Below are positions 1 to 64,000 of a DNA stretch of 64,000 nucleotides, one piece after another (the first letter of the stretch is position 1; every line of letters starts with the position of its first letter). A program made the position numbers and the translations under genes. This DNA is from Marinicella marina (GTDB lineage: Bacteria; Pseudomonadota; Gammaproteobacteria; Xanthomonadales; Marinicellaceae). Under the pieces are notes generated by a model. That model saw nothing but the letters and a program-made list of their open reading frames with translations, was not told the DNA's origin and made no database searches. The stretch covers positions 372,001-436,000 of the forward strand of contig NZ_JASJNC010000002.1 in the NCBI RefSeq assembly GCF_030065545.1, read 5' to 3'.

Positions 1-750
1 GAATGTCACCATGAATTGGCTGGCGTGGGTAAAAACTTACAAGACCATTTGGATGTGTGCCTGCTACAAAAATGCACCCAAAAAATCACTTATGACACCG
101 TCAGTGAAGTGGCGTCAGGGCTGAAATACTTTTTGTTCAAAGAAGGCCCGGGTACCTCTAATGTGGCTGAGGCTGGTGGCTTTTGGCAAAGCCCATCGGC
201 CGACGATGACCGTCCTGATTTGCAGTTCCATTTCGTGCCTGCGATGCTGGATGATCATGGCAGAAACCGCCTCAAAGGCAGTGGATATACGCTGCACATG
301 TGTGTGCTGCGGCCACAAAGCCGGGGTGAAATCACCTTGAACTCTGCCGATCCGGCTAAACAACCGCACATCAAGGCCAATTACCTCGATCATCCCAATG
401 ATCTGAAATTAATGATTGAAGGTTTTAAAATCCAACGCAAGATATTTGCTTCGCCAGCGTTTGATCCTTTTCGTGGTGATGAAATTTTCCCTGGCAGTGA
501 CGCGCAGAGTGATGAGGACATTGCTGAATTCATCCGCAATAAATCGGAATCGATTTACCACCCCATAGGCACCTGTAAGATGGGCAATGATGAGATGGCA
601 GTGGTTGATCACAATCTACAGGTTCACGGCCTTGAGGGTTTACGGGTAATTGATGCCTCTGTGATGCCTACTTTGGTCTCGGGTAACACCAATGCACCAA
701 CCATCATGATGGCCGAAAAAATCAGTGACGTCATATTGAATGATGCTTAA
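1..750 (+). CDS. GMC-family FAD-dependent oxidoreductase, C-terminal part
   Basis: The frame is open from the first base, so the 5' end lies outside the window; about 249 residues are seen. The visible part begins inside the conserved GMC motif GVGKNLQDHLDV and runs through the whole C-terminal substrate-binding/catalytic domain. It contains the active-site histidine segment YHPIGTCKMG and the closing motif with SGNTNAPTIMMAEK, both typical of choline/alcohol dehydrogenase-like GMC enzymes. These flavoenzymes oxidise alcohols; the substrate here cannot be read from the sequence. The stop lies 6 bp before the ABC permease gene, so the enzyme is probably co-transcribed with the transporter and may act on an imported compound. 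Family is certain, specificity unknown. Confidence 0.9.
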   Translation, partial: ECHHELAGVGKNLQDHLDVCLLQKCTQKITYDTVSEVASGLKYFLFKEGPGTSNVAEAGGFWQSPSADDDRPDLQFHFVPAMLDDHGRNRLKGSGYTLHMCVLRPQSRGEITLNSADPAKQPHIKANYLDHPNDLKLMIEGFKIQRKIFASPAFDPFRGDEIFPGSDAQSDEDIAEFIRNKSESIYHPIGTCKMGNDEMAVVDHNLQVHGLEGLRVIDASVMPTLVSGNTNAPTIMMAEKISDVILNDA

Positions 751-756
751 ACCCTG

Positions 757-1689
757 ATGCATTCAATGGTGGTCAAAAGACTGCTCATGGCCGTTCCGGT
801 ACTGTGGCTGATTTTGACCATCACTTTTTTTTTACTGCGAGCGGCGCCAGGCGGCCCGTTTGATCAAGAGCGTGAATTAAGTCCTGAAATTGCGGCCTTA
901 ATCAACACCAAATACCAGCTTGACCAACCACTGATCGTGCAATACGGTCAATACTTGGGTAACGTTTTACAAGGTGATTTGGGTCCTTCCTTTCAATACT
1001 CTGATTTCTCGGTGAATGAACTCATTGCCCTTGGTTTACCGGTTTCATTGAAACTGGGGTTTTATGCGCTGCTGTTGGCCTTGTTGTTGGGTGTTATGTT
1101 GGGTATGGTGGCGGCTTTGTATGCCAACAAATGGCCTGATTTGGTGGCCATGATCACAGCGATGATCGGTATCAGTACCCCCAATTTTGTCATTGCGCCG
1201 TTGTTGATCCTTTTGTTGGCTGTGCACCTGCAGTGGTTACCGGTGGGTGGCTGGTCCGGTGGCCAATGGACTTATGTGGTGTTACCGGTGATGACCTTGA
1301 GTTTGCCGTACATTGCGGCCATTGCACGCTTGGTGCGTGGCAGCTTATTGGAGGTGCTTTCACAGCCCTTTGTGCGCACCGCGCGGGCCAAGGGTTTATC
1401 CAGCGCACAGGTGTTATTGAGACACGCCTTGCGGCCTGCGATGTTACCGGTGGTTTCTTATTTGGGCCCGGCGGCTGTCGGTTTAGTGACCGGTTCGGTG
1501 GTGATTGAACAAATTTTCGGCATACCAGGCATGGGCCGCTATTTTGTTCAGGGTGCTTTGAATCGAGATTATACTTTGGTGCTGGGTGTGGTTTTGGTGG
1601 TCGGTTTGTTGATGCTGTTATTTAACCTGATTGTCGACCTGTTGTACCGTTGGATTGATCCACGCATTCAGCAAAAGGGGGCCCATTGA
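757..1689 (+). CDS. Peptide-type ABC transporter permease (OppB/DppB family)
   Basis: Inner-membrane permease of 310 residues. An N-terminal transmembrane segment is followed by a short periplasmic stretch and five further hydrophobic helices. The binding-protein-dependent permease signature is visible near residues 205-225 (RTARAKGLSSAQVLLRHAL), which contacts the ATPase. Together with the next permease it would form the channel for oligopeptides, dipeptides or a similar solute. There is no clear ribosome binding site at this ATG; an ATG three codons in is an alternative start. Its stop overlaps the next gene by one base, which suggests translational coupling. No periplasmic binding protein gene is seen downstream; it may lie upstream of the window. 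Confidence 0.9.
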   Translation: MHSMVVKRLLMAVPVLWLILTITFFLLRAAPGGPFDQERELSPEIAALINTKYQLDQPLIVQYGQYLGNVLQGDLGPSFQYSDFSVNELIALGLPVSLKLGFYALLLALLLGVMLGMVAALYANKWPDLVAMITAMIGISTPNFVIAPLLILLLAVHLQWLPVGGWSGGQWTYVVLPVMTLSLPYIAAIARLVRGSLLEVLSQPFVRTARAKGLSSAQVLLRHALRPAMLPVVSYLGPAAVGLVTGSVVIEQIFGIPGMGRYFVQGALNRDYTLVLGVVLVVGLLMLLFNLIVDLLYRWIDPRIQQKGAH

Positions 1690-2489
1690 TGAAATTCAAA
1701 TTGGGTCTGGTGCTGTTATTGGTGATTGTGTTGGTGGTATTGGTGGGTCCGCTGTTCTCCTCGTTTGATGCAGAGACCATCCACTGGGATGACATGGCGA
1801 TTCCACCTGATGCCACTTACTGGATGGGCACCGATGTGATGGGGCGTGACCTGTTTATCCGCACCTTACAAGGTGGCCAAGTGTCCTTAATGGTGGGCTT
1901 GGTGGCGACCTTGGTCAGCGTCATCATAGGGGTCTGTTATGGCATGGTGGCTGGTTTTTTTGGTGGTCGCGTGGATGCGGTGATGATGCGATTGGTCGAT
2001 GTGCTTTATGCGCTGCCTTTTTTGTTTTTGGTGATCTTGTTGATGGTGTTCTTTGGCCAGTATTTGTGGTTGTTGTTTGTGGCCATTGGTTGTTATTTGT
2101 GGTTGGATATGGCGCGCATTGTGCGCGGCCAAACCATGATGTTAAAAACCCAAACTTTTGTTGAGGCCTCACAGGCTTTGGGGCAGTCAGATAAAACCAT
2201 ACTGTTCTCACACATCCTGCCTAACCTCAAAGGCGTGGTGGTGGTTTACGCCACCTTGTTGGTGCCACAGGTGATCATGATTGAATCGTTCTTAAGTTTT
2301 CTGGGTTTGGGTGTGCAGGAACCCATGACCTCTTGGGGCGCGCTGGTTAATGAGGGCGCCAGTAACATGGACATGGCGAGTTGGTCACTGTTATTTCCGG
2401 CTTTATTTTTGGCGCTGACACTGATAGGATTCAACTTGGTGGGGGATGGTCTGCGCGATCGTTGGGACCCTGCCCTAAACAAACAATAA
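1689..2489 (+). CDS. Peptide-type ABC transporter permease (OppC/DppC family)
   Basis: Second inner-membrane permease, 266 residues. An N-terminal hydrophobic helix is followed by the OppC-type motif WMGTDVMGRDLFIR, and then the permease domain with its ATPase-coupling loop near residues 150-170 (FVEASQALGQSDKTILFSHI). It pairs with the upstream OppB-type protein. I chose the ATG that overlaps the upstream stop as TGATG; a TTG one codon earlier is less likely. The ATPase gene follows after 4 bp. Substrate is not evident. A nickel or opine transporter of the same superfamily cannot be ruled out. Confidence 0.9.
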   Translation: MKFKLGLVLLLVIVLVVLVGPLFSSFDAETIHWDDMAIPPDATYWMGTDVMGRDLFIRTLQGGQVSLMVGLVATLVSVIIGVCYGMVAGFFGGRVDAVMMRLVDVLYALPFLFLVILLMVFFGQYLWLLFVAIGCYLWLDMARIVRGQTMMLKTQTFVEASQALGQSDKTILFSHILPNLKGVVVVYATLLVPQVIMIESFLSFLGLGVQEPMTSWGALVNEGASNMDMASWSLLFPALFLALTLIGFNLVGDGLRDRWDPALNKQ

Positions 2490-2493
2490 TAAC

Positions 2494-4206
2494 ATGACAA
2501 ACCAAACACCTTTGCTGAACATCAAGAACCTCAGTGTCGCATTCCATACCGAACATGGCAAGGTTATGGCCGTGGATGATTTGAGCTTTCAAATTGGCGC
2601 TGGACAGACCATGGGTCTGGTGGGCGAGAGTGGTTCAGGCAAGTCAGTCACAGCGCTGTCAGTGCTGGGTTTGGTGCCACAACCGCCCGGTCAAATCACC
2701 GCAGGCCAAATCGAATTCCATGGCACTGACCTACTGAGTTTGCCAGACAAACAATTACGCAAGATTCGCGGTAATGACATATCCATGGTGTTCCAAGAGC
2801 CAATGACTTCGCTTAATCCAGTGTTTCGTGTGGGTTACCAAATCGCTGAGGTGTTGCGACTGCACCAAAAACTCAGCCGCCAACAAGCCAAAGCCAGAAC
2901 CATTGAGTTGATGGATTGGGTTGGCATCCCAGAGCCCCAACGTCGCTACAAATCCTATCCGCATGAAATGTCAGGTGGCCAAAAACAACGGGTGATGATC
3001 GCCATGGCGATTGCTTGTGAGCCGCAGTTGTTGATATGTGATGAGCCGACCACGGCATTGGATGTGACCATCCAGCGACAGGTTTTGGAGTTACTCAAAA
3101 ATCTACAAAAAGAGCTCGATATGAGCATGTTATTCATCACCCATGATTTAGGCGTGATTGCTGATTTGGCTGATGAAGTGGTGGTGATGTACCAGGCTAA
3201 AAAAGTAGAGCAGGCCAGTACCCGACAGATTTTCAATGCACCACAACACCCTTACACCAAAGGCTTGTTGGCCTGTCGTCCGAAGCTTCATGATAATCCG
3301 CAGCGTTTACTGACAGTGGCTGATTTTATGGATGCGACTGGTCAGGAGCTCACTCCTGATAAATCAGTACTAGCGTCACAACAAAAAACAGATAAGTCAA
3401 CTCAAAAAACATTACTTGAAGTGAAAAATCTGAAAACTTACTTTCCGCTTAAGTCAGGTTTCTTTGGCCGAGTCACCTCACAGGTAAAAGCCGTGGATGA
3501 TGTCAGCTTCACTGTGAGAAAAGGTGAGACTTTGGGTTTGGTTGGTGAGTCGGGCTGTGGTAAAACCACTTTAGGCCGTACCATCCTGAAACTACAGGCG
3601 GCCACTGCCGGTGAAGTGTTTTACGATGGCATCGATGTGTTTAAACAAAGCCCACAAGATTTAAGGCGTTTGCGTTCAAAGATGCAAATCATTTTCCAAG
3701 ATCCTTATGCCTCATTGAACCCACGCATGACTGTGGGCCAAACCCTGATGGAACCACTGCAGTTGCATCAGTCACAAAACAGCAAAGCACAGAACTTGCA
3801 GCGCGCGGCTGAATTGATGGCTATGGTTGGCATGAACCCAGATCAGCTCAACCGCTTTCCACATGAATTCTCTGGCGGCCAAAGACAACGCATCTCAATC
3901 GCGCGCGCTTTGGCCGTTGAACCTGAATTCATTATTTGTGATGAATCTGTATCTGCTTTGGATGTTTCGGTACAAGCACAGGTGTTGAACCTGCTGTTAG
4001 ACCTGCAAGACCAAATGGACCTGACCTATATCTTTATCTCACATGATTTATCGGTGATTAATTTCATTGCCGATCGAGTGGGGGTGATGAACCAAGGTAA
4101 GTTGGTTGAACTCAATACGGCCGAGGCAATTTATCGCAATCCTCAGAATGAATACACCAAGAAACTGCTGGCAGCGATTCCGGATGGGTTGCCTAAAGCC
4201 AAATGA
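2494..4206 (+). CDS. Double ABC ATPase for peptide-type importer (DppD-DppF fusion, YejF/GsiA-like)
   Basis: Cytoplasmic ATPase of 570 residues containing two complete nucleotide-binding domains in tandem. Domain 1 (about residues 7-265) has Walker A GESGSGKS, signature MSGGQKQR and Walker [13 protein letters not shown]. Domain 2 (about 305-560) has [17 protein letters not shown] and [12 protein letters not shown]. In many bacteria these are separate D and F subunits; the fused form is known from YejF and GsiA. The second Walker B segment carries Ser where Pro is usual, but the catalytic Glu is kept. An oligopeptide/dipeptide transporter C-terminal extension is visible after domain 1 ([12 protein letters not shown]). 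It would energise the two permeases encoded directly upstream. Confidence 0.93.
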
Positions 4207-4236
4207 TTAAATGTCATGTTTGGACCAACCAATTAG

Positions 4237-4746
4237 ATGTTTTCAAAACTGATTAAACCCAAAGAAAGCTTTCAATCCAGCTACATCACTTACATCGAAG
4301 AGTTGGGTGACGAAGAACGCTATCCGTTCCCTTTGGATTTCGATCACAGTGACTTCGGAGCCATGCTGGATAAAATCAATGATTTTGAACAGGGCAGAAA
4401 TTTACCTGAAGGTTATGTTGCCAGTTCAACCTATTGGCTCATTGAGGATGATGAACTCATTGGTGTATCGAACCTGCGTCATGAACTGAATGAGTCATTA
4501 AAGACGGCTGGCGGTCATATTGGCCTGGGCATCAGGCCCAGTTATCGTGGCCAAGGCTTAAGCATTCAACTGCTGAACTTGACACTGGAGAAAGCCAAGA
4601 AAAAAGGCATCAACCCTGCCCACATACATTGTTACAAAGACAACACCGCTTCGGCTCGCATGATCCGGGCTTGTGGTGGAGAGTTGGATTCAGAGCTTGA
4701 TGAGGGTGGTGTGTTGGTGCAGCGTTATTTGGTTGATTTGTCATAA
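4237..4746 (+). CDS. GNAT-family N-acetyltransferase
   Basis: A 169-residue protein with a GNAT fold. The acetyl-CoA-binding motif A is seen near residues 100-115 (IRPSYRGQGLSIQLL, with the R/Q-x-x-G-x-G/A pattern), and motif B near 130-145 (CYKDNTASARMIRACGGE) is typical of RimJ/RimL- or streptothricin-acetyltransferase-like members. Substrate unknown. It is separated from the ABC operon by 30 bp and may belong to that transcript. The arginine promoter and leader begin within 30 bp of its stop, so there is no room for a distinct strong terminator between them. Confidence 0.85.
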   Translation: MFSKLIKPKESFQSSYITYIEELGDEERYPFPLDFDHSDFGAMLDKINDFEQGRNLPEGYVASSTYWLIEDDELIGVSNLRHELNESLKTAGGHIGLGIRPSYRGQGLSIQLLNLTLEKAKKKGINPAHIHCYKDNTASARMIRACGGELDSELDEGGVLVQRYLVDLS

Positions 4747-4773
4747 AATTTTTGCCGCATACAAAAAAAGTAT

Positions 4774-4803
4774 TTGCGCATGTTTAAAAAAGCGTGTTAC
4801 ATT
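4774..4803 (+). promoter_or_regulatory. Candidate promoter of the arginine operon
   Basis: A TTGCGC hexamer (4774-4779) and TACATT (4798-4803) are separated by 18 bp. This would start transcription near 4810, roughly 20 nt before the leader-peptide ATG. The match to sigma-70 consensus is moderate, but the position fits an attenuator whose leader ORF begins at 4829. No other hexamer pair in the 80 bp gap fits as well. Confidence 0.4.
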
Positions 4804-4828
4804 ACAATCAAATCACATAAAAAATAAG

Positions 4829-4939
4829 ATGAAAAATAACAGCAACAACCTATTTTTAAATAACAGCTCATTGCCAAGCAGCAATGCTGTGGTTGTTCGT
4901 CGTCGCCGTCCGTTAAGACAAATGGAGCTCTTTGGTTAG
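4829..4939 (+). CDS. Arginine operon leader peptide (36 codons, Arg-rich)
   Basis: A short ORF between the GNAT gene and argF'. It encodes 36 residues: an Asn/Ser-rich first half, then VVVRRRRPLRQMELFG and a TAG stop. Codons 24-27 (4898-4909) are four consecutive Arg codons (CGT CGT CGC CGT) and codon 30 is a fifth, the rarer AGA. A run of codons for the end product just upstream of a terminator is the hallmark of ribosome-mediated attenuation, as in trp, his, leu and ilv leaders. The ribosome binding site is weak. The last codons (GAG CTC TTT GGT) double as the antiterminator strand. The frame is open further upstream, but this ATG fits the predicted transcript start. Confidence 0.8.
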   Translation: MKNNSNNLFLNNSSLPSSNAVVVRRRRPLRQMELFG

Positions 4940-4986
4940 GCGTGTGATTTAGTAAAAAACTAATTTTAAAAACCCGGCCAAAGAGC
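4927..4986 (+). promoter_or_regulatory. Antiterminator pairing of the arginine attenuator
   Basis: Bases 4927-4935 (GCTCTTTGG), the end of the leader ORF, are the exact reverse complement of 4978-4986 (CCAAAGAGC). Two G-U pairs extend this to 4937/4976, giving 11 consecutive pairs. The 3' partner covers the end of the ascending arm, the loop and the first bases of the descending arm of the terminator hairpin, so the two structures exclude each other. A ribosome stalled at the Arg codons would leave 4927-4937 free and allow antitermination. One that reaches the stop at 4937-4939 would mask it and allow termination. A small AT-rich hairpin (4949-4963) lies in the enclosed loop. The complementarity is seen; the mechanism is inferred. 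Confidence 0.75.
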
Positions 4987-4997
4987 CGGGTTTTTTT
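4971..4997 (+). terminator. Intrinsic terminator (attenuator) before argF'
   Basis: Arms AACCCGGC (4971-4978) and GCCGGGTT (4985-4992) enclose a six-base loop, and a run of seven T follows (4991-4997). Extra A-T pairs are possible at the base. It lies 31 bp after the leader stop codon and about 50 bp before the argF' start, so it would cut off the whole arginine operon unless the antiterminator forms. Confidence 0.85.
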
Positions 4998-5046
4998 ATA
5001 CCCGGGGATTTTGGCTTTATTGAAATGTCGCAAGACAGGAAAAGAC

Positions 5047-6078
5047 ATGATAAAGCATTTTTTAACCACCGAAGATTGGAGCCAACAAGATTTGCATGAA
5101 ATCTTGGATGTGGCTGGCTACCTCAAACAGCATCCGTTACAAAACCACCTGCAAGGTAAGTCCATTGCTTTGTTGTTCCTTAACCCATCCATGCGCACCC
5201 GCACCTCATTTGAACTGGGCATGCAACAACTCGGCGGCATGGCCATCGTGTTACAACCGGGAAAAGACGCTTGGGGCATTGAATTTGAACCCCATCAGAT
5301 TATGGACGGTGATGCTGAGGAACACATCATTGAGGTGGCTGGGGTGCTTTCATCCTATGTCGATATGATTGGTATCCGCGCCTTTCCAGCGTTTCAAGAT
5401 TGGTCATTTGACCGCCAAGACCAAACCATCAAGGCTTTGGCAGCGCATGCATCAGTTCCGGTGATCAACATGGAAACCATCGTTCATCCCTGCCAAGAGT
5501 TGGCTTTGATGATGACCATTAAAAATCACCTCAAAACACCCAAGAAAAAGAAATTTCTACTGACTTGGACATATCACCCGAAACCACTGAACACGGCAGT
5601 GGCCAACTCTGGCTTGTTGATCAGCAGCAAATTTGGCATGGATGTGACGCTGCTGTGTCCCAACGAACATTACTTGCTTGATCAGCGCTATTTGGCTGCT
5701 GCCCATGCGCAGTGTCAAGCCCACGGTGCAAAGTTTGAAGTCACCCATGACATTGAACAAGCCTATGCCGGTGCCGACTTTGTTTATGCCAAGAGCTGGG
5801 GTGCTTTGCCTTTTTATGGTGATCCTGCGGCTGAATTTAAACAACGCAAAGCCTACCAGCACTTCATTGTTGATGGTCAAAAGATGGCCCTGACCAACCA
5901 TGCCAAATTCAGTCATTGTTTACCGTTGCGCCGTAATGTCAAAGCCACTGATGAAGTGATGGATGCTGATTACTGTGTGGCCTTGGAAGAGGCTGAAAAC
6001 CGCTTGCACGTGCAAAAAGCCATGATGCTCAATTTGATGAACCAAGACGTGATGAATCTAACATCACAAAATAATTAA
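5047..6078 (+). CDS. argF': N-acetylornithine carbamoyltransferase
   Basis: Transfers the carbamoyl group of carbamoyl phosphate to N-acetyl-L-ornithine, giving N-acetyl-L-citrulline; cytoplasmic arginine biosynthesis. It has 343 residues, close to the Xanthomonas enzyme. The carbamoyl-phosphate motif SMRTRTSFELG, then GVRAFP-like, INMETIVHPCQEL and HCLP motifs are present. The TWTYHPKPLNTAVANS segment, instead of the DGxNNV segment of ordinary ornithine carbamoyltransferases, marks the acetylornithine type. Lys 299 in RRNVKATD corresponds to the lysine that is carboxylated in the Xanthomonas enzyme. I start at this ATG, preceded by AGGAAAAG, rather than at an in-frame TTG at 5011 that falls right behind the terminator. 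First structural gene of the attenuator-controlled operon. Confidence 0.93.
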   Translation: MIKHFLTTEDWSQQDLHEILDVAGYLKQHPLQNHLQGKSIALLFLNPSMRTRTSFELGMQQLGGMAIVLQPGKDAWGIEFEPHQIMDGDAEEHIIEVAGVLSSYVDMIGIRAFPAFQDWSFDRQDQTIKALAAHASVPVINMETIVHPCQELALMMTIKNHLKTPKKKKFLLTWTYHPKPLNTAVANSGLLISSKFGMDVTLLCPNEHYLLDQRYLAAAHAQCQAHGAKFEVTHDIEQAYAGADFVYAKSWGALPFYGDPAAEFKQRKAYQHFIVDGQKMALTNHAKFSHCLPLRRNVKATDEVMDADYCVALEEAENRLHVQKAMMLNLMNQDVMNLTSQNN

Positions 6079-6088
6079 GGAATTTACC

Positions 6089-7291
6089 ATGAAAAATAAA
6101 ACCATAGTTTTGGCATTCTCAGGTGGACTAGACACCAGTTTCTGCCTGTACCAATTGGCCCAAGATGGCCACCAAGTTCATACCGTATTTGTCAACGCCG
6201 GTGGTGTGTCGCCTGAGGAAGTGGCAAATATCGAACAACGTGCCAATGAATTGGGCGCGCACCAACACCACAGCATCAACGCCCAACAAGCCATATGGGA
6301 AGAATTTGTCAAACCATTGATTTACTCAAAAGCCAAGATGCGTGGCGAATACCCCTTGTTGTGTTCGGATCGCTATGTCATCGTCAAGTTATGTTTACAG
6401 CTGTGTGATGAATTGAACACCCCGTATTTTGCCCACGGTTGTACCGCCATGGGCAACGACCAGTTCCGTTTTGATCAGACTGTGCACTCATTGGGTGACT
6501 ACCAGGTGATTGCCCCAATCAGAGAATTACAATCTGAAGTCGATGGCAACATCCGTGACTATGAACTGGCAGCGCTTAATAAAGCCGGTTTTGAAATGTC
6601 ATCTCAGCATCAAAAATACTCAATCAATGAAAACATGCTGGGTGTGACCATTTCAGGCAGTGAAATTGATCAGTTTCAAGCGCCCACTGATGACAGTTTG
6701 TGTTGGGTCAAAAACAAAGACCAATGGCCTGATAAACCGCTGCAATTACAATTGGGTTTCACCGCCGGTGTTGCCACCCACCTTAATGGCAGCCCCATCA
6801 ATGGGCCTGACTTATTACAGCAGTTAAACCACCAGCTGGCGGCCTATGGCATTGGTAGGCACATCTACACCGGCGATGTCAGTATTGGCTTGAAAGGCCG
6901 CATCGTGTTTGAGTGTCCGGGCATTGACGGTTTGATGCAAGCCCACAAAGCACTGGAGGATTTGGTGAACTCGAAATTACAGAATCAATTCAGGGCACAA
7001 ATGGCCGAACGCTGGGCAGAATTGGTCTATCAAGGCTTTTTCTATGAGCCGCACAAAACTGATTTAGAGGCCTACCTGGCCAGTTCACAATCGCACGTCA
7101 CAGGCACCGTCACCTTGGCCACTTCAGGTGGTTCATTATTGGCCACTGCAGTTGAGTCACCTTACATCATTCAATCCCCTGAATCGGTTTATGCCCAATC
7201 CTGCGATTGGTCACCCGCTGAAGCTTTGGGCTTCATTAAACTCACCGGTCAAAACGCGACCTTGGTCAACCAAATCAGGAGGGCATCATGA
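6089..7291 (+). CDS. argG: Argininosuccinate synthase
   Basis: Joins citrulline and aspartate with ATP to form argininosuccinate. The 400-residue protein opens with the PP-loop AFSGGLDTSFCL, which binds ATP. Further conserved stretches are AHGCTAMGNDQFRFD, YSINENMLG, and a C-terminal half carrying the expected citrulline/aspartate-binding region (GRHIYTGDVSIGLKGR). A ribosome binding site AAGGA lies 7 bp upstream. It follows argF' by 10 bp and overlaps the deacetylase gene as ATGA. In this pathway its citrulline substrate comes from deacetylation of N-acetylcitrulline by the product of the next gene. Confidence 0.95.
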   Translation: MKNKTIVLAFSGGLDTSFCLYQLAQDGHQVHTVFVNAGGVSPEEVANIEQRANELGAHQHHSINAQQAIWEEFVKPLIYSKAKMRGEYPLLCSDRYVIVKLCLQLCDELNTPYFAHGCTAMGNDQFRFDQTVHSLGDYQVIAPIRELQSEVDGNIRDYELAALNKAGFEMSSQHQKYSINENMLGVTISGSEIDQFQAPTDDSLCWVKNKDQWPDKPLQLQLGFTAGVATHLNGSPINGPDLLQQLNHQLAAYGIGRHIYTGDVSIGLKGRIVFECPGIDGLMQAHKALEDLVNSKLQNQFRAQMAERWAELVYQGFFYEPHKTDLEAYLASSQSHVTGTVTLATSGGSLLATAVESPYIIQSPESVYAQSCDWSPAEALGFIKLTGQNATLVNQIRRAS

Positions 7292-8406
7292 AACAGGCAA
7301 CAAAGACAAAGTCAACAGCTGCGCTGCAGGATTCGACCATGGCAGCGATCAAAAAGCACCTGAAATTCTTGGTCGGTCAAGACACGTGTAACCCACCAAG
7401 AAAAATTAAACATTCAGATGTCTTGTTTGTTGAGCTGGAAAGATTTTTTAAAGCATGTGGGTTCACCGTCACCTTGGCCGATTTTACTGATGGCCATGTG
7501 GTGTTTTATGCCTTGAGGGGAACGCCGAATGTGCTGTTCAATGTGCATTTGGATACCGTGCCAGTCAGTGAAGGTTGGCAGCATGATCCGTTTGAATTAA
7601 CCGAGGTTGATGAGCGTTTTTATGGGCGTGGTGTCTGTGACATCAAAGGTGGCGCGGCTTGCTTGATGGCCTTGGCGGAAGCCTGTGATAACGACATGGC
7701 GGTGTTGTTTACTACTGATGAAGAAGGTGCTAATAATTGTTGTGTCAGTGAGTTTATCAATGGTTATGACATCTCTATATTCGACCAAGTCGTGGTGGCT
7801 GAGCCTACACAGTGTCTGGCGGTACTGGAACACCGCGGTTATGTGTCGGTGCATGGAGACTTTACTGGACTCAGTGGCCATTCCTCATCGGTCAAAGCTT
7901 TGGTGGGAAATGCCATTCATCAGGCCAATGCTTGGTTGAACCATGCCATGACTTATGCCGTCAGCAAGCAGTCCGCAGCTAACCCAGCAGGTATTTGTTT
8001 TAATCTGGGCTACATCAAAGGCGGCGAGAAAAATAACATGATTGCTGAACAGTGCCAGTTGGGCTTCAGTGTCAGGGTGCCTGCAGGGCAGTCTTCGGCT
8101 GATGCCTTTGAAACATTGATTCACTTGGCGGGTGATTCGGGTGATTGGCATTGTTCCATGCTGGCACCTGCTTTACCAGAAGACCTGAGTGTCAAACAAG
8201 AAGCTGCGTTGTTTTGTCAAAAGCATGGTTTAAGCATCAGTAAGCCAGTGGATTTTTGGACCGAAGCGGCTTTATTTTCCCAAGCAGGTTTGCCCGCATT
8301 GGTCTTGGGTCCAGGTAATATTGAACAGGCTCATACCGTCGATGAGTGGGTGGCCAAAGAACAATTAATGACCTGTTATAAAATCTATAGTGAGGTGCTG
8401 GGGTGA
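7288..8406 (+). CDS. argE: N-acetylcitrulline/acetylornithine deacetylase (M20 family)
   Basis: Zinc-dependent amidohydrolase of 372 residues. Metal and catalytic motifs are present in order: NVHLDTVP, GRGVCDIKGG and TTDEEGANN, followed by the M20 dimerisation domain containing HSSSVKALVGNAI and a late metal-ligand region. In bacteria with acetylornithine carbamoyltransferase, the related enzyme removes acetate from N-acetylcitrulline to give citrulline. Its place between argG and the kinase gene supports that role here, though the residues alone do not separate it from a classical ArgE. It overlaps argG by 4 bp and the next gene by up to 4 bp. Confidence 0.88.
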   Translation: MKQATKTKSTAALQDSTMAAIKKHLKFLVGQDTCNPPRKIKHSDVLFVELERFFKACGFTVTLADFTDGHVVFYALRGTPNVLFNVHLDTVPVSEGWQHDPFELTEVDERFYGRGVCDIKGGAACLMALAEACDNDMAVLFTTDEEGANNCCVSEFINGYDISIFDQVVVAEPTQCLAVLEHRGYVSVHGDFTGLSGHSSSVKALVGNAIHQANAWLNHAMTYAVSKQSAANPAGICFNLGYIKGGEKNNMIAEQCQLGFSVRVPAGQSSADAFETLIHLAGDSGDWHCSMLAPALPEDLSVKQEAALFCQKHGLSISKPVDFWTEAALFSQAGLPALVLGPGNIEQAHTVDEWVAKEQLMTCYKIYSEVLG

Positions 8407-9761
8407 AAATGAAATCTGAGAATCAAAAAATCATTCACAGTGCTTTGAATCAGTTGACCAATTCTCAAGAAGCCAAACACTATTTAAATCGTTATCAAAA
8501 TCAGCATGAAATGAACTTCGCGGTGGTTAAAGTGGGCGGTGGTATTCTGGCCGATGAGTTGCAGACATTAGCTGAATCTTTGGCATTGTTATCCAATCTG
8601 GGCTTGAATCCAATCGTGATTCATGGTGCCGGTGTGCAGCTGGATGAGGGCTTGAAACAGGCAGGTATCCAGACGGTAAAAAAAGCTGGCCTCAGGGTCA
8701 CCGATGAAGCCTGTATGCAAGTGGTCAGGCCGATCATGTATCAAGTCAATCAACAACTGGTCAGCGCCTTGGAAGAGCAGGGAGTCAGAGCCACGGGTGT
8801 GGTGCATGGCGTGTTTGAATGCGATTATCTGAATCAAGCTGAGTTGGGTTTGGTGGGCGCGGTGCAAAAAATTCACCTCACACCGATCAGACAAGCTTTA
8901 CAAACCGGCGCAATTCCGGTGTTGAGCTGTTTGGGTGAAACGTCCAGTGGTCAAGTGGTTAACATCAACGCCGATGTCGCCACCCGTGAACTGGTGTGGA
9001 AAATCAACCCGCATAAAATCATCTTCGTGACTCCGACTGGAGGCATTTTAGATGGCAATAACCACATCATTTCCGCGATCCAATTGAATAATGACTTCAA
9101 ACACTTGAACCAACAGGATTGGTTGCATTCAGGGATGAAATTAAAACTGCAACAAATCCAAGACATGCTGGCGCCCATGGCAATCAGTCATTCAGTTTCA
9201 ATCACTTCGAGTAAGAACTTGGCCAGAGAGCTGTTTACCCACAAAGGGGCTGGCACTTTTATTAACATGGGTGAACAAATTGCTGAAAGTACGGCTTTGA
9301 CCCCGGCACTTGAAGCGGCGCTGACAGAGGTGTTTCAAAATGCTTTTGGTCGAACCTTCAAACCAGCGTTTTTAGCCCAGCTGCAGATTAAGAAAATTTA
9401 TCTGGCCGAGTCGGGTCGGGCTGCAGCGATGGTGACAGTGGGCCATGATGGTCACGCTTACTTGCATAAGTTTGCGGTGACTCAAGCCGCGCAAGGTGAG
9501 GGTTTGGCAGCCAGTTTGTGGCAGCAGATTAAAACTGATCACCCTAAGCTATATTGGCGCTCTCGGGTGGATAACAGCATCAATGCTTGGTACTTTAAAC
9601 AAGCCGATGCTTCGATGAAGTCGGCCCAAGGCGATTGGGTGGGGTTTTCATATGGCTTAACGCCCACTGAGTCTTTGGGTTGTATGCAACACGCTTTTAT
9701 GACTGATTCTGGCTGGCAACAACAGGCTGTTGATCATACCCAGGGGGTGAAACATGCCTGA
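8403..9761 (+). CDS. argB: Bifunctional acetylglutamate kinase / N-acetylglutamate synthase
   Basis: One protein of 452 residues for the first two steps of acetylated arginine synthesis. The N-terminal amino-acid kinase domain (about residues 35-290) shows VVKVGGGILA, VIHGAGVQLDE and an ATP-binding FVTPTGGILD region. The C-terminal part (about 320-440) is a GNAT/NAT domain with HAYLHKFAV and QGEGLAASLW, matching the fused enzymes of Xanthomonas that resemble vertebrate NAGS. Such enzymes are usually arginine-sensitive. The GTG used here overlaps the upstream stop; an ATG two codons later behind GGGGTGA is equally plausible. The argC start lies within its last codons, so translation is probably coupled. 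Confidence 0.92.
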   Translation: MKMKSENQKIIHSALNQLTNSQEAKHYLNRYQNQHEMNFAVVKVGGGILADELQTLAESLALLSNLGLNPIVIHGAGVQLDEGLKQAGIQTVKKAGLRVTDEACMQVVRPIMYQVNQQLVSALEEQGVRATGVVHGVFECDYLNQAELGLVGAVQKIHLTPIRQALQTGAIPVLSCLGETSSGQVVNINADVATRELVWKINPHKIIFVTPTGGILDGNNHIISAIQLNNDFKHLNQQDWLHSGMKLKLQQIQDMLAPMAISHSVSITSSKNLARELFTHKGAGTFINMGEQIAESTALTPALEAALTEVFQNAFGRTFKPAFLAQLQIKKIYLAESGRAAAMVTVGHDGHAYLHKFAVTQAAQGEGLAASLWQQIKTDHPKLYWRSRVDNSINAWYFKQADASMKSAQGDWVGFSYGLTPTESLGCMQHAFMTDSGWQQQAVDHTQGVKHA

Positions 9762-10758
9762 ATCAAACACCCAAACAAAAAAAATCAAAGCCGCTATTTT
9801 TGGTGCCAGGGGTTATGTCGGTGTTGAGTTGATTCAAATACTGGATACACACCCGTTGGTCGAACTGGTGGCGGTTTATTCTCGTGCCCATGAAGGCCAA
9901 AAAGTCAGTGATCAAGTCGCTGGTTTTTCTGATGAGACCTTGACCTACGAAGTGGGCGATTTTGCCCAGCTGCCGCAATTGGCTTTGGACGTGTTGTTTT
10001 TGGCATTGCCTGATGGCTTGGCCAAGCAGCACGATGCGCTGTGGCAAAGCATGGCTGCTGACACCGTGATCATCGATCTCAGTGCCGATTACCGTTTCGA
10101 TACTGCATGGACTTATGGTCAGCCAGAAACCCATGCCAGCGATTTAAGCAGCGCCCGGCTTATTGCTAATCCAGGCTGCTATGCCACCGGTATGCAGTTG
10201 GGCTTGCGACCGCTGCTGCCATACCTGGCGGATGCCAGCGTGGATGTGCCCACTGCCTTTGGTGTTTCCGGTTACAGCGGTGCTGGTACTTCGCCATCCG
10301 ATAAAAATGACCCAGCGCGGTTGGCTGATAACCTGTTGGCTTATAAACCCACCGGGCACACCCATGAAAAAGAAGTGGCGCATGTGTTGCAGCATAATTT
10401 GCGGTTTATGCCGCATGTGGCGTCTCACTTCAGGGGCATTCATTTGACCCTCTCTGGCAAGTTAAATATTAAATTATCGGCTACTGAGCTGCAGCACTTG
10501 TTTGAACAGTATTACCAACAACTGCCACTGATTCAGGTACAAACAGTGCCGGCTGAGATACAACAAGTGGCTAACCATCACCACCTGCTGATTGGTGGTT
10601 TTGCGGTGTCTGAAACTGAGCCTGAACATTTTGTGCTCAACGTGGCATTGGATAACCTGCTCAAGGGTGCCGCCACCCAAGCCACCCAAAACATGAATTT
10701 AGCCTGCGCCGCTGCGTTTGGCTGTGAACCATTAACAGGAATTTACCATGCCAAATAA
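9754..10758 (+). CDS. argC: N-acetyl-gamma-glutamyl-phosphate reductase
   Basis: Reduces acetylglutamyl phosphate to the semialdehyde with NADPH. The 334-residue protein has the N-terminal Rossmann motif IFGARGYVGVEL, the catalytic Cys 142 in NPGCYATG, and a later conserved stretch HVASHFRGIHLTL. A strong ribosome binding site AGGGGGTG precedes the ATG, which overlaps the end of the kinase/synthase gene by 8 bp. Its own end overlaps argH by 11 bp. The subsequent aminotransferase step (argD) is not encoded in this window. Confidence 0.94.
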   Translation: MPESNTQTKKIKAAIFGARGYVGVELIQILDTHPLVELVAVYSRAHEGQKVSDQVAGFSDETLTYEVGDFAQLPQLALDVLFLALPDGLAKQHDALWQSMAADTVIIDLSADYRFDTAWTYGQPETHASDLSSARLIANPGCYATGMQLGLRPLLPYLADASVDVPTAFGVSGYSGAGTSPSDKNDPARLADNLLAYKPTGHTHEKEVAHVLQHNLRFMPHVASHFRGIHLTLSGKLNIKLSATELQHLFEQYYQQLPLIQVQTVPAEIQQVANHHHLLIGGFAVSETEPEHFVLNVALDNLLKGAATQATQNMNLACAAAFGCEPLTGIYHAK

Positions 10759-12100
10759 CTCAAACGATTTGAACACCAAACAGAACAAAGAACACACCAA
10801 GACGCACCACAAAAATGACGTGCTTTGGGCCGCAGAGGGTGCTCAAAAACTGGCACCTGGTGTGATGGCCTACCTGGCCGGCGAGGATGTGGTTCTCGAT
10901 CAAGCATTGTTCGTCTACGACATCCAAGGCACCCAAGCCCACCTGCAGGGGTTGGCCCAAATTGGCATCATCAGTGAAAGCGAATATGCAGCGTTTATTG
11001 ATGCTTTGGATGAGTTAAAAACAGCGTTCGAACAAGGTACGTTCAGCCTGGATGAGCGCTTTGAAGACGGCCATTCAGCGATTGAGTTTTATCTCACGCA
11101 AAAGCTCGGCGAAGTGGGTAAAAAAGCCCACACCGGCCGCTCACGAAATGACCAGGTGCTGACTTGTCTGCGTTTGTATATGCAGGATCAAATGGCAGTG
11201 GTAAAACAGCTTGGCATCGATGCTATAGAGGTGCTGATTGAGTTGGCCGAAGGTCACCAAGACACCATGATGCCGGGTTACACCCACCTGCAACGCGCCA
11301 TGCCCAATACCGTGGCCGTTTGGTTGTTGGGTTTTGCTGAAAGCCTGATGGATGATGTGCAACACCTCAACAGTGTGATGCACTTGTTAGATGCATCGCC
11401 TTTGGGGACCGCCGCGGGTTTTGGTGTGCCATTACAACTGCCCCGGGCCGAGACGGCCGCAGCCATGGGCCTCTCTCGTGTGCAGATTAATCCCGTCAGC
11501 GCGCAGAACTCGCGCGGAAAATACGAACTGATCTGTTTACATGCCTTGTCCTACCTGCTGTTGGATGTGCGCCGTTTTGCTTGGGATTTGAGTTTGTTCA
11601 TGACCAGTGAATTTGATTTTATCCAAATGGGATCAAGCCACACAACCGGCTCATCCATCATGCCGAACAAAAACAACCCTGATGTGGTCGAACTGCTGCG
11701 CGCCAGCCTGTCAGTGGTCGATGGTGCTGTGCAGCAGATCCAATCACTGCTGTCCCTACCCAGCGGCTACCAACGCGACCTGCAATTGAGCAAAGAACCG
11801 CTGATCAAAGGCATGCAAAAGACCCAAGCCACCTTGGCACTGCTGCCTGAGCTGTTGCAAGCCTTAACCTTCAAAAAAGACCAGATGAAGGATGCGATAA
11901 CCAGCGAAATGATGGCCACGGATCAAGCCCTTGAAAAAGTAAAACAAGGCCAATCCTTCCGCGATGCCTACCTCGATTCCAAGCAAGACGATGAACTCAT
12001 CATCACCGCCGAACAATCTATTGACCAAAGGGTTTCGTTGGGTGGTGCGGCTAATTTGGGTTTGAACTTTTTAAGGGTGCGATTGGAGGGGTTGGTTTGA
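10748..12100 (+). CDS. argH: Argininosuccinate lyase
   Basis: Cleaves argininosuccinate into arginine and fumarate, the last step of the pathway. The 450-residue protein belongs to the fumarase/aspartase superfamily: TGRSRNDQV near residue 130, a histidine-containing GYTHLQRAMP, and the flexible signature loop GSSIMPNKNNPD with the catalytic serine at about 302-303. It is preceded by AGGAATTTACC, nearly the same spacing sequence as in front of argG. Last gene of the arginine operon; it runs convergently into the desaturase gene with only 16 bp between stops and no clear terminator. Confidence 0.95.
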   Translation: MPNNSNDLNTKQNKEHTKTHHKNDVLWAAEGAQKLAPGVMAYLAGEDVVLDQALFVYDIQGTQAHLQGLAQIGIISESEYAAFIDALDELKTAFEQGTFSLDERFEDGHSAIEFYLTQKLGEVGKKAHTGRSRNDQVLTCLRLYMQDQMAVVKQLGIDAIEVLIELAEGHQDTMMPGYTHLQRAMPNTVAVWLLGFAESLMDDVQHLNSVMHLLDASPLGTAAGFGVPLQLPRAETAAAMGLSRVQINPVSAQNSRGKYELICLHALSYLLLDVRRFAWDLSLFMTSEFDFIQMGSSHTTGSSIMPNKNNPDVVELLRASLSVVDGAVQQIQSLLSLPSGYQRDLQLSKEPLIKGMQKTQATLALLPELLQALTFKKDQMKDAITSEMMATDQALEKVKQGQSFRDAYLDSKQDDELIITAEQSIDQRVSLGGAANLGLNFLRVRLEGLV

Positions 12101-12116
12101 GCTTAGCTTGATTCAA

Positions 12117-13016
12117 TCAATCATCAACACAAACCAACTCTTTTCGTTCCGGTAGGTTTTTTGGTGTCTTGAAATTATGAGCCAGTCCCACTTTTTCTAA
12201 AACCAACAACATCCACCAGCCAGGGTCCCATTCTCCTGGGTACAAAGAGAACTTTGCTGAATTGGGGTAGGCATGGTGGTTGTTGTGGTGACTTTCGCCC
12301 ATGGTAATTAAGGATGCGAACTGGATGTTGTGACCTTGCACTGCTGCGTCTTCAACATGCCAATGTTGCTTACCTTTGTTATGCGCATAATAACCGATCA
12401 GCCAATGGCCTGTGACTGATACAGCCACCCTGACATTGATGCCCCAAATTACCCAAGAGATACCGCCAAAATAAAACAATAGCAATGCCCAAGGAACCTG
12501 TTGCCACATCCAGGTTTTCTCCATCCAAGCATAGACTTTGTCGTTGGCAAACGATTCAGGTGGTTTAAAAACAGGCGGGTTTTTGAACTTAAAGTCACAA
12601 TGTAATTGCCAATACCAATCTTTTGCCAGAGACTGTTTATGACCAAAAAATCCATGACATGCCTTTTGTCTTTGAGCCCAATCACGGGTGTCATGAGTAT
12701 GAAGCATGCCTTTGGGTCCTGCTAATCCAACCAACACGCCGAGATGAACGAAGAAATATTCCAGCCACATAGGGCAATCATAGCTTTGATGTATCAGCCG
12801 CCGATGCATTCCCAGTGAGTGCCCCAAACACAAAGTGGTGGCTGTGAATATAAGGAAAACCAGAAATGCATCAATACTAAATGTCATGTACCCACCGATT
12901 ATGGCAGAGAGGTAAAAAAATGAAACCCAAATTGACTTTAAGGGAGACCACTTGACTGAACCTTCAAATGCACTTGAGTTGTGATTGGATTGAATGCTCT
13001 GGTTTTCATATTTCAT
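12117..13016 (-). CDS. Fatty-acid (acyl-CoA) desaturase family membrane protein
   Basis: Membrane di-iron desaturase-like protein of 299 residues. Histidine boxes are visible: HRRLIH in box 1, a modified second region (HDTRDWAQRQKACH) and GESHHNNHHAYP as box 3. The altered second box resembles a bacterial subgroup rather than the classical HxxHH form. Hydrophobic stretches near residues 20-65, 85-105 and 170-205 fit the usual four-helix plan. It probably introduces a double bond into acyl chains of membrane lipids. I start at the ATG preceded by GGAAG with good spacing; an ATG four codons earlier has the purine run directly abutting it. It is divergent from an ArsR-type gene that likely controls it. 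Confidence 0.82.
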   Translation of the reverse strand: MKYENQSIQSNHNSSAFEGSVKWSPLKSIWVSFFYLSAIIGGYMTFSIDAFLVFLIFTATTLCLGHSLGMHRRLIHQSYDCPMWLEYFFVHLGVLVGLAGPKGMLHTHDTRDWAQRQKACHGFFGHKQSLAKDWYWQLHCDFKFKNPPVFKPPESFANDKVYAWMEKTWMWQQVPWALLLFYFGGISWVIWGINVRVAVSVTGHWLIGYYAHNKGKQHWHVEDAAVQGHNIQFASLITMGESHHNNHHAYPNSAKFSLYPGEWDPGWWMLLVLEKVGLAHNFKTPKNLPERKELVCVDD

Positions 13017-13030
13017 GTTTTCTTCCATCC

Positions 13031-13059
13031 TTGATGTAAGTTTTTCTATGGTATAAAAT
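13031..13059 (+). promoter_or_regulatory. Candidate promoter of the ArsR-type gene
   Basis: TTGATG (13031-13036) and TAAAAT (13054-13059) are 17 bp apart on the plus strand. Transcription would start near 13066, leaving a 40-45 nt untranslated leader that contains the palindrome at 13085-13100. Confidence 0.45.
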
Positions 13060-13084
13060 ACAAGTTATTTAATTAATTAAGTAT

Positions 13085-13100
13085 TTAACTAATAGGTTAA
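13085..13100. promoter_or_regulatory. Palindromic candidate operator between desaturase and ArsR genes
   Basis: Perfect inverted repeat TTAAC-TAATAG-GTTAA. It lies where transcription of the desaturase gene would begin and inside the untranslated leader of the ArsR-type gene. One protein bound here could therefore repress both. The flanking DNA is extremely AT-rich (TTAATTAATTAA just upstream), so chance palindromes are a concern. Confidence 0.45.
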
Positions 13101-13127
13101 TTATATCCAATGAATGACACTTTTCAA
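13100..13127 (-). promoter_or_regulatory. Candidate promoter of the desaturase gene
   Basis: Read on the minus strand, TTGAAA (13127-13122) and a perfect TATAAT (13105-13100) are 16 bp apart. The predicted start point falls within the palindrome at 13085-13100. The -35 hexamer lies inside the first codons of the divergent ArsR-type gene, so the two promoters interlock. Confidence 0.55.
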
Positions 13128-13424
13128 GCATTATCTTCTTCAGTCAGAAGAAAAATACTGGCTTACTTATCAAAAACTGATTTAACGGCGGGTGAAATTT
13201 CTGAGCGGTTCGAAATGTCTAAGCCTGCCTTGTCTAAGCACCTTAGTATTTTAATGAATGCCGGATTGATCCAAGGAGAAAAAAAAGGTCAGTATGTGCA
13301 TTACTCATTAGTCAAAGAAAACCTGTTTGCCAACATGAATGACTTTTTGGTTAATTTCTGTCCGCAGGGAAGGCCGTTGAAGCTAGAGAGTGCGGAAATT
13401 AAAAAGAATAAAAAAACTGATTAA
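13110..13424 (+). CDS. ArsR-family winged-helix transcriptional regulator
   Basis: A 104-residue DNA-binding protein. The winged-helix domain occupies about residues 5-80: LSSSVRRKILAYL, then the recognition-helix region EISERFEMSKPALSKHLSIL, then a wing ending in GQYVHYSL. The ArsR-type metal-binding Cys pair (CVC-type) is absent; there is one Cys, near residue 88. So it may sense something other than a metal, as in the SdpR or thiol/redox-responding branches. The gene is divergent from the desaturase gene, which makes a link to membrane lipid composition the simplest inference. No clear ribosome binding site precedes the ATG. Confidence 0.85.
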   Translation: MNDTFQALSSSVRRKILAYLSKTDLTAGEISERFEMSKPALSKHLSILMNAGLIQGEKKGQYVHYSLVKENLFANMNDFLVNFCPQGRPLKLESAEIKKNKKTD

Positions 13425-13521
13425 TAATAATTATGGTTAGTTATTAGTTACGGTTATAAAAACTTAATATTATGAATACAAGGGCCTCCAAAGAACCACT
13501 CAGCATTTTATCTTCACTCGT

Positions 13522-14349
13522 ATGAGCGCGAAAAGTAGAAAAAAATTAAAAATTGAGTTTCTTCGAAAACATCCCAAATGCTGCTTCTGTGGAGGGGTTA
13601 ATGTTTCTGATGAGATTGATCATATACCTGCACGCTCTTTATTTCTGGATAGACAATGGCCAGAGGGGTATGAATTTCCAGCTTGTGTTAAATGTAATAG
13701 AAATTCAAGACATGCTGAGAACATTGTCGCTGTAATATCAAGGTTAAGTCCCCATACAAGCTCTAGAGAAAGTCATTTTAAAATGAAAAAGCGGTTTGAT
13801 TCGTTAGAACGAAATTATCCTGGAATTTTAGAAGAAATGAAGGCTAGTGCTAGAGAGAAAAAGGATATAGTAAAGAAGTATGGAATCAATCAATTTGAAG
13901 AGTTGACAACAAAGCAAATGCCACTTTTGAAAGTGAATGGTCCAATTGTATCTGAAGCCCTTAACGAGTTTGGTAGAAAAATGTTTCTTGCTCTATATTA
14001 TAAGCATACCAAAAGTATTTTACCGATTGAGGGAGGAATTGAATTTTTTTGTTTTTCTAACTTACAAATTGATGCTGGAGCTATTCCGGAAGAAATTGAT
14101 TCATATATAAATGAATTTCCAGAACTGAAGCGGAACAATAAAGATTTAAGTGATCAAATATTTTATAGGTATGGTGTTTTTCAAAAAGATGAAAAAGCAA
14201 TTTTTTTGACTTTTTTTCATAACACCTTAGCAATGTTAGGACTTGTTCACCGAAGTAAAACTGAAATAGGTGGCCACCAAAATGTAATTTACTTAGAACC
14301 TTATAAGTGGTTGGGAAGTTCATATAAAAAAAGAAAATCACTGACTTAA
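13522..14349 (+). CDS. HNH-endonuclease-like protein, AT-rich accessory gene
   Basis: Predicted 275-residue protein. Residues 14-60 show a treble-clef/HNH arrangement: CCFCG, then DEIDHIPARSLF, then PACVKCNRNS, giving two CxxC-type pairs around a central DH motif. This pattern is known from HNH nucleases, including ones in phage and restriction contexts. The remaining 200 residues are charged, rich in Lys, Glu and Phe, and not recognised. Codon use is much more A/T-rich than in the neighbouring arginine operon, which suggests recent acquisition. No ribosome binding site is obvious. It stands alone, next to a repeat-rich region. Nuclease activity, and any role in defence, is inference. Confidence 0.6.
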   Translation: MSAKSRKKLKIEFLRKHPKCCFCGGVNVSDEIDHIPARSLFLDRQWPEGYEFPACVKCNRNSRHAENIVAVISRLSPHTSSRESHFKMKKRFDSLERNYPGILEEMKASAREKKDIVKKYGINQFEELTTKQMPLLKVNGPIVSEALNEFGRKMFLALYYKHTKSILPIEGGIEFFCFSNLQIDAGAIPEEIDSYINEFPELKRNNKDLSDQIFYRYGVFQKDEKAIFLTFFHNTLAMLGLVHRSKTEIGGHQNVIYLEPYKWLGSSYKKRKSLT

Positions 14350-14422
14350 GAGACTTTTATTTGATCTCGTTCCCAAACTCCAGCCTGGTAATGCATAGAG
14401 GATAATAAAAATGCTGAAGCCA

Positions 14423-14560
14423 CGTAGGATGGGCTCTGCCCATCAAAAGGGCTAGATAGAAATCAATAAATTAAAGGATATTCTTTGTTATATTGAGTTG
14501 TGTAATCTTACATCATTGAAAGGTTGTAATTATTTCTTGATGGGCAGAGCCCATCCTACG
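14423..14560. repeat. 138-bp element with 24-bp perfect terminal inverted repeats
   Basis: Bases 14423-14446 are the exact reverse complement of 14537-14560. Each arm also contains its own palindrome, GATGGGC-TCT-GCCCATC (14428-14444) and its mirror (14539-14555). This nested arrangement is typical of REP/BIME-type units or very small non-autonomous elements. The 90 bp between the arms have no coding potential. Confidence 0.75.
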
Positions 14561-14562
14561 AG

Positions 14563-14634
14563 CTGAGCTTGTCGAAGTGTGTTCAGTTCACTGATTGTGC
14601 TTTCAGACTTTTTGTGAGACTTCGACAGGCTCAG
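14563..14634. repeat. REP-like inverted pair of the TTCGACAGGCTCA type
   Basis: CTGAGCTTGTCGAAGT (14563-14578) and ACTTCGACAGGCTCAG (14619-14634) are inverted copies differing at one base, separated by 40 bp. I recall this motif as a common dispersed intergenic palindrome in many proteobacterial genomes. It adjoins the 138-bp element directly, so the two form a composite repeat cluster. Confidence 0.65.
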
Positions 14635-14950
14635 TCGGCTGGTACCTGATATATCAAGAGCCTGGATTCCTGATTTCACGGCTTAACGGCATTCCAATAC
14701 CGCTTCATGGGCTTTGCCCAAATCGCAATATTTACATTGCCTTGCCTACCGGCTCGTCTGGAACGACGGTGGTTAGGCTCTGTCTTTATTAGATTTAATC
14801 ACCTCAAAGCGGTTCGTAATCAATGGTCTCAACATTTTTGACCTGTGCCCAACGATTTATCTCCAGCCATTGAATGAACCAATCAACAAAAGACAGGACT
14901 AATACATACAATCAAGTCATTTGAATTTGTAATTAATTTAAAGAGGGTTT

Positions 14951-16081
14951 ATGAGTCAAAATAAAATTGAGTGCTGTCTGTGTTTTTGTCTATTGAGCGC
15001 CTTAAGCAGTGTTGGTTCGGCCGAAACTGTTGTGGTTGGTGAGATGATTTATGCTGCCACCAATGTTGAAGTTGGGGCAGGTCAGCCTGCGATGGTGGTT
15101 TGTGATTTCAATGCAGATGGTCATTTGGATGTCCTCATCGCCAATTATGCAGATAACAACATGATTGTTTTTCAAGGTAACGGAAAGGGCAACCTCAGTG
15201 AAGTGGGGCGTTACCCTGTTGGTGAGAATCCCACTGGCTTGGCTGTGGCGGATGTGAATGGAGTTGGGCATGTTGATGTGGCCATTGCCAACCACGAAAC
15301 ATCCTATGTGACCTTCCTTTATGGTAATGGTAAAGGCGATTTCAAACAAACAACTGAATCACGATTGAACCTAGCTATCGATCCCCATCCGCATGAGGTT
15401 CAGCTCAAAGACCTTGATGGTGACAATAAGGTGGACTTGATTGTTGATAACCGCACGCACCTGGGACTGTTGGTTCTAAAAGGTCAAGGTGATGGCACCT
15501 TCCTGACACCAGGGAAAACCATCAACATGGGCGGTGATCCCTACCGTGGCTTTGCAGTCAATGACATCAATGGCGATGGCAACTTGGATTTACTCACCCC
15601 CAACCAGCGAGATATTGGCATCGCCATCAATAATGGTTCAAATGACATGTCTTTTGCTTTGAGTCAAATGGCTCAGTCTGAAGCGCCCTTTGCTGTTGCA
15701 CTGGCTGACATGACTGGCGATGGTGCCTTGGATCTGCTGGTGGCGAACAACGGCAGTACGATTACTTTGATTCCTGGTGATGGCAAAGGCAATTTCATTG
15801 AAAGTAGCCAGAAGGAAATAAAGGCCAGTTCGGGCGCCAAACAAATTGCGACAGGTGATATCAATGGTGATGGCATCAAGGATGCCCTGATCAGCAATTG
15901 GTCCGGTGAAATGCTTGTTGTTCTGGGCGGCAATGGCTCAATGGAAACCTTGCGTTTCCAGCACTCCAAGCTGGCCAACCCATGGGCCGTGGCTTTGGCA
16001 GATTTGAACGAAGATGGAAAGAGCGATTTTATCATCGCCGATGGAGACAGCCAATCGGCGGTGGTTTTTGTCAGTCAATGA
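14951..16081 (+). CDS. Secreted VCBS/FG-GAP repeat protein (beta-propeller)
   Basis: A 376-residue exported protein. The first 24 residues form a signal peptide ending near GSAET, with several Cys in its core (ECCLCFCLL). The rest is made of about seven repeats, each with an Asp-rich calcium-binding turn: DFNADGHLD, DVNGVGHVD, DLDGDNKVD, DINGDGNLD, DMTGDGALD, DINGDGIKD, DLNEDGKSD. Seven such units suggest a seven-bladed propeller resembling integrin alpha/VCBS folds. The molecular role is unknown; adhesion or ligand binding is usual for the class. The ribosome binding site AAAGAGGG precedes the ATG. Base composition is normal for the genome, unlike the HNH-type gene upstream. Confidence 0.85.
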   Translation: MSQNKIECCLCFCLLSALSSVGSAETVVVGEMIYAATNVEVGAGQPAMVVCDFNADGHLDVLIANYADNNMIVFQGNGKGNLSEVGRYPVGENPTGLAVADVNGVGHVDVAIANHETSYVTFLYGNGKGDFKQTTESRLNLAIDPHPHEVQLKDLDGDNKVDLIVDNRTHLGLLVLKGQGDGTFLTPGKTINMGGDPYRGFAVNDINGDGNLDLLTPNQRDIGIAINNGSNDMSFALSQMAQSEAPFAVALADMTGDGALDLLVANNGSTITLIPGDGKGNFIESSQKEIKASSGAKQIATGDINGDGIKDALISNWSGEMLVVLGGNGSMETLRFQHSKLANPWAVALADLNEDGKSDFIIADGDSQSAVVFVSQ

Positions 16082-16186
16082 ATTTTTGATTATCCATAAA
16101 GGCTAAAAGTTTCAGACCCGTTATTGCAAACCCACCATTGTTCATTCAGTGATAAGATATGGTTTATTTTTCAAAAAAGGAATTTT

Positions 16187-16486
16187 ATGTTTAAAAAATA
16201 CCTCAGGTGTTTTGTTGTCAGTTTGGTGCTGTCTTTGATGCTGCCTATTTTATCAGTCGATATGTATTCATCACCAACGGAGTATGAATCAAGCAGCAGT
16301 GTGGTGCAGATCAATGGTGAGGAAGTGCTGGTGCATGAAACTGCTGATGTTGGCATCATCGACAAGATCAAATTCTATTTTTCAAGCAAAACATCATTCG
16401 CTTACTACATTAAAATGGTCATTGTATGGTTTTTGGCGATGTTTGTAGCTTCGAGTTTATCCACTTACCTCAATAGGAAAAATTGA
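16187..16486 (+). CDS. Small membrane protein of unknown function
   Basis: A 99-residue protein starting at the ATG behind AAAAAAGGAATTTT; an open frame upstream lacks a good start. Hydrophobic segments lie at about residues 8-24 (an uncleaved anchor or signal peptide) and 75-93 near the C-terminus, with a polar stretch between them. I do not recognise the family. It lies in the accessory stretch before the split zinc-ribbon membrane protein gene and may be of similar origin. Confidence 0.5.
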   Translation: MFKKYLRCFVVSLVLSLMLPILSVDMYSSPTEYESSSSVVQINGEEVLVHETADVGIIDKIKFYFSSKTSFAYYIKMVIVWFLAMFVASSLSTYLNRKN

Positions 16487-16603
16487 GGTAAACAGTCACT
16501 GTAAGATGTGTAAAGTGGCAATCTACATGAAAGGTTTAACCAGTCAATATACTAAACTCGTAATACGCCAGTTGATGTGTAAAAAAGAATTTTAAAAGAC
16601 ATA

Positions 16604-17265
16604 ATGATGAAACTTAGTAAACACCAATACATCAGTGGATTAATTAATTCACACAAATCTACATTGAAGCCTACACTTCTGGTTTTGTTGTTATTTATGT
16701 CGTGGGTTTTGGTTGATTATTATTATGGTGTTTTACCTTTATCAGACTTGCAAACCAAATATTTGAATTATGGCATCCTTATCAGTTTTTTTTAATTTCC
16801 ACATTTATTGGTAAAAGACTTTTAAAGTCGAACGGTTTGGAATGTCAAAATTGTGGCTTTGCTGTGGTTTCACTGGATAAAATTGCCAAGCAAATCAGTT
16901 TCAATCAATGCTTAAAATGCCAATCTGAATTATTTTTAGTAAATGGTAAAAATAACAATCCCATTAAGTTACAAAGGTCTGTTGAAATAGGGTTTGTTTT
17001 GAGTCGAGTTCGGTTGTTAATTGTAAGTTCTTTTTTTGTTGGGATTGTCTCGGCTTTTTTATTATCTACCTACACAGAATTCGGCTCGTTGGCTTTATTG
17101 CTTTTAATTGTCATGATGTTTGTTCCGTTCTCGTATTTGAGGTTTGCCAGTCAAAACAAAAAAATTAACTGTCATAACTGCCAAAAAACACACAAAGACT
17201 ATTACTCATTAAACCTGAGTAGGTACAGTGATCGTTGTACCTATTGTGATCATCCATTCACATAA
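16604..17265 (+). pseudogene. Membrane protein with two zinc ribbons, split by a frameshift in a T8 run
   Basis: Two adjacent frames look like one gene. Frame A (16604-16795) encodes 63 residues with one or two transmembrane segments and stops just after eight T (16786-16793). Frame B is open from that same T run, without a start codon of its own until well after it, to 17265. It encodes a CQNCG...CLKC zinc ribbon, two transmembrane segments, and a second ribbon CHNC...CTYC. One additional T in the run would join both into about 221 residues. Possible explanations are a sequencing error, a real inactivating mutation, phase variation, or slippage at the run during transcription or translation. 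The function of the joined protein is unknown. Confidence 0.6.
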
Positions 17266-17498
17266 ACTCCTCTTATGGTGCTATTGAACATGGACATTCA
17301 GAGATTAGTGATTTGATTCTTAATAAATTAGAGCAATTAACAAAATCGTAGATTCAACAAAAAAAATCCCCGGGTCACCAAAAGTAGGCGCTTTAGGCGA
17401 GTCCGAGGTAGACATTAATTAGGTTACTTCATTCATTAAAAATCAAGAAATCTGTTCGCGATTCATTCGACTCGTCATTGGCTCCTTTTAAATGACAA

Positions 17499-18713
17499 TT
17501 AGTTTTTAAGCTCAGTTCGCACTTCAATCTTATTATGCAAGGTTCGATGTACTGGGCATTTATCGGCAATCACCAGTAATTTGTTAATTTGTTCCTTTGT
17601 CAGCTCGCCCTTGAATTCTATGCTGCGTTCAATCACATCTACTTTTGGGTGTTCTTCCGTGCAAGATTGGCAGTCATCGCCGTGTTCGCGGTTATGGGAT
17701 AAATTGACAATCACATTATCCATGGGTATCTTTTTCAGGTTGGCATACATCCTTAATGTCATCACAGTACAAGCACCGAGGCCGGCCAAAAGGTGCTGGT
17801 AAGGATCGGGGCCGTGGTCGCTGCCGCCGACTTTAAGGGGTTCATCAGCAATCCATTGGTGTGTGGTGCTTTGGATGTCACATTGGAATTTGTGGTTGAT
17901 TTCAGTCACCCGGATTTGGCCCGCCGGCACATCGACGCGCTGAATTGAGTCACTGCTTTCAGTAGCAATAAATTTTTCTGACCAAGTGGCAATCACTTTA
18001 GCGGCATAGGCGGCATCTGCTTTATTTGTCAGTAAGTGATTGGCATTATCCAGGCTGATAAAGCTCTTGGGGTGTTTGGCCGCGACATATATTTTTTCCG
18101 CTTCATTGATCGATACGGTGTCGTCAATCGGTGAGTGCATCACCAACAAGGCTTTTTTCAAATTGCTGATGTGAGCGGTGTTTTGTGCGTCTAAATCATC
18201 AATGAACTGTTTTTTTATCTTAAACGGACGACCACCCAGATTCACTTCTGCCTCGCCATCGGCCCCGATGGTGTCTAAATCGCCTTGGAACAGGTGTTTG
18301 ACATGACCGGCATCGGCCGGTGAACCAATGGTCACCACCGCCTTGGCAGCTGGCACTTGGGCCGCGGCTTTGAGTACAGCCGCACCACCGAGTGAGTGAC
18401 CAATTAAAATGCTGGGTGCTTGGTGGTTTTCCTTCAGGTAATTGGCAGCAGCGACCAAGTCTTCGACGTTGGAGGAGAAGTTGGTGTTGGCAAAATCCCC
18501 ATCAGAACTTCCCAAGCCAGTGAAGTCAAAACGAAACACCGCAAAGCCTGCAGACACAAGTGCTTTGCTGATGTGTGAGGCAGCAATGGAGTTTTTGCCA
18601 CAAGTGAAGCAATGCGCAAACAGCACAAAAGCCTTACTTTGCGAATCTTGTTGTTCGAGTAAGCCGGATAATTCACCCTGGCTGCCTTGGAATTTAATCG
18701 GTGTTTGACTCAT
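17499..18713 (-). CDS. Alpha/beta hydrolase fused to OsmC-like domain
   Basis: A 404-residue cytoplasmic fusion. Residues 1-255 form an alpha/beta hydrolase with the nucleophile elbow GHSLGG (Ser near 108), FAHCFTCGK as the oxyanion-hole region and a late His in DNANHLLT. Residues about 270-404 are an OsmC/Ohr domain with the two redox Cys: one in GLGACTVMTLR, the other in KCPVHRTL. OsmC proteins reduce organic hydroperoxides; this fused architecture is known in many proteobacteria, and its joint substrate is not established. It is a single gene with no obvious partners: flanking genes are unrelated. Confidence 0.9.
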   Translation of the reverse strand: MSQTPIKFQGSQGELSGLLEQQDSQSKAFVLFAHCFTCGKNSIAASHISKALVSAGFAVFRFDFTGLGSSDGDFANTNFSSNVEDLVAAANYLKENHQAPSILIGHSLGGAAVLKAAAQVPAAKAVVTIGSPADAGHVKHLFQGDLDTIGADGEAEVNLGGRPFKIKKQFIDDLDAQNTAHISNLKKALLVMHSPIDDTVSINEAEKIYVAAKHPKSFISLDNANHLLTNKADAAYAAKVIATWSEKFIATESSDSIQRVDVPAGQIRVTEINHKFQCDIQSTTHQWIADEPLKVGGSDHGPDPYQHLLAGLGACTVMTLRMYANLKKIPMDNVIVNLSHNREHGDDCQSCTEEHPKVDVIERSIEFKGELTKEQINKLLVIADKCPVHRTLHNKIEVRTELKN

Positions 18714-18921
18714 GGTTATCCTTGATTGCTGTGATGTATTGGTTAACAGACCAGTTTAGCAGTTAATAATTGCAGAAGTTGTGCTTGGGTGTGGATAAAT
18801 GATGAGGCCATTAACAGGCTCAGACCGTGTTGACTCGAAAGCTGTCTTTATTAAGTGACTGACCGGGCGAGAACTGCTAACATTTAGATTGGATTTTACT
18901 ATCGCTGGAGATTTGTTTTAT

Positions 18922-19533
18922 ATGCCTACTTCTTTAATTGTGGTCGATGATTTTCTCGATGACCCGTACCCGCTTCGTAATGCAGCATTACAGTTAAATT
19001 ACCCTCAAAGTGAATCGAATTTTCCTGGGCGAAACTCGACACAAAAGATAAACCTTGAGGGTTTGCATGAGGAAGTGTCACGTTTGGTGGGTGAGCCATT
19101 ATTGCCTATGAGTCATGATCAGGCTCACACAAAATGCCGAATTTCCCTGGCTTCAGATGTTGGCAATGCCAAAGTACATGTTGATGCATCTCACTGGTCA
19201 GGCATTTTGTATCTGAGCGAACCGGAGGATTGTCGTGGAGGCACAGAGTTTTTTCGACACATACCAACAAATACTGAGCGAGCGCCATTCAGTGATCAAG
19301 AGGCCTTTGAGAAATTTGGTGTACATTCTGCCAAGCAATGGACCGCAAATGTCTTGGATCGCGACACCAATGATGACTCCAAATGGGAAATGACCATGAG
19401 GGTTCCTATGCGTTTTAATCGCCTTATTCTTCTTAGGCCATGGCTTTGGCACACCGCAGGAGAGAGTTTTGGTGATAAGTTAGAAAATGGTCGCCTGGTT
19501 TATTTAATGTTTTTTCAACTAGCAAATCGTTGA
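18922..19533 (+). CDS. DUF6445-like / 2-oxoglutarate-Fe(II) oxygenase-like protein
   Basis: A 203-residue protein starting at MPTSLIVVDDFLDDPYPLR, a typical opening of DUF6445 and related oxygenase-like proteins. An HVDASHW segment (His-x-Asp) near residue 88 and a distal His in LWHTAGESFG near 185 could form the iron triad of the double-stranded beta-helix fold. WSGILYLSEPEDCRGGTEFF lies between them. Family members often occur next to tryptophan halogenases or TonB receptors; neither is present here. I chose the internal ATG rather than the in-frame TTG at 18889, since homologues typically begin at this motif. Substrate unknown. Confidence 0.7.
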   Translation: MPTSLIVVDDFLDDPYPLRNAALQLNYPQSESNFPGRNSTQKINLEGLHEEVSRLVGEPLLPMSHDQAHTKCRISLASDVGNAKVHVDASHWSGILYLSEPEDCRGGTEFFRHIPTNTERAPFSDQEAFEKFGVHSAKQWTANVLDRDTNDDSKWEMTMRVPMRFNRLILLRPWLWHTAGESFGDKLENGRLVYLMFFQLANR

Positions 19534-19570
19534 TTAAACTGGATATTATCTGAAAGAGAAAGGATAGAAA

Positions 19571-19948
19571 ATGATAAAGCATGAAAGTTTGAATGTGTAC
19601 CATGAGCCTTTAGAAAGTTGTTGTGAGGACCCGTTGACCGGTTTTTTTCGCGATGGTTGTTGTAACACGGCGGATGAAGATTTGGGCATGCATACGGTTT
19701 GTGTGGAATTAACAGATGATTTTTTACAATTTTCCAAACGCATGGGCAATGACTTAATCACCCCAAGACCTGAATTTAATTTCCCCGGTTTAAAAGCGGG
19801 AGATCGCTGGTGTTTGTGTGCCAGTCGGTGGTTACAATCGCATCAAGCCGGCGTAGCGCCGCGGGTGCATATCAGAAGCACCCACCAACGGACTTTGGAA
19901 ATCGTTGATTTACAGCTGTTGAAACAATACGCTGCTGACCTACAGTGA
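19571..19948 (+). CDS. DUF2237 family protein
   Basis: A 125-residue conserved protein of unknown function. It shows the family's Cys-rich and aromatic motifs: CEDPLTGFFRDGCCNT near residue 20, DLGMHTVCVELTDDFL, and GDRWCLCASRW near residue 78. The family is small, cytoplasmic and usually encoded alone. The ribosome binding site AGAAAGGA is well placed. It follows the DUF6445-like gene by 37 bp and its 3' end overlaps the convergent rarD by 9 bp. Confidence 0.8.
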   Translation: MIKHESLNVYHEPLESCCEDPLTGFFRDGCCNTADEDLGMHTVCVELTDDFLQFSKRMGNDLITPRPEFNFPGLKAGDRWCLCASRWLQSHQAGVAPRVHIRSTHQRTLEIVDLQLLKQYAADLQ

Positions 19949-20881
19949 GGCCCGCTGTTTCAATGTTATTCTGATAGACTGCCAACTGACAATAACCAAA
20001 GCCGTCCAGATGCCAGCAAAAGCCACTTTGTGACCTTGGGTGAAATCCTCGCCGTAAAAATACACTGCAATCAGAAAGCTGATGCTGGGTCCGATGTACT
20101 GCAAAAATCCCACCAAAGTCAGTGTCAGACGTTTAGCAGCATAATTAAAGCCTATCAATGGCAGGATGGTGATCATCCCAGAGAGCACCAATAAAGCAGT
20201 GGTGTTGAGGTCATAAGCAAAGCCAATTTGCTCTGGATTCAGCCACCACAAATACAGCAAAGCCGGTAACAACAACAAACTGGTCTCCCAAAACAAGCCC
20301 ACCAGCGGTCCTACATCCAAAGTTTTTCTGACCAAGCCATACAAACCAAAAGTGACGGCCAAAGCCAAGGCAATCCAAGGTGGTTGACCCAGGTAAAATC
20401 CTAAATAAGTGGTGGCAGCTGCGGCAATGATCAGTGCCACAGTTTGGGTTTTGTTCAAGCGTTCGCCTAAAAACAATAAGCCCAAGAAAATGTTAACCAG
20501 CGGGTTGGTGAAGTAACCCAATGAAGTGGCCAAAATCTGACCGTCATTCACTGCCCAAACAAAAATCAGCCAATTACTGATGACCAAAGAACCGCTGATA
20601 AATAAAATCAATAATTGTTTCGGTGAGATTCGCAGTGTTTTCAGTAGCTGTGACCTTTCACGAATGGCCAAGAACAGTAATAAAAATGCCGCTGCCCAAA
20701 TGATGCGATGGGCAATGATACTCAGGGCGGGCACGTGTTGTAGCAGTTTGAAAAAAACCGGCGCGAAGCCCCAAAAAACAAAACAAAAGATGCCGGCAGA
20801 CAGGCCTTTGTTGTGTTCGGTTCTCGCTGCTGTTATGGGCGATGGGTTTGGTAGAGTAGACTTGTGGTTGGTCGCTGGCAT
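19940..20881 (-). CDS. rarD: RarD-type EamA transporter
   Basis: A 313-residue inner-membrane protein with about ten hydrophobic helices, forming two EamA repeats of the drug/metabolite transporter superfamily. The RarD family is recognised by FCFWGFAPVFFKLL near residue 35, AHRIIWAAAFLL, and GYFTNPLVNIFLGLLFLGERL in the first half, plus QYIGPSISFLIAVYFYGE in the second. Physiological substrate is not known for the family. The first 25 residues are polar and perhaps not all translated; a later start is possible, but no better Met is near. Confidence 0.88.
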   Translation of the reverse strand: MPATNHKSTLPNPSPITAARTEHNKGLSAGIFCFVFWGFAPVFFKLLQHVPALSIIAHRIIWAAAFLLLFLAIRERSQLLKTLRISPKQLLILFISGSLVISNWLIFVWAVNDGQILATSLGYFTNPLVNIFLGLLFLGERLNKTQTVALIIAAAATTYLGFYLGQPPWIALALAVTFGLYGLVRKTLDVGPLVGLFWETSLLLLPALLYLWWLNPEQIGFAYDLNTTALLVLSGMITILPLIGFNYAAKRLTLTLVGFLQYIGPSISFLIAVYFYGEDFTQGHKVAFAGIWTALVIVSWQSIRITLKQRASL

Positions 20882-20972
20882 CGACGTATTGTAGTCGAAT
20901 TATCTGTCGATGAAGATGAAACCTGCTGAAGAATTATTATACAATCTTTGGGTTTGAATCATTTGGAGTGAG

Positions 20973-21830
20973 ATGAAAAAATTATTGTTAGCGTTTACTT
21001 CGGCTTTTGTGTTGGCCATGGCATCAGGCGCCAGTGCACATAAGCACGCTGAAGCTGCGATCACACATGACAGCGGCCAAGTAACGTATTTGGGCAACAC
21101 CGGTTTGCTGGCGTCACACGGCGAAATACAGGTTTTGTTTGATCCATTTTTTCACAATCACTATGGTCAATATCAGCTGGTACCGAAAACATTCAGACAG
21201 GCCATGTTCAATGCAGAGGCACCTTTTGATGCCGTTAAAATGGTCTTAATCAGTCATGCCCATGGTGACCACTTTGATGCCAGTGATGTGGTCAAATACA
21301 TGCAAATGCATGATGACGTGATGTTGGTGGCACCCACTCAGGCAGTAGAACAAATGCAATCAATCGCTGGTTTTGGTGTCATCCAAAACCGCATTAAGTC
21401 AATTGATTTGGCTTATGGTGATGCGCCGATCAGTCACTTTTTTGATGGCATTGAAGTCAATGCCGTGCGTATTCCACACGCCGGTTGGCCGGGTCGTGCT
21501 GATGTGTCTAATTTGGTTTACCGGGTCACCATCAACAACCAAGCCACGGTGATGCATATGGGTGATGCAGACCCTGACGATGTCCACTTTAAGCCTTGGC
21601 AATCATATTGGCAGTCGAAAAGAACTGATCGGGCTTATCCGCCTTACTGGTTCATGCTCACACCATCCGGACAAGACATACTGACCAATCGCATCAATGC
21701 CACATCTGCCACTGGGGTTCACGTGCCAGTGAATGTACCCACCGCCCTGAAAAACAGCGGAGCGAGGTATTTTTCAAAAACCGGTAGCAGCCATGCCATC
21801 ACCAACAACCAAGAGTCGGAGAAACCTTAA
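20973..21830 (+). CDS. Exported metallo-beta-lactamase-fold hydrolase
   Basis: A 285-residue protein with a signal peptide of about 22 residues (cleavage near ASAHKH). The zinc-binding motif SHAHGDHFD (HxHxDH) lies near residue 93, with further candidate ligands in RIPHAGWPG and HMGDADPDD. The pattern resembles the UlaG-like branch (MBL-fold proteins with DPFF near the N-terminus). Substrate unknown. The M24 peptidase gene follows after 2 bp, so the two are probably co-expressed and may both act in the periplasm. Confidence 0.8.
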   Translation: MKKLLLAFTSAFVLAMASGASAHKHAEAAITHDSGQVTYLGNTGLLASHGEIQVLFDPFFHNHYGQYQLVPKTFRQAMFNAEAPFDAVKMVLISHAHGDHFDASDVVKYMQMHDDVMLVAPTQAVEQMQSIAGFGVIQNRIKSIDLAYGDAPISHFFDGIEVNAVRIPHAGWPGRADVSNLVYRVTINNQATVMHMGDADPDDVHFKPWQSYWQSKRTDRAYPPYWFMLTPSGQDILTNRINATSATGVHVPVNVPTALKNSGARYFSKTGSSHAITNNQESEKP

Positions 21831-21832
21831 AT

Positions 21833-23206
21833 ATGACCATGAGACCAACAACCATGCAAAAATTAGTCATCATCACAGCCTTACTTTTAAGCCAAATCTG
21901 CGCCGCCGATTCCCCCAACATCTTGTCATTACAACAACAAGCCAAAGTGGTGGATCGCTTACTCGAAGATAAGATCAAAACAGTGTTGCCGCAGCTGATG
22001 CGAGACAATGAAATTGATATGTGGATTGTGATGGCGCGTGAATACAACGAAGATCCGGTAATCAGAACTTTGTTGCCGGCGACTTGGCATGCGGCCCGTC
22101 GGCGCACAGTTTTGGTGATGTTTGATCCAGGTGAGGGTGCAGAAATTGAAGCTTTGGCGGTGGCCCGATATGATGTAGGCGCGGTGTTTAAAAAGGCTTG
22201 GGATAAAGAACAACAGCCGGACCAATGGGCACGGTTGGCTGAGGTGATTGCTGAGAGAAAACCGAAGAAAATTGCTTTGAACCTCTCTCAGCACTACGGT
22301 CAGGCCGATGGTTTGACGCACACCGAATACCAATCTTTTGTCGCCTCAATACCGAAGAAATATCAAAAGCGCATCGTCAGTGCTGAAACTTTGGCGGTTA
22401 ATTGGCTAGAAATCCGCACCCCAGCCGAAATGGCCATTTATCCCCAAGTGGTGAACATTGCTCATCACATCATTGCTGAGGGCTTATCAGAACAAGCCAT
22501 CCAACCCGGGGTCACTTCAACCGAAGATTTGGTTTGGTGGTTTCGTGAACGCATCAAAGCGCTGAAGTTAGACACTTGGTTTCATCCATCGGTGTCGATA
22601 CAAAGGGCCGATGCAGAACAGTTTGAACACCTGCGTACATTTGATTCGCGACCGGCGGAAAATATCATCCAACCAGGCGACTTGGTACATGTGGATTTTG
22701 GCATCACTTATTTGCGCATGAACACCGATACCCAGCAACACGCCTATGTCCTGAGAGCTGGTGAAACCGAGGCGCCTGAATACTTAAAGCAAGCTTTGGT
22801 CAATGGTAACCGCCTGCAAGATATTTTTACCAACAACTTCAAAGTGGGTCGTACCGGTAATGAAGTGTTGGCGATGTCGCGACAGCAGGCCATTGATGAA
22901 GGCATCAAGCCATCAATTTATACCCATCCCATCGGCTATTACGGCCATGCCGCCGGCACCACACTGGGCATGTGGGATTCACAGGGCGGGGTGCCACACA
23001 CTGGCGATCATCCACTGCACGCCAACACCGCTTATGCCATAGAATTGAATGCAGCGACTTATATTAAGGAGTGGGACAAAGAAATCCGCATCATGTTGGA
23101 AGAGGATGCTTTCTTTGATGGTGAAACTGTGCGCTACATCAATGGCCGACAAAAACATTTTCACCTGATTCCACGCCAAGACCAAACCCACGTCTTGGGA
23201 GACTGA
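21833..23206 (+). CDS. Exported M24-family (Xaa-Pro aminopeptidase-like) metallopeptidase
   Basis: A 457-residue protein with an N-terminal signal peptide (cleavage near ICAADS). The C-terminal pita-bread domain shows the five metal-ligand positions: HVDFG, an Asp in MNTDTQQHAYV, His in YYGHAAGT, Glu in AIELNA and Glu in MLEEDA. The N-terminal half matches the creatinase-like domain that precedes the catalytic domain in this family. It probably cleaves N-terminal residues before proline in periplasmic peptides. Several in-frame ATGs lie in the first seven codons; GGAG about 11 bp upstream supports the first. It is coupled to the metallo-hydrolase gene upstream. Confidence 0.85.
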   Translation: MTMRPTTMQKLVIITALLLSQICAADSPNILSLQQQAKVVDRLLEDKIKTVLPQLMRDNEIDMWIVMAREYNEDPVIRTLLPATWHAARRRTVLVMFDPGEGAEIEALAVARYDVGAVFKKAWDKEQQPDQWARLAEVIAERKPKKIALNLSQHYGQADGLTHTEYQSFVASIPKKYQKRIVSAETLAVNWLEIRTPAEMAIYPQVVNIAHHIIAEGLSEQAIQPGVTSTEDLVWWFRERIKALKLDTWFHPSVSIQRADAEQFEHLRTFDSRPAENIIQPGDLVHVDFGITYLRMNTDTQQHAYVLRAGETEAPEYLKQALVNGNRLQDIFTNNFKVGRTGNEVLAMSRQQAIDEGIKPSIYTHPIGYYGHAAGTTLGMWDSQGGVPHTGDHPLHANTAYAIELNAATYIKEWDKEIRIMLEEDAFFDGETVRYINGRQKHFHLIPRQDQTHVLGD

Positions 23207-23377
23207 TTTCAGCCACTCCTAACGCTTGTAACTTTTGTCTCAGATAATTTTTAAAGGTATTGAAGCTTGTGCTAACTGTTGTGGTGATTTTTTGTAAATT
23301 AACAGTCACTTTGAAAAGCGTCAGCGATGACCAGCTTACACTAAATTTTGAACCACGATTAATTCACAAGCAAAAGT

Positions 23378-23383
23378 TATAAT
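23378..23383 (+). promoter_or_regulatory. Candidate -10 element before the FMN reductase gene
   Basis: A perfect TATAAT 26 bp before the ATG. No good -35 hexamer is found at the right distance, so the call rests on this box alone. An AAGGA ribosome binding site follows at 23396. Confidence 0.35.
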
Positions 23384-23408
23384 ATGATTTTTTTCAAGGA
23401 TAATTAAA

Positions 23409-23954
23409 ATGAAAATAGCTGGAATATCAGGTAGTTTACGTCAACACTCAACCAACACGGGCATCCTTCGCGCGGTCAAAAAAATTGCAGCAGATAAAGG
23501 TCACGAGTTCACCTTGGTGGACATCAGTGACATCCCACTTTACAACCAAGATGTGAATGAGCAAGGCATTCCGCAAGCAGTGCAAAACGCACATGATGAA
23601 CTGGCGGTAGCTGATGCCATAGTTCTGGCATGTCCTGAATACAATTATTCGGTCAGTGGCGTGCTGAAGAATGCCATTGATTGGTTCTCTCGCGTCGAGA
23701 ATCAAGGATTCAATGGCAAAGCCGTCTCCATCATGGGAGCAAGTCCTGGGCTAGGCACCTCACGCATGCAATACGATTTGCGTAAAATTCTGGTTTTCTT
23801 AAATGCCTTCGTGGTTAACAAGCCCGAAGTATTGATTGGTGGTTCAGGCGGTAAGTTTGATGACCAAGGTAATTTGACCGATGAGAAAACTTTGGAGTTT
23901 CTAGGTAAAGCAGTGGATGCATTGATAGCACTCGCTGATCAATTGAAAAAATGA
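23409..23954 (+). CDS. NADPH-dependent FMN reductase family protein
   Basis: A 181-residue flavodoxin-like reductase. The FMN-phosphate loop GISGSLRQHSTNTGILRA is at the N-terminus. The conserved PEYNYSVSGVLKNAIDW segment near residue 78 and MGASPGLGTSRMQYDLR near 115 place it with ChrR/YieF/azobenzene-reductase type quinone or chromate reductases. It reduces flavin or quinones with NAD(P)H in the cytoplasm. Its stop overlaps the start of the Old Yellow Enzyme gene as ATGA, so the two are translationally coupled and may form a redox unit. Confidence 0.88.
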   Translation: MKIAGISGSLRQHSTNTGILRAVKKIAADKGHEFTLVDISDIPLYNQDVNEQGIPQAVQNAHDELAVADAIVLACPEYNYSVSGVLKNAIDWFSRVENQGFNGKAVSIMGASPGLGTSRMQYDLRKILVFLNAFVVNKPEVLIGGSGGKFDDQGNLTDEKTLEFLGKAVDALIALADQLKK

Positions 23955-25060
23955 TGAAAGAAATATTTAAACCTTTTGCGTTGGGCCAATTGCAGCTCAA
24001 AAACCGCATTGTGATGGCACCCATGACCCGTAGTTTCTCTCCAGGTCATGTGCCCAATCAGAAAAACATTGAATACTATCAACGTCGAGCAGCCAATGAT
24101 GTCGGCTTGATTATCACCGAAGGCACTTGTGTAGGTCACAAAGCCGCTAATGGCTACCCGAATGTGCCTTTCTTCTATGGTGAAGAAGCACTGGCGGGTT
24201 GGCAGCGGGTGGTCGAAGCGGTACATGCCGAAGGTGGTAAAATCATGCCGCAATTGTGGCATGTCGGCGGGGTTCGCAAGGATTGTCTGCAACCTGATGA
24301 GTCGGTTCCGGCCTACAGCCCATCAGGTTTGCTTTCGCCAAACAAGCCCAATGGGGTTGCGATGACACAAACCGACATTGATGAGGTAAAACAAGCCTTT
24401 ATCGATGCCGCAATCAATGCCAAGAAGTTGGGTTTTGATGGTATTGAACTACACGGCGCCCATGGTTATTTGCTGGATCAATTCTTCTGGGAAAAAACCA
24501 ATTTGCGAGATGATGAATATGGTGGTGACCTGGTGCAAAGGACGCGCTTCGTGGCAGAGCTGGTGCGCGCTATCAAAGCAGAGACTGGTGATGAATTCCC
24601 GCTGATTTTGCGTTTTTCACAATGGAAACTACAAAATTATCAACTGAAGTTGGCACAAACGCCAGCTGAGCTTGGGGCATTTTTACAGCCTTTGGTTGAT
24701 GCGGGAGTGGATATGTTCCATTGTTCGACTCGTCGATTCTGGGAACCTGAGTTTGAAGGCTCTGATCTGAATCTGGCCGGCTGGACCAAAAAACTCACAG
24801 GGAAGCCTACCATCACGGTAGGTAGCGTTGGTTTGGATGGTGGTTTTGTAGATGAAGAAAAGCGCGGCATGATCAGCCATTCGGGGGTTTCAACCGAACA
24901 GTTTGAACTGATTGAGACAGCTTTGGCTGCAGGTGAGTATGATTTGGTGGCTGTGGGACGGTGTTTGCTGCAAGATCCTGAATGGGTGCATAAATTAAAA
25001 GCCGACGAATTTTCCCAGATGCAGGCTTATTCAGCTGACTCGCTGAAATCCTTGTATTGA
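23951..25060 (+). CDS. NADH:flavin oxidoreductase, Old Yellow Enzyme family
   Basis: A 369-residue FMN-dependent TIM-barrel enzyme. The opening IFKPFALGQLQLKNRIVMAP is typical for the family. The substrate-binding and proton-relay region HGAHGYLLDQFF occurs near residue 172 and the following DDEYGGDLVQRTRF is the family signature; VGSVGLDGGF lies near 298 in the phosphate-binding part. Such enzymes reduce activated carbon-carbon double bonds. The neighbouring FMN reductase could supply reduced flavin or share a detoxification role. The natural substrate is not deducible. Confidence 0.9.
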   Translation: MMKEIFKPFALGQLQLKNRIVMAPMTRSFSPGHVPNQKNIEYYQRRAANDVGLIITEGTCVGHKAANGYPNVPFFYGEEALAGWQRVVEAVHAEGGKIMPQLWHVGGVRKDCLQPDESVPAYSPSGLLSPNKPNGVAMTQTDIDEVKQAFIDAAINAKKLGFDGIELHGAHGYLLDQFFWEKTNLRDDEYGGDLVQRTRFVAELVRAIKAETGDEFPLILRFSQWKLQNYQLKLAQTPAELGAFLQPLVDAGVDMFHCSTRRFWEPEFEGSDLNLAGWTKKLTGKPTITVGSVGLDGGFVDEEKRGMISHSGVSTEQFELIETALAAGEYDLVAVGRCLLQDPEWVHKLKADEFSQMQAYSADSLKSLY

Positions 25061-25087
25061 GGTTGGTGCTGAAATTAGAATGTAAGC

Positions 25088-25783
25088 ATGTTTAGGTATT
25101 TAAAACGAGTTGCTGATCACCTCACCTCAGATTTTCTGGGTGGGCCGAAGCCTTGGAAATTTTCTTGGGTAATCAATTTCCAAAAAGCCGGCACCTTTGT
25201 GTTTGTGGCTTTTTTGATGTGGTATTACCAAAACTTTTCAACCGCCGCTTACCTATATCTGGCTTTACATGGTGCTTATGGCTTTGTGTGGTTACTAAAA
25301 GACCTGAGTTTTCCTGATGCCAATTGGCAAAAGCGCATCACCATTCCAGCCGGCTTGGTGGCTTTTTTTGGGGTATTGTTTTGGTATTGGGCGATTGCTT
25401 GGTTATTAATCAGCCAGCCGGTCACGCCTGATTACCCATTGACTGATGCTGCTTGGTTTGCCATGTGCACAGCACTTTGTATTTTAGGCTGTGTCATTAT
25501 GATTGCGGCCGATGCACAAAAGTACTACACCTTGAGGTACCAGAAAGGCTTGATTCAAACCGGTATCCACAAATACATCCGGCACCCAAATTACCTGGGA
25601 GAGATTATGATTTACGGTTCTTTTGGCTTATTGGCATGGCATTGGGGCGCAGCAGTGATTTTGGCTGCGGTTTGGTTGTTTGTGTTTGTGCCTAATATGG
25701 TGGCCAAAGAGAAAAGCCTGTCCAGATACCCTGAATGGCCTGAATACAAAAAACGCAGTGGCTGGCTGTCTCCTTATATATAG
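25088..25783 (+). CDS. Membrane protein of the isoprenylcysteine methyltransferase / DUF1295-like family
   Basis: A 231-residue membrane protein with about five or six hydrophobic helices. The C-terminal signature IHKYIRHPNYLGEIMIYGSF followed by a helix and the EWPEYKKRSGWLSPYI tail matches the ICMT/PEMT-like superfamily and 5-alpha-reductase-related DUF1295 proteins. These use SAM or NADPH on lipid-like substrates; the reaction cannot be decided here. It follows the Old Yellow Enzyme by 27 bp on the same strand and could be co-transcribed. It converges on the outer-membrane protein gene with 3 bp between stops. Confidence 0.75.
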   Translation: MFRYLKRVADHLTSDFLGGPKPWKFSWVINFQKAGTFVFVAFLMWYYQNFSTAAYLYLALHGAYGFVWLLKDLSFPDANWQKRITIPAGLVAFFGVLFWYWAIAWLLISQPVTPDYPLTDAAWFAMCTALCILGCVIMIAADAQKYYTLRYQKGLIQTGIHKYIRHPNYLGEIMIYGSFGLLAWHWGAAVILAAVWLFVFVPNMVAKEKSLSRYPEWPEYKKRSGWLSPYI

Positions 25784-25786
25784 GGG

Positions 25787-26368
25787 TCAGTCACCAATGG
25801 GGACAATGATGCCAATGGTGAATTGACCATCGCCAAAACCATCTTGACCCGGTAGGTCGGAATCATTGGTGTCTAATCGAGATCGTGCTTCGGCCCTGAT
25901 GCGCACACCATTACCGGTAAAATACCAAGAACCACCTATGGCCAAATTGACTATGAGGTCTGTCTCTTGCGTATCGGGAAACCTAGAATCTGAATAAATC
26001 CCACCAACACCCAGCAGAAAGTAGGGTTTCCACAAAGGATCATGGTTGGTGTACATGACATTGAAAGCAGCGGAATAGTGCTTTAAGTCAAAGTCGATAT
26101 CAAAATCATATTCATCCCGCATCACCTCGAACTCAAGCGCCCAGTTGTCATTGAAATGCTTGCCCACACGCAAATCAATCACTTGGGCTTCATTCAAGCG
26201 AATGTCATCGTCTGGAACCACAATGCCGATGTTGGTGTTCCAGTACCAACGGTAATCGACACCATCATAAATGTGTTGATCAGCAGATTCTTCTTCAGCT
26301 GCATCAACCATTTTAGGGTAGATTGTAGCCGCTGAGATGATGCCCAGCAGCAGAATTAGTTTTTGCAT
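25787..26368 (-). CDS. Outer-membrane beta-barrel protein
   Basis: A 193-residue exported protein with a signal peptide of about 23 residues. The mature part alternates polar and hydrophobic residues in short strands. Landmarks are RVGKHFNDNWALEFEV, WKPYFLLGVGGIYSD and a Gly/aromatic-rich C-terminus (GQFTIGIIVPIGD), a pattern seen in OmpA-N-terminal and OmpW-like eight-stranded barrels. The terminal residue is Asp rather than the usual aromatic. Precise family and function are not recognised. Confidence 0.7.
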   Translation of the reverse strand: MQKLILLLGIISAATIYPKMVDAAEEESADQHIYDGVDYRWYWNTNIGIVVPDDDIRLNEAQVIDLRVGKHFNDNWALEFEVMRDEYDFDIDFDLKHYSAAFNVMYTNHDPLWKPYFLLGVGGIYSDSRFPDTQETDLIVNLAIGGSWYFTGNGVRIRAEARSRLDTNDSDLPGQDGFGDGQFTIGIIVPIGD

Positions 26369-26491
26369 GATTTGATTTTATCATGGCGTTATTGCATAAG
26401 TCCTGTTTATAACGCTGTGAGCGGTTTTTTTGTTAAATCTTGTATATTTGTGAGTCAGTTACTTGCATTTTTATTTTTGCTTCGAACTTGC

Positions 26492-26520
26492 TTGATTTTA
26501 TGCTTGTGCTTGTGTAGTAT
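26492..26520 (+). promoter_or_regulatory. Candidate promoter of the subtilase gene
   Basis: TTGATT (26492-26497) and TAGTAT (26515-26520) are separated by 17 bp. Transcription would start near 26527, leaving an untranslated leader of about 110 nt. A strong ribosome binding site AGGAGAG lies just before the ATG. The remaining 270 bp between the outer-membrane protein gene and this gene show nothing else. Confidence 0.4.
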
Positions 26521-26637
26521 CATTGTTCCGATGCGTATGTGAGTTATGAGAATATTAGGGCGCACATATCATTTTGGCCATGCAAAATATTTTGTATTTT
26601 GTATTTTCATTTCTAAAAAAAGTAGGAGAGACAATAA

Positions 26638-29600
26638 ATGTCCAAGTCAAAATTCAATCCTTTGATTACTGCTTCTGTCATGTCAGCTGTATATTTAGCT
26701 GGCGTTTCGTTCGATTCACAGGCTGTTGTAGATTCACAGTTGAAAAGTGACGATGCAACCAGTCTGACAGCAAGCTTTAATGATGTTACCAATTACCGAT
26801 TACCTGCGGCCAATGCCCAGGGTCAGAAAAGGTACATTGTACAATTCAAACAACCATCAGTTGCTATGTACAACGGTGCCGGCAGCTTCGCACCGATTCC
26901 CAGATTAGCCAACCATAAAATTGATACCAAATCCCCCGCTGTTCGTGCTTACGTGAACGCGCTTGATACACAACAAACAAACTTTTTGAGCGGACTGTCT
27001 TCAAACTTTGGTCGTTCAGTTGATGCTTTGTTTTCATACAAGTTTGCGGTCAATGGTGTGGCACTCTATTTAACTCCAGAGGAAGCCAGCCAAGTCAGCA
27101 ACATGACAGATGTGAAACACATCGAACTTGACAGAGAACATTATCTGGATACCGATGCAGGTCCCACCCTGATTGGAGCCAACAACGTTTGGGACGGTGC
27201 TGCACCTTCTACAGGCACTGCTTTCGGAGAAGGGGTTGTCTTAGGTATCATTGACTCGGGTGCCAACTTTGATCACCCTTCTTTTGCAGACATCGGTGGT
27301 GATGGTTATGACCACACCAATCCCTTAGGTGCTGGAAATTACTTGGGTGTTTGTGACCCAACCAATGTTGATCAATTCAATGCCGATTACACTTGTAATG
27401 ACAAATTAATCGGTGGTTATGATTTCGTCGACAATGCTGCGCCTGGAGATGCTTTCGAAGTACCTGGCCCAGAAGATGAAAACGGCCACGGTACGCACAC
27501 CGCATCTACAGCCGGCGGTAACTTGGTCTTAACGGCCAGTGCCAATGGTGTAGAAAACATTGAAATCAGTGGTGTGGCCAGACATGCTAATGTCATTGCT
27601 TATGATGCTTGTTACACTTCAGCACAAGGTCAAGGTCTGTGTCCAAACGTATCAACTTTGGCATCGATTGACCAAGTCATTGCTGATGGCATCGTTGATG
27701 TGGTCAACTACTCAATAGGTGGTGGCACATCACCTTGGACTGAGGCTGTATCACAGTCTTTCCTAGCCGCCACAGATAACGGTGTGTTCGTATCAGCTTC
27801 TGCTGGTAACTCAGGTCCAGGACCTGCGACATTGGGTCACGTGGAGCCATGGACAGCGACTGTAGGTGCATCAACCCACACCCGTGGTTTTGAAACCTTG
27901 CTATCAATGACTGGTCCAGGAACACCTGGTGCAGAAGTCACCGACATCGCATACATTACCAGTAATGGCCCTGCATTCGGCGCGCCGATCACTGGTGGAG
28001 TCCAATATTCTGAAGTGGTAGATCCTGCCAACTTAGAGGCTTGTGTACCATTCCCTGCCAACAGTTTTGATGGCCTGGTTGCTTTGGTTTCTCGAGGCAC
28101 ATGCTCTTTTGAAGATAAAGTCAATAATTCATCTGATGCCGGTGCGATCGCTGTGATTGTTCACAATGATGACCGTGCGGTTGCTTTTGGTATGAACGTT
28201 GGAACCACAACGACCATTCCTTCGGTCAGTATTCCTCAGGCTGATGGTTTTGCTTTGAGAGATTTTATTTTAGCTAACCCAGCACCCGCTGCACAAATCG
28301 AAATCGTGAATCCAGCGATTGTCAATACCGAGCAAGCCGATGTCATGGCAGATTTCAGTTCACGTGGACCAAGTCCTTTTGAAGTGAACAAACCTGACGT
28401 AACCGGTCCTGGTGTGAACATTTTAGCTGCTTTCAATGACAATGAATTCATTCCTACCAATGCCGATGAAGAATACGGCATCATTTCGGGTACTTCAATG
28501 TCATCACCTCACAATGCAGGTGCTGCAGCCTTGTTGAAAGAACTACAGCCCAATTGGTCAGCGCCTGAAATCAAATCTGCGCTGATGATGACTGCAGTCA
28601 CTGCAGGTGTCACCAAAGAAGACGCCACCACACCGGCTGATGCCTTTGATCGTGGTGCAGGTCGAATTCAAGTCGATTTGGCTTCATCTTCAGGTTTAGT
28701 TATGGACGAGTCTGCGTTTGATTTCTTGTTGTCTGATCCTGCCAACGGCGGTGATCCAAAAGAATTGAACTTAGCCAGTTATAAAAATGATAACTGTGTC
28801 GGTTCATGTTCATTCACTCGTGAGTTCAGAAGTGTAGCAGCTGATCCAGTGACTTACTCTGCTTCTTTATCAGATGTGGTAGGTACCGTAACACCCAGTA
28901 GCTTTACAGTTAATCCTGGTCAATCAGTTAATTTAACAGTTGATATTGACGGATCTGCTTTACCTGCCGGTGCTGTGAGCTTTGGTGAGTTGGTTTTGAC
29001 TCCACAAGCTGAAAGTCAAAACTTCGATTTAGGTGCACCAATCGCTATCACTGATAATGGTTATCAGACTAATGACCCTGCTGCAAACTTAACCTGCTCA
29101 ACAATTAATGTATCTGGAGTATCTCCAACATCAACAATGAGTGTCGAAATGGCTATTGATCATACATGGGCTGGTGATGTAACTTTGAAAGTCTTCAACC
29201 CAAATAATGACGAGTTAGCTATGTTAAACCGACCAGGTGTTCCAGCGGGTGGTTTTGGTAATTCATCTGATCTAGTTGCTACTGCCCCAGTAACATTCTC
29301 GGATACTGGTACAACAGACGCTGAAACAATGGGTGATGCAGGTAGCACAATTTGTGAAGTTGATGGATTTTGTGATTATTTCCCTAATCCAAGTGAAGAA
29401 GTATCATCACTTGCTGACTTTGCTTCTTTAGTTGCTGCATTTGATCCTAATGGCACATGGTTCTTATGTGGAGGAGACAGTGCAGGTGGCGATCCTGGTA
29501 CTATCCAGGCAGCATCGTTGATTTTCAGTGGTGAAGCGCCTTCACAACCAGAATTACATCTTCCGTTAGTTGTTACTGGTTTCCCAGAGCAGCCAGACAT

Positions 29601-30540
29601 CGCTGTGGCGCCAGCTTCTTTGAGTGCTTCTCTTGATGCTGATACCACCACTGATTTGAACTTGAACATCAGTAACTCTGATGTGGCAGGTGCTGATTTG
29701 AACTGGACTATAGCCACAACAGGATCTGCTGATGTAACTGTCTTTGATCAACCAACAAATGGTACAGGCGGTATTGTGAGTGATTTCTTCAATGACGGTG
29801 TAACCAATGCAGGTGCTTACAGTGCAGACTCTTTTGTCCTGACTGAAGGTGCTTCGATTGATACGGCTCGTTTCGATGGTTTCTTGAGTAACGGTGCGCC
29901 TGACATCACTGCAGAACTTGCTGCAATGACATTGTCAATCTATGGCGATAATGCTGGTGTTCCTGATGGTCACCCTGAAGACGGTGCTGGCAGTGAACTG
30001 TTCACTATTACCATACCAATTAACGATGCTAATTTAGACATTGGTGATGGTACTGGTGCGGTTGTCTTTGACATACTGGGTGCCAATGGTTCTGCACTTG
30101 AGTTACCTGCAGGAACATATTGGGTGACTGCATTTGGTGACTTCACTGGCGCCAATCGTTGGAACTGGTTCCAAGGTGAAGACATCACCCCAGGAAATGC
30201 TCAGTTAATCGATCCTACTGATATATTTGGTGCTGGCTTTACAGATTGGACTGACTTGACAGGTATTGATCCAATATTTACCTCTTTGTCATTTGGTTTC
30301 TTTAGTTCAATTGACTGTGGTGCGCCATGGTTGAGCGTGAATCCAAGTTCTGGTGCCATTGCACCTGGAAGTGATGAAGACTTAACTGTAACACTTGATG
30401 CCACAGGCCTTGCTCCAGGTGTTTACACTGCTGCAGTTTGTGTAGACAGTGATGACCCAGATGAGCCTCAAGTTGTGGTACCAGTATCCATGACTGTTAC
30501 CGGTCTGCCTGATCTTATCTTCGCAAATGGTTTTGAGTAA
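26638..30540 (+). CDS. Large secreted subtilisin-like serine protease (S8) with C-terminal NGFE tail
   Basis: A 1300-residue exported protease. Domains in order: signal peptide (about 1-30); inhibitor I9-like propeptide (about 65-165, beginning RYIVQFKQP); S8 catalytic domain with Asp 206 (GIIDSGANFD), His 284 (NGHGTHTAS) and Ser 620 (GTSMSSPH); a PA domain inserted between His and Ser (about 450-560); a fibronectin-III-like region (about 735-800); a P-domain-like segment (about 810-970, with IDHTWAGDVTLKVFNPN); and Ig-like repeats ending in DLIFANGFE. Cys pairs in the C-terminal part suggest disulfides. The type II system at the end of the window is a plausible secretion route. The terminal tail resembles a recurring motif in secreted proteins of related bacteria. 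A terminator follows directly. Confidence 0.93.
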   Translation: MSKSKFNPLITASVMSAVYLAGVSFDSQAVVDSQLKSDDATSLTASFNDVTNYRLPAANAQGQKRYIVQFKQPSVAMYNGAGSFAPIPRLANHKIDTKSPAVRAYVNALDTQQTNFLSGLSSNFGRSVDALFSYKFAVNGVALYLTPEEASQVSNMTDVKHIELDREHYLDTDAGPTLIGANNVWDGAAPSTGTAFGEGVVLGIIDSGANFDHPSFADIGGDGYDHTNPLGAGNYLGVCDPTNVDQFNADYTCNDKLIGGYDFVDNAAPGDAFEVPGPEDENGHGTHTASTAGGNLVLTASANGVENIEISGVARHANVIAYDACYTSAQGQGLCPNVSTLASIDQVIADGIVDVVNYSIGGGTSPWTEAVSQSFLAATDNGVFVSASAGNSGPGPATLGHVEPWTATVGASTHTRGFETLLSMTGPGTPGAEVTDIAYITSNGPAFGAPITGGVQYSEVVDPANLEACVPFPANSFDGLVALVSRGTCSFEDKVNNSSDAGAIAVIVHNDDRAVAFGMNVGTTTTIPSVSIPQADGFALRDFILANPAPAAQIEIVNPAIVNTEQADVMADFSSRGPSPFEVNKPDVTGPGVNILAAFNDNEFIPTNADEEYGIISGTSMSSPHNAGAAALLKELQPNWSAPEIKSALMMTAVTAGVTKEDATTPADAFDRGAGRIQVDLASSSGLVMDESAFDFLLSDPANGGDPKELNLASYKNDNCVGSCSFTREFRSVAADPVTYSASLSDVVGTVTPSSFTVNPGQSVNLTVDIDGSALPAGAVSFGELVLTPQAESQNFDLGAPIAITDNGYQTNDPAANLTCSTINVSGVSPTSTMSVEMAIDHTWAGDVTLKVFNPNNDELAMLNRPGVPAGGFGNSSDLVATAPVTFSDTGTTDAETMGDAGSTICEVDGFCDYFPNPSEEVSSLADFASLVAAFDPNGTWFLCGGDSAGGDPGTIQAASLIFSGEAPSQPELHLPLVVTGFPEQPDIAVAPASLSASLDADTTTDLNLNISNSDVAGADLNWTIATTGSADVTVFDQPTNGTGGIVSDFFNDGVTNAGAYSADSFVLTEGASIDTARFDGFLSNGAPDITAELAAMTLSIYGDNAGVPDGHPEDGAGSELFTITIPINDANLDIGDGTGAVVFDILGANGSALELPAGTYWVTAFGDFTGANRWNWFQGEDITPGNAQLIDPTDIFGAGFTDWTDLTGIDPIFTSLSFGFFSSIDCGAPWLSVNPSSGAIAPGSDEDLTVTLDATGLAPGVYTAAVCVDSDDPDEPQVVVPVSMTVTGLPDLIFANGFE

Positions 30541-30570
30541 ATAGCTCAAAACAATACGAAGGTAAACTTC

Positions 30571-30603
30571 AAAAAAAGCGCGGTTAAACCGCGCTTTTTT
30601 TTG
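30571..30603 (+). terminator. Intrinsic terminator after the subtilase gene
   Basis: The stem GCGCGGT/ACCGCGC (30578-30594) has a three-base loop and is flanked by an A7 run and a run of eight or more T. It could work in both directions, although the minus-strand operon ends 350 bp away. Confidence 0.9.
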
Positions 30604-30956
30604 CCTGAAATTTTTTACACTGTCAGTGCGAATTGGTTAAGGGAATGAATGTTTTAATGCAGCTATTGAAACAGTGTTTCTGATGTGGATGAGGAGTAGT
30701 TGAATCGTGTGTGTTCTCATATTAAATTAACACCAGAGTACTCACTACCAAAAAGTTGAAGATAAAATGACAGCGTATTTACCCAGTGCAATCAGATTCT
30801 TGATTACCTCGCTAAAAAAACTTTTAGTCGAATAACAGATTTTTAATCGGAAGTTGATAAAAAGAGTTTCTACAATAATCAGCGGGTTATAAATGAAGCT
30901 GTGGTGCAAAATCAATAAGGCTTGATTAACAGGTAACAAAGCAAAGCTTTGGGCCC
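30604..30956. other. Intergenic region, no gene recognised
   Basis: About 350 bp between the subtilase terminator and the last gene of the minus-strand operon. One 64-codon open frame on the minus strand (30745-30939) has no recognisable features or ribosome binding site. A small palindrome, CAAAGCTTTG, near 30943-30952 lacks a T run. I see no RNA gene. Confidence 0.5.
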
Positions 30957-31358
30957 TTAGGTTTTAAGCGTTTTGAGCTTTTCCCAGACTGGTCTTTTGA
31001 GCGAGTCATCTGCCAAGATATCATGTAAGCTGGCCAGATGGGTAGTGGTAGCAGTATCAGGGGTGTTGATGTCATCAAATATCAAAGTGACCTCAGAAAG
31101 GCTGTATTTAACTGCTTTGCCATCGTACGCTATGGCGTCAAACACACAGTCATGACCAATGGCTTTGAGCATTTTTACCAATAACCTGAATTCGTTCTTA
31201 TCCATCTTGGGAGGTGTGACAGGTTTGCTCACTGATGGGGTTTGCTGTTGACTTACTGGTGGTGCTGAGTCAGTGACTGGCATTTGAGTTGTTGTGTTGT
31301 TCTGTTTGAGCTTCAGGTTCAACAAGCCCAGTTCATTGAGCAATTGGTTTGAATACAT
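30957..31358 (-). CDS. Small protein, possible divergent DNA polymerase III psi subunit (HolD-like)
   Basis: A 133-residue soluble protein. The N-terminus NQLLNELGLLNLKLK resembles the short N-terminal segment of psi that binds chi. Then comes a Pro/Thr/Gln-rich linker (about 22-52). The C-terminal half has LLVKMLKAIGH and ends with ASLHDILADDSLKRPVWEKLKTL, which follows the spacing of the end of E. coli psi (PALTDLRANPTARAALWQQI). The match is by pattern only and could be wrong; otherwise a hypothetical protein. It starts 2 bp after the lipoprotein gene stop and is the last gene of the Mla-like operon, an unexpected place for a replication subunit. Confidence 0.4.
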   Translation of the reverse strand: MYSNQLLNELGLLNLKLKQNNTTTQMPVTDSAPPVSQQQTPSVSKPVTPPKMDKNEFRLLVKMLKAIGHDCVFDAIAYDGKAVKYSLSEVTLIFDDINTPDTATTTHLASLHDILADDSLKRPVWEKLKTLKT

Positions 31359-31359
31359 C

Positions 31360-31920
31360 TTATAAATCAGCAGTCAGTTGAATGAGGATGGCATCTACAG
31401 AACGGCTTAAAGCTGTTGTGAATGCTTTGAAACCTTCGCCCTCGATGGCTTGTTCATTATCGTAGGTCTGGTTGAACAACAGTTTATTTTCATGGTCATA
31501 CAAACTGAATTCAAGTGATACCACAGCCAGCTTTTGGCGTTTTTCAAAGGCTAATATGCGGCTGTCTAGGATGTGATGGGTGTTATCATTGGGTACTTGG
31601 TAACTGACGCTTTGCCAATGTTCACTGGCCCAAACTTTGAGTTTGTCTTGTAACAATACTTTTGGAGATTCCAGCCAAAAGTGATGGCTTAGCTGCACCA
31701 AAGAACCGTCTTCCTTGGTGGCGACTATGGGCCGTCCGCCCAATATACTCAGCGCTTTGGGTCTTTTCACCACCAAAGTGGCCGGCTTGGTTTCAGAGGC
31801 AGTCACTGCTGCTGAGGGACTTAAGCGGTAGTACTTTTTGGTTTGTGCTGGTTTGTTGCCGCAAGCAGACAAAATGATGGTCGCCGCTGTTATTATTGAT
31901 AAGGTTTTAATAAAATTCAT
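31360..31920 (-). CDS. ABC-type transport auxiliary lipoprotein (PqiC/DUF330-like)
   Basis: A 186-residue lipoprotein. The signal peptide ends in the lipobox LSAC, so it is lipidated at the Cys near residue 20; Gly-Asn follow, which favours outer-membrane sorting. The body shows the PqiC-like pattern: YYRLSP near the start, LVVKRPKALSILGGRPIVA, and WLESPKVLLQDKLKVW. Such proteins work with MCE-type transporters in lipid movement between the membranes. Its start overlaps the MlaD-like gene by 4 bp, which supports this pairing. Confidence 0.85.
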   Translation of the reverse strand: MNFIKTLSIITAATIILSACGNKPAQTKKYYRLSPSAAVTASETKPATLVVKRPKALSILGGRPIVATKEDGSLVQLSHHFWLESPKVLLQDKLKVWASEHWQSVSYQVPNDNTHHILDSRILAFEKRQKLAVVSLEFSLYDHENKLLFNQTYDNEQAIEGEGFKAFTTALSRSVDAILIQLTADL

Positions 31921-32861
31921 AGTTCATCATCCACCACTTCAGCATCAGATGAGAATATCAGACTAGAAGGGTTTTTCCTGATGGCGTTGGTGGCCTCATT
32001 CAAGTTCATACTGGCACTTTCAATCTCATTGGTAATGCTGTCCAGTTTATTCGACAGCGCCAACATGCTTTTAGCCGCAGTTTTTAAAATCTCAGCCATG
32101 TCCGAATCATCTGCTGTGATCAAGCCTCGGGCATCAGAGACTAAACCATTGATGTTCTCCAGCCCTGAATCCAGTTCAGCGACTGATAGTTGCATTTGTT
32201 CACTGAGCTTGGCCAGATTGGCGATGAATTGATCAATATTTTCTATGTTGTCATCACCAAGCAGTTGGTTGGCATTTTCCATCAAGCGTGTCAGTTCCTT
32301 ACTGGAAGCTTCAACATTATTCATGATGTCAGGAAGTCCTTGATCGATCTGTAAGGTGATGCTGTCCAGTCGCTCATAAAGCATGTCCAGCATGGGTTTG
32401 ATTTTTTCTTCAGTGATATCGGTGACGTTGTCCGAAACATCGGCCAACTGGGCAAACAAGTCAGCTGGAGGCAGACCAGGAATCAAGGCGCCGGGTTGGA
32501 AGGATGCTTCTGCTTCACCACCTTTGATGTTGATTGACATGTCTGCTAACAGACCTGCCGAAGTGATTTGTGCAACTGAATCTGTAGGTATTTTCCATTC
32601 TTGTAAAACCGAGAAAGTGACTTTGAAATCAAGCTTGGTTTGTTTGTATTCGGGTTTGATTGATTCAATCTGACCAATGCGGTATCCTTCAAAAAAAACC
32701 GGTGTGCCGTACCCCAAGCCAGTCACGTTTTGATAAAAACTGTGGTATTCAACGGCATCGGCTTCTTTGCCAGTCATTTTAATCAAAATCCACAGGGTAA
32801 AGATTGAAACCGCTAAGGTGAACAATCCTACCCAAAAATAATTGCTGATGTGCCTTTTCAT
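31917..32861 (-). CDS. MCE-domain protein (MlaD-like)
   Basis: A 314-residue protein anchored in the inner membrane by one N-terminal helix (about residues 8-28). The MCE domain follows (about 38-118) with the pattern VTGLGYGTPVFFEGYRIGQI. The C-terminal 190 residues are predicted helical and coiled, longer than in E. coli MlaD, and end with NPSSLIFSS, a motif found in several MCE proteins with long tails. It binds phospholipid-like ligands in the periplasm for the ABC transporter encoded beside it. Overlaps its neighbours on both sides by 4 bp. Confidence 0.9.
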   Translation of the reverse strand: MKRHISNYFWVGLFTLAVSIFTLWILIKMTGKEADAVEYHSFYQNVTGLGYGTPVFFEGYRIGQIESIKPEYKQTKLDFKVTFSVLQEWKIPTDSVAQITSAGLLADMSINIKGGEAEASFQPGALIPGLPPADLFAQLADVSDNVTDITEEKIKPMLDMLYERLDSITLQIDQGLPDIMNNVEASSKELTRLMENANQLLGDDNIENIDQFIANLAKLSEQMQLSVAELDSGLENINGLVSDARGLITADDSDMAEILKTAAKSMLALSNKLDSITNEIESASMNLNEATNAIRKNPSSLIFSSDAEVVDDEL

Positions 32862-33679
32862 GAGAGTGTGTAGTTTTCCTGTGTTAAGCGTCGTAGGTAT
32901 TCAGATGGGTTTAATTTATCATGTCTGGAGCGCCTTTGTAATAAATCCATCACGCGTTTATTCGGTGATGCCTTGATTTCCTCTACCGTACCAGTGATCA
33001 GGTTTTTGCCATTATCCAATACTGTTATCTTATCAGCAATTTTAAAAGCGCTATCTAATTCATGGGTCACTACGATCATGCTCATACCCATGGTGTCACG
33101 CAAAGATAAAATCAGGTCATCAATCTCTGAGGCCACCACTGGATCCAGGCCAGCAGAGGGTTCATCAAAAAACAACAGTTTGGGATCCATCACAATGGAA
33201 CGAGCCAAAGCAGCTCTTTTAATCATGCCACCAGATAATTGTGAGGGCATGAGTTTATGAAAACCACCGAGGTTTACAACTTCGAGTTTCATGCGAGAAA
33301 TGATTCTGATGGTGTTTTCATCCAAGTCGGTGAATTCTCGCAATGGCAGTGCCACGTTTTCGCCCACTGTCATGGATGAGAATAGGGCGCCGCTTTGGAA
33401 CGAAACGCCGATGTCTTGTTTTAATTTTAATTGGTCATTGAAACTGATGTTATGGATGTCCTGGCCAAGCAGTTCAACGCTGCCTTCAGTGGGTTCATAA
33501 AGCCCTAAAATATGCCACAACAATGTTGACTTACCTGAGCCTGAACCACCCATAATCACTCGAATTTCGCCTTTTTTAACGTCCAAATCCACCCCGTCCA
33601 GAATTTTTCTCTGGCCATAGTGGGTGACTAAGTTCTTAACATTAATCACTGTTTTTTTATCTTTTTTGGGTTCAGACAT
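32858..33679 (-). CDS. ABC ATPase of Mla-type lipid transporter (MlaF-like)
   Basis: A 273-residue cytoplasmic ATPase. Walker A is GGSGSGKST near residue 46, the signature LSGGMIKRAALARS near 150, and Walker B LLFFDEPSAGLDP near 175. The LSGGM-x-K-R form of the signature is characteristic of the Mla/Mkl ATPase family. It powers the MlaE-like permease encoded 4 bp upstream in the operon. The 25-residue tail after the ABC domain could contact the STAS partner, as reported for MlaF-MlaB, but that is inference. Confidence 0.92.
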   Translation of the reverse strand: MSEPKKDKKTVINVKNLVTHYGQRKILDGVDLDVKKGEIRVIMGGSGSGKSTLLWHILGLYEPTEGSVELLGQDIHNISFNDQLKLKQDIGVSFQSGALFSSMTVGENVALPLREFTDLDENTIRIISRMKLEVVNLGGFHKLMPSQLSGGMIKRAALARSIVMDPKLLFFDEPSAGLDPVVASEIDDLILSLRDTMGMSMIVVTHELDSAFKIADKITVLDNGKNLITGTVEEIKASPNKRVMDLLQRRSRHDKLNPSEYLRRLTQENYTLS

Positions 33680-33683
33680 GGGC

Positions 33684-34484
33684 TTACTGGGTCAAAAAGT
33701 AACTGGCAATCATATCAGCCAGTACAATGAAAGAGATGGATATAACAACCGCGCTGGTGGTGGCTCGGCCTACGCCTTCAGCACCACCGGTGACATGAAA
33801 TCCTGTGGTGGCACCGACCAAGACAATGATTACGCCAAAAACCACACTTTTAACTAAGCCTTGCATCACATCACCGACCACCAGGACATTGAAGGATTCG
33901 ACCATATAGGCACTGACACTCATGTTCAATTGATGGGCGCCGAAGACCGAGCCGCCGAAGATGGCCATCACATCAGCCAAAATGATTAACATGGGCATCG
34001 AGATCATCAGACCGAGTAGCGGAGGCAAAACCAAATACCGCACCGGAACCACGCCAATCACTTTCAGTGCATCTATTTCTTGTGATACAACTTGTGAACC
34101 AATTCTGGCAGCTATGGCTGCGCCAGAGCGACCAGCTACGATAACACCAGTAATTAACGGTGAAAATTCTCTGGTGACTGATTTGGCAATGGCCAGTAAG
34201 ACCTGTGATTCCGCACCAAAATCAGATAAAGCATACAACAACTGGATTGATAACATCATACCAACCACAAAAGCCAACGCAGTAACTATCGGGACGGCAT
34301 CAAAGCCGTTGACCCTGATTTGTTCAACCACTTGGCGCAGCCGCAGTTTTTGTTTGTAACGGCGTCCAACCAGCAACCAATAAAAACTGTCCCACAACAA
34401 GCGCATGGCGAAGCCAACGCGTTCGACAGCTTGAAATGTCCACATCCCTATGTTTTCAATCCTTTTTATGATGCCTTTACTCAA
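33684..34484 (-). CDS. MlaE-family ABC permease
   Basis: A 266-residue inner-membrane permease with about five hydrophobic helices and the conserved MlaE segments: SLYxxL-like region replaced by RMLWDSFYWLL, then VIVAGRSGAAIAARIGSQVVSQEIDAL and PVRYLVLPPLLGLMISMP. It forms the channel of a lipid transporter with the MlaF- and MlaD-like proteins. The start overlaps the STAS gene by 8 bp. The N-terminal interface helix (FQAVERVGFAMRLLWDSFYW) is longer than the minimal fold, as is common for the family. Confidence 0.92.
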   Translation of the reverse strand: MSKGIIKRIENIGMWTFQAVERVGFAMRLLWDSFYWLLVGRRYKQKLRLRQVVEQIRVNGFDAVPIVTALAFVVGMMLSIQLLYALSDFGAESQVLLAIAKSVTREFSPLITGVIVAGRSGAAIAARIGSQVVSQEIDALKVIGVVPVRYLVLPPLLGLMISMPMLIILADVMAIFGGSVFGAHQLNMSVSAYMVESFNVLVVGDVMQGLVKSVVFGVIIVLVGATTGFHVTGGAEGVGRATTSAVVISISFIVLADMIASYFLTQ

Positions 34485-34782
34485 TGGTGAAAACCTGATC
34501 TAAACGAGCCAGCTCCATGATGCTTTTGACTTGGGCACTGGGTTGGGTCAAGGAAAAGCTGCGTCCGTTGCTGTTAGCAAACTGCAAGCCCTCTACCATG
34601 GCAGCAATGCCTGATGAATCAATGTACTCAACGCCAGATAAATCGACTTTGACCTCCGGGGTTGTTTTTAAAGCGGCTAAAATGGTTTTTCGAACCTCAG
34701 CAGAATTCGAAAGGTCGACCTCGCCGTTGACATAAATAACAGTTAAATCGTCGGTTTTATCAAAACGAATAAATTCACTCAT
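34477..34782 (-). CDS. STAS-domain protein (MlaB-like)
   Basis: A 101-residue single STAS domain. It keeps the conserved central DLSGVEYIDSSGIAAMVEG, where Ser residues sit at the position phosphorylated in anti-sigma antagonists. Encoded directly in front of the MlaE-like permease, it most likely serves as the regulatory subunit that stabilises the ATPase, as MlaB does, rather than in sigma-factor control. E. coli places mlaB last in its operon; here it precedes the permease. Confidence 0.85.
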   Translation of the reverse strand: MSEFIRFDKTDDLTVIYVNGEVDLSNSAEVRKTILAALKTTPEVKVDLSGVEYIDSSGIAAMVEGLQFANSNGRSFSLTQPSAQVKSIMELARLDQVFTIE

Positions 34783-35366
34783 TGGTTCAATCTCACACTC
34801 TTGATGGTTATCGGTTTAACAGGTGCATTGGGCACGTCCATTTGTGTATTATAAGCGGTTTCGCCTTGTACCATTAAATCTATCACTTCCATGCCTGAAA
34901 CCACGTAGCCAAAAACAGTGTATCCCCATGATTTTTTGTTGGGATCTAAATTATTGTTATCTTTCAAGTTGATAAAGAAACTGCTGCCAGCTGAATGTGG
35001 GTCATCGTAGCGAGCCATAGCCAATGTGCCGCGGTCATTGTTTAAGCCATTACCTGATTCATTGACCAAGTTGCCACAGCTTTTAACGTCTGAAAAGTCA
35101 GTTTTGAAGGCACCTGTTTGAATCACATATTCAGGTTCAACTCGGTGTACTAAGTTGTTGTCATAGGTTTTGGATTTCACGTAATGCAAAAAACGATTCA
35201 CGGTCAAAGGGGCGCGGCCACGATCCAATTCAACCACAATATCACCTAAGTTGGTGCTGATGGTCAGTTCTGGATAACTGGCATTGGGGTAGACTGGTTC
35301 GGTGGGGCAGGCCGCCTGTGCAAGGTTCGCTGTAGCAGCAAGAAAAATAACTAAAAGAGCTTTCAT
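34779..35366 (-). CDS. Periplasmic cyclophilin-type peptidyl-prolyl isomerase
   Basis: A 195-residue protein with a signal peptide of about 18 residues (cleavage near AQAACP). The cyclophilin fold shows LDRGRAPLTVNRFLHYVKSK, LVHRVEPEYVIQTGAF and AMARYDDPHSAGSSFFINLKDN, close to PpiA/PpiB-type enzymes. It speeds proline isomerisation during folding in the periplasm. It overlaps the STAS gene by 4 bp, so it appears to be translated as the first gene of the lipid-transport operon, an unusual partner. Confidence 0.9.
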   Translation of the reverse strand: MKALLVIFLAATANLAQAACPTEPVYPNASYPELTISTNLGDIVVELDRGRAPLTVNRFLHYVKSKTYDNNLVHRVEPEYVIQTGAFKTDFSDVKSCGNLVNESGNGLNNDRGTLAMARYDDPHSAGSSFFINLKDNNNLDPNKKSWGYTVFGYVVSGMEVIDLMVQGETAYNTQMDVPNAPVKPITIKSVRLNQ

Positions 35367-35544
35367 CTGTTGATTATATTACTGAGGCAAATAATTATTT
35401 TACCCAAAGCTGAAGGTGATTGATAGTTACAGCGCTAAGTTTTGTAAGGGGATGGTGTATCGCTTCATTCAGATGTGGTGTGAAACTGAGATTGTCTCCC
35501 CTCTGAATCAGGGGAGGTTTGTTTTGATTCACTCAAGTCACTGA

Positions 35545-38316
35545 TTAAAGCGACTTGAGCTTCTCTAACTGTTCTTCCAGCTCTCTCAGCACCACCTGGT
35601 TTTGTTCCAGCTTTGCTTTTTCGGCATCAACCAAATGAGCCGGTGCTTTGTTAACGAACTTTTCGTTATTCAGCTTGCCGCTGGCGCGCTTGATTTCGCC
35701 GTTGACCTTATCGATTTGTTTGTTGATGCGTTTGGTTTCTTCTTCTTTGTCAATCAAACCTGCCAGTGGTATGAGGATTTTCATTTGACCCAATAAGGCT
35801 GTTGCAGCTGCAGGCTCTTCATCGCCTTCAGTCAACAAAGAGACACGGTCTAAACGTGCCATGGTTTTCAACAAGTTGTTGTGGTTTGCTAAATGAGCAC
35901 GATCGGTTTCATTGGTTTGCGCCAAAACCACATCAAGTGCTTTGGATGGTGGGATATTCATTTCACCACGGATTTGTCTGACACCCAAGGTGAAATTTTT
36001 GATCCATGTGATGGCTTCTTCAGCTTTGTCATCAATCAAAGTTTCATCGACAGATGGAAAAGCACTGATCATGATCGATTCGGTTTTCAGTTTCAATCTC
36101 TTTCGCACCTCTTGCCATATTTCTTCTGTGACATACGGCATGATGGGGTGCAGTAATCTGAGTGCTTGATCTAACACATACAATAAGGTGCTTTGAACTT
36201 GTTCTTTGTGTTCAGTTTTTAGCAAGGGTTTCGACAGTTCCAAGAACCAATCACAGTATTCATTCCAGAAGAAATCATAAATGGTCTGGCTGGCCAAATC
36301 CAAGCGGTAGCGATCCATGTGCTTGCGGTATTCGCTGATGCAGTGTTGTAATCGCGATAGAATCCACTTTTCCACGGTACTGGCCTGACTGGCATCAAAG
36401 GGTTGGGCTGTGTGACCTTCTGTGTTCATGAAAACAAAACGCGATGCGTTAAAGATCTTGTTGCAGAAATTGCGGTAACCCTCAACTCGACCCATATCGA
36501 AGTTGATGTCTCGACCGGTACTGGCCAAAGAGGCGAAAGTGAAACGCATCGCATCACAACCATAGGCTTTGATGCCGTCTGGAAATTCATCGCGTGTGGC
36601 TTTTTCAATTTTTGCCACTTTCTCTGGTTGGTCTTGCATCAATCCTTGGGTGCGCTTTTGTAACAGTTCATCTAAGCTGATGCCATCAATCAAATCAATC
36701 GGGTCTAAAACGTTGCCTTTTGATTTGGACATTTTCTGGCCATGAGAATCTCGCACCAAGCCATGGATATAAACCTCTTTAAAAGGTATGTTGTCCATGA
36801 ACTTGATGCCCATCATGATCATTCTGGCCACCCAAAAAAAGATGATATCAAAGCCAGTCACCAACACATTGGTGGGGTAGTAGGTTTGTAGTTCTTTCGA
36901 GTTTTCAGGCCAGTCTAAAGTAGCAAAAGGCCACAATGCGGATGAAAACCAAGTGTCCAAAACGTCGTTGTCTTGGGTCAGTTTAAGCTCATCTGATAGA
37001 CCGTGTTTGTCCCGCACCGCTTGTTCTGACATGCCGACATAAATGTTGTCGTTTTCATCATACCAAGCCGGTATGCGGTGTCCCCACCACAACTGGCGTG
37101 AGATGCACCAATCTTGAATGTCATTCATCCAAGCATAATAGGTATTTTTCCAATTATCGGGCACAAATTTAATGTCGCCGTTGTCAACTGCTTCAATCGC
37201 AGGTTTTGCCAGTGTTTTGGCATCGACATACCATTGATTGGTGAGCAATGGTTCAATTACATCACCCGAACGATCACCTCGAGGCACCATTAAAACATGC
37301 GGTTTGATTTCGACCAATAACCCTAACTGTTCCATCTCGGCCACCACTGCTTTTCTGGCTTCATATCGGGCCATGCCCCAGAAAGCCTCTGGGGTATTTT
37401 TGTTGATGGTGGCATCTTTGTTCAAAACATTGAGCATCGGCAAATCATGGCGTTTGCCCACTTCATAGTCATTGAAGTCATGTGCTGGGGTGATTTTGAC
37501 ACAGCCGGTGCCTTTCTCTGGGTCGGCGTGTTCATCACCCACAATAGGAATCAAACGATTACAAATAGGTAATAACACCTGCTGGCCAATTAAATGCTGA
37601 AAGCGCTCATCTTCGGGATTAACCGCCACAGCCGTATCGCCCAATAAGGTTTCAGGGCGGGTGGTGGCTATGGTTAAAAATTGATCAGTGGCGTTGCCAT
37701 TGGCATCAGCCACAGGATAATTAAAATGCCACATGAAACCGTTTTCTTCTACTGACTCAACCTCAAGGTCGCTCAATGCAGTATTTAAGGTAGGGTCCCA
37801 GTTAACCAGTCTTTGACCGCGGTAAATCAAGCCTTCTTCATGTAAATCAACGAATACTTTCAATACCGCATCTGACAGGCCAGCATCCATGGTAAAGCGC
37901 TGACGTGACCAATCTGGTGATGCACCCATGCGACGTAATTGATTGGTGATGGTGTTTCCAGACTGTTCTTTCCATTCCCACACCTTTTTAACAAAAGCAT
38001 CCCTACCTAATTCAACCCGAGAAGTGCCTTGGGCATTTAACTGACGCTCGACCACCATTTGGGTTGCAATGCCAGCATGGTCTGTTCCAGGTTGCCACAA
38101 GGTGTTTTTGCCTTGCATGCGTTGGTAACGAATCAAGGTATCCATGATGGTGTCTTGAAAGGCATGACCCATGTGTAAAGTGCCGGTGACGTTTGGTGGT
38201 GGAATCATGATGCAATATGATTCTTCGCCTTTATCATTGGGCTTAAAGTATCCGTTCTTCTCCCAAGTTTCATACCACTTGGTTTCGATTTGGGTTGGGT
38301 CGTATTTATCTATCAT
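35545..38316 (-). CDS. valS: Valyl-tRNA synthetase
   Basis: Charges tRNA-Val with valine, with editing of threonine. The 923-residue class I synthetase has the HIGH-type motif PPPNVTGTLHMGHAF near residue 38 and KMSKSKGNVLDP near 530. Between them lies the CP1 editing domain (about 190-350) with TTRPETLLGDTAVAV. A tRNA anticodon-binding region and the C-terminal coiled-coil arm (about 855-923), typical of ValS, follow. Length is normal. The gene lies downstream of pepA on the same strand after a 111-bp gap, where many gammaproteobacteria carry holC. Confidence 0.96.
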   Translation of the reverse strand: MIDKYDPTQIETKWYETWEKNGYFKPNDKGEESYCIMIPPPNVTGTLHMGHAFQDTIMDTLIRYQRMQGKNTLWQPGTDHAGIATQMVVERQLNAQGTSRVELGRDAFVKKVWEWKEQSGNTITNQLRRMGASPDWSRQRFTMDAGLSDAVLKVFVDLHEEGLIYRGQRLVNWDPTLNTALSDLEVESVEENGFMWHFNYPVADANGNATDQFLTIATTRPETLLGDTAVAVNPEDERFQHLIGQQVLLPICNRLIPIVGDEHADPEKGTGCVKITPAHDFNDYEVGKRHDLPMLNVLNKDATINKNTPEAFWGMARYEARKAVVAEMEQLGLLVEIKPHVLMVPRGDRSGDVIEPLLTNQWYVDAKTLAKPAIEAVDNGDIKFVPDNWKNTYYAWMNDIQDWCISRQLWWGHRIPAWYDENDNIYVGMSEQAVRDKHGLSDELKLTQDNDVLDTWFSSALWPFATLDWPENSKELQTYYPTNVLVTGFDIIFFWVARMIMMGIKFMDNIPFKEVYIHGLVRDSHGQKMSKSKGNVLDPIDLIDGISLDELLQKRTQGLMQDQPEKVAKIEKATRDEFPDGIKAYGCDAMRFTFASLASTGRDINFDMGRVEGYRNFCNKIFNASRFVFMNTEGHTAQPFDASQASTVEKWILSRLQHCISEYRKHMDRYRLDLASQTIYDFFWNEYCDWFLELSKPLLKTEHKEQVQSTLLYVLDQALRLLHPIMPYVTEEIWQEVRKRLKLKTESIMISAFPSVDETLIDDKAEEAITWIKNFTLGVRQIRGEMNIPPSKALDVVLAQTNETDRAHLANHNNLLKTMARLDRVSLLTEGDEEPAAATALLGQMKILIPLAGLIDKEEETKRINKQIDKVNGEIKRASGKLNNEKFVNKAPAHLVDAEKAKLEQNQVVLRELEEQLEKLKSL

Positions 38317-38427
38317 TTTGATTGTCAGTTGATTTACTCAATTTATTACTGCACAAGTCCACCCATCTGTCATCTTCGAATTTGGCGCAAGGATGACGTC
38401 ATGGTCGCTGTTGTGTATTTTGCTTGG

Positions 38428-39894
38428 TTACTTTTGGCTTTCGTTGATCAAATATTGTACCAACATGGCCACAGGCCTGCCGGTTGCGCCTTCTTTTTTG
38501 CTGTTCCATGCAGTACCCGCGATATCGACATGCGCCCATTTCTGGCCGTCGGTGAAGCGTGACAAAAAACAACCTGCGGTGATGGTACCTGCTGGAAAGC
38601 CGCCAATGTTTTGCATGTCCGCAAAAGTGGTGTCTATTTGTTTTTGGTACTCATCCCACAATGGCAATTCCCAAACGCGATCGTGGGCTTGAAGCCCTGC
38701 TTGTTTTAAATCATCGTACAAGCCATCGGTTTTGGTCATGACGGCAGAGGCTTGGTGACCCAAAGCCACCACACAAGCACCTGTTAATGTAGCAAAATCA
38801 AGAATCACTGAAGGTTTGAACTCTTGGGCATAGGTCAGGGTGTCACATAAAATCATGCGACCCTCGGCATCGGTATTTAATACTTCGATGGTTTTACCCG
38901 AGTATGAGGTGATGACATCACCGGGGCGGTAGGCTTTACCATCGGGCATGTTTTCAACCGCAGGTACAAAGGTCAGCAAGTTGATTGGAAGCCCTAATTC
39001 TACGGCAGCAACAAAACCACCAATGACAGTAGCAGCGCCACACATGTCATATTTCATCTCATCCATGTTAGGGCCTGGTTTCAGCGAAATGCCACCGGTA
39101 TCAAAGGTGATGCCTTTGCCCACCAGTGCAATCGGCGCATCGTCCTTGTTACCACCGTTGTATTTCAACACCACCATCTTGGGCTTGTTGGCACTGCCTT
39201 GGCCGACAGCCATCAGAGCGCCCATACCCATTTTTTTCATTTGTTTGTGATTCAGTACATTGATTTCACAACTGTCATTCTTGGCCGCAAACTTGCTGGC
39301 ATAATCAGCGATGTAAGCAGGGGTGCAAATATTCGGTGGGTTGTTGCCTAAGTGTCTGGCAGCAGAAACCCCTGAGGCCATGGCTTTGGCTTGTTCAAAA
39401 GCAGTTGCCTGATCATCATTTACAGCCACTTCAATGGCTTTGAGTTTGTGCTTGTTGCCTTTTTTGAAACTTTTGGTGTCTTCATAGCGGTACTCACCAT
39501 GAGCTGATGCCAAGGTAATCAATTTGGTGGCTTGTTCCGCATCAACATCACCGCAGCCGTTGGGTGCCATGAAGTTGGCCAGCGTTTCGACCCGACTTTT
39601 GGCGGCAGCTTGGGTGGCTTTGTGGGTGGCTTCATACAGGGCTGTTGCAGTGATTTTGTCTGCTTTGCCCATACCGATGACAGTGACGATTTGGCCGTTG
39701 CTGGCATACAGATTAACTGATTCACCCGCTTTGCCGGTTAAGTCTTGATTTTTTATTCGGTCAGCAAACTGAGATTGAATTTCTGATCCCAGTTGTTCAA
39801 TCATGTCATTTTTATCCTGATCTTTATAGTGTGTGATGAGGACTTGGTCAGCTTGACTTGTGTCGATTGATTTATGGGTTGCTTTTAATTTCAT
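38428..39894 (-). CDS. pepA: Leucyl aminopeptidase (cytosol aminopeptidase, M17)
   Basis: A 488-residue M17 aminopeptidase with two metals in the active site. The C-terminal catalytic domain shows VGKGITFDTGGISLKPG, and the signature NTDAEGRMILCDTLTY, with the conserved Lys, Asp and Glu ligands. The enzyme removes N-terminal residues in the cytoplasm; in E. coli PepA also acts as an architectural protein for Xer recombination and pyrimidine control. I start at the ATG behind GGAGCAATC rather than at the longer open frame. It is divergent from lptF, the conserved gammaproteobacterial arrangement. Confidence 0.94.
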   Translation of the reverse strand: MKLKATHKSIDTSQADQVLITHYKDQDKNDMIEQLGSEIQSQFADRIKNQDLTGKAGESVNLYASNGQIVTVIGMGKADKITATALYEATHKATQAAAKSRVETLANFMAPNGCGDVDAEQATKLITLASAHGEYRYEDTKSFKKGNKHKLKAIEVAVNDDQATAFEQAKAMASGVSAARHLGNNPPNICTPAYIADYASKFAAKNDSCEINVLNHKQMKKMGMGALMAVGQGSANKPKMVVLKYNGGNKDDAPIALVGKGITFDTGGISLKPGPNMDEMKYDMCGAATVIGGFVAAVELGLPINLLTFVPAVENMPDGKAYRPGDVITSYSGKTIEVLNTDAEGRMILCDTLTYAQEFKPSVILDFATLTGACVVALGHQASAVMTKTDGLYDDLKQAGLQAHDRVWELPLWDEYQKQIDTTFADMQNIGGFPAGTITAGCFLSRFTDGQKWAHVDIAGTAWNSKKEGATGRPVAMLVQYLINESQK

Positions 39895-40043
39895 GATTGC
39901 TCCAGAATTGAACGAACTGGACATTTTAATCAACCTGTATAATTTTAACCAGTGCTAATGCCATCTTTCATAATGTTAAATTTAGCCAACGATTATGATT
40001 TGGGGTTCTGCTAAAATACGCGGCTACTTTTAAAAAACCAGCC

Positions 40044-41138
40044 ATGAACATTCTTGCCAACTACATTCGCAAACAGACCATGAAAACTTCATTGGTGGTT
40101 TTGATGTTGTTGTTCTTATTGATGGTTGGCACACTGTTCACCTCGACGTTGCGGTTAATTGCCCGTGGGGTATTACCACCTGAATTATTATTCATTGAGC
40201 TCAGTTTGCGTTCCGTCGATGTTTTATCGGTTTTGATTCCCTTGTCATTCTATCTGGGTGTGTTGGTTTCATTAAGCCAAATGTACCGCAACCAAGAGGC
40301 TGTGATACTACATGCCAGTGGCTGGTCGTCTAAAGACATACTGAAAGCCCTGTTACCATTGATGTGGGTGGTCTTTGCTTTGATAATGGTGGTGACATTG
40401 GTGCTCTCGCCGCAAGCGGCCAAACTGTCAAAGGAGCTGACCGCAGAAGCCAATAAGAACATTTCATTGATGGGACTGACTGAGGGCAAGTTCCAAAAGT
40501 TCTTTTCCAATGAAGGGGTGATTTTTGTCGAAAAAATTGATGTTGAGAATCAGCGTGTCGAGAACATATTTGCTAACATCTATCATCCTGACCGCATTGA
40601 TACCCTCACGGCCGACTATGGTTATCAGTTTGAAGAAAATGGTCATAAATATGTGGCCTTATTCAATGGTTTCAGGAATGAAGGCAAGCCAGGTTCCAAT
40701 GCTTACCAAATGATGCAGTTTCAAAGGAATGACATTCGCTTGCCTGATTTGGATGATCAGTTGGCTGATTTGGATGAAAAATCCAAGCCAACCCTAGAAT
40801 TAATAAAGTCAGATGAACTGCTGGATAAAGCGCAGCTTCAATGGCGATTGAGCCCCGCATTTTCAGTATTGGTGTTGTTTGTGTTGGCAGTGGCATTGGC
40901 AAAAACTTCACACCGTGAGGCCAAGTTCATTAATTTGGTGGTGGGATTGTTGGCATATATATTCATGGTTAATTTATTGACCATTGGTCATTCGATGTTG
41001 GAACAAGGTAGTATTCCCATTCAAATGGGGCTTTGGTGGGTGTATGCCATCGTGTTGTTTTATGCCGCTTGGCGCTTGTTGAAACTGGATGGGCCTAAAG
41101 CAACACATCAGTCTGTAGCAGTGGTGGGTGAGTCTTGA
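40044..41138 (+). CDS. lptF: LPS export ABC transporter permease LptF
   Basis: A 364-residue inner-membrane protein of the YjgP/YjgQ family. Transmembrane helices at about residues 15-35, 55-75 and 100-120 precede the periplasmic beta-jellyroll domain (about 130-270), and three more helices follow at the C-terminus. It forms, with LptG and LptB, the ATPase complex that extracts lipopolysaccharide from the inner membrane. HASGWSSKDILKALLPLMW near residue 95 is the coupling-helix region. The stop overlaps lptG by 4 bp. Confidence 0.92.
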   Translation: MNILANYIRKQTMKTSLVVLMLLFLLMVGTLFTSTLRLIARGVLPPELLFIELSLRSVDVLSVLIPLSFYLGVLVSLSQMYRNQEAVILHASGWSSKDILKALLPLMWVVFALIMVVTLVLSPQAAKLSKELTAEANKNISLMGLTEGKFQKFFSNEGVIFVEKIDVENQRVENIFANIYHPDRIDTLTADYGYQFEENGHKYVALFNGFRNEGKPGSNAYQMMQFQRNDIRLPDLDDQLADLDEKSKPTLELIKSDELLDKAQLQWRLSPAFSVLVLFVLAVALAKTSHREAKFINLVVGLLAYIFMVNLLTIGHSMLEQGSIPIQMGLWWVYAIVLFYAAWRLLKLDGPKATHQSVAVVGES

Positions 41139-42220
41139 TGGGCATACTCAATCGTTATATTTTCAAAACTTTTTCCAGTGGCTTGTTGCTGGCAGTGGTC
41201 TTATTGTTGGCCATAGATGTGTTGTTTAATTTGATTAAGGAGCTCAATGACATCACTTCGGTGTATACCTTAGGTGATGTATTCTTTTATGTGATGCTCA
41301 CCATACCCAGCAAAGTTTATGAGCTATTTCCCGTCAGTGTGGTGGTGGCAGTGGTGGTCAGTTTGGGTGCTTTAGCCAGTGGCTCAGAGTTGGTGGTGAT
41401 GATGGCCTCAGGTGTGAGTAAACTGAAAGTGGCTCGAACTGTGCTGGCCAGTGTGGCTTTGTGGTTGGTGTTGGTGGTATTAATGGGCGAGTATGTGGCG
41501 CCGGCTGGTGAGCAGATGGCGCAACAGTTTCGCAATGAACAAGTCTCTATGGGCAAAGCAACTTCTGCATCCAATGCCATCTGGTTGCGCGATGATGATG
41601 TGATTTTTCGCACCGACCAAATGAGAAAAGATGCGGCAGATGGTTCTTATGAATTAATTGATGTCACAGTGTTTGAGCTGGAACAGAAAAAATTAGTCAG
41701 GGTTTCAAAGGCCAAACAGGCCACTTTTAAAGATCAACAATGGCTATTAAACGATTTGGAAATATCGGAATTTACCAGTCAGGGCGTTAGAACATCAAGC
41801 TTGGCCAGCCAGCAATGGGATTCAAGAATTCGACCTGAAATTTTAAACATCAGTACCACCAGACCGAAATATTTAAGTGTCAGAGACATCAAGAAATTCA
41901 AGCAGTTCAATGGCGACAGTGGCAGCTTACAATCCTCTTATGCCATTGCCCAATGGTCCAAACTGGCCTTTCCGTTATTGGTGTTTGCCACAGCATTGTG
42001 CGGCGTGGTGGTGCTATTTGGTCAAGCCCGGGCCGGCGGCTTTGCCCAACGACTGGTGATGGGCATTGTTATTGGTATAGTGGTTTACTTGATTAATAAA
42101 ACTTTCCTTAATTATGGTGAGGTGTACCACGTTAATCCTGTGTTGGTTACTGTACTGCCCTCGTTGCTGCTCAGTGCTTTTTTGTTGCTGAGTTTGGCTG
42201 GGAAACTGAAGCTCAGTTGA
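41135..42220 (+). CDS. lptG: LPS export ABC transporter permease LptG
   Basis: A 361-residue partner of LptF with the same layout: an N-terminal transmembrane bundle, a periplasmic domain (about 135-265) and C-terminal helices. The coupling helix is near ELVVMMASGVSKLKVARTVL. The closing segment (FGQARAGGFAQRLVMGIVIG) matches the family. Lipopolysaccharide export implies a Gram-negative outer membrane. The pair is divergent from pepA, as in E. coli. Confidence 0.92.
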   Translation: MMGILNRYIFKTFSSGLLLAVVLLLAIDVLFNLIKELNDITSVYTLGDVFFYVMLTIPSKVYELFPVSVVVAVVVSLGALASGSELVVMMASGVSKLKVARTVLASVALWLVLVVLMGEYVAPAGEQMAQQFRNEQVSMGKATSASNAIWLRDDDVIFRTDQMRKDAADGSYELIDVTVFELEQKKLVRVSKAKQATFKDQQWLLNDLEISEFTSQGVRTSSLASQQWDSRIRPEILNISTTRPKYLSVRDIKKFKQFNGDSGSLQSSYAIAQWSKLAFPLLVFATALCGVVVLFGQARAGGFAQRLVMGIVIGIVVYLINKTFLNYGEVYHVNPVLVTVLPSLLLSAFLLLSLAGKLKLS

Positions 42221-42229
42221 TATCAGCTG

Positions 42230-42643
42230 TTATTTTGATTTTTCACTGACATCTATGACGCGCTGTTTACAAGCCATGTCCATCCAAGTAAGGTTATTGA
42301 GGTTGAATCTTCTGCTCCACCAACCCAGACCCAATAAAGCCGTTGAGAATATGCCGACCAAAAATCGCCAAGTGACATCAGGCCAAGTTAATTGTTGGTG
42401 ATTTTCAATTTTGATTTTCCATGCTCGCATGCCCAAAGTTTGTCCGCCCAATTTCCAAGAATAAGCAAAATATAAAAATACTTCCAAGAACAAAATCGCT
42501 TGCAGCCAGAACGTTCGAGGCTGTACTTCTTGGCCCTGTCTGAACAAGATCAAAATAAGTGACGTTGTGAGAAATAAGGCTAAAATAGGAAAAATGTCGT
42601 AGACAAGTGCGGCAAGGTGTTTCCAAAGTTGGCTTTTATACAT
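42230..42643 (-). CDS. RDD-family membrane protein
   Basis: A 137-residue membrane protein starting at MYKSQLWKHLAALVYDIFP. The RDD signature region is present in modified form: RLxALxYD-like LAALVYDIF at the N-terminus and the conserved WKLGGQTLGMRAWKIKI in the middle. About three hydrophobic helices are visible. Function is unknown; a transport role is suspected for the family. The ORF could extend 20 codons upstream, but the internal Met begins the conserved region. It is convergent with lptG. Confidence 0.78.
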   Translation of the reverse strand: MYKSQLWKHLAALVYDIFPILALFLTTSLILILFRQGQEVQPRTFWLQAILFLEVFLYFAYSWKLGGQTLGMRAWKIKIENHQQLTWPDVTWRFLVGIFSTALLGLGWWSRRFNLNNLTWMDMACKQRVIDVSEKSK

Positions 42644-42884
42644 ATTTTCTATTTTATCTCTAAAGCATTGTGGTGCATGGATTTTAAAGAAATTTGGTGT
42701 CAATTGGTAAGGAAAAAAAAAGAAAATTTATGTAATTATTCCTTTAATTTTTTAAAAAAGGCAGTTATTCTTGTTCCCCACTAAGTCGAGTGCGGAGTGA
42801 TTTTTGTTACATAAACTTGTGAAAGTTACGTCTAAAAAGTCATTTCCCCACATTTTCTTAAACTTAATTAATGGAAGGGAAGGT

Positions 42885-43658
42885 ATGTTGATATCTCAAA
42901 TTTCTAAAGTTTCTATTACCAAAAATTTGGTGATATTGGCTTTATTGGTAACTTCAATGGCAAGTTTTGCCCAGTTACAAACAGCCGTGCAAGTCGTTAC
43001 AAACAGCAACACAGCGGCAGAAAGCTCACAAAAGAACATTGATCGCTTGAGTGATCAAACCGAGGAATTATTGGTTCAATACCGGACCGTTATTTCAGAA
43101 ATTGAAAGTTTGACCGTATACAATCAGCAGTTGGAGTCTGTGGTTAATGACCAAAACTCACAAATTCAATCTATGAATAACCAAATGACAGAGTTGGAAT
43201 CAACCAACAGAGCTGTGGTGCCAATGGTCATTGAAATGGTTGACATGTTAAGACAGATTGTTGAGTCTGATGTGCCTTTCAGAATCAATGAGCGCATCAA
43301 GCGAGTTGAAACTTTAGAAAGCATGCTGAATGCATCTAACGTGACCACTTCTGAGAAATACCGAAAAGTAACCGAAGCGTATCAAATCGAATTGGATTAC
43401 GGTCGCTCAGTTTCAACCTATCAAGCAGATATTGATGGTGGTGTTAAAGTTAACTTCTTACAAATTGGTAGAACAGCTTTGTTATACCAAACATTGGATG
43501 AAAAGAGTTCTGGTTGGTACAACACCAACACCAATCAATTTGAGCCTTTGGATGATCGTTACAATGCATCCATCAAGGAAGGTATCAGAATTGCTGCCAA
43601 ACAAGCTGCGCCTAACTTAGTAGGCCTGCCCATTTTGTTTGACGTTGCAGGAGAATAA
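42885..43658 (+). CDS. DUF3450 family exported coiled-coil protein of a TonB2-type cluster
   Basis: A 257-residue protein with a signal peptide (about 1-29, cleavage near SFAQLQ). A long coiled coil (about 35-120, with heptads in QNSQIQSMNNQMTELES) precedes the conserved C-terminal half (YRKVTEAYQIELDYGRSV, and GWYNTNTNQFEPLDDRY). The family is regularly encoded in front of TtpC-type ExbB proteins and may assist a second TonB system. I choose the ATG behind GGAAGGGAAGG; the open frame further upstream starts only with TTG. First gene of a six-gene operon. Confidence 0.85.
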   Translation: MLISQISKVSITKNLVILALLVTSMASFAQLQTAVQVVTNSNTAAESSQKNIDRLSDQTEELLVQYRTVISEIESLTVYNQQLESVVNDQNSQIQSMNNQMTELESTNRAVVPMVIEMVDMLRQIVESDVPFRINERIKRVETLESMLNASNVTTSEKYRKVTEAYQIELDYGRSVSTYQADIDGGVKVNFLQIGRTALLYQTLDEKSSGWYNTNTNQFEPLDDRYNASIKEGIRIAAKQAAPNLVGLPILFDVAGE

Positions 43659-43661
43659 GAC

Positions 43662-45026
43662 ATGAAAAAAATGATCATTACTTTTATTGTTATGGGAATG
43701 ATGTCGTCTTTTGCTAACGCGCAAGACATGACATTGGATCAATTGGTTGACGTGGTTAAGCGGGCTGCAACAGAGAGCTCACAAGTCAACAAACAACGCG
43801 AAGCCACTTTCAAACGTGAACGCGATCAACAAAGTCGCCTATTATCAGAAGCAAGGGCTCAATTAGCTGCCTTAGAAAGACGCACCGAAGAATTGAAGCT
43901 GGCTTTTGATGAAAACGAAATCACTTTGGCCGACTTGGAAACCACATTGGCTGAAAGGGCTGGTAACTTGGGTGAAATGGCCGGTACAGTTAAAGTATTG
44001 GCTGGCGATTTGCGTTCTGCTATCGAAGAATCTATGACTTCTGCTGAGATTGATGACAGGGTTGAATTTCTGACTCAATTGGCATCGCAATCAAAATTGC
44101 CTAACATCCAAGAGTTACGTAAACTTTGGTATGAGATGCAAAGAGAGATTGTTGAAGAAGGTAAAATTTCTAGATTCAATACCAGCATCCGTGATGAAAG
44201 CGGTGAGATTGAAAACGGTGTCCAAGTGATTCGTGTGGGTACTTTCAATGCCTTTGATGCCGATGGCAATTTCTTGGTTTGGAAATCAGCAGCTGATGCA
44301 GGTACTGGAACAGGTAAAGGTGAATTGCAACGTTTGCAGAAGCAACCTTCTGCACAATATGCTGGCATGGCCAAAAGTTTCGTCAGCTCACAACCAGGTG
44401 AATTGGCACAAGTACCAGTTGATTACACCCGTGGCACCATTCTTCAGTTGGTGGTACAAACACCAAGTATCGAAGAAAAAATCAAACAAGGTGGACCAGT
44501 TGGTTATGTGATTCTGTCACTGGGTGCTTTCGGTTTGATTATTGCCCTCATCAAGTTCTTCATGCTGTTGGGCTCAGGCGGTAAGATGAAATCTCAGTTG
44601 AAGAAGAAACAGCCTAACCAAAACAATGCGCTGGGTCGTATCATGTCTGTTTATACAGAAAATCCTGATTCAGACATTGAGACTATGGAGCTGAAACTGG
44701 ATGAAGCAATTCTCAGAGAGACTGGCCCATTAGAGTCAGGCTTATCATTCATTAAAGTTCTGTATGTGATTGCACCTTTGTTGGGTCTATTAGGTACTGT
44801 AGTCGGTATGATTCAGACTTTCCAAATGATCACATTGATGGGTACAGGTGATCCTAAATCTATGGCTGGTGGTATTTCGATGGCACTGGTAACTACGGTA
44901 TTGGGTCTGGTCGTAGCCATTCCGTTGACCGTATTGCATTCTGTATTGCAGTCTATGGCAAGAAAACAAACGCAAGTTCTTGAAGAGCAAAGTGCGGGTA
45001 TTGTTGCCAAAATGGCGGAGAAATAA
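43662..45026 (+). CDS. Long MotA/TolQ/ExbB proton-channel protein (TtpC-like)
   Basis: A 454-residue protein with a signal peptide (about 1-20), a periplasmic coiled-coil domain (about 30-130), a further periplasmic part and, from about residue 280, an ExbB/TolQ-type domain with three transmembrane helices. The final helices contain GLLGTVVGMIQTF and GISMALVTTVLGLVVAIP, the channel-forming signatures. The long periplasmic extension distinguishes TtpC, known from Vibrio TonB2 systems, from ordinary ExbB. It follows the DUF3450 gene by 3 bp and precedes exbB by 2 bp. Confidence 0.88.
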   Translation: MKKMIITFIVMGMMSSFANAQDMTLDQLVDVVKRAATESSQVNKQREATFKRERDQQSRLLSEARAQLAALERRTEELKLAFDENEITLADLETTLAERAGNLGEMAGTVKVLAGDLRSAIEESMTSAEIDDRVEFLTQLASQSKLPNIQELRKLWYEMQREIVEEGKISRFNTSIRDESGEIENGVQVIRVGTFNAFDADGNFLVWKSAADAGTGTGKGELQRLQKQPSAQYAGMAKSFVSSQPGELAQVPVDYTRGTILQLVVQTPSIEEKIKQGGPVGYVILSLGAFGLIIALIKFFMLLGSGGKMKSQLKKKQPNQNNALGRIMSVYTENPDSDIETMELKLDEAILRETGPLESGLSFIKVLYVIAPLLGLLGTVVGMIQTFQMITLMGTGDPKSMAGGISMALVTTVLGLVVAIPLTVLHSVLQSMARKQTQVLEEQSAGIVAKMAEK

Positions 45027-45028
45027 AG

Positions 45029-45553
45029 ATGTTTTGGCTCAAAGAGCGATGGTATGACATTTTATCTTTCATCGATATGGGTGGCCCAGTGCTCTGGGCC
45101 ATCATGGTATTGTTGTTTGTCATGTGGTTGATGATTCTTGAGCGTTCTTGGTATTACTTTGTGACTTACCCGAAATTGAGGAACAGAATCATTTCAGAAT
45201 GGGAATCACGCGAAGATACCACAACTTGGTATGCCAAAAGAATCAAAGAATCAAAAGTATCCGAGGCCTCGATTGAATTGCGCTCAGGGCTGGGATTGTT
45301 GGAAGCCCTGGTTGCCATCAGTCCGTTGTTTGGTTTGTTCGGAACGGTTTACGGCATGTTGCAGGTTTTTGACATCATGGCGATTGCTGGTACCAGTAAC
45401 GCCCGAGCGATGGCTGGAGGTGTTTCTAAGGCAACCATCCCGACCATGGCCGGTATGGTGGCTGCTTTGTCAGGAGTGTTCTTTACGACTTACTTCAAAC
45501 ACAAAGCCATTGTCGAATCCGAGAAACTAGAAGACAGGATGCAATCACATTAA
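45029..45553 (+). CDS. exbB: ExbB-type proton channel protein
   Basis: A 174-residue inner-membrane protein. Three hydrophobic helices lie at about 18-36, 92-114 and 140-160. The channel motifs LVAISPLFGLFGTVYGML and MAGGVSKATIPTMAGMVAAL are present. Together with ExbD it uses the proton gradient to energise TonB. The ribosome binding site GGAGAAATAAAG is well placed. The presence of both this short form and the long TtpC-like protein is the usual TonB2 layout. Confidence 0.9.
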   Translation: MFWLKERWYDILSFIDMGGPVLWAIMVLLFVMWLMILERSWYYFVTYPKLRNRIISEWESREDTTTWYAKRIKESKVSEASIELRSGLGLLEALVAISPLFGLFGTVYGMLQVFDIMAIAGTSNARAMAGGVSKATIPTMAGMVAALSGVFFTTYFKHKAIVESEKLEDRMQSH

Positions 45554-45610
45554 TGATTTTGAACTTTTTGATTGAATCAAAGTCCGAAATACTAGAAGCA
45601 GAGAAAAAAT

Positions 45611-46015
45611 ATGAAAAAAAGACATTTTCGAGAAGACGAAGCAGAAATTAACATCACGCCCATGTTGGACGTGGTGTTCATTATGTTAATCTTCTTTATT
45701 GTTACCACTTCATTTGTAAAAGAAACGGGTGTTGAGATTTCACGTCCGAGTAGCTCTCAAGCCAAGCAAGTGAAAAAAGGTAACATCTTAGTCGCCATCA
45801 AAGAAGATGGTATTATTTGGATTAATAAACAAGAAGTTGACCTCAGGGCTGTGCGTTCTCGAGTAGAGAAAATGCATGCAGAGAACCCAGAAGCCAGTGC
45901 TGTGATCATTGCTGATCGTGGTTCGAGAACGGGTGATTTAGTAGAAGTAATGGACCAAATTAAATCTGCTGGTGTTGCCAGTATTTCTATCGCAGCTGAA
46001 AAAGGTCAGGGGTAA
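45611..46015 (+). CDS. exbD: ExbD-type TonB-system protein
   Basis: A 134-residue protein with one N-terminal transmembrane helix (about 17-38) that carries the conserved Asp in INITPMLDVVFIMLIFF, essential for proton coupling, and a periplasmic domain ending near ISIAAEKG. It is a subunit of the ExbB-ExbD motor. Position between exbB and tonB confirms the role. Confidence 0.92.
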   Translation: MKKRHFREDEAEINITPMLDVVFIMLIFFIVTTSFVKETGVEISRPSSSQAKQVKKGNILVAIKEDGIIWINKQEVDLRAVRSRVEKMHAENPEASAVIIADRGSRTGDLVEVMDQIKSAGVASISIAAEKGQG

Positions 46016-46019
46016 TTTT

Positions 46020-46652
46020 ATGAGTTTGCCACGTTACATTATGGTTGCTATTATTGCTGCAGTGATAACTGTTGTGTTGTATCTTGTGATGCATGCACTG
46101 GTCAGTCAAGCAGCAAAAAATAACAGCGGTGATGGCGATTTGCCTGCGATTGACTTCACCAAGGTAAAACTTGATGAAGAAGTCAGACAGCGCAAAAGGG
46201 TTATTCCTAAGAAGCCACCACCACCAAAAGAGCCACCACCACCACCAAAAATGAATGTTCAACAGAACCAGCAGGTTGTTAATAACATGCCAACACCCAA
46301 CATTCCAAATCTTGATTTGGGCGTTGGAGGAGACGGACCATTCTTGGGTGCAGTTGGTCAAGTCAACATGACTGAAGAAGGTGGGGTCATTCCTATTGTA
46401 AGGATTGCACCACAATATCCTCGAAAGGCTCTAATGGCTAAAATCGAAGGTTGGGTTAAAGTTAAATTCACCATCACGCCAACAGGTACGGTTTCTAATC
46501 CAGAAGTTGTGGATGCCAAGCCCAGGCGAATTTTTGACAGAGAGGCCATCAGGGCGATCTTAAAATTCAAATTCAAGCCTAAGGTTGTCAATGGTCAAGG
46601 TGTTGAGCAGGTAGCTACTCAAACCATTGAATTTGATTTACCTGACGACTAA
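46020..46652 (+). CDS. tonB: TonB energy-transducing protein
   Basis: A 210-residue protein: an N-terminal membrane anchor (about 5-25), a Pro/Lys-rich spacer (about 60-80; PKKPPPPKEPPPPPK), and the C-terminal TonB domain (about 120-210) with the YPRKALMAKIEGWVKVKFT and AILKFKFKP segments. It spans the periplasm and delivers energy to outer-membrane receptors. The anchor lacks the classical SHLS motif, as in the short TonB2 type. I start at the ATG behind AGGGGTAATTTT; the open frame extends upstream into exbD but without a better start. Confidence 0.9.
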   Translation: MSLPRYIMVAIIAAVITVVLYLVMHALVSQAAKNNSGDGDLPAIDFTKVKLDEEVRQRKRVIPKKPPPPKEPPPPPKMNVQQNQQVVNNMPTPNIPNLDLGVGGDGPFLGAVGQVNMTEEGGVIPIVRIAPQYPRKALMAKIEGWVKVKFTITPTGTVSNPEVVDAKPRRIFDREAIRAILKFKFKPKVVNGQGVEQVATQTIEFDLPDD

Positions 46653-46669
46653 TTTCAGAGGCAGTAATT

Positions 46670-47941
46670 ATGTATAAAAAAATTCTTATCACACTTTTTT
46701 GTTTTTCGACATTAGCAGTTCATGCTGCTGCATTAAAAACTGATAATCCAGTCAGAAAACCTTCTGGTCAAGTTGGTGTGATGTCTGAACCACAGAGCAA
46801 AAAAATTACCAAATACAGCGAAATGTTAGCTGATGAAAAATACGCTGAAGCAAAATCAGGCTTGACGGCCATGGTTTCTAGATCTGGTGTCAGTGATTAT
46901 GTACAAGCGGTAATTTACCAATTGCTTGGTCATATAGATTCATTACAAGGAAATTACACAGCATCTGCAGCTAATTTTAAAAAATCTATCGACCTAGATG
47001 CCATGCCTAACACCACACACTTTGGCATGATGCTGCAGTATGCGCAATTGTTGATGTTAGGCGACAACCATGCAGGTGGGTTGAGAGCACTTGATGAGTA
47101 TTTTGCTGTGGTGGATGAAATTCCTTCATCTGCTTTTGCTATCAAAGCCAATGCGCATGCACAATTAGAACAGTTTCGTGAAGGTAAAGCAGCTATCAAG
47201 CAAGCCATTCAACTTGAAGAAAAACCCAAGGAGTCATGGTACCAACTTTTATTAGCCTTTCATTCAGAGTTGACTGAATACCGCGAGATGGCTGAGGTGT
47301 TGAACATTTTAATAACAATGTCGCCTGATAAGAAAACGTATTGGATGCAACTCTCATCGGTTTACTTTACGCTGAAAGATGACAAACGTTCATTGGCAGT
47401 ATTGGAGTTAGCTAAAAAGAAAAATTTGTTGGAAAAAGAAACTGATTACATGCAGCTTTTTAAGATGTATTCATATAACAGTATTCCTTATAAGGCTGCT
47501 GAAACATTGCAAGAAGCCTTGGACGCCAATAAAGTTGAGTCAAATTTTAAGAATTGGAAACAGGCTGGCGCTGTTTGGTACGAAGCCAGAGAATTAAAAA
47601 AAGCTCTGGCTGCCTATGACAAAGCCAGTGGTTATGCCACTGATGGTGACATGGATTTGACACGATCCTATTTGTACCTGGATTTGGAAGATTGGTCAAA
47701 AGCCATTGAATCAATAACCTCTGCATTACAGAAAGGTGGTTTAGATGACAACAAAACAGGCAATGCCTGGTTGATGTTGGGCATGAGTCACGCCAGTTTG
47801 AAAAATTATTCCCAAGCCAGAACTGCTTTTAATAATGCAGTCAAATACAGCAAAGCCAGAGGCAATGCTGAACAGTGGTTGAATCACTTGACTACACTAG
47901 AACGAAAAGCTGCGCAACAAACAGCCAGCAGCGGACCATAA
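46670..47941 (+). CDS. Exported tetratricopeptide-repeat protein of the TonB2 cluster
   Basis: A 423-residue protein with a signal peptide (about 1-20, cleavage near VHAAAL) and a mature part of alpha-helical hairpins matching TPR/Sel-like repeats. Clear examples are LLGHIDSLQGNYTASAANFK, ACYDKASGYATDG-like AAYDKASGYA, and NAWLMLGMSHASLKNYSQAR near the end. TPR proteins are commonly found at the end of such TonB clusters and may scaffold receptors; no direct function is known. An intrinsic terminator closes the operon. Confidence 0.8.
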   Translation: MYKKILITLFCFSTLAVHAAALKTDNPVRKPSGQVGVMSEPQSKKITKYSEMLADEKYAEAKSGLTAMVSRSGVSDYVQAVIYQLLGHIDSLQGNYTASAANFKKSIDLDAMPNTTHFGMMLQYAQLLMLGDNHAGGLRALDEYFAVVDEIPSSAFAIKANAHAQLEQFREGKAAIKQAIQLEEKPKESWYQLLLAFHSELTEYREMAEVLNILITMSPDKKTYWMQLSSVYFTLKDDKRSLAVLELAKKKNLLEKETDYMQLFKMYSYNSIPYKAAETLQEALDANKVESNFKNWKQAGAVWYEARELKKALAAYDKASGYATDGDMDLTRSYLYLDLEDWSKAIESITSALQKGGLDDNKTGNAWLMLGMSHASLKNYSQARTAFNNAVKYSKARGNAEQWLNHLTTLERKAAQQTASSGP

Positions 47942-47960
47942 TTAATCATCATGTATCGTG

Positions 47961-47992
47961 AGGGCTTGGTGGCAACATCAAGCCCTTTTTTT
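47961..47992 (+). terminator. Intrinsic terminator of the TonB2 operon
   Basis: AGGGCTTG (47961-47968) pairs with CAAGCCCT (47979-47986) over a ten-base loop, followed by a T run to about 47992. Confidence 0.88.
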
Positions 47993-48142
47993 ATGGTTTT
48001 TTATAATCACTTTGTTATGACAAAAACCATTAATTCGCATTAGCGATGGAAATTTCACGTCTTTTGGTTAGAATGTCACGAGAAATATGAAACAATATGT
48101 GCTTTTATCGGTCATATTGGTAACTAGATAGAAGGATAAACA

Positions 48143-48871
48143 ATGAATAAATTAATTACTTTGGCATTATTGCTACTGACAAGCACGGTTTTTGCCAATG
48201 CTGATATTGAAAAATACAAAGCGGCTTTGAGTAAAGTCACATCTTCTAACATTAAGGTCATTTCTGTGGCAGACACCCCAGTAAAAGGCATCAAAGAGAT
48301 TTTGGTTGATGGTGGCCGTGGCAGTGAAATTCTATACATCTCTGAAGATGGTAAATACATTGTCAATGGCAGCTTATTTGACATTGAAAACAGGGTTGAT
48401 TTGACTGATCAAAAAAAATCAGTCTTACGTAAAGAACTGTTAGCTGATATGGGTGATTCACAAAGAATCAATTTTTACCCTGAAGACATGAAATACCATG
48501 TCACTGTATTCACTGATATTGATTGTGGTTATTGTCGTAAGTTACATGCCGAAATGCAACAGTACAATGACTTGGGTATAGGGGTTTCCTACTTGTTTTT
48601 CCCGCGAGCTGGTTTGAAATCAGGTTCCTATGACAAAGCAGTGAACGTTTGGTGTGCTGCAGACCAACAACAAGCCATGACTTTAGCAAAAGCGGGCGAA
48701 ACGGTTGAACCTAAAACCTGTGATAACCCAATCACGGCACATTATAACGCTGGTGTTTCTGCCGGTGTCTCTGGTACACCCGCATTGGTTCTGGACAACG
48801 GAACCATCATGCCGGGTTATCTTCCACCTGCTCAGTTGAAACAGCGCCTTGATGCCTTAAGCATGCAATAA
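48143..48871 (+). CDS. dsbC: DsbC/DsbG-type periplasmic disulfide isomerase
   Basis: A 242-residue exported protein: signal peptide (about 1-18, cleavage near VFANAD), an N-terminal dimerisation domain, and a thioredoxin-like domain from about 115 with the redox motif Cys128-Gly-Tyr-Cys131 in DIDCGYCRKLH. A cis-Pro appears in SGTPALVLDNG near residue 215. It isomerises wrong disulfides in secreted proteins, possibly including the Cys-containing subtilase. The ribosome binding site AGAAGGATAAACA is strong. A terminator follows. Confidence 0.92.
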   Translation: MNKLITLALLLLTSTVFANADIEKYKAALSKVTSSNIKVISVADTPVKGIKEILVDGGRGSEILYISEDGKYIVNGSLFDIENRVDLTDQKKSVLRKELLADMGDSQRINFYPEDMKYHVTVFTDIDCGYCRKLHAEMQQYNDLGIGVSYLFFPRAGLKSGSYDKAVNVWCAADQQQAMTLAKAGETVEPKTCDNPITAHYNAGVSAGVSGTPALVLDNGTIMPGYLPPAQLKQRLDALSMQ

Positions 48872-48892
48872 GACTTCACGGATTGAACGACA

Positions 48893-48927
48893 AACCGGCA
48901 TCACTTAAAGTGATTGCCGGTTTTTTT
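48893..48927 (+). terminator. Intrinsic terminator after dsbC
   Basis: ACCGGCA-TCACT (48894-48905) pairs with AGTGA and TGCCGGT (48909-48921) around a three-base loop with one unpaired T; a T run follows to 48927. Confidence 0.88.
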
Positions 48928-48958
48928 ATGCAATAAAACTGCTTTTTGTCTTGGTTTC

Positions 48959-48987
48959 TTACGAGTGGGTTTAACATCATGTAAAAT
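48959..48987 (+). promoter_or_regulatory. Candidate promoter of purL
   Basis: TTACGA (48959-48964) and TAAAAT (48982-48987) are 17 bp apart; the start point would be near 48994, about 20 nt before the ATG. I see no palindrome resembling a PurR operator. Confidence 0.4.
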
Positions 48988-49013
48988 ACCGGTTTTTTTA
49001 AACTGCTCAAAAC

Positions 49014-52000
49014 ATGAATTTTCAGCTGCTCACTTTCGTTGGATCAACAGTCTATTCACCATTCAGGCTTGATAAAATCAATCAGGAACTGCACCAAAAA
49101 GACAGTCAACAAAACCTCAATGATGCCCATTACTTCTATGTGGTGGAATGCACAGATGAATTAACAACAGAACAAATCAATCAGGTTGAGCAGTTGTTGA
49201 ATGCACGGTTATTCGATCAAACCATATCGACCAAACAACTGATCATTATGCCCCGTGCTGGAACCATCTCACCTTGGTCAACCAAAGCCACTGATATTTT
49301 TGATCACTGTGGTTTAGAAAACATCAACCGAGTTGAAGCGGGCAGGTTAGTTACTTTGGCGCACCAAAGCCAAGACAGTTTGAACATCATTCATGACAAA
49401 ATGACTGAAGGTTGTTACCAGAGCAGTGGTGAGTTGAAAGCATTGTTCGATCATCATCAGCCGGCAGCGGTAAGTGTGGTTGATATCCATACAAATGGCA
49501 AACAGGCAATCGATGACATGAACCAATCATTGGGCTTGGCCTTATCGGACGATGAAATCGATTATTTGTATGGACAATACAGAGCGGCTGATAAATTACC
49601 AACAGATGTAGAGCTGATGATGTTTGCTCAAGCTAACTCAGAGCATTGTCGGCATAAAATATTTAATGCCCAATGGCACATAGATGATGAGGAACAACCT
49701 TGGTCTTTATTTAAAATGATTAAAAACACTGAGGCCAAAACATCACAGCCAGCACTGTCAGCATACAAAGACAATGCGGCGGTATTCAGTGGTGGTCAAG
49801 GTGTGCGCATGACCACCGATAAGAACAACCAGTACCACGCGCAGAGCCAAGAGATCGATGTGTTGATTAAGGTTGAAACCCACAACCACCCAACTGGCAT
49901 TGAACCATTCGCAGGTGCGGCCACTGGATCAGGTGGTGAAATCAGAGACGAGGCGGCCACTGGTCAAGGAGCCAGACCTAAAGCAGGACTGTGTGGGTTT
50001 TCAGTCAGTCATTTGCACATCCCAGGATATGCCCAAACTTGGGAAACACATTCCCCGGGTACGCCTGAACGCATGGCTACAGCTTTTGAAATCATGCAAA
50101 AAGGGCCCATTGGTGCTGCTGCATTTAACAACGAATTTGGCCGCCCAAACATCTGTGGTTATTTCCGTAATTTTGAAATCAACTCAGGGCAAGAAAATCA
50201 ATGGCGTGGTTACCACAAACCAATTATGTTGGCTGGTGGCTTGGGTAACATCAACCACGTTCACACCACCAAACAAGATACCTTGGCGGGTGATTATGTG
50301 GTGGTCCTGGGTGGCCCGGCCATGTTGATAGGTCTGGGTGGTGGCGCGGCCAGTTCGATCACCAGTGTTGATGGTCAAGAAGATTTAGACTTTGCTTCCG
50401 TACAAAGGGGTAACCCGGAAATGCAACGGCGCTGTCAGGAAGTCATAGACCGCTGTTGGTTCAAAGAGTCTGAGAGTCCAATTCGTTCGATTCATGATGT
50501 CGGTGCAGGCGGGCTTTCTAATGCCATTCCTGAGATTCTCGATGATGCAGCCTTGGGTGGTGAGATTGAATTAAGGCGCTTGCAGATAGACCATGTTTCT
50601 ATGTCTCCCATGGAAATCTGGTGTAATGAATCACAAGAGCGTTATGTGTTGACGATCAAACCTGAAAAATTGATTGAGTTTGAACAAATATGTCACCGCG
50701 AGCGTTGTCCTTATGCCATCATGGGTCAAGCCACTGCCGAGCAAACATTAACGGTCAATGATGAGTTGTTTGAAAACAAGCCAGTAGATATTCCCATGAG
50801 CTTATTGTTTGGCAACACGCCAAGAACAGTCATCGATATAGAAGCTGAAAAACCACAATTGCAACCATTCAAGCCTTCCAGTTTGGGCTTACGTGAACAG
50901 CTTGAGCAGGTTTTGCGTTTCCCCACCGTTGCCAGTAAGAAATACCTGATTACCATCGGTGATCGTACCGTGTCTGGCTTGATTCATCGTGACCAGATGG
51001 TTGGTCCTTGGCAGGTACCAGTGGCAGATTGTGGTATTACTTTGAGGGATTACAATTCATTGGCCGGTGAAGCAATGGCGGTTGGTGAACGCACGCCTCT
51101 GGCACTGATGAATCCTGCAGCATCTGCGCGCATGGCGGTCACCGAAGCTTTGACCAATTTAATGGGCGTTGGCATCAAAAAATTAAGTGACATCAAAATC
51201 TCAGCCAACTGGATGGCAGCCAGTGCATCGCCCGGTGAATACCAAGCGTTATATGAGGCGGTAAAAGCAATTGGACTTGAGCTTTGTCCAGCGCTGGATA
51301 TCGGCATTCCGGTAGGCAAAGATTCAATGTCGATGCAAACCAGCTGGCAAGACGGTGACGAACAAAAAACAGTGGTTGCGCCTTTGTCTCTGATTATTTC
51401 AGCCTTTGCGCCTGTAGACAACGTCAGCAAACACGTCACGCCACAATTGTCGGCTCAAACTGGCAGTTGTCTGTATTTGCTTGATTTAGCTGGTGGCAAA
51501 CAACGTTTGGGCGGTTCAGTTTTGTACCAAAGTCAAAACCAAATGGGTGATGAATGTGCTGATTTGAATCACCCTGAGTTATTGGCTAAAACGTTCGCCT
51601 TCATGCAGGCGGCTGTTGCTGAAGAAATCATCAGTGCCTGCCATGATCGTTCTGATGGTGGATTGGCGACCACTGTGATTGAAATGGCCATGGCCGGACA
51701 TTGTGGAGTGAAGCTAGATGTGTCTGAGTTTGCAGGTGAGCTGGATGCCATTTTGTTCAATGAAGAGCCTGGTCTGGTGGTTGAAGTGACTGCTGATCAA
51801 ATCACAACGTTCAACACCATGCTGGCGGAACATGAGCTCAATGAGTCAGTCCATTTGATTGGTGAAGTAACAGCGGATGAAAATGTGAGGGTCATAAACA
51901 ATGATGTCAATGAAGCTTGGGCTTTGAGCAATCTGGAGAAAATTTGGTCTGAAACCAGTCATCACATGGCATCAAATCGTGATAATCCTAAAGTGGTGGC

Positions 52001-52859
52001 ACAAGAGTTCGCAGGTATCACCGCGGATAACCCGGGAATCAGACCATCGGTAGATTTTGATTTCAGTCATGAAGTGATTGCTGAAGTTGATCTGGCACAA
52101 CAACCACGTGTGGCCATCCTGCGAGAACAGGGCGTGAATGGTCAGAATGAAATGGCCGCTGCTTTCATGCGAGCTGGTTTTCTGGCAACAGATGTTCATA
52201 TGCAGGACTTAATCGATGCCAAGATCAGTTTGAATGAGTTTGATGGGTTGGTTGCTTGTGGTGGTTTTTCCTACGGTGATGTGTTGGGTGCAGGCCAAGG
52301 CTGGGCCAAAACCATTCTATTCAATGACCAATTAAGACGAGCTTTCAGTCAGTTTTTTGTCGATGAAAACAAATTTGCTTTGGGGGTGTGTAACGGCTGT
52401 CAAATGTTGTCAGCACTGCGTGAAATCATTCCGGGCACAGCGCATTGGCCAGACTTCAAGCGCAATGAAAGTGAACAATTTGAGGCGCGTTTCTCGCAGC
52501 TAACAATAAACGACAGTGACAGTATTTTCTTCAAAGGAATGGCTGGTGCCCAAATACCAGTGGCCATCGCACATGGAGAGGGGCGGGCACAGTTTGAGCA
52601 AACAGGTTCAGCTGCAGATTCTATCGCCGCGCAGTATATAGACAATTATGGAAAGGTTAGCATGCAGTATCCATTCAATCCAAATGGCTCTGAACAAGCA
52701 GTGGCTGCTGTCAGTGGAGCTGGTGGTAGGGTGTTGGCTATGATGCCACATCCAGAGCGGGTTTTCAGGACAGCACAAATGTCATACGCACCTGCTGACT
52801 GGGGTGAGAATTCACCGTGGATGAGAATGTTTTATAATGCCAGATTATTTGTCAGTTGA
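49014..52859 (+). CDS. purL: Phosphoribosylformylglycinamidine synthase
   Basis: Catalyses the fourth step of purine synthesis: FGAR plus glutamine plus ATP gives FGAM. The 1281-residue single-chain form is usual in gammaproteobacteria. Domains: N-terminal PurS-like part and linker (about 1-220), two AIRS-type ATP-binding halves (about 230-1030, with [10 protein letters not shown] and GKDSMSM), and a C-terminal class I glutamine amidotransferase domain (about 1035-1281) with catalytic Cys 1126 in GVCNGCQML and its His/Glu in PHPERVF. Stands alone between terminator and downstream membrane-protein gene. Confidence 0.96.
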
Positions 52860-52891
52860 GATAAGGTGAAAGTGGCCATGCTATTGAATCT

Positions 52892-53497
52892 ATGAAGTCG
52901 CCCATCAAAGAATTATTTTTCAGCGCTCTGCTGTTTTTGCCGTTGTGTTTCTTTATTTGGTTCTTTGCAGCCTCGGTGTGGGTATTGCCTGTTAAATGGT
53001 TGGCCGATGCCGTGCTTTCTGCTTGGCAGCCTGATTTGTTCAATGGCATCACCCAGCAACAGTTTTTGTTTCAAGTTCAAACCTTGATATTTCCACAAGA
53101 CTTTGCTGGACAATCGGCGCAATTGGCGGTGTTGGATGTCACCGTGAACCCGATGAAATATGGTTATGGTTTGGCGGTGTTCAGTGGCTTGGTGATTTCT
53201 GTGCCAGATTTATCAATGTCTAAAAGGGTGGTGCAGCTAATGATTGGTTTTGCGGTGGTCAGTGTGGTGCAAGCCAATGGGGTGTTTTGGGAAACCTGTA
53301 AGTCTTTGTTATTCTCTGGTGGCGGTGACGCTTTTGCTGCTATTGATGCCACAGGCATCAGTCATAATTTGGTGGCTGCGATGTATCAAATGTCCTACTT
53401 GATTTTTCCAGCCGTGATTCCAATCGTACTTTGGGTCTTGTTGAATCGACAATTTATCGAGAAGATCACACAACTGAACGACCACAAAATGTCATAA
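52892..53497 (+). CDS. Membrane protein, possibly exosortase H-associated type
   Basis: A 201-residue inner-membrane protein with hydrophobic segments at about 9-32, 95-112, 120-138 and 170-192. The N-terminus (LFLPLCFFIWFFAASVWVLPVKWLADAVL) and the middle (PMKYGYGLAVFSGL) remind me of the small membrane protein family linked to exosortase H, but I cannot confirm this by search. No exosortase gene is visible in the window. It follows purL by 32 bp on the same strand and may be transcribed with it or with the type II secretion genes 96 bp further on. Confidence 0.45.
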   Translation: MKSPIKELFFSALLFLPLCFFIWFFAASVWVLPVKWLADAVLSAWQPDLFNGITQQQFLFQVQTLIFPQDFAGQSAQLAVLDVTVNPMKYGYGLAVFSGLVISVPDLSMSKRVVQLMIGFAVVSVVQANGVFWETCKSLLFSGGGDAFAAIDATGISHNLVAAMYQMSYLIFPAVIPIVLWVLLNRQFIEKITQLNDHKMS

Positions 53498-53593
53498 TAA
53501 CCACTGCCAAAATAATAATGAGAAACTTTGTGATGAGTCTATGGTCTGATTCTGTCATGAGAGATGCACACTAACTGAATTATAGAAAAAGCT

Positions 53594-55327
53594 ATGTCTG
53601 AGAATGTAATCGAAGAACAACAAACCCAATTGGAAACCAAAGTAGAAACTTTTGAAGAAAAGTTATGTGAATACTTGGTGGAACAAGGTCGGCTGAAAGA
53701 TGAAGACCTGCAGCGTGGATTGCGCTTGAACAAAGAAAGCTTTGGGGTCTCATTGGTGCCATTGTTGGTGCGTTTAGGACTGGCCTCAGAAAGGGATGTG
53801 GCTTTATCGATTCATGAATTGATGGATTTACCGATGATTTCAGACAAGGATTTACCTGAAACCACCAATGTGGATGTTGAGTTTCCTATTAGGTACATGC
53901 GTGAAAGCCAGTTTGTGCCGATTGATGAGAATGAGGAAACATTGACTGTGGTTATGGTTTATCCATACGAGGACTACATCAACAAGGCCATTAAAATGGT
54001 GGCTGAAAAAGAATTGGAAATTAAAATTGGTCTGCCATCGGATGTAGAGAATGCGATTGAGCGCTATTACGGTGGTGGCAAATCAGCCATGGGACAATTG
54101 GTTGAAGGCCTGTCCAATGAAGACGGTGAAGTTGAAGATGTTGAGCACCTGAAGGATTTGGCCAGTGAAGCGCCAGTCATTAGGCTGGTAAACATGATCA
54201 TGCAACGTGCGGTTGAGTCAAGGGCCTCTGATATTCACATCGAGCCGTTTGAAAATCGCTTAAAAGTTCGTTACCGTTTGGATGGTGTTTTGCATGAAGT
54301 TGAATCACCGCCGGCACGTTCAACCGCGGCCGTAATCAGCCGGATTAAAATCATGGCCAAGCTCAACATTGCGGAGCGTCGCCTACCACAAGATGGTCGC
54401 ATCATGTTGCGGGTGCAGGGTAAAGAGCTCGATTTGCGGGTATCCACCGTGCCTACTTCATATGGTGAAAGTGTGGTCATGCGTATTTTGGACCGCGAAA
54501 GCATTGTCTTCGACTTCAATCAACTGGGTTTCAGAAAACACACATTAGATCCATTTTTAAAAGTGTTGGAAATGCCTCACGGGATATTGTTGGTTACCGG
54601 CCCAACGGGCTCGGGTAAAACCACCACTTTGTATACTGCTTTACAAAGACTGAATACCGAAGACCGCAAGATCATTACAGTGGAAGATCCTGTTGAATAC
54701 CAGCTGACGGGTATCAATCAAATTCAGGCCAAAGCTTCGATTGGTTTAGACTTTTCATCGGCTTTGCGTGCCATCGTTCGACAGGATCCAGACATCATCA
54801 TGATTGGTGAGATGCGTGACTTAGAAACTGCAAAGATTGCCATTCAATCGGCTTTAACGGGTCACTTGGTATTGTCTACCATTCACACCAATTCAGCCGC
54901 TGGTGGCATCACCCGAATGATAGACATGGGTGTGGAAGATTATCTGTTAACCTCAACGGTTAATGGTCTGCTGGCACAGCGATTGGTGCGACGTTTGGAC
55001 AAGTCAAGTATGGAACAATACCGAGTGATGCCAGAAATGGTTGAGGAATTGAACTTGTCGCGTTTCACCGATGACAAAGAAATTCATTTTTACAGACCTA
55101 AACCCTCTGAAGAAAACCCCACAGGATACGGTGGTCGCATGTCTATTCTGGAATGCCTGACCATGACCGAAGAATTACGCCGCATGGTGATGAAAGGTGC
55201 AACAGCGGGTGAGCTACAAGTTCAAGCGCAGCATGAGGGAATGCTGACCATGTATGAGGATGGCCTGTTGAAATGTTTGGCAGGCGACACCAGTTTCGAA
55301 GAAGTTATCAGGGTCTCACACGAATAA
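53594..55327 (+). CDS. gspE: Type II secretion ATPase GspE (XpsE-like)
   Basis: A 577-residue cytoplasmic ATPase that drives pseudopilus assembly. The N-terminal domain (about 20-170) is followed by the secretion-ATPase core: Walker A TGPTGSGKTTTLY, the Asp box, Walker B IIMIGEMRDLETA, and the His box LSTIHTNSAAGGITR. Both CxxC pairs of the usual zinc-binding C-terminal motif are missing: the region after RRL reads DKSSMEQYR, and the second site lacks Cys too. So it belongs to a zinc-free variant. It begins an eleven-gene operon, each start overlapping or close to the preceding stop. Confidence 0.93.
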   Translation: MSENVIEEQQTQLETKVETFEEKLCEYLVEQGRLKDEDLQRGLRLNKESFGVSLVPLLVRLGLASERDVALSIHELMDLPMISDKDLPETTNVDVEFPIRYMRESQFVPIDENEETLTVVMVYPYEDYINKAIKMVAEKELEIKIGLPSDVENAIERYYGGGKSAMGQLVEGLSNEDGEVEDVEHLKDLASEAPVIRLVNMIMQRAVESRASDIHIEPFENRLKVRYRLDGVLHEVESPPARSTAAVISRIKIMAKLNIAERRLPQDGRIMLRVQGKELDLRVSTVPTSYGESVVMRILDRESIVFDFNQLGFRKHTLDPFLKVLEMPHGILLVTGPTGSGKTTTLYTALQRLNTEDRKIITVEDPVEYQLTGINQIQAKASIGLDFSSALRAIVRQDPDIIMIGEMRDLETAKIAIQSALTGHLVLSTIHTNSAAGGITRMIDMGVEDYLLTSTVNGLLAQRLVRRLDKSSMEQYRVMPEMVEELNLSRFTDDKEIHFYRPKPSEENPTGYGGRMSILECLTMTEELRRMVMKGATAGELQVQAQHEGMLTMYEDGLLKCLAGDTSFEEVIRVSHE

Positions 55328-56538
55328 TGGCACAGTTTATATACAAAGCAATCACCCCCACCGGCGAGCAGTTGGAAGGTCACTTAGATGCTGCATCGCA
55401 GGCTGAGGTGATTGCCAAGATACAGGAAGCTGGTAATATCCCAGTTTCAGCCAAAGAACTCAAACCAGGTTTTTCATGGGAAAACCTGATGGCCAAACGC
55501 AGTAAGATCACCCAAAAACAAGTGGGTTTCTTTACCGAACAATTATCTACTTTGTTGAATTCAGGCATGCCATTGGATCGTTCTCTCTCGGTGATGATTG
55601 ACCTGAGTGATGATGAGCGGGTGCGCAACATGGTCGAGCAAGTCCGCGATAAAGTACGCGGTGGAGGTACCTTATCTGATGCTTTGGAGGATCAGCATGG
55701 GGTGTTTTCCACCATGTACACCAACATGGTTCGTGCCGGTGAAATGGGCGGTACATTGGAAGTATCTTTGCAGCGTTTGAGTGATTATTTGAAGAGCTCA
55801 AAAGAACTCAGAGACTCTGTGGTCTCAGCAATGATTTACCCAGCCATATTGATGGTCTTGGCGGTGGGTTCTCTGTTTATTTTATTAGCCAAAGTGGTGC
55901 CCAAATTCAAACCGTTGTTTGAGGACGCCAACATTGAATTGCCAATGATTACTCAAGTGGTTTTTGCAATGGCAGCATTGGTGCAAAGTTTTTGGTGGGT
56001 TTTGGTGATTCTGGGTATTGTGGTGGTCATTTTATTCAAACAAAAACTCAAAGAACCTGAATTTCGCTATAACTGGGATCAACGCATGTTGCGGTTGCCC
56101 TTATTTGGTGAATTGATCACCCGAGTAGAAACCGCCAAGTTCACCCGAACTTTAGGCACATTGGCTGACAGTGGTGTGCCATTGTTGACTGGTTTGTCGG
56201 TGGCAAAAAAAGTGATTAATAACACAGTGATACTCAAAGCCATCACTGAAGCCACAGAAAAAGTCAAACACGGTGCACCTTTGTCTGATGCGCTGTCCAA
56301 AGAAGAGGCCTTTCCTAAATTGGCCCAACAATTACTCAGTGTTGGAGAAGAAACCGGTAATCTTGATGAGATGCTGGTGCGTGCCTCCGATACTTATGAT
56401 GGTGAAGTAAAAAACACCATCGAGCGTATGTTGTCAGTATTGGTACCAGTGTTGGTACTGATTTTGGCAGGATTTATTTTTACCATTGTGTTCGCCATCC
56501 TGATGCCGATGATGAACATGAGCGAACTAGTAGGATAA
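55327..56538 (+). CDS. gspF: Type II secretion inner-membrane platform protein GspF
   Basis: A 403-residue platform protein. It has the N-terminal MAQFIYKAITPTGEQLEGHLDA segment, two homologous cytoplasmic helical domains (about 70-165 and 270-365) and three transmembrane segments near 170-190, 220-240 and 375-397. It connects the ATPase to the pseudopilus. The true start overlaps the gspE stop by one base; a longer open frame upstream lies inside gspE. Confidence 0.93.
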   Translation: MAQFIYKAITPTGEQLEGHLDAASQAEVIAKIQEAGNIPVSAKELKPGFSWENLMAKRSKITQKQVGFFTEQLSTLLNSGMPLDRSLSVMIDLSDDERVRNMVEQVRDKVRGGGTLSDALEDQHGVFSTMYTNMVRAGEMGGTLEVSLQRLSDYLKSSKELRDSVVSAMIYPAILMVLAVGSLFILLAKVVPKFKPLFEDANIELPMITQVVFAMAALVQSFWWVLVILGIVVVILFKQKLKEPEFRYNWDQRMLRLPLFGELITRVETAKFTRTLGTLADSGVPLLTGLSVAKKVINNTVILKAITEATEKVKHGAPLSDALSKEEAFPKLAQQLLSVGEETGNLDEMLVRASDTYDGEVKNTIERMLSVLVPVLVLILAGFIFTIVFAILMPMMNMSELVG

Positions 56539-56543
56539 TAGAA

Positions 56544-56957
56544 ATGATGAATAACAAAAGAAAACAACAAGGTTTCAGTTTGATTGAGGTTTTGGTGGTG
56601 ATGACCATTTTGGCAGTGATATTCGGTTTGGTGGTATCCAACGTAACCGGTGGCCAAGACAAAGCCAAGTACAAACAAGCAGCAATTGAAGTTCAGAAAC
56701 TGACGCAATCTGTCAGTGAATTTTATCTGGACACAGGTAACATGCCTGACAGTTTGGATGAGTTATACAATGACAATGGCGATTCTATGTGGATGGGCCC
56801 TTATGTCAAAGAGAAAGAACTCAAAGATCCTTGGGGCGAACCCTACATGTTTTCCGCCAACTCACAGCATGGCCAGTCATTTGATATTTACTCTTATGGC
56901 AAGGACAAAAGCCCAGGTGGTGAAAAACTGGCAGCAGACATTGGTAATTGGCAGTAA
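56544..56957 (+). CDS. gspG: Type II secretion major pseudopilin GspG
   Basis: A 137-residue prepilin. A short basic leader ends at Gly before FSLIEVLVVMTILAVIFG, the type IV pilin-like helix, with Glu at position 5 of the mature protein. The C-terminal part (DPWGEPYMF, and DIYSYGKDKSPGG) is the calcium-binding region typical of GspG. It forms the main fibre of the pseudopilus. It lies 5 bp behind gspF. Confidence 0.93.
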   Translation: MMNNKRKQQGFSLIEVLVVMTILAVIFGLVVSNVTGGQDKAKYKQAAIEVQKLTQSVSEFYLDTGNMPDSLDELYNDNGDSMWMGPYVKEKELKDPWGEPYMFSANSQHGQSFDIYSYGKDKSPGGEKLAADIGNWQ

Positions 56958-56981
56958 TTTTAAGTCTCAGTTGAGTGTTTA

Positions 56982-57428
56982 ATGAAGCGTTCTGGTTTTA
57001 CATTGATCGAAGTGTTGGTGGTGTTGGTGATGCTTGCCGTGTTAGCTGGTACCGTTGCTTTCAACATGTCTGGATCATTGAAAGCCAGTAAAATTCGTGG
57101 TGCCAGTAAAGACTTGGTAGCAGCCTTGCGTTACACCCGTTCGCAGGCGGTGGTAAAGCATGAGCAACAGCGTTTGATGATTAACGTCACTGAAAAGTCC
57201 TACCAAGCACCGGGCAAACCCAAAGTGGTGTTGCCAGAAGGCATGGAATTAAAAGTTTTTGCGGCTGAATCTGAAGTGCCCTCTGAGGACACTGCCGGTT
57301 TCAGGTTCTTTTCAGATGGTTCCTCTACTGGTGGTCGTGTCACCTTGATTTATGATGAGCGTTTCTGGCGCATCAACGTGGCTTGGTTGACTGGTGAAAT
57401 CAGACTGTTTAAGGACAGTGAAATCTGA
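56982..57428 (+). CDS. gspH: Type II secretion minor pseudopilin GspH
   Basis: A 148-residue prepilin: leader MKRSG before FTLIEVLVVLVMLAVLAG. The body shows the GspH pattern with the LRYTRSQAVVKHEQQRLMI segment and a terminal FRFFSDGSSTGGRVTL part. It is one of the minor pilins at or near the tip. Its last base is the first base of the gspI start codon. Confidence 0.9.
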   Translation: MKRSGFTLIEVLVVLVMLAVLAGTVAFNMSGSLKASKIRGASKDLVAALRYTRSQAVVKHEQQRLMINVTEKSYQAPGKPKVVLPEGMELKVFAAESEVPSEDTAGFRFFSDGSSTGGRVTLIYDERFWRINVAWLTGEIRLFKDSEI

Positions 57429-57865
57429 TGCATCATACCGCACCCAAACAAAATGGTTTTACGCTGATTGAAGTGATTGCATCGTTCACCATCTTGGCCA
57501 TGACTTTCATGGTGATATTGGAGATTCTTTCTAATTCCAGTACCAACACCATCAAGTCATCTGAACGCACCAAAATTGCTTTGTTGGCACAGAGTAAAAT
57601 GGACGAGGTAGGGTTGTTGATTCCAGTGGTTGAAACTGCTGATTCTGGTACTTTCAAAGCAGAAGAAGTTGATTGGGATTTGACCATTGAGCCTTTTGAT
57701 GTGCCTTATGAAGGTAATGTTGAAATGGACTTTGCACCGGTTGAACTGTTCAGGGTGGTGTTGACATTGTCATGGCAGGATGGTTATGACAAGACTCGGT
57801 CCATGGATTTTGTGACCTTGAAAGCAATGTCGCCAGATTTTGAAGTACAGGGATTGGGCCAATGA
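57428..57865 (+). CDS. gspI: Type II secretion minor pseudopilin GspI
   Basis: A 145-residue prepilin: leader up to QNG, then FTLIEVIASFTILAMTFMVI. AQSKMDEVG around residue 55 is the conserved GspI segment. It overlaps gspH by one base and gspJ by 4 bp. It forms, with GspJ and GspK, the tip complex of the pseudopilus. Confidence 0.9.
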   Translation: MHHTAPKQNGFTLIEVIASFTILAMTFMVILEILSNSSTNTIKSSERTKIALLAQSKMDEVGLLIPVVETADSGTFKAEEVDWDLTIEPFDVPYEGNVEMDFAPVELFRVVLTLSWQDGYDKTRSMDFVTLKAMSPDFEVQGLGQ

Positions 57866-58578
57866 AACCTATGATGCATCAGTCCAAAGGTTTTACCCTG
57901 ATTGAAGTGATTGTGGTGTTTACCTTGCTCGCCATGATCATGGCGATGATATTTTCTGGTATAGATTCAGGTCGACGAACCGCTGAAAAAGGCGAAAAGA
58001 GAATCACCGCCATCAATGAAATGCGTGTCATACAAGGCATCATCAGGCACCAACTTTCGCGTGCCATGGGTCTAGGTGTGGCTGAGTCTGATGAAGGTGA
58101 AATGTTGAAGTTCATTGGTGAGGAAAATGCCATAACTTTTGTTTCCCCAATGCCAGGTTACTTGGGTACTGGTGGTCCACACATACAAAAAATTGAACTG
58201 GTCAATGACGGTAACGGCAAAGTCTTGCAGTACACCCACGGGTTAATCAGTAATTACGACGGTGAAGATGAAATTTCAGGGTTTGATGACGCTGAGCCGA
58301 TGGTGTTGCTTGAAAACATCCGTGACGGTGCTTTTGCTTTTGTTGAATTGGATGAAGAAGGTTTACCAACTGATTGGACCAATGAACTTGAAAACCCGTT
58401 GGCGATGCCTTTGATGGTGCAGCTGGACTTGGAAATGTTGCCCTCAGCCAAAGAAAAATGGCCCTTGTTACAAGTGGCCATACAATTAGATGGGTCGTCA
58501 ATTTCCACCCGACGCAGAACCAGTACATTGAACCGCCTGACCAATAATGTCAACAGCCGCACGGGTGATAAGAAATGA
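57862..58578 (+). CDS. gspJ: Type II secretion minor pseudopilin GspJ
   Basis: A 238-residue prepilin: leader up to SKG, then FTLIEVIVVFTLLAMIMAMI. The C-terminal domain of about 200 residues, with several beta-strands and the conserved pair of acidic segments (DEDEISGFDDAE-like region near 135), fits GspJ length. It overlaps the gspI end and gspK start by 4 bp each. Confidence 0.88.
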   Translation: MKPMMHQSKGFTLIEVIVVFTLLAMIMAMIFSGIDSGRRTAEKGEKRITAINEMRVIQGIIRHQLSRAMGLGVAESDEGEMLKFIGEENAITFVSPMPGYLGTGGPHIQKIELVNDGNGKVLQYTHGLISNYDGEDEISGFDDAEPMVLLENIRDGAFAFVELDEEGLPTDWTNELENPLAMPLMVQLDLEMLPSAKEKWPLLQVAIQLDGSSISTRRRTSTLNRLTNNVNSRTGDKK

Positions 58579-59471
58579 TGTGCACAATGCGCCACCAACA
58601 ACAAGGCATTGCATTGGTGCTGGTGCTATGGGTGGCACTGTTGATGACAGTGATTGCTGGCAGTTTTGCGCTTTCTGCGCGTACCGAAAGTTTGCAATCG
58701 AGAATTTTGTTCAATGAAACCAAAGCCCGGTTTTTGGCCGAGGCCGGATTGAATCGAGCGGTGTTTGAACTGCGCAACCCAGATCCGGAGACTCGGTGGA
58801 TTGCAGATGGTCGTGGTCACTTATTTGAACTTGATGGGGCGCAAATTGAAGTCAAGATCACCGATGAATCAGGAAAAATTGATTTGAATCAGGCCAGCGA
58901 GGAACTTTTGGTGGGATTGTTTGCCTCATTGGGCATCGATTACGATGAGGCCATTGGTATGGTTGACAAGATCTTGGACTGGAAAGATGCCGATGAAGAA
59001 ATCCGTTTGGATGGTGCTGAGGATGATGATTATTTTTCTGCTGGCTATTCCCATGGTGCCAAGGATGCGCCTTTTGACACTGTACCGGAATTGATACAGG
59101 TGATGGGCATAGATTATGAAACCTATCGTAAAATTGAGCCAGCATTAACCGTGTATTCAGGCCGGAAAAATGTTAATTTAGCTTTCGCGCCACGCGAAGT
59201 TTTGATGGCCATAGACGGCGTTACTGGTGAAATGGCTGACATGTTTATCGAAGACCGCCAGGCCATAGAGGATGTGAATGCGGCGCTGCCTATTTTGGCT
59301 GAGGGCTATTCCGGCCAATTCAGGGGTGGAGGAACCACATTCAGTATCGTCAGCAAGGCCACTTTGCCAAATAATCAATATGCTGAGATTGATGCCACCA
59401 TTCGCATGGGTGGTAACTTACAAGGGCGACCATTTAGGGTGGTGCGCTGGAGAGACAACGAACACAAATGA
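58575..59471 (+). CDS. gspK: Type II secretion minor pseudopilin GspK
   Basis: A 298-residue prepilin-like protein: leader before GIALVLVLWVALLMTVIAGS, which lacks Glu at position 5 as is normal for GspK. KARFLAEAGLNRAVFELRN and the helical GspK domain with DLNQASEELL and a DWKDADEE acidic stretch follow (about 95-180). It caps the pseudopilus tip. A second Met four codons in is an alternative start. Gene order in the operon confirms identity. Confidence 0.9.
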   Translation: MMCTMRHQQQGIALVLVLWVALLMTVIAGSFALSARTESLQSRILFNETKARFLAEAGLNRAVFELRNPDPETRWIADGRGHLFELDGAQIEVKITDESGKIDLNQASEELLVGLFASLGIDYDEAIGMVDKILDWKDADEEIRLDGAEDDDYFSAGYSHGAKDAPFDTVPELIQVMGIDYETYRKIEPALTVYSGRKNVNLAFAPREVLMAIDGVTGEMADMFIEDRQAIEDVNAALPILAEGYSGQFRGGGTTFSIVSKATLPNNQYAEIDATIRMGGNLQGRPFRVVRWRDNEHK

Positions 59472-60616
59472 TGACTACTTTAGAAAAAATAACTGATCCC
59501 ATCTCACAATGGTATCAAGGATCTGGTATCCATGCTTTTATGACTTGGTGGACCGGTGAATTGAAGGCCATGGTGCCCAGTCAGTACCGCAATAACTTAT
59601 TTCCTGATTCGGTTGCTGTCTATGTTACCGAAGCTGAATCTGAAGAAGATGAGGTTTCTTTCTGGCAACAAGATGATGGCCAAATACAAGAACTGCAGCT
59701 GGATGATGCTGCTGCAGAGAAATCTTGGTGGCACCAATTGAGTCATTACTTGGGCACAGTGGAAAAGGACACCACATTGACTTACTTGATGGATGATTCG
59801 AATGTGTTGGTTAGGAATGTGGCCATGCCAGTGGCTGTCATCAATGACATCGAATCGGTGCTTACTTTTGAGCTGGATAAATATTTACCGTTCAAAGCCG
59901 ATGAAGTTGAGTTTGCCTACAGCAAGGGAGAAGTGGTTGAGGGCAGTGAAAAATTTCCCATCACCCTCACTGCTATTAAAAAGCCCCTGTTAAATCGTGT
60001 GATTCAATCGTTTGAGACCAAAGGCTTGCAGTTGACTGGCATCGATGTGAATGTCGGTAGTCATGATAACCCGCAGTCCTTAGGGGTTAATTTGATGCCC
60101 AAGGCCATGCGTAAACAAAAAGACTGGACCAAAATCAAATGGAATGTCGGTTTGCTGGCATTGGCTATTTTGTTGCTGTGGTTCGTGATGTTCACTTCAT
60201 TGGATAACAAGCAAGCAAAAATTGCCTCCTTAGAGGATCAAGTCGCTGAATTAAAAAAAGATGCGCGTCGTGCCAAGCTGATTGAAAATGAACTGAACGC
60301 ATCAATTGAAGCGGCTAATTTCTTGGGCAATTTGAAAAAAGATACGCCAAGTCGACTGTTGATGTTCAAAGAATTAACACAAAAAATTCCAATGAACACC
60401 TTCCTGACTCGCATCATGATAGACCAAGAAAGGCTGGAAGTGGTGGGTGAATCTGACAATGCCAACGCGCTGGTGCCTATTTTGAACCAATCTTCATTGT
60501 GGTATGAGCCCAGGATCATTGGAAATGTCACTCAAGGTCGAACCGGTAAAGAGAAATTCACCATCAGGTCCGAATTCAAACCAGCCGAGGAACTGGAGGT
60601 GAATGATGAATCTTGA
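59468..60616 (+). CDS. gspL: Type II secretion platform protein GspL
   Basis: A 382-residue bitopic protein. The N-terminal two thirds (about 1-215) form an actin-like cytoplasmic domain that binds GspE; the sequence YLMDDSNVLVRNVAMPVAVI and LDKYLPFKADEVEFAY lies here. One transmembrane helix (about 222-243), a short coiled coil (about 248-275) and a ferredoxin-like periplasmic domain follow. The fold resembles fused PilM-PilN. It overlaps gspK by 4 bp and gspM by 14 bp. Confidence 0.88.
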   Translation: MMTTLEKITDPISQWYQGSGIHAFMTWWTGELKAMVPSQYRNNLFPDSVAVYVTEAESEEDEVSFWQQDDGQIQELQLDDAAAEKSWWHQLSHYLGTVEKDTTLTYLMDDSNVLVRNVAMPVAVINDIESVLTFELDKYLPFKADEVEFAYSKGEVVEGSEKFPITLTAIKKPLLNRVIQSFETKGLQLTGIDVNVGSHDNPQSLGVNLMPKAMRKQKDWTKIKWNVGLLALAILLLWFVMFTSLDNKQAKIASLEDQVAELKKDARRAKLIENELNASIEAANFLGNLKKDTPSRLLMFKELTQKIPMNTFLTRIMIDQERLEVVGESDNANALVPILNQSSLWYEPRIIGNVTQGRTGKEKFTIRSEFKPAEELEVNDES

Positions 60617-61220
60617 TCCGAGAATCAGTCGCTGGTCGGCTTTGATGGTGTTGGTGTTATCTATGGTGGTTGTTTATTTTTTGTTTTTTCACTGGTTTTT
60701 TGTTGCTCATGCTGGACTCAATGAAGAAATTGAATCGTTGAACGAATCAAGACAACAATTCATCAATGAGGCAGCAAAAACGCCGGAGTTGCGGAATAAA
60801 TTACAGGAAGTCAGGGCTCAAGTGGGTTCGAACAATGAATTCCTGCAGGCAGATTCAAAAAATTTGGGCAATGCCGAGATTACATCGATATTCAAAAACA
60901 TGGTCAACCAACAAACTGATCAAACGGCTGAGTGTCAAATTGTCAGCCAATCGCCCACCCAGGATCGCGAACCGCAACAATTTGAAAAAATTACCTTGCG
61001 TGTTAGAATGCGCTGCCAGTATGAAATCTTTGCCAAAATAGTTGAAATGATAGAGGAGAACACGCCGTCATTGTTTATCAATGATTTGCGAGTTGAGACC
61101 AGAAATGTCAACAGGTACCGCAAAAACGCCCAACAAGCCAGTGCGCCGATGAATTTGGAGATTCGCTTTGATTTGTTTGCATACCTTAAAAACCCAATAG
61201 AGCCAGACGATGAAAAATAA
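60603..61220 (+). CDS. gspM: Type II secretion platform protein GspM
   Basis: A 205-residue protein: one N-terminal transmembrane helix (about 13-35), a coiled coil (about 38-65) and a periplasmic ferredoxin-like domain. It pairs with GspL in the inner-membrane platform. Two Met codons stand at the start (60603 and 60606); either could be used. It overlaps gspN by 11 bp. Confidence 0.85.
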   Translation: MMNLDPRISRWSALMVLVLSMVVVYFLFFHWFFVAHAGLNEEIESLNESRQQFINEAAKTPELRNKLQEVRAQVGSNNEFLQADSKNLGNAEITSIFKNMVNQQTDQTAECQIVSQSPTQDREPQQFEKITLRVRMRCQYEIFAKIVEMIEENTPSLFINDLRVETRNVNRYRKNAQQASAPMNLEIRFDLFAYLKNPIEPDDEK

Positions 61221-61905
61221 TATATTTGCCAATGGTTTGATGGTGTTGATTGGTCTGTTGATGTTGCTTTCAGCTTTGCAGTTATTTGGTTGGGGGCGTG
61301 GCATTCAATCATTGGAGCCCGAACCTTTCGATCCCAATGTCTTGGCTCAGCTAGAAGTGGGTGATGATGCTGCATTGGCGCAAATTGACAACAAAACTTT
61401 GGACCAAATCACAGATGCGCCGCTATTCAGCATGGATCGCAAGCCGTTCGAGCCGCTCGAAAATCCAATTGATGATCCTGGTGTGACCAATGTTGCAGAG
61501 CCAGAGCCTTTAAAAGCGAGGGTTACCAGCATCATCATCACCCCTGAAAACAGCTATGCCATGGTTTTTGATGAATTGAGTAATGCCAATGTCACGTTAA
61601 AACAGGGCATGCCGCTACCAGGTGAACAAGGTTTGTGGTTGCTGGATACAATCAATCCGCGCGCTGTGACTTTTGTTGCTGATGGTGAAGAGCCTGTAGA
61701 GCTGAGTTTAGAAGTGTTTGATGGCCAATTGAATGCTGCTGTAGGCAACAACAAAAACCGCAACAGAAATAAGGCGGCCAACAACCGCAATAATGACGCC
61801 AATAAAGACCAACCGAAGAAAAACAGTGCCGAAGAAATCAGACGCAAAATAGCAGAACGTCGAGCACAAATGAGGGCAAATGCCGCCAAAGGAAAAGAAG
61901 AATGA
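61210..61905 (+). CDS. gspN: GspN/GspC-like (XpsN-type) type II secretion protein
   Basis: A 231-residue protein with an N-terminal transmembrane helix (about 7-26), a linker, and an HR-like domain (about 95-165) with VTSIIITPENSYAMVFDELS, similar in plan to GspC/PulC. The C-terminal 65 residues are a highly charged Asn/Lys/Arg-rich tail with no fold visible. In Xanthomonas, XpsN occupies this position and links platform and secretin in place of a classical GspC. No separate gspC is seen. The stop overlaps the gspD start. Confidence 0.78.
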   Translation: MKNNIFANGLMVLIGLLMLLSALQLFGWGRGIQSLEPEPFDPNVLAQLEVGDDAALAQIDNKTLDQITDAPLFSMDRKPFEPLENPIDDPGVTNVAEPEPLKARVTSIIITPENSYAMVFDELSNANVTLKQGMPLPGEQGLWLLDTINPRAVTFVADGEEPVELSLEVFDGQLNAAVGNNKNRNRNKAANNRNNDANKDQPKKNSAEEIRRKIAERRAQMRANAAKGKEE

Positions 61906-64000
61906 TAAAAACCATAAATAAACGATATTTAACTGTGTTGTTCGCTGTGCTAGCGACAGGGTGTGCCACCCAACAAAAAGACCTCAGAAAAGAATTGGAC
62001 AACTCCAACTATTTAGAAGGCGTAGAATCAATCGTGTATTCGGGTGAAGTGTTTAATGACGGCAGTGTCAACGCCACCGAGCGTGAAGTGGCTGAATACT
62101 ATCCGGGCACCGGTGAGTTCATCAATTTTGATGCCGCATCAAGGACCCGCACGCCGATGTCTGAAGAAGGCGAGGTCACTTTTAATTTTGAAGGTGAGTC
62201 ACTGCAGGCGGTGGTCCATTTCATCTTGGGTGAGGTGTTGAAAGAAAATTACGTCATTGCCCCAGGTGTGAGCGGTAAAGTAACCTTTGCCACGGCCAAG
62301 CCTGTTTCTAAAAAACAAATCGTACCCATTTTGGAAATGATGTTAAGTTGGAATAAGGCAGCACTGGTGCGGGTCGATGACCGCTATCACGTGTTACCAG
62401 AAGGTCAGGCCATCAAAGGTTTGTTGACTCCCAGGCTCAGCAAAAACGCAGACGGCGGTGGTTATCAGGTCTTGGCGGTGCCTTTGACCTACGTATCGCC
62501 AACTGAGATGGAAAAAATTCTTGAGCCTTATGCCAAAGCTGGTGCGGTGGTGAAAGCCGATAATGCCAGAAACATCTTGTTCCTATCTGGTACCAACAGT
62601 GAATTAACCAACTATTTAGATACCATTGAAATTTTTGATGTTGATTGGCTTTCAGGCATGTCAACAGGCATTTTTTACCTGAAACAAGTTGAATCAACGG
62701 ATATTTTAACTGAACTGGAAGCGCTATTTGGTGAAGGCGCAGATAACCCGCTGGCTGGCATGTTCCGATTTTTGCCTTTAGAAAGGTTAAATGCCATTAT
62801 GGTTATCACGCCACAAGAAGATTACTTGCACCAAGCGAAAAAATGGATTGACCGTTTAGATCGTGCTGATTCAGACGGCGCCTCTAATTTATATGTATAC
62901 AGTGTCAAAAACATCAAAGCCGATGATCTGGCAGCTTATCTCAATGACGTGTTTGGCGGCACCAGTGGCTCCAGTTCTTCCAGAAAAGCCAGTGGCGGTT
63001 CTGTGGTCCCTGGGCAAACTGGCAAAGAGGTCAGTTCATCGGGTGCCAGTAACACCAACACCAATCGCCGCAGAACCAGTAATAACTCAAGCGGTTCGGG
63101 TATCAACGACATCTTTATATCTGCCATCGAAGATTCCAATCAATTGTTGATTAAGGCGGGTGTGGTGGATTATGAAAAGATTTTATCGGCCATTGAGCGA
63201 TTGGATATTGAGCCGCTACAAGTATTGGTGGAACTGAAAATCATCGAGATCACATTGAATGATGCTGTTTCTTACGGCATGGAGTTATTGTTTGGAGACG
63301 AAATAGCCACGACACCTGTGGTCACACCAGACCCTGAGACTAAAAGCTGGCCATATAATTTCAGCACTTCAGGCTCAACTGTTGGTAGTGGTGGTATATC
63401 CTACCGCTTTCTGGGCACCGAAGCCGAGGCGCGATTAGACGCACTGGAAAGTGAAAACAGGGTGGCCGTTTTATCCAGTCCATCGCTGCTGGTTTTGAAT
63501 AACAAAAATGCCACCATCAACGTCGGTGATCAAATTCCCATCACCAATGTCGGATCGGTTGGTAGTGGTAACGTGAACAACGGCACCATTTCCAATACTC
63601 GGTATATCCAAACTGGTGTACAGGTTGATATCACACCACGGGTTAATCCGGGCGGGTTGGTTTATATGGAAGTCAGCCAAGACGTCAGTACACCGGGTGC
63701 ACCTGATGCCAATGGTCAAAGACCGATTGCATCGCGACAATTAAATACAGAAATCGCCGTACAAAGTGGTAATACCATTGTTATGGGTGGATTAATCAGT
63801 GAAAATGACGGCTTCAATCGTTCCGGTGTTCCAGGCTTGAGTCGCATCCCATTTTTGGGTGGCGTTTTTGGTAGAAAGTCAAAATCGACAGACCGGACAG
63901 AATTAATGTTGCTGATCACCCCAACTGTAATTGAGAACCCTGAACAAGCCCGGCAACTAACCACTGAGTATGCAAAAAAATTCAGAGGCCTGAAGCCACT
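61902..64000 (+). CDS. gspD: Type II secretion secretin GspD, lipoprotein type (3' end beyond window)
   Basis: At least 699 residues; the frame is open to the last base. The signal peptide ends in a lipobox (VLATGCATQ), so the secretin is itself lipidated, as XpsD is. The N0/N1-N3 domains follow (about 85-420), including a Ser/Asn/Gly-rich insertion (about 350-400). The secretin domain (about 450-690) shows VAVLSSPSLLVLNNKNATI, GDQIPITNVG, NTIVMGGLISEND and GVPGLSRIPFLGGVFGRKS, then ELMLLITPTVIENP, the family signature. It forms the outer-membrane pore. The ATG overlaps the gspN stop as ATGA. Confidence 0.95.
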   Translation, partial: MIKTINKRYLTVLFAVLATGCATQQKDLRKELDNSNYLEGVESIVYSGEVFNDGSVNATEREVAEYYPGTGEFINFDAASRTRTPMSEEGEVTFNFEGESLQAVVHFILGEVLKENYVIAPGVSGKVTFATAKPVSKKQIVPILEMMLSWNKAALVRVDDRYHVLPEGQAIKGLLTPRLSKNADGGGYQVLAVPLTYVSPTEMEKILEPYAKAGAVVKADNARNILFLSGTNSELTNYLDTIEIFDVDWLSGMSTGIFYLKQVESTDILTELEALFGEGADNPLAGMFRFLPLERLNAIMVITPQEDYLHQAKKWIDRLDRADSDGASNLYVYSVKNIKADDLAAYLNDVFGGTSGSSSSRKASGGSVVPGQTGKEVSSSGASNTNTNRRRTSNNSSGSGINDIFISAIEDSNQLLIKAGVVDYEKILSAIERLDIEPLQVLVELKIIEITLNDAVSYGMELLFGDEIATTPVVTPDPETKSWPYNFSTSGSTVGSGGISYRFLGTEAEARLDALESENRVAVLSSPSLLVLNNKNATINVGDQIPITNVGSVGSGNVNNGTISNTRYIQTGVQVDITPRVNPGGLVYMEVSQDVSTPGAPDANGQRPIASRQLNTEIAVQSGNTIVMGGLISENDGFNRSGVPGLSRIPFLGGVFGRKSKSTDRTELMLLITPTVIENPEQARQLTTEYAKKFRGLKP

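What the first reader, a model, noticed from the sequence alone, without database searches (positions are those of the whole stretch)
4774..5046. Complete arginine attenuator: Arg-rich leader peptide with mutually exclusive antiterminator and terminator
Seen in the sequence: a 36-codon ORF with CGT CGT CGC CGT (codons 24-27) and AGA (codon 30); a GC-rich terminator with T7 placed 31 bp after its stop; and a strand at the end of the ORF (4927-4935) exactly complementary to 4978-4986 in the terminator loop and stem. Established knowledge: this geometry matches ribosome-mediated attenuation of trp, his, leu and ilv operons. Inference: with arginine scarce, the ribosome stalls at codons 24-27, its front edge near 4912-4915, leaving 4927-4937 free to block the terminator; with arginine plentiful, it reaches the stop and hides that strand. 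The last residues Glu-Leu-Phe-Gly are thereby fixed by RNA pairing. Arginine operons in gammaproteobacteria are usually described as ArgR-controlled; I am not aware of a described arginine leader of this type.
Basis: partly seen in the sequence, partly recalled or inferred. Interest (0 to 1): 0.88.

Follow-up and report, generated by a model that had tools for sequence, protein, structure and literature searches.

The report
Arginine-sensing attenuator ahead of arginine operon
A short RNA leader in front of an arginine-making operon looks built to let the ribosome sense arginine shortage and switch the genes on, and the same layout recurs in most of the relatives examined, which lack the usual arginine repressor.

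Summary
Window 4774-5046 holds a promoter-like element, a 36-codon leader ORF with four consecutive Arg codons, and a terminator complementary to the end of the ORF. It precedes argF'-argG-argE'-argA/B-argC-argH. The genome has no ArgR match.

A similar layout lies upstream of argF' in 99 of 109 genomes examined from the order, in 10 of 12 families. The Arg run most often ends 20 nt before the antiterminator strand, which covaries with the terminator. Run codons are 96% CGU/CGC/CGA. In leaders with the block MTSRARR the last is nearly always CGA, rare in the genes beside it.

ArgR occurs in 8 of 299 genomes of the order, all in one family; three of its members were examined and have no leader.

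In Xanthomonadaceae the leader coincides with Rfam RF02242 (sRNA Xoo5), an RNA detected experimentally, starting 2 nt before the leader AUG.

I conclude that this is a ribosome-mediated transcription attenuator for arginine; the searches run found none described. Arginine dependence is untested. Equilibrium folding shows a clean switch mainly in the window's genus, and the sister-genus leaders do not switch in that test.

The parts
4774..4803 (+). promoter-like element TTGCGC (4774-4779), 18 nt, TACATT (4798-4803), TG at 4795-4796
   Evidence: by eye, coordinates; similar in 7 of 8 genus loci shown there, the window included (not L008); the generic scan did not call it
4829..4939 (+). leader peptide ORF, 36 codons, TAG stop at 4937-4939
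   Evidence: similar leaders; no NCBIfam or Pfam match at E up to 0.001
4898..4909 (+). four consecutive Arg codons CGT CGT CGC CGT: the proposed sensor
   Evidence: Arg run in 99 of 109 order genomes
4916..4918 (+). fifth Arg codon, AGA (codon 30)
4927..4937 (+). antiterminator strand (exact 4927-4935; 11 pairs with two G-U), starting 20 nt after the first base of the last Arg codon of the run
4976..4986 (+). partner of the antiterminator strand: end of the terminator 5' arm, loop and start of the 3' arm
4969..4997 (+). intrinsic terminator with 7 T
5047..6078 (+). argF', N-acetylornithine carbamoyltransferase
   Evidence: NCBIfam NF003384 521.9 bits, cut-off 288
6089..7291 (+). argG, argininosuccinate synthase
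   Evidence: NCBIfam NF003385 549 bits, below its cut-off 603 but far the best hit
7288..8406 (+). argE-type deacetylase (acetylcitrulline deacetylase expected in this pathway; pathway recalled)
   Evidence: NCBIfam NF006439 348 bits, cut-off 345
8403..9761 (+). fused acetylglutamate kinase/synthase
   Evidence: NCBIfam NF003387 and TIGR00761 above cut-off; Pfam AA_kinase and NAT
9754..10758 (+). argC
   Evidence: NCBIfam TIGR01850 above cut-off
10748..12100 (+). argH
   Evidence: NCBIfam TIGR00838 above cut-off

Best explanation
This is a ribosome-mediated transcription attenuator that controls the argF' arginine operon. Transcription starts about 7 nt after the TACATT element (inferred). A ribosome follows RNA polymerase through the leader ORF. 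If charged Arg-tRNA is scarce it stalls on the CGN run; its front edge then lies before the strand at the ORF end, which pairs with the terminator and prevents it forming, so polymerase reads into argF' (inferred from geometry and folding). If Arg-tRNA is plentiful the ribosome reaches the stop codon and covers that strand, the terminator forms, and a leader RNA of roughly 190 nt is released (inferred). The mechanism is that of the trp and his attenuators. Here it appears to stand in for ArgR, and the codon bias suggests that it reads mainly the isoacceptor that decodes CGU, CGC and CGA. Shown here: the parts, their conservation, spacing, covariation, codon bias and the absence of ArgR. Shown by others, in a Xanthomonas: a discrete RNA from the homologous leader, starting 2 nt before its AUG. 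Not shown: arginine-dependent termination.
For: Conservation: 99 of 109 order genomes (10 of 12 families) have an Arg-rich short ORF ending near a terminator upstream of argF'. The same kind of scan upstream of carA passes in 1 of 30 loci. Covariation in 100 leaders outside f1: all six core pairs Watson-Crick in 78; when strand and arm are re-paired between leaders and the strand is chosen anew each time, mean 44, maximum 58 of 1,000. With the variable position left out of the choice, arm A faces T in 46 of 53 and arm G faces C in 42 of 47. Alignment of 87: 4 of 8 pairs changed on both sides, 0 of 500 shuffles. The window's genus and its sister genus have different strands (GCTCTTTGG; CCAGGTT or TGCCGGG), each complementary to its own terminator. 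Spacing from last Arg codon to strand: 20 nt in 63 of 118, 15-24 nt in 99 of 118, window 20. Folding: window P(terminator) 0.01 stalled, 0.999 at stop. Codons: 440 of 460 run codons are CGC/CGA/CGT. ArgR: 0 of 1 own; 8 of 299 in the order, all family f11, none among the 99 with a leader. Independent RNA evidence: Xoo5.
Against: No expression data for this organism. Order-wide only 19 of 118 leaders switch by equilibrium folding (stalled below 0.5 and stop above 0.9), so most would depend on folding order during transcription. The sister-genus leaders L009-L018 place the last Arg codon only 8-13 nt before the strand, and their P(terminator) stays at 0.69-1.0 when stalled there; they would need stalling at an earlier Arg. 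8 of 100 leaders outside f1 have no good strand match (score below 15). Published Xoo5 sizes (124 nt; Northern about 130 and 100) are shorter than the roughly 160 nt expected for the terminated leader from L168 coordinates, and its cloned 3' end lies before the terminator. Four of seven f9 genomes and the one f6 genome lack a recognisable leader. Upstream genes were not compared between relatives.
Confidence: 0.88

Rival explanations
1. Nascent-peptide arrest: the leader peptide itself, with arginine or ornithine bound in the ribosome, stalls the ribosome; codon charging is not what is sensed.
For: 62 leaders of several families keep a peptide block MTSRARR, and Pro follows the last RR in 79 of 118. 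Arrest peptides that respond to arginine exist in fungi (recalled).
Against: Between families the peptides differ while the Arg run and spacing mostly stay. Selection acts on codons: CGA is 1.4% of Arg codons in 17 argF' genes but 37% in the runs of the same loci. The conserved CCG may serve RNA pairing instead (inferred).
Confidence: 0.06
2. The terminator is simply the end of the upstream acetyltransferase unit, and the ORF is incidental; argF' has its own promoter downstream.
For: The upstream gene ends at 4746 on the same strand, and a terminator there would be useful to it. Upstream genes were not compared between relatives, so this was not tested directly.
Against: ORF, strand and terminator stay together upstream of argF'; the strand covaries with the terminator; the Xanthomonas homologue is a transcript that starts 2 nt before the leader AUG.
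Confidence: 0.03
3. The leader RNA or peptide acts mainly in trans as an sRNA, as the name sRNA Xoo5 implies.
For: Liang et al. 2011 listed Xoo5 as an sRNA (PMC3039613, passages read); the trp attenuator RNA and peptide of Sinorhizobium meliloti have trans roles (PMC7298713, passages read).
Against: Its conserved features are those of a cis attenuator, and the matches seen lie upstream of argF'. Trans action is not excluded as an addition.
Confidence: 0.03

Closest known systems
Ribosome-mediated attenuators of trp, his, leu, ilv, thr and phe operons in proteobacteria (list recalled)
   Same: Leader peptide with a run of the regulated amino acid, terminator before the first structural gene, mutually exclusive antiterminator placed at the ORF end.
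   Different: The amino acid is arginine and the regulated operon is arg; in this order it stands where ArgR might be expected. No Rfam family reached its gathering score in window 4500-5300; Trp_leader and others appeared only below it.
Rfam RF02242, Xanthomonadaceae sRNA Xoo5
   Same: Same position upstream of argF' and same Arg-rich ORF; 14 of 26 loci given whole to cmscan match.
   Different: It is filed as an sRNA; its model ends before the terminator; the window leader does not match it (E up to 1).
orf34 leader of speF in Salmonella (speFL; that name recalled)
   Same: Two consecutive Arg codons in a leader ORF sense arginine; Lys replacement abolishes this (PMC6386406, abstract and one section read).
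   Different: Controls polyamine synthesis through Rho, RBS occlusion and RNase G, not an intrinsic terminator, and lies before ornithine decarboxylase. There rare and frequent Arg codons worked alike, which is a caution for the codon argument made here.
rnTrpL/peTrpL of Sinorhizobium meliloti
   Same: Attenuator RNA whose 5' end starts at the ATG of the leader ORF and that exists as an sRNA (PMC7298713, passages read).
   Different: Senses tryptophan.
ArgR regulons of gammaproteobacteria
   Same: Control of the same pathway (PMC5343134, passages read).
   Different: DNA-binding repressor, no match in this genome.

Membership tests
Ribosome-mediated (leader peptide) transcription attenuator | short ORF with a run of codons for the amino acid made by the operon | tested here: met
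   RRRR at codons 24-27, operon argF'GE'(A/B)CH; 99 of 109 order genomes
Ribosome-mediated (leader peptide) transcription attenuator | intrinsic terminator between the ORF and the first gene | tested here: met
   4969-4997
Ribosome-mediated (leader peptide) transcription attenuator | antiterminator mutually exclusive with the terminator, supported by covariation | tested here: met
   In one search the strand was chosen as the best match to its own arm, which favours the result; one search repeats the choice in every permutation and the excess stays. The 87 rows were pre-selected for complementarity
Ribosome-mediated (leader peptide) transcription attenuator | geometry: a ribosome stalled on the run frees the strand, a ribosome at the stop covers it | tested here: met
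   for the window: 20 nt spacing; P(terminator) 0.01 against 0.999. Order-wide the spacing fits in 99 of 118, equilibrium switching in 19 of 118, and L009-L018 do not fit
Ribosome-mediated (leader peptide) transcription attenuator | readthrough rises when the amino acid is scarce | not testable with these tools
   needs expression data
Rfam RF02242 Xoo5 | match to the covariance model at gathering score | tested here: not met
   for the window leader: no Xoo5 match in 4500-5300 at E up to 1; Xanthomonadaceae loci do match
ArgR regulon | an ArgR protein in the genome | tested here: not met
   0 matches to PF01316 in the window's genome (99.75% complete), 9 of 14 control genomes positive
orf34 (speF leader) class | DUF2618 peptide upstream of ornithine decarboxylase | tested here: not met
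   no Pfam match of the leader peptide at E up to 0.001; downstream gene is argF'

The most novel reading that the evidence does not exclude
Most families of a bacterial order control arginine synthesis not by the ArgR repressor but by a leader-peptide attenuator, translated from a near-leaderless RNA in several families. It listens to the charging of one tRNA-Arg isoacceptor, in many members with the poorly read codon CGA at the decisive position. The published sRNA Xoo5 is its leader transcript.
Probability: 0.6. Interest if true: 0.85.

Novelty: new variant of a known kind. Interest (0 to 1): 0.75.

Why it matters
Attenuators are textbook regulators, yet the searches run here found none described for arginine synthesis. 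If true, an order that includes Xanthomonas, Stenotrophomonas, Lysobacter, Dyella and Rhodanobacter controls arginine synthesis by RNA, an Rfam sRNA gains a function, and the codon pattern gives a natural test of the idea that attenuators sense particular tRNA isoacceptors. Within the order, repressor and attenuator were not found in the same genome.

Tried and rejected
Other arginine-linked targets: upstream of carA, 1 of 30 loci (L210) passed the Arg threshold next to a weaker terminator and was not pursued. In four of the 30 (L199, L206, L212, L217) the contig was short and the gene start was only guessed.

Rfam: the E<=1 list for the window (Trp_leader, Phe_leader, Leu_leader, sRNAs), every hit below its gathering score, was rejected as terminator-like sequence.

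Promoter test: leaderless promoters are only moderately supported by consensus scoring: strong sites 4-11 nt before an ATG in 21 of 99 leaders outside f1, displaced controls 4, 0 and 5 of 100. In the window the ATG lies 25 nt after TACATT, so it is not leaderless by this reading.

Co-transcriptional measure: antiterminator helix above 0.5 in 104 of 118 stalled and 83 of 118 without ribosome. The stop state is zero by construction, and the shuffled-spacer control, a looser measure, passes in 55%; I give this little weight. A protector hairpin is therefore not general.

Permutation test: biased, because the strand had been chosen to fit its own arm; replaced, with the same outcome.

Pattern: it hits 2 of 274 class genomes, both of this order and just upstream of argF'. 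It covers only the GCTGGGT form (it misses the window itself), so it speaks for the rarity of that motif, not for the absence of other attenuators.

argF' outside the order: 7 of 274 class genomes; 6 of the 7 carry ArgR. Eight loci of these 7 genomes, read by eye with a list of Arg-containing ORFs, show no such leader. 24 of 274 class genomes have ArgR, so lack of ArgR alone does not predict a leader.

Literature: ten searches in an open-access library; subscription papers such as Vitreschak et al. 2004 (seen only as a reference) were not read.

Full report
WHAT IS THERE. The window reads, in order: a promoter-like element (4774-4803), a 36-codon ORF (4829-4939), an intrinsic terminator (4969-4997) and the operon argF'-argG-argE'-argA/B-argC-argH (5047-12100). 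The ORF has Arg codons 24-27 and 30. Its end, GCTCTTTGG (4927-4935), is exactly complementary to 4978-4986 in the terminator. A detector for this combination found it once in the window and, at four Arg, not at all in 12 dinucleotide shuffles.

RELATIVES. I looked upstream of argF' in 137 fetched regions: 57 (L001-L057) and 80. 120 had a short ORF with at least three Arg in eight residues ending near a terminator. In two of these (L056, L180) the detector had taken another terminator or ORF; they were dropped from the pairing counts. The 17 misses were L025, L030 and L185 (one genome), L040 and L057 (SAR86, two Arg only), L045, L047, L053, L054 and L055 (records titled as other lineages), L150 (contig end), L163, L170, L183, and L186-L188 (family f11). 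Counted by G-numbered genome of the order, 99 of 109 have the leader: f1 18/18, f2 12/12, f3 2/3, f4 4/4, f5 3/3, f6 0/1, f7 2/2, f8 26/27, f9 3/7, f10 1/1, f11 0/3, f12 28/28. The misses in f3 and f8 are a detector failure and a contig end. Named records with the leader include Xanthomonas (L041), Stenotrophomonas (L043, L046), Pseudoxanthomonas (L042, L049), Lysobacter (L039), Luteimonas (L050, L052), Dyella (L037, L038) and Rhodanobacter (L034, L035). Two SAR86 records have a two-Arg version: in L057, GCTGGGTCT just after the stop pairs with AGACCCAGC of the terminator; in L040 the match is shorter.

PAIRING. In the window's genus the strand is GCTCTTTGG (shorter in L008). In the sister genus it is CCAGGTT, TGCCAGG or TGCCGGG, and in most other leaders GCTGGGT or GCCGGGT. 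In 100 leaders outside f1 I took the best 8-base match to the terminator 5' arm near the ORF end. 92 score 15 or more; in 78 all six core pairs are Watson-Crick. When arms are re-paired between leaders and the best match is chosen anew each time, the mean is 44 and the maximum of 1,000 is 58; with the region shuffled, the mean is 3. With the variable position left out of the choice, arm A faces T in 46 of 53 and arm G faces C in 42 of 47 (T in the other 5). The earlier permutation gave the same picture but was biased. On an alignment of 87, pre-selected for complementarity, the antiterminator helix has 4 of 8 pairs changed on both sides and 94.5% of cells paired; the terminator helix gives 93.1%. 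The commonest double change, U-A to C-G, largely follows families, so it counts fewer events than sequences. Both states do occur, still paired, within f4, f8 and f12 (with the family labels).

GEOMETRY AND FOLDING. From the first base of the last Arg codon of the run to the strand is 20 nt in 63 of 118, 15-24 nt in 99 of 118, and 20 nt in the window. A ribosome with that codon in its A site ends about 13 nt further on (recalled), leaving the strand free; at the stop it covers it. Folding the RNA not covered by such a ribosome gives the window a terminator probability of 0.01 when stalled and 0.999 at the stop. In 7 of 8 genus loci the stalled value is below 0.35. Order-wide only 19 of 118 meet both limits. 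Shuffled spacers fall below 0.5 in 1.5% of 590, real ones in 16% of 118. Most leaders outside the genus would therefore need the antiterminator to form first during transcription, as it is made first. In L009-L018 the spacing is 8-13 nt and the stalled value 0.69-1.0, so these do not fit the simple scheme.

CODONS. Of 460 Arg codons in the runs, 440 are CGC, CGA or CGT; 20 are CGG, AGA or AGG. In L009-L018, AGA is 42% of Arg codons in argF' but 0 of 47 in the runs. In the window's genus the runs are mainly CGT and CGC, with no CGA and 4 AGA of 40. In 17 MTSRARR loci, CGA is 1.4% of Arg codons in argF' but 37% in the runs, and the last Arg is CGA in 17 of 17; in the wider set it is CGA in 60 of 62. 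One tRNA with anticodon ICG reads CGU, CGC and CGA, the last poorly (recalled). This fits sensing by codon reading rather than by peptide. An RNA-level reason for CGA is not excluded, and the sequences are related, so these counts are not independent. In Salmonella orf34 rare and frequent Arg codons served alike.

REPRESSOR. The window's genome has no ArgR match; 9 of 14 control genomes do. In the order 8 of 299 have it, all in f11 and none among the 99 with a leader. The three f11 genomes examined have only a distant argF (36-37% identity) and no leader. In a class-wide sample the argF' family occurs outside the order in 7 of 274 genomes, 6 of which carry ArgR, and none of the 8 loci shows the leader.

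THE XOO5 CONNECTION. cmscan found Rfam RF02242, Xanthomonadaceae sRNA Xoo5, on this leader in 2 of 6 and then 12 of 20 loci given. The model begins two bases before the leader AUG and ends before the terminator. In Liang et al. 2011 (PMC3039613; passages, outline and one section read), Xoo5 lies between PXO_00354 and PXO_00353. PXO_00353 is N-acetylornithine carbamoyltransferase. Its 5' end was set by RACE, its size is 124 nt, and Northern bands are about 130 and 100 nt in PSA medium, two in early growth and only the short one later. In that paper's text the word leader does not occur and attenuation occurs once, of virulence. So the homologous leader is transcribed as a short RNA that starts next to its AUG. 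The sizes are about 30 nt short of a terminated leader, which is unexplained.

WHAT IT IS. The best account is a ribosome-mediated attenuator for arginine. The class is old and the specificity new, as far as ten searches of an open-access library show (listed in Tried and rejected). The nearest arginine precedent, orf34 of speF, shows that two Arg codons are enough to sense arginine (PMC6386406). The nearest leaderless precedent is rnTrpL (PMC7298713).

Noticed in passing
L040:2391-2480, L057:2390-2480: SAR86 records carry a minimal version: two consecutive Arg codons (AGA CGG), a -10-like element a few nt before ATG, and a strand just after the stop complementary to the terminator (shorter in L040).
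   Followed up: partly
L163 (G196), L170 (G071), L025 (G058), L030/L185 (G040): In family f9 some argF' genes lack a recognisable Arg ORF; L163 keeps a terminator without it, which may be decay of the attenuator.
   Followed up: partly
genus of the window: 9 of 18 genomes of the genus (own included) have no argF' match at E<=1e-60, so arginine synthesis looks patchy in this genus (or the assemblies are incomplete).
   Followed up: no
leaders of L001-L057 and L111-L190: Pro follows the last Arg-Arg in 79 of 118 leaders; it may belong to an RNA hairpin or to a nascent-chain effect.
   Followed up: no
most leaders of L001-L018, and L026: Two or three Val often precede the Arg run in family f1, and VV does in the f10 leader; reason unknown.
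   Followed up: no
L210, upstream of carA: An ORF with four Arg in eight residues near a weaker terminator; chance or a second attenuator.
   Followed up: no
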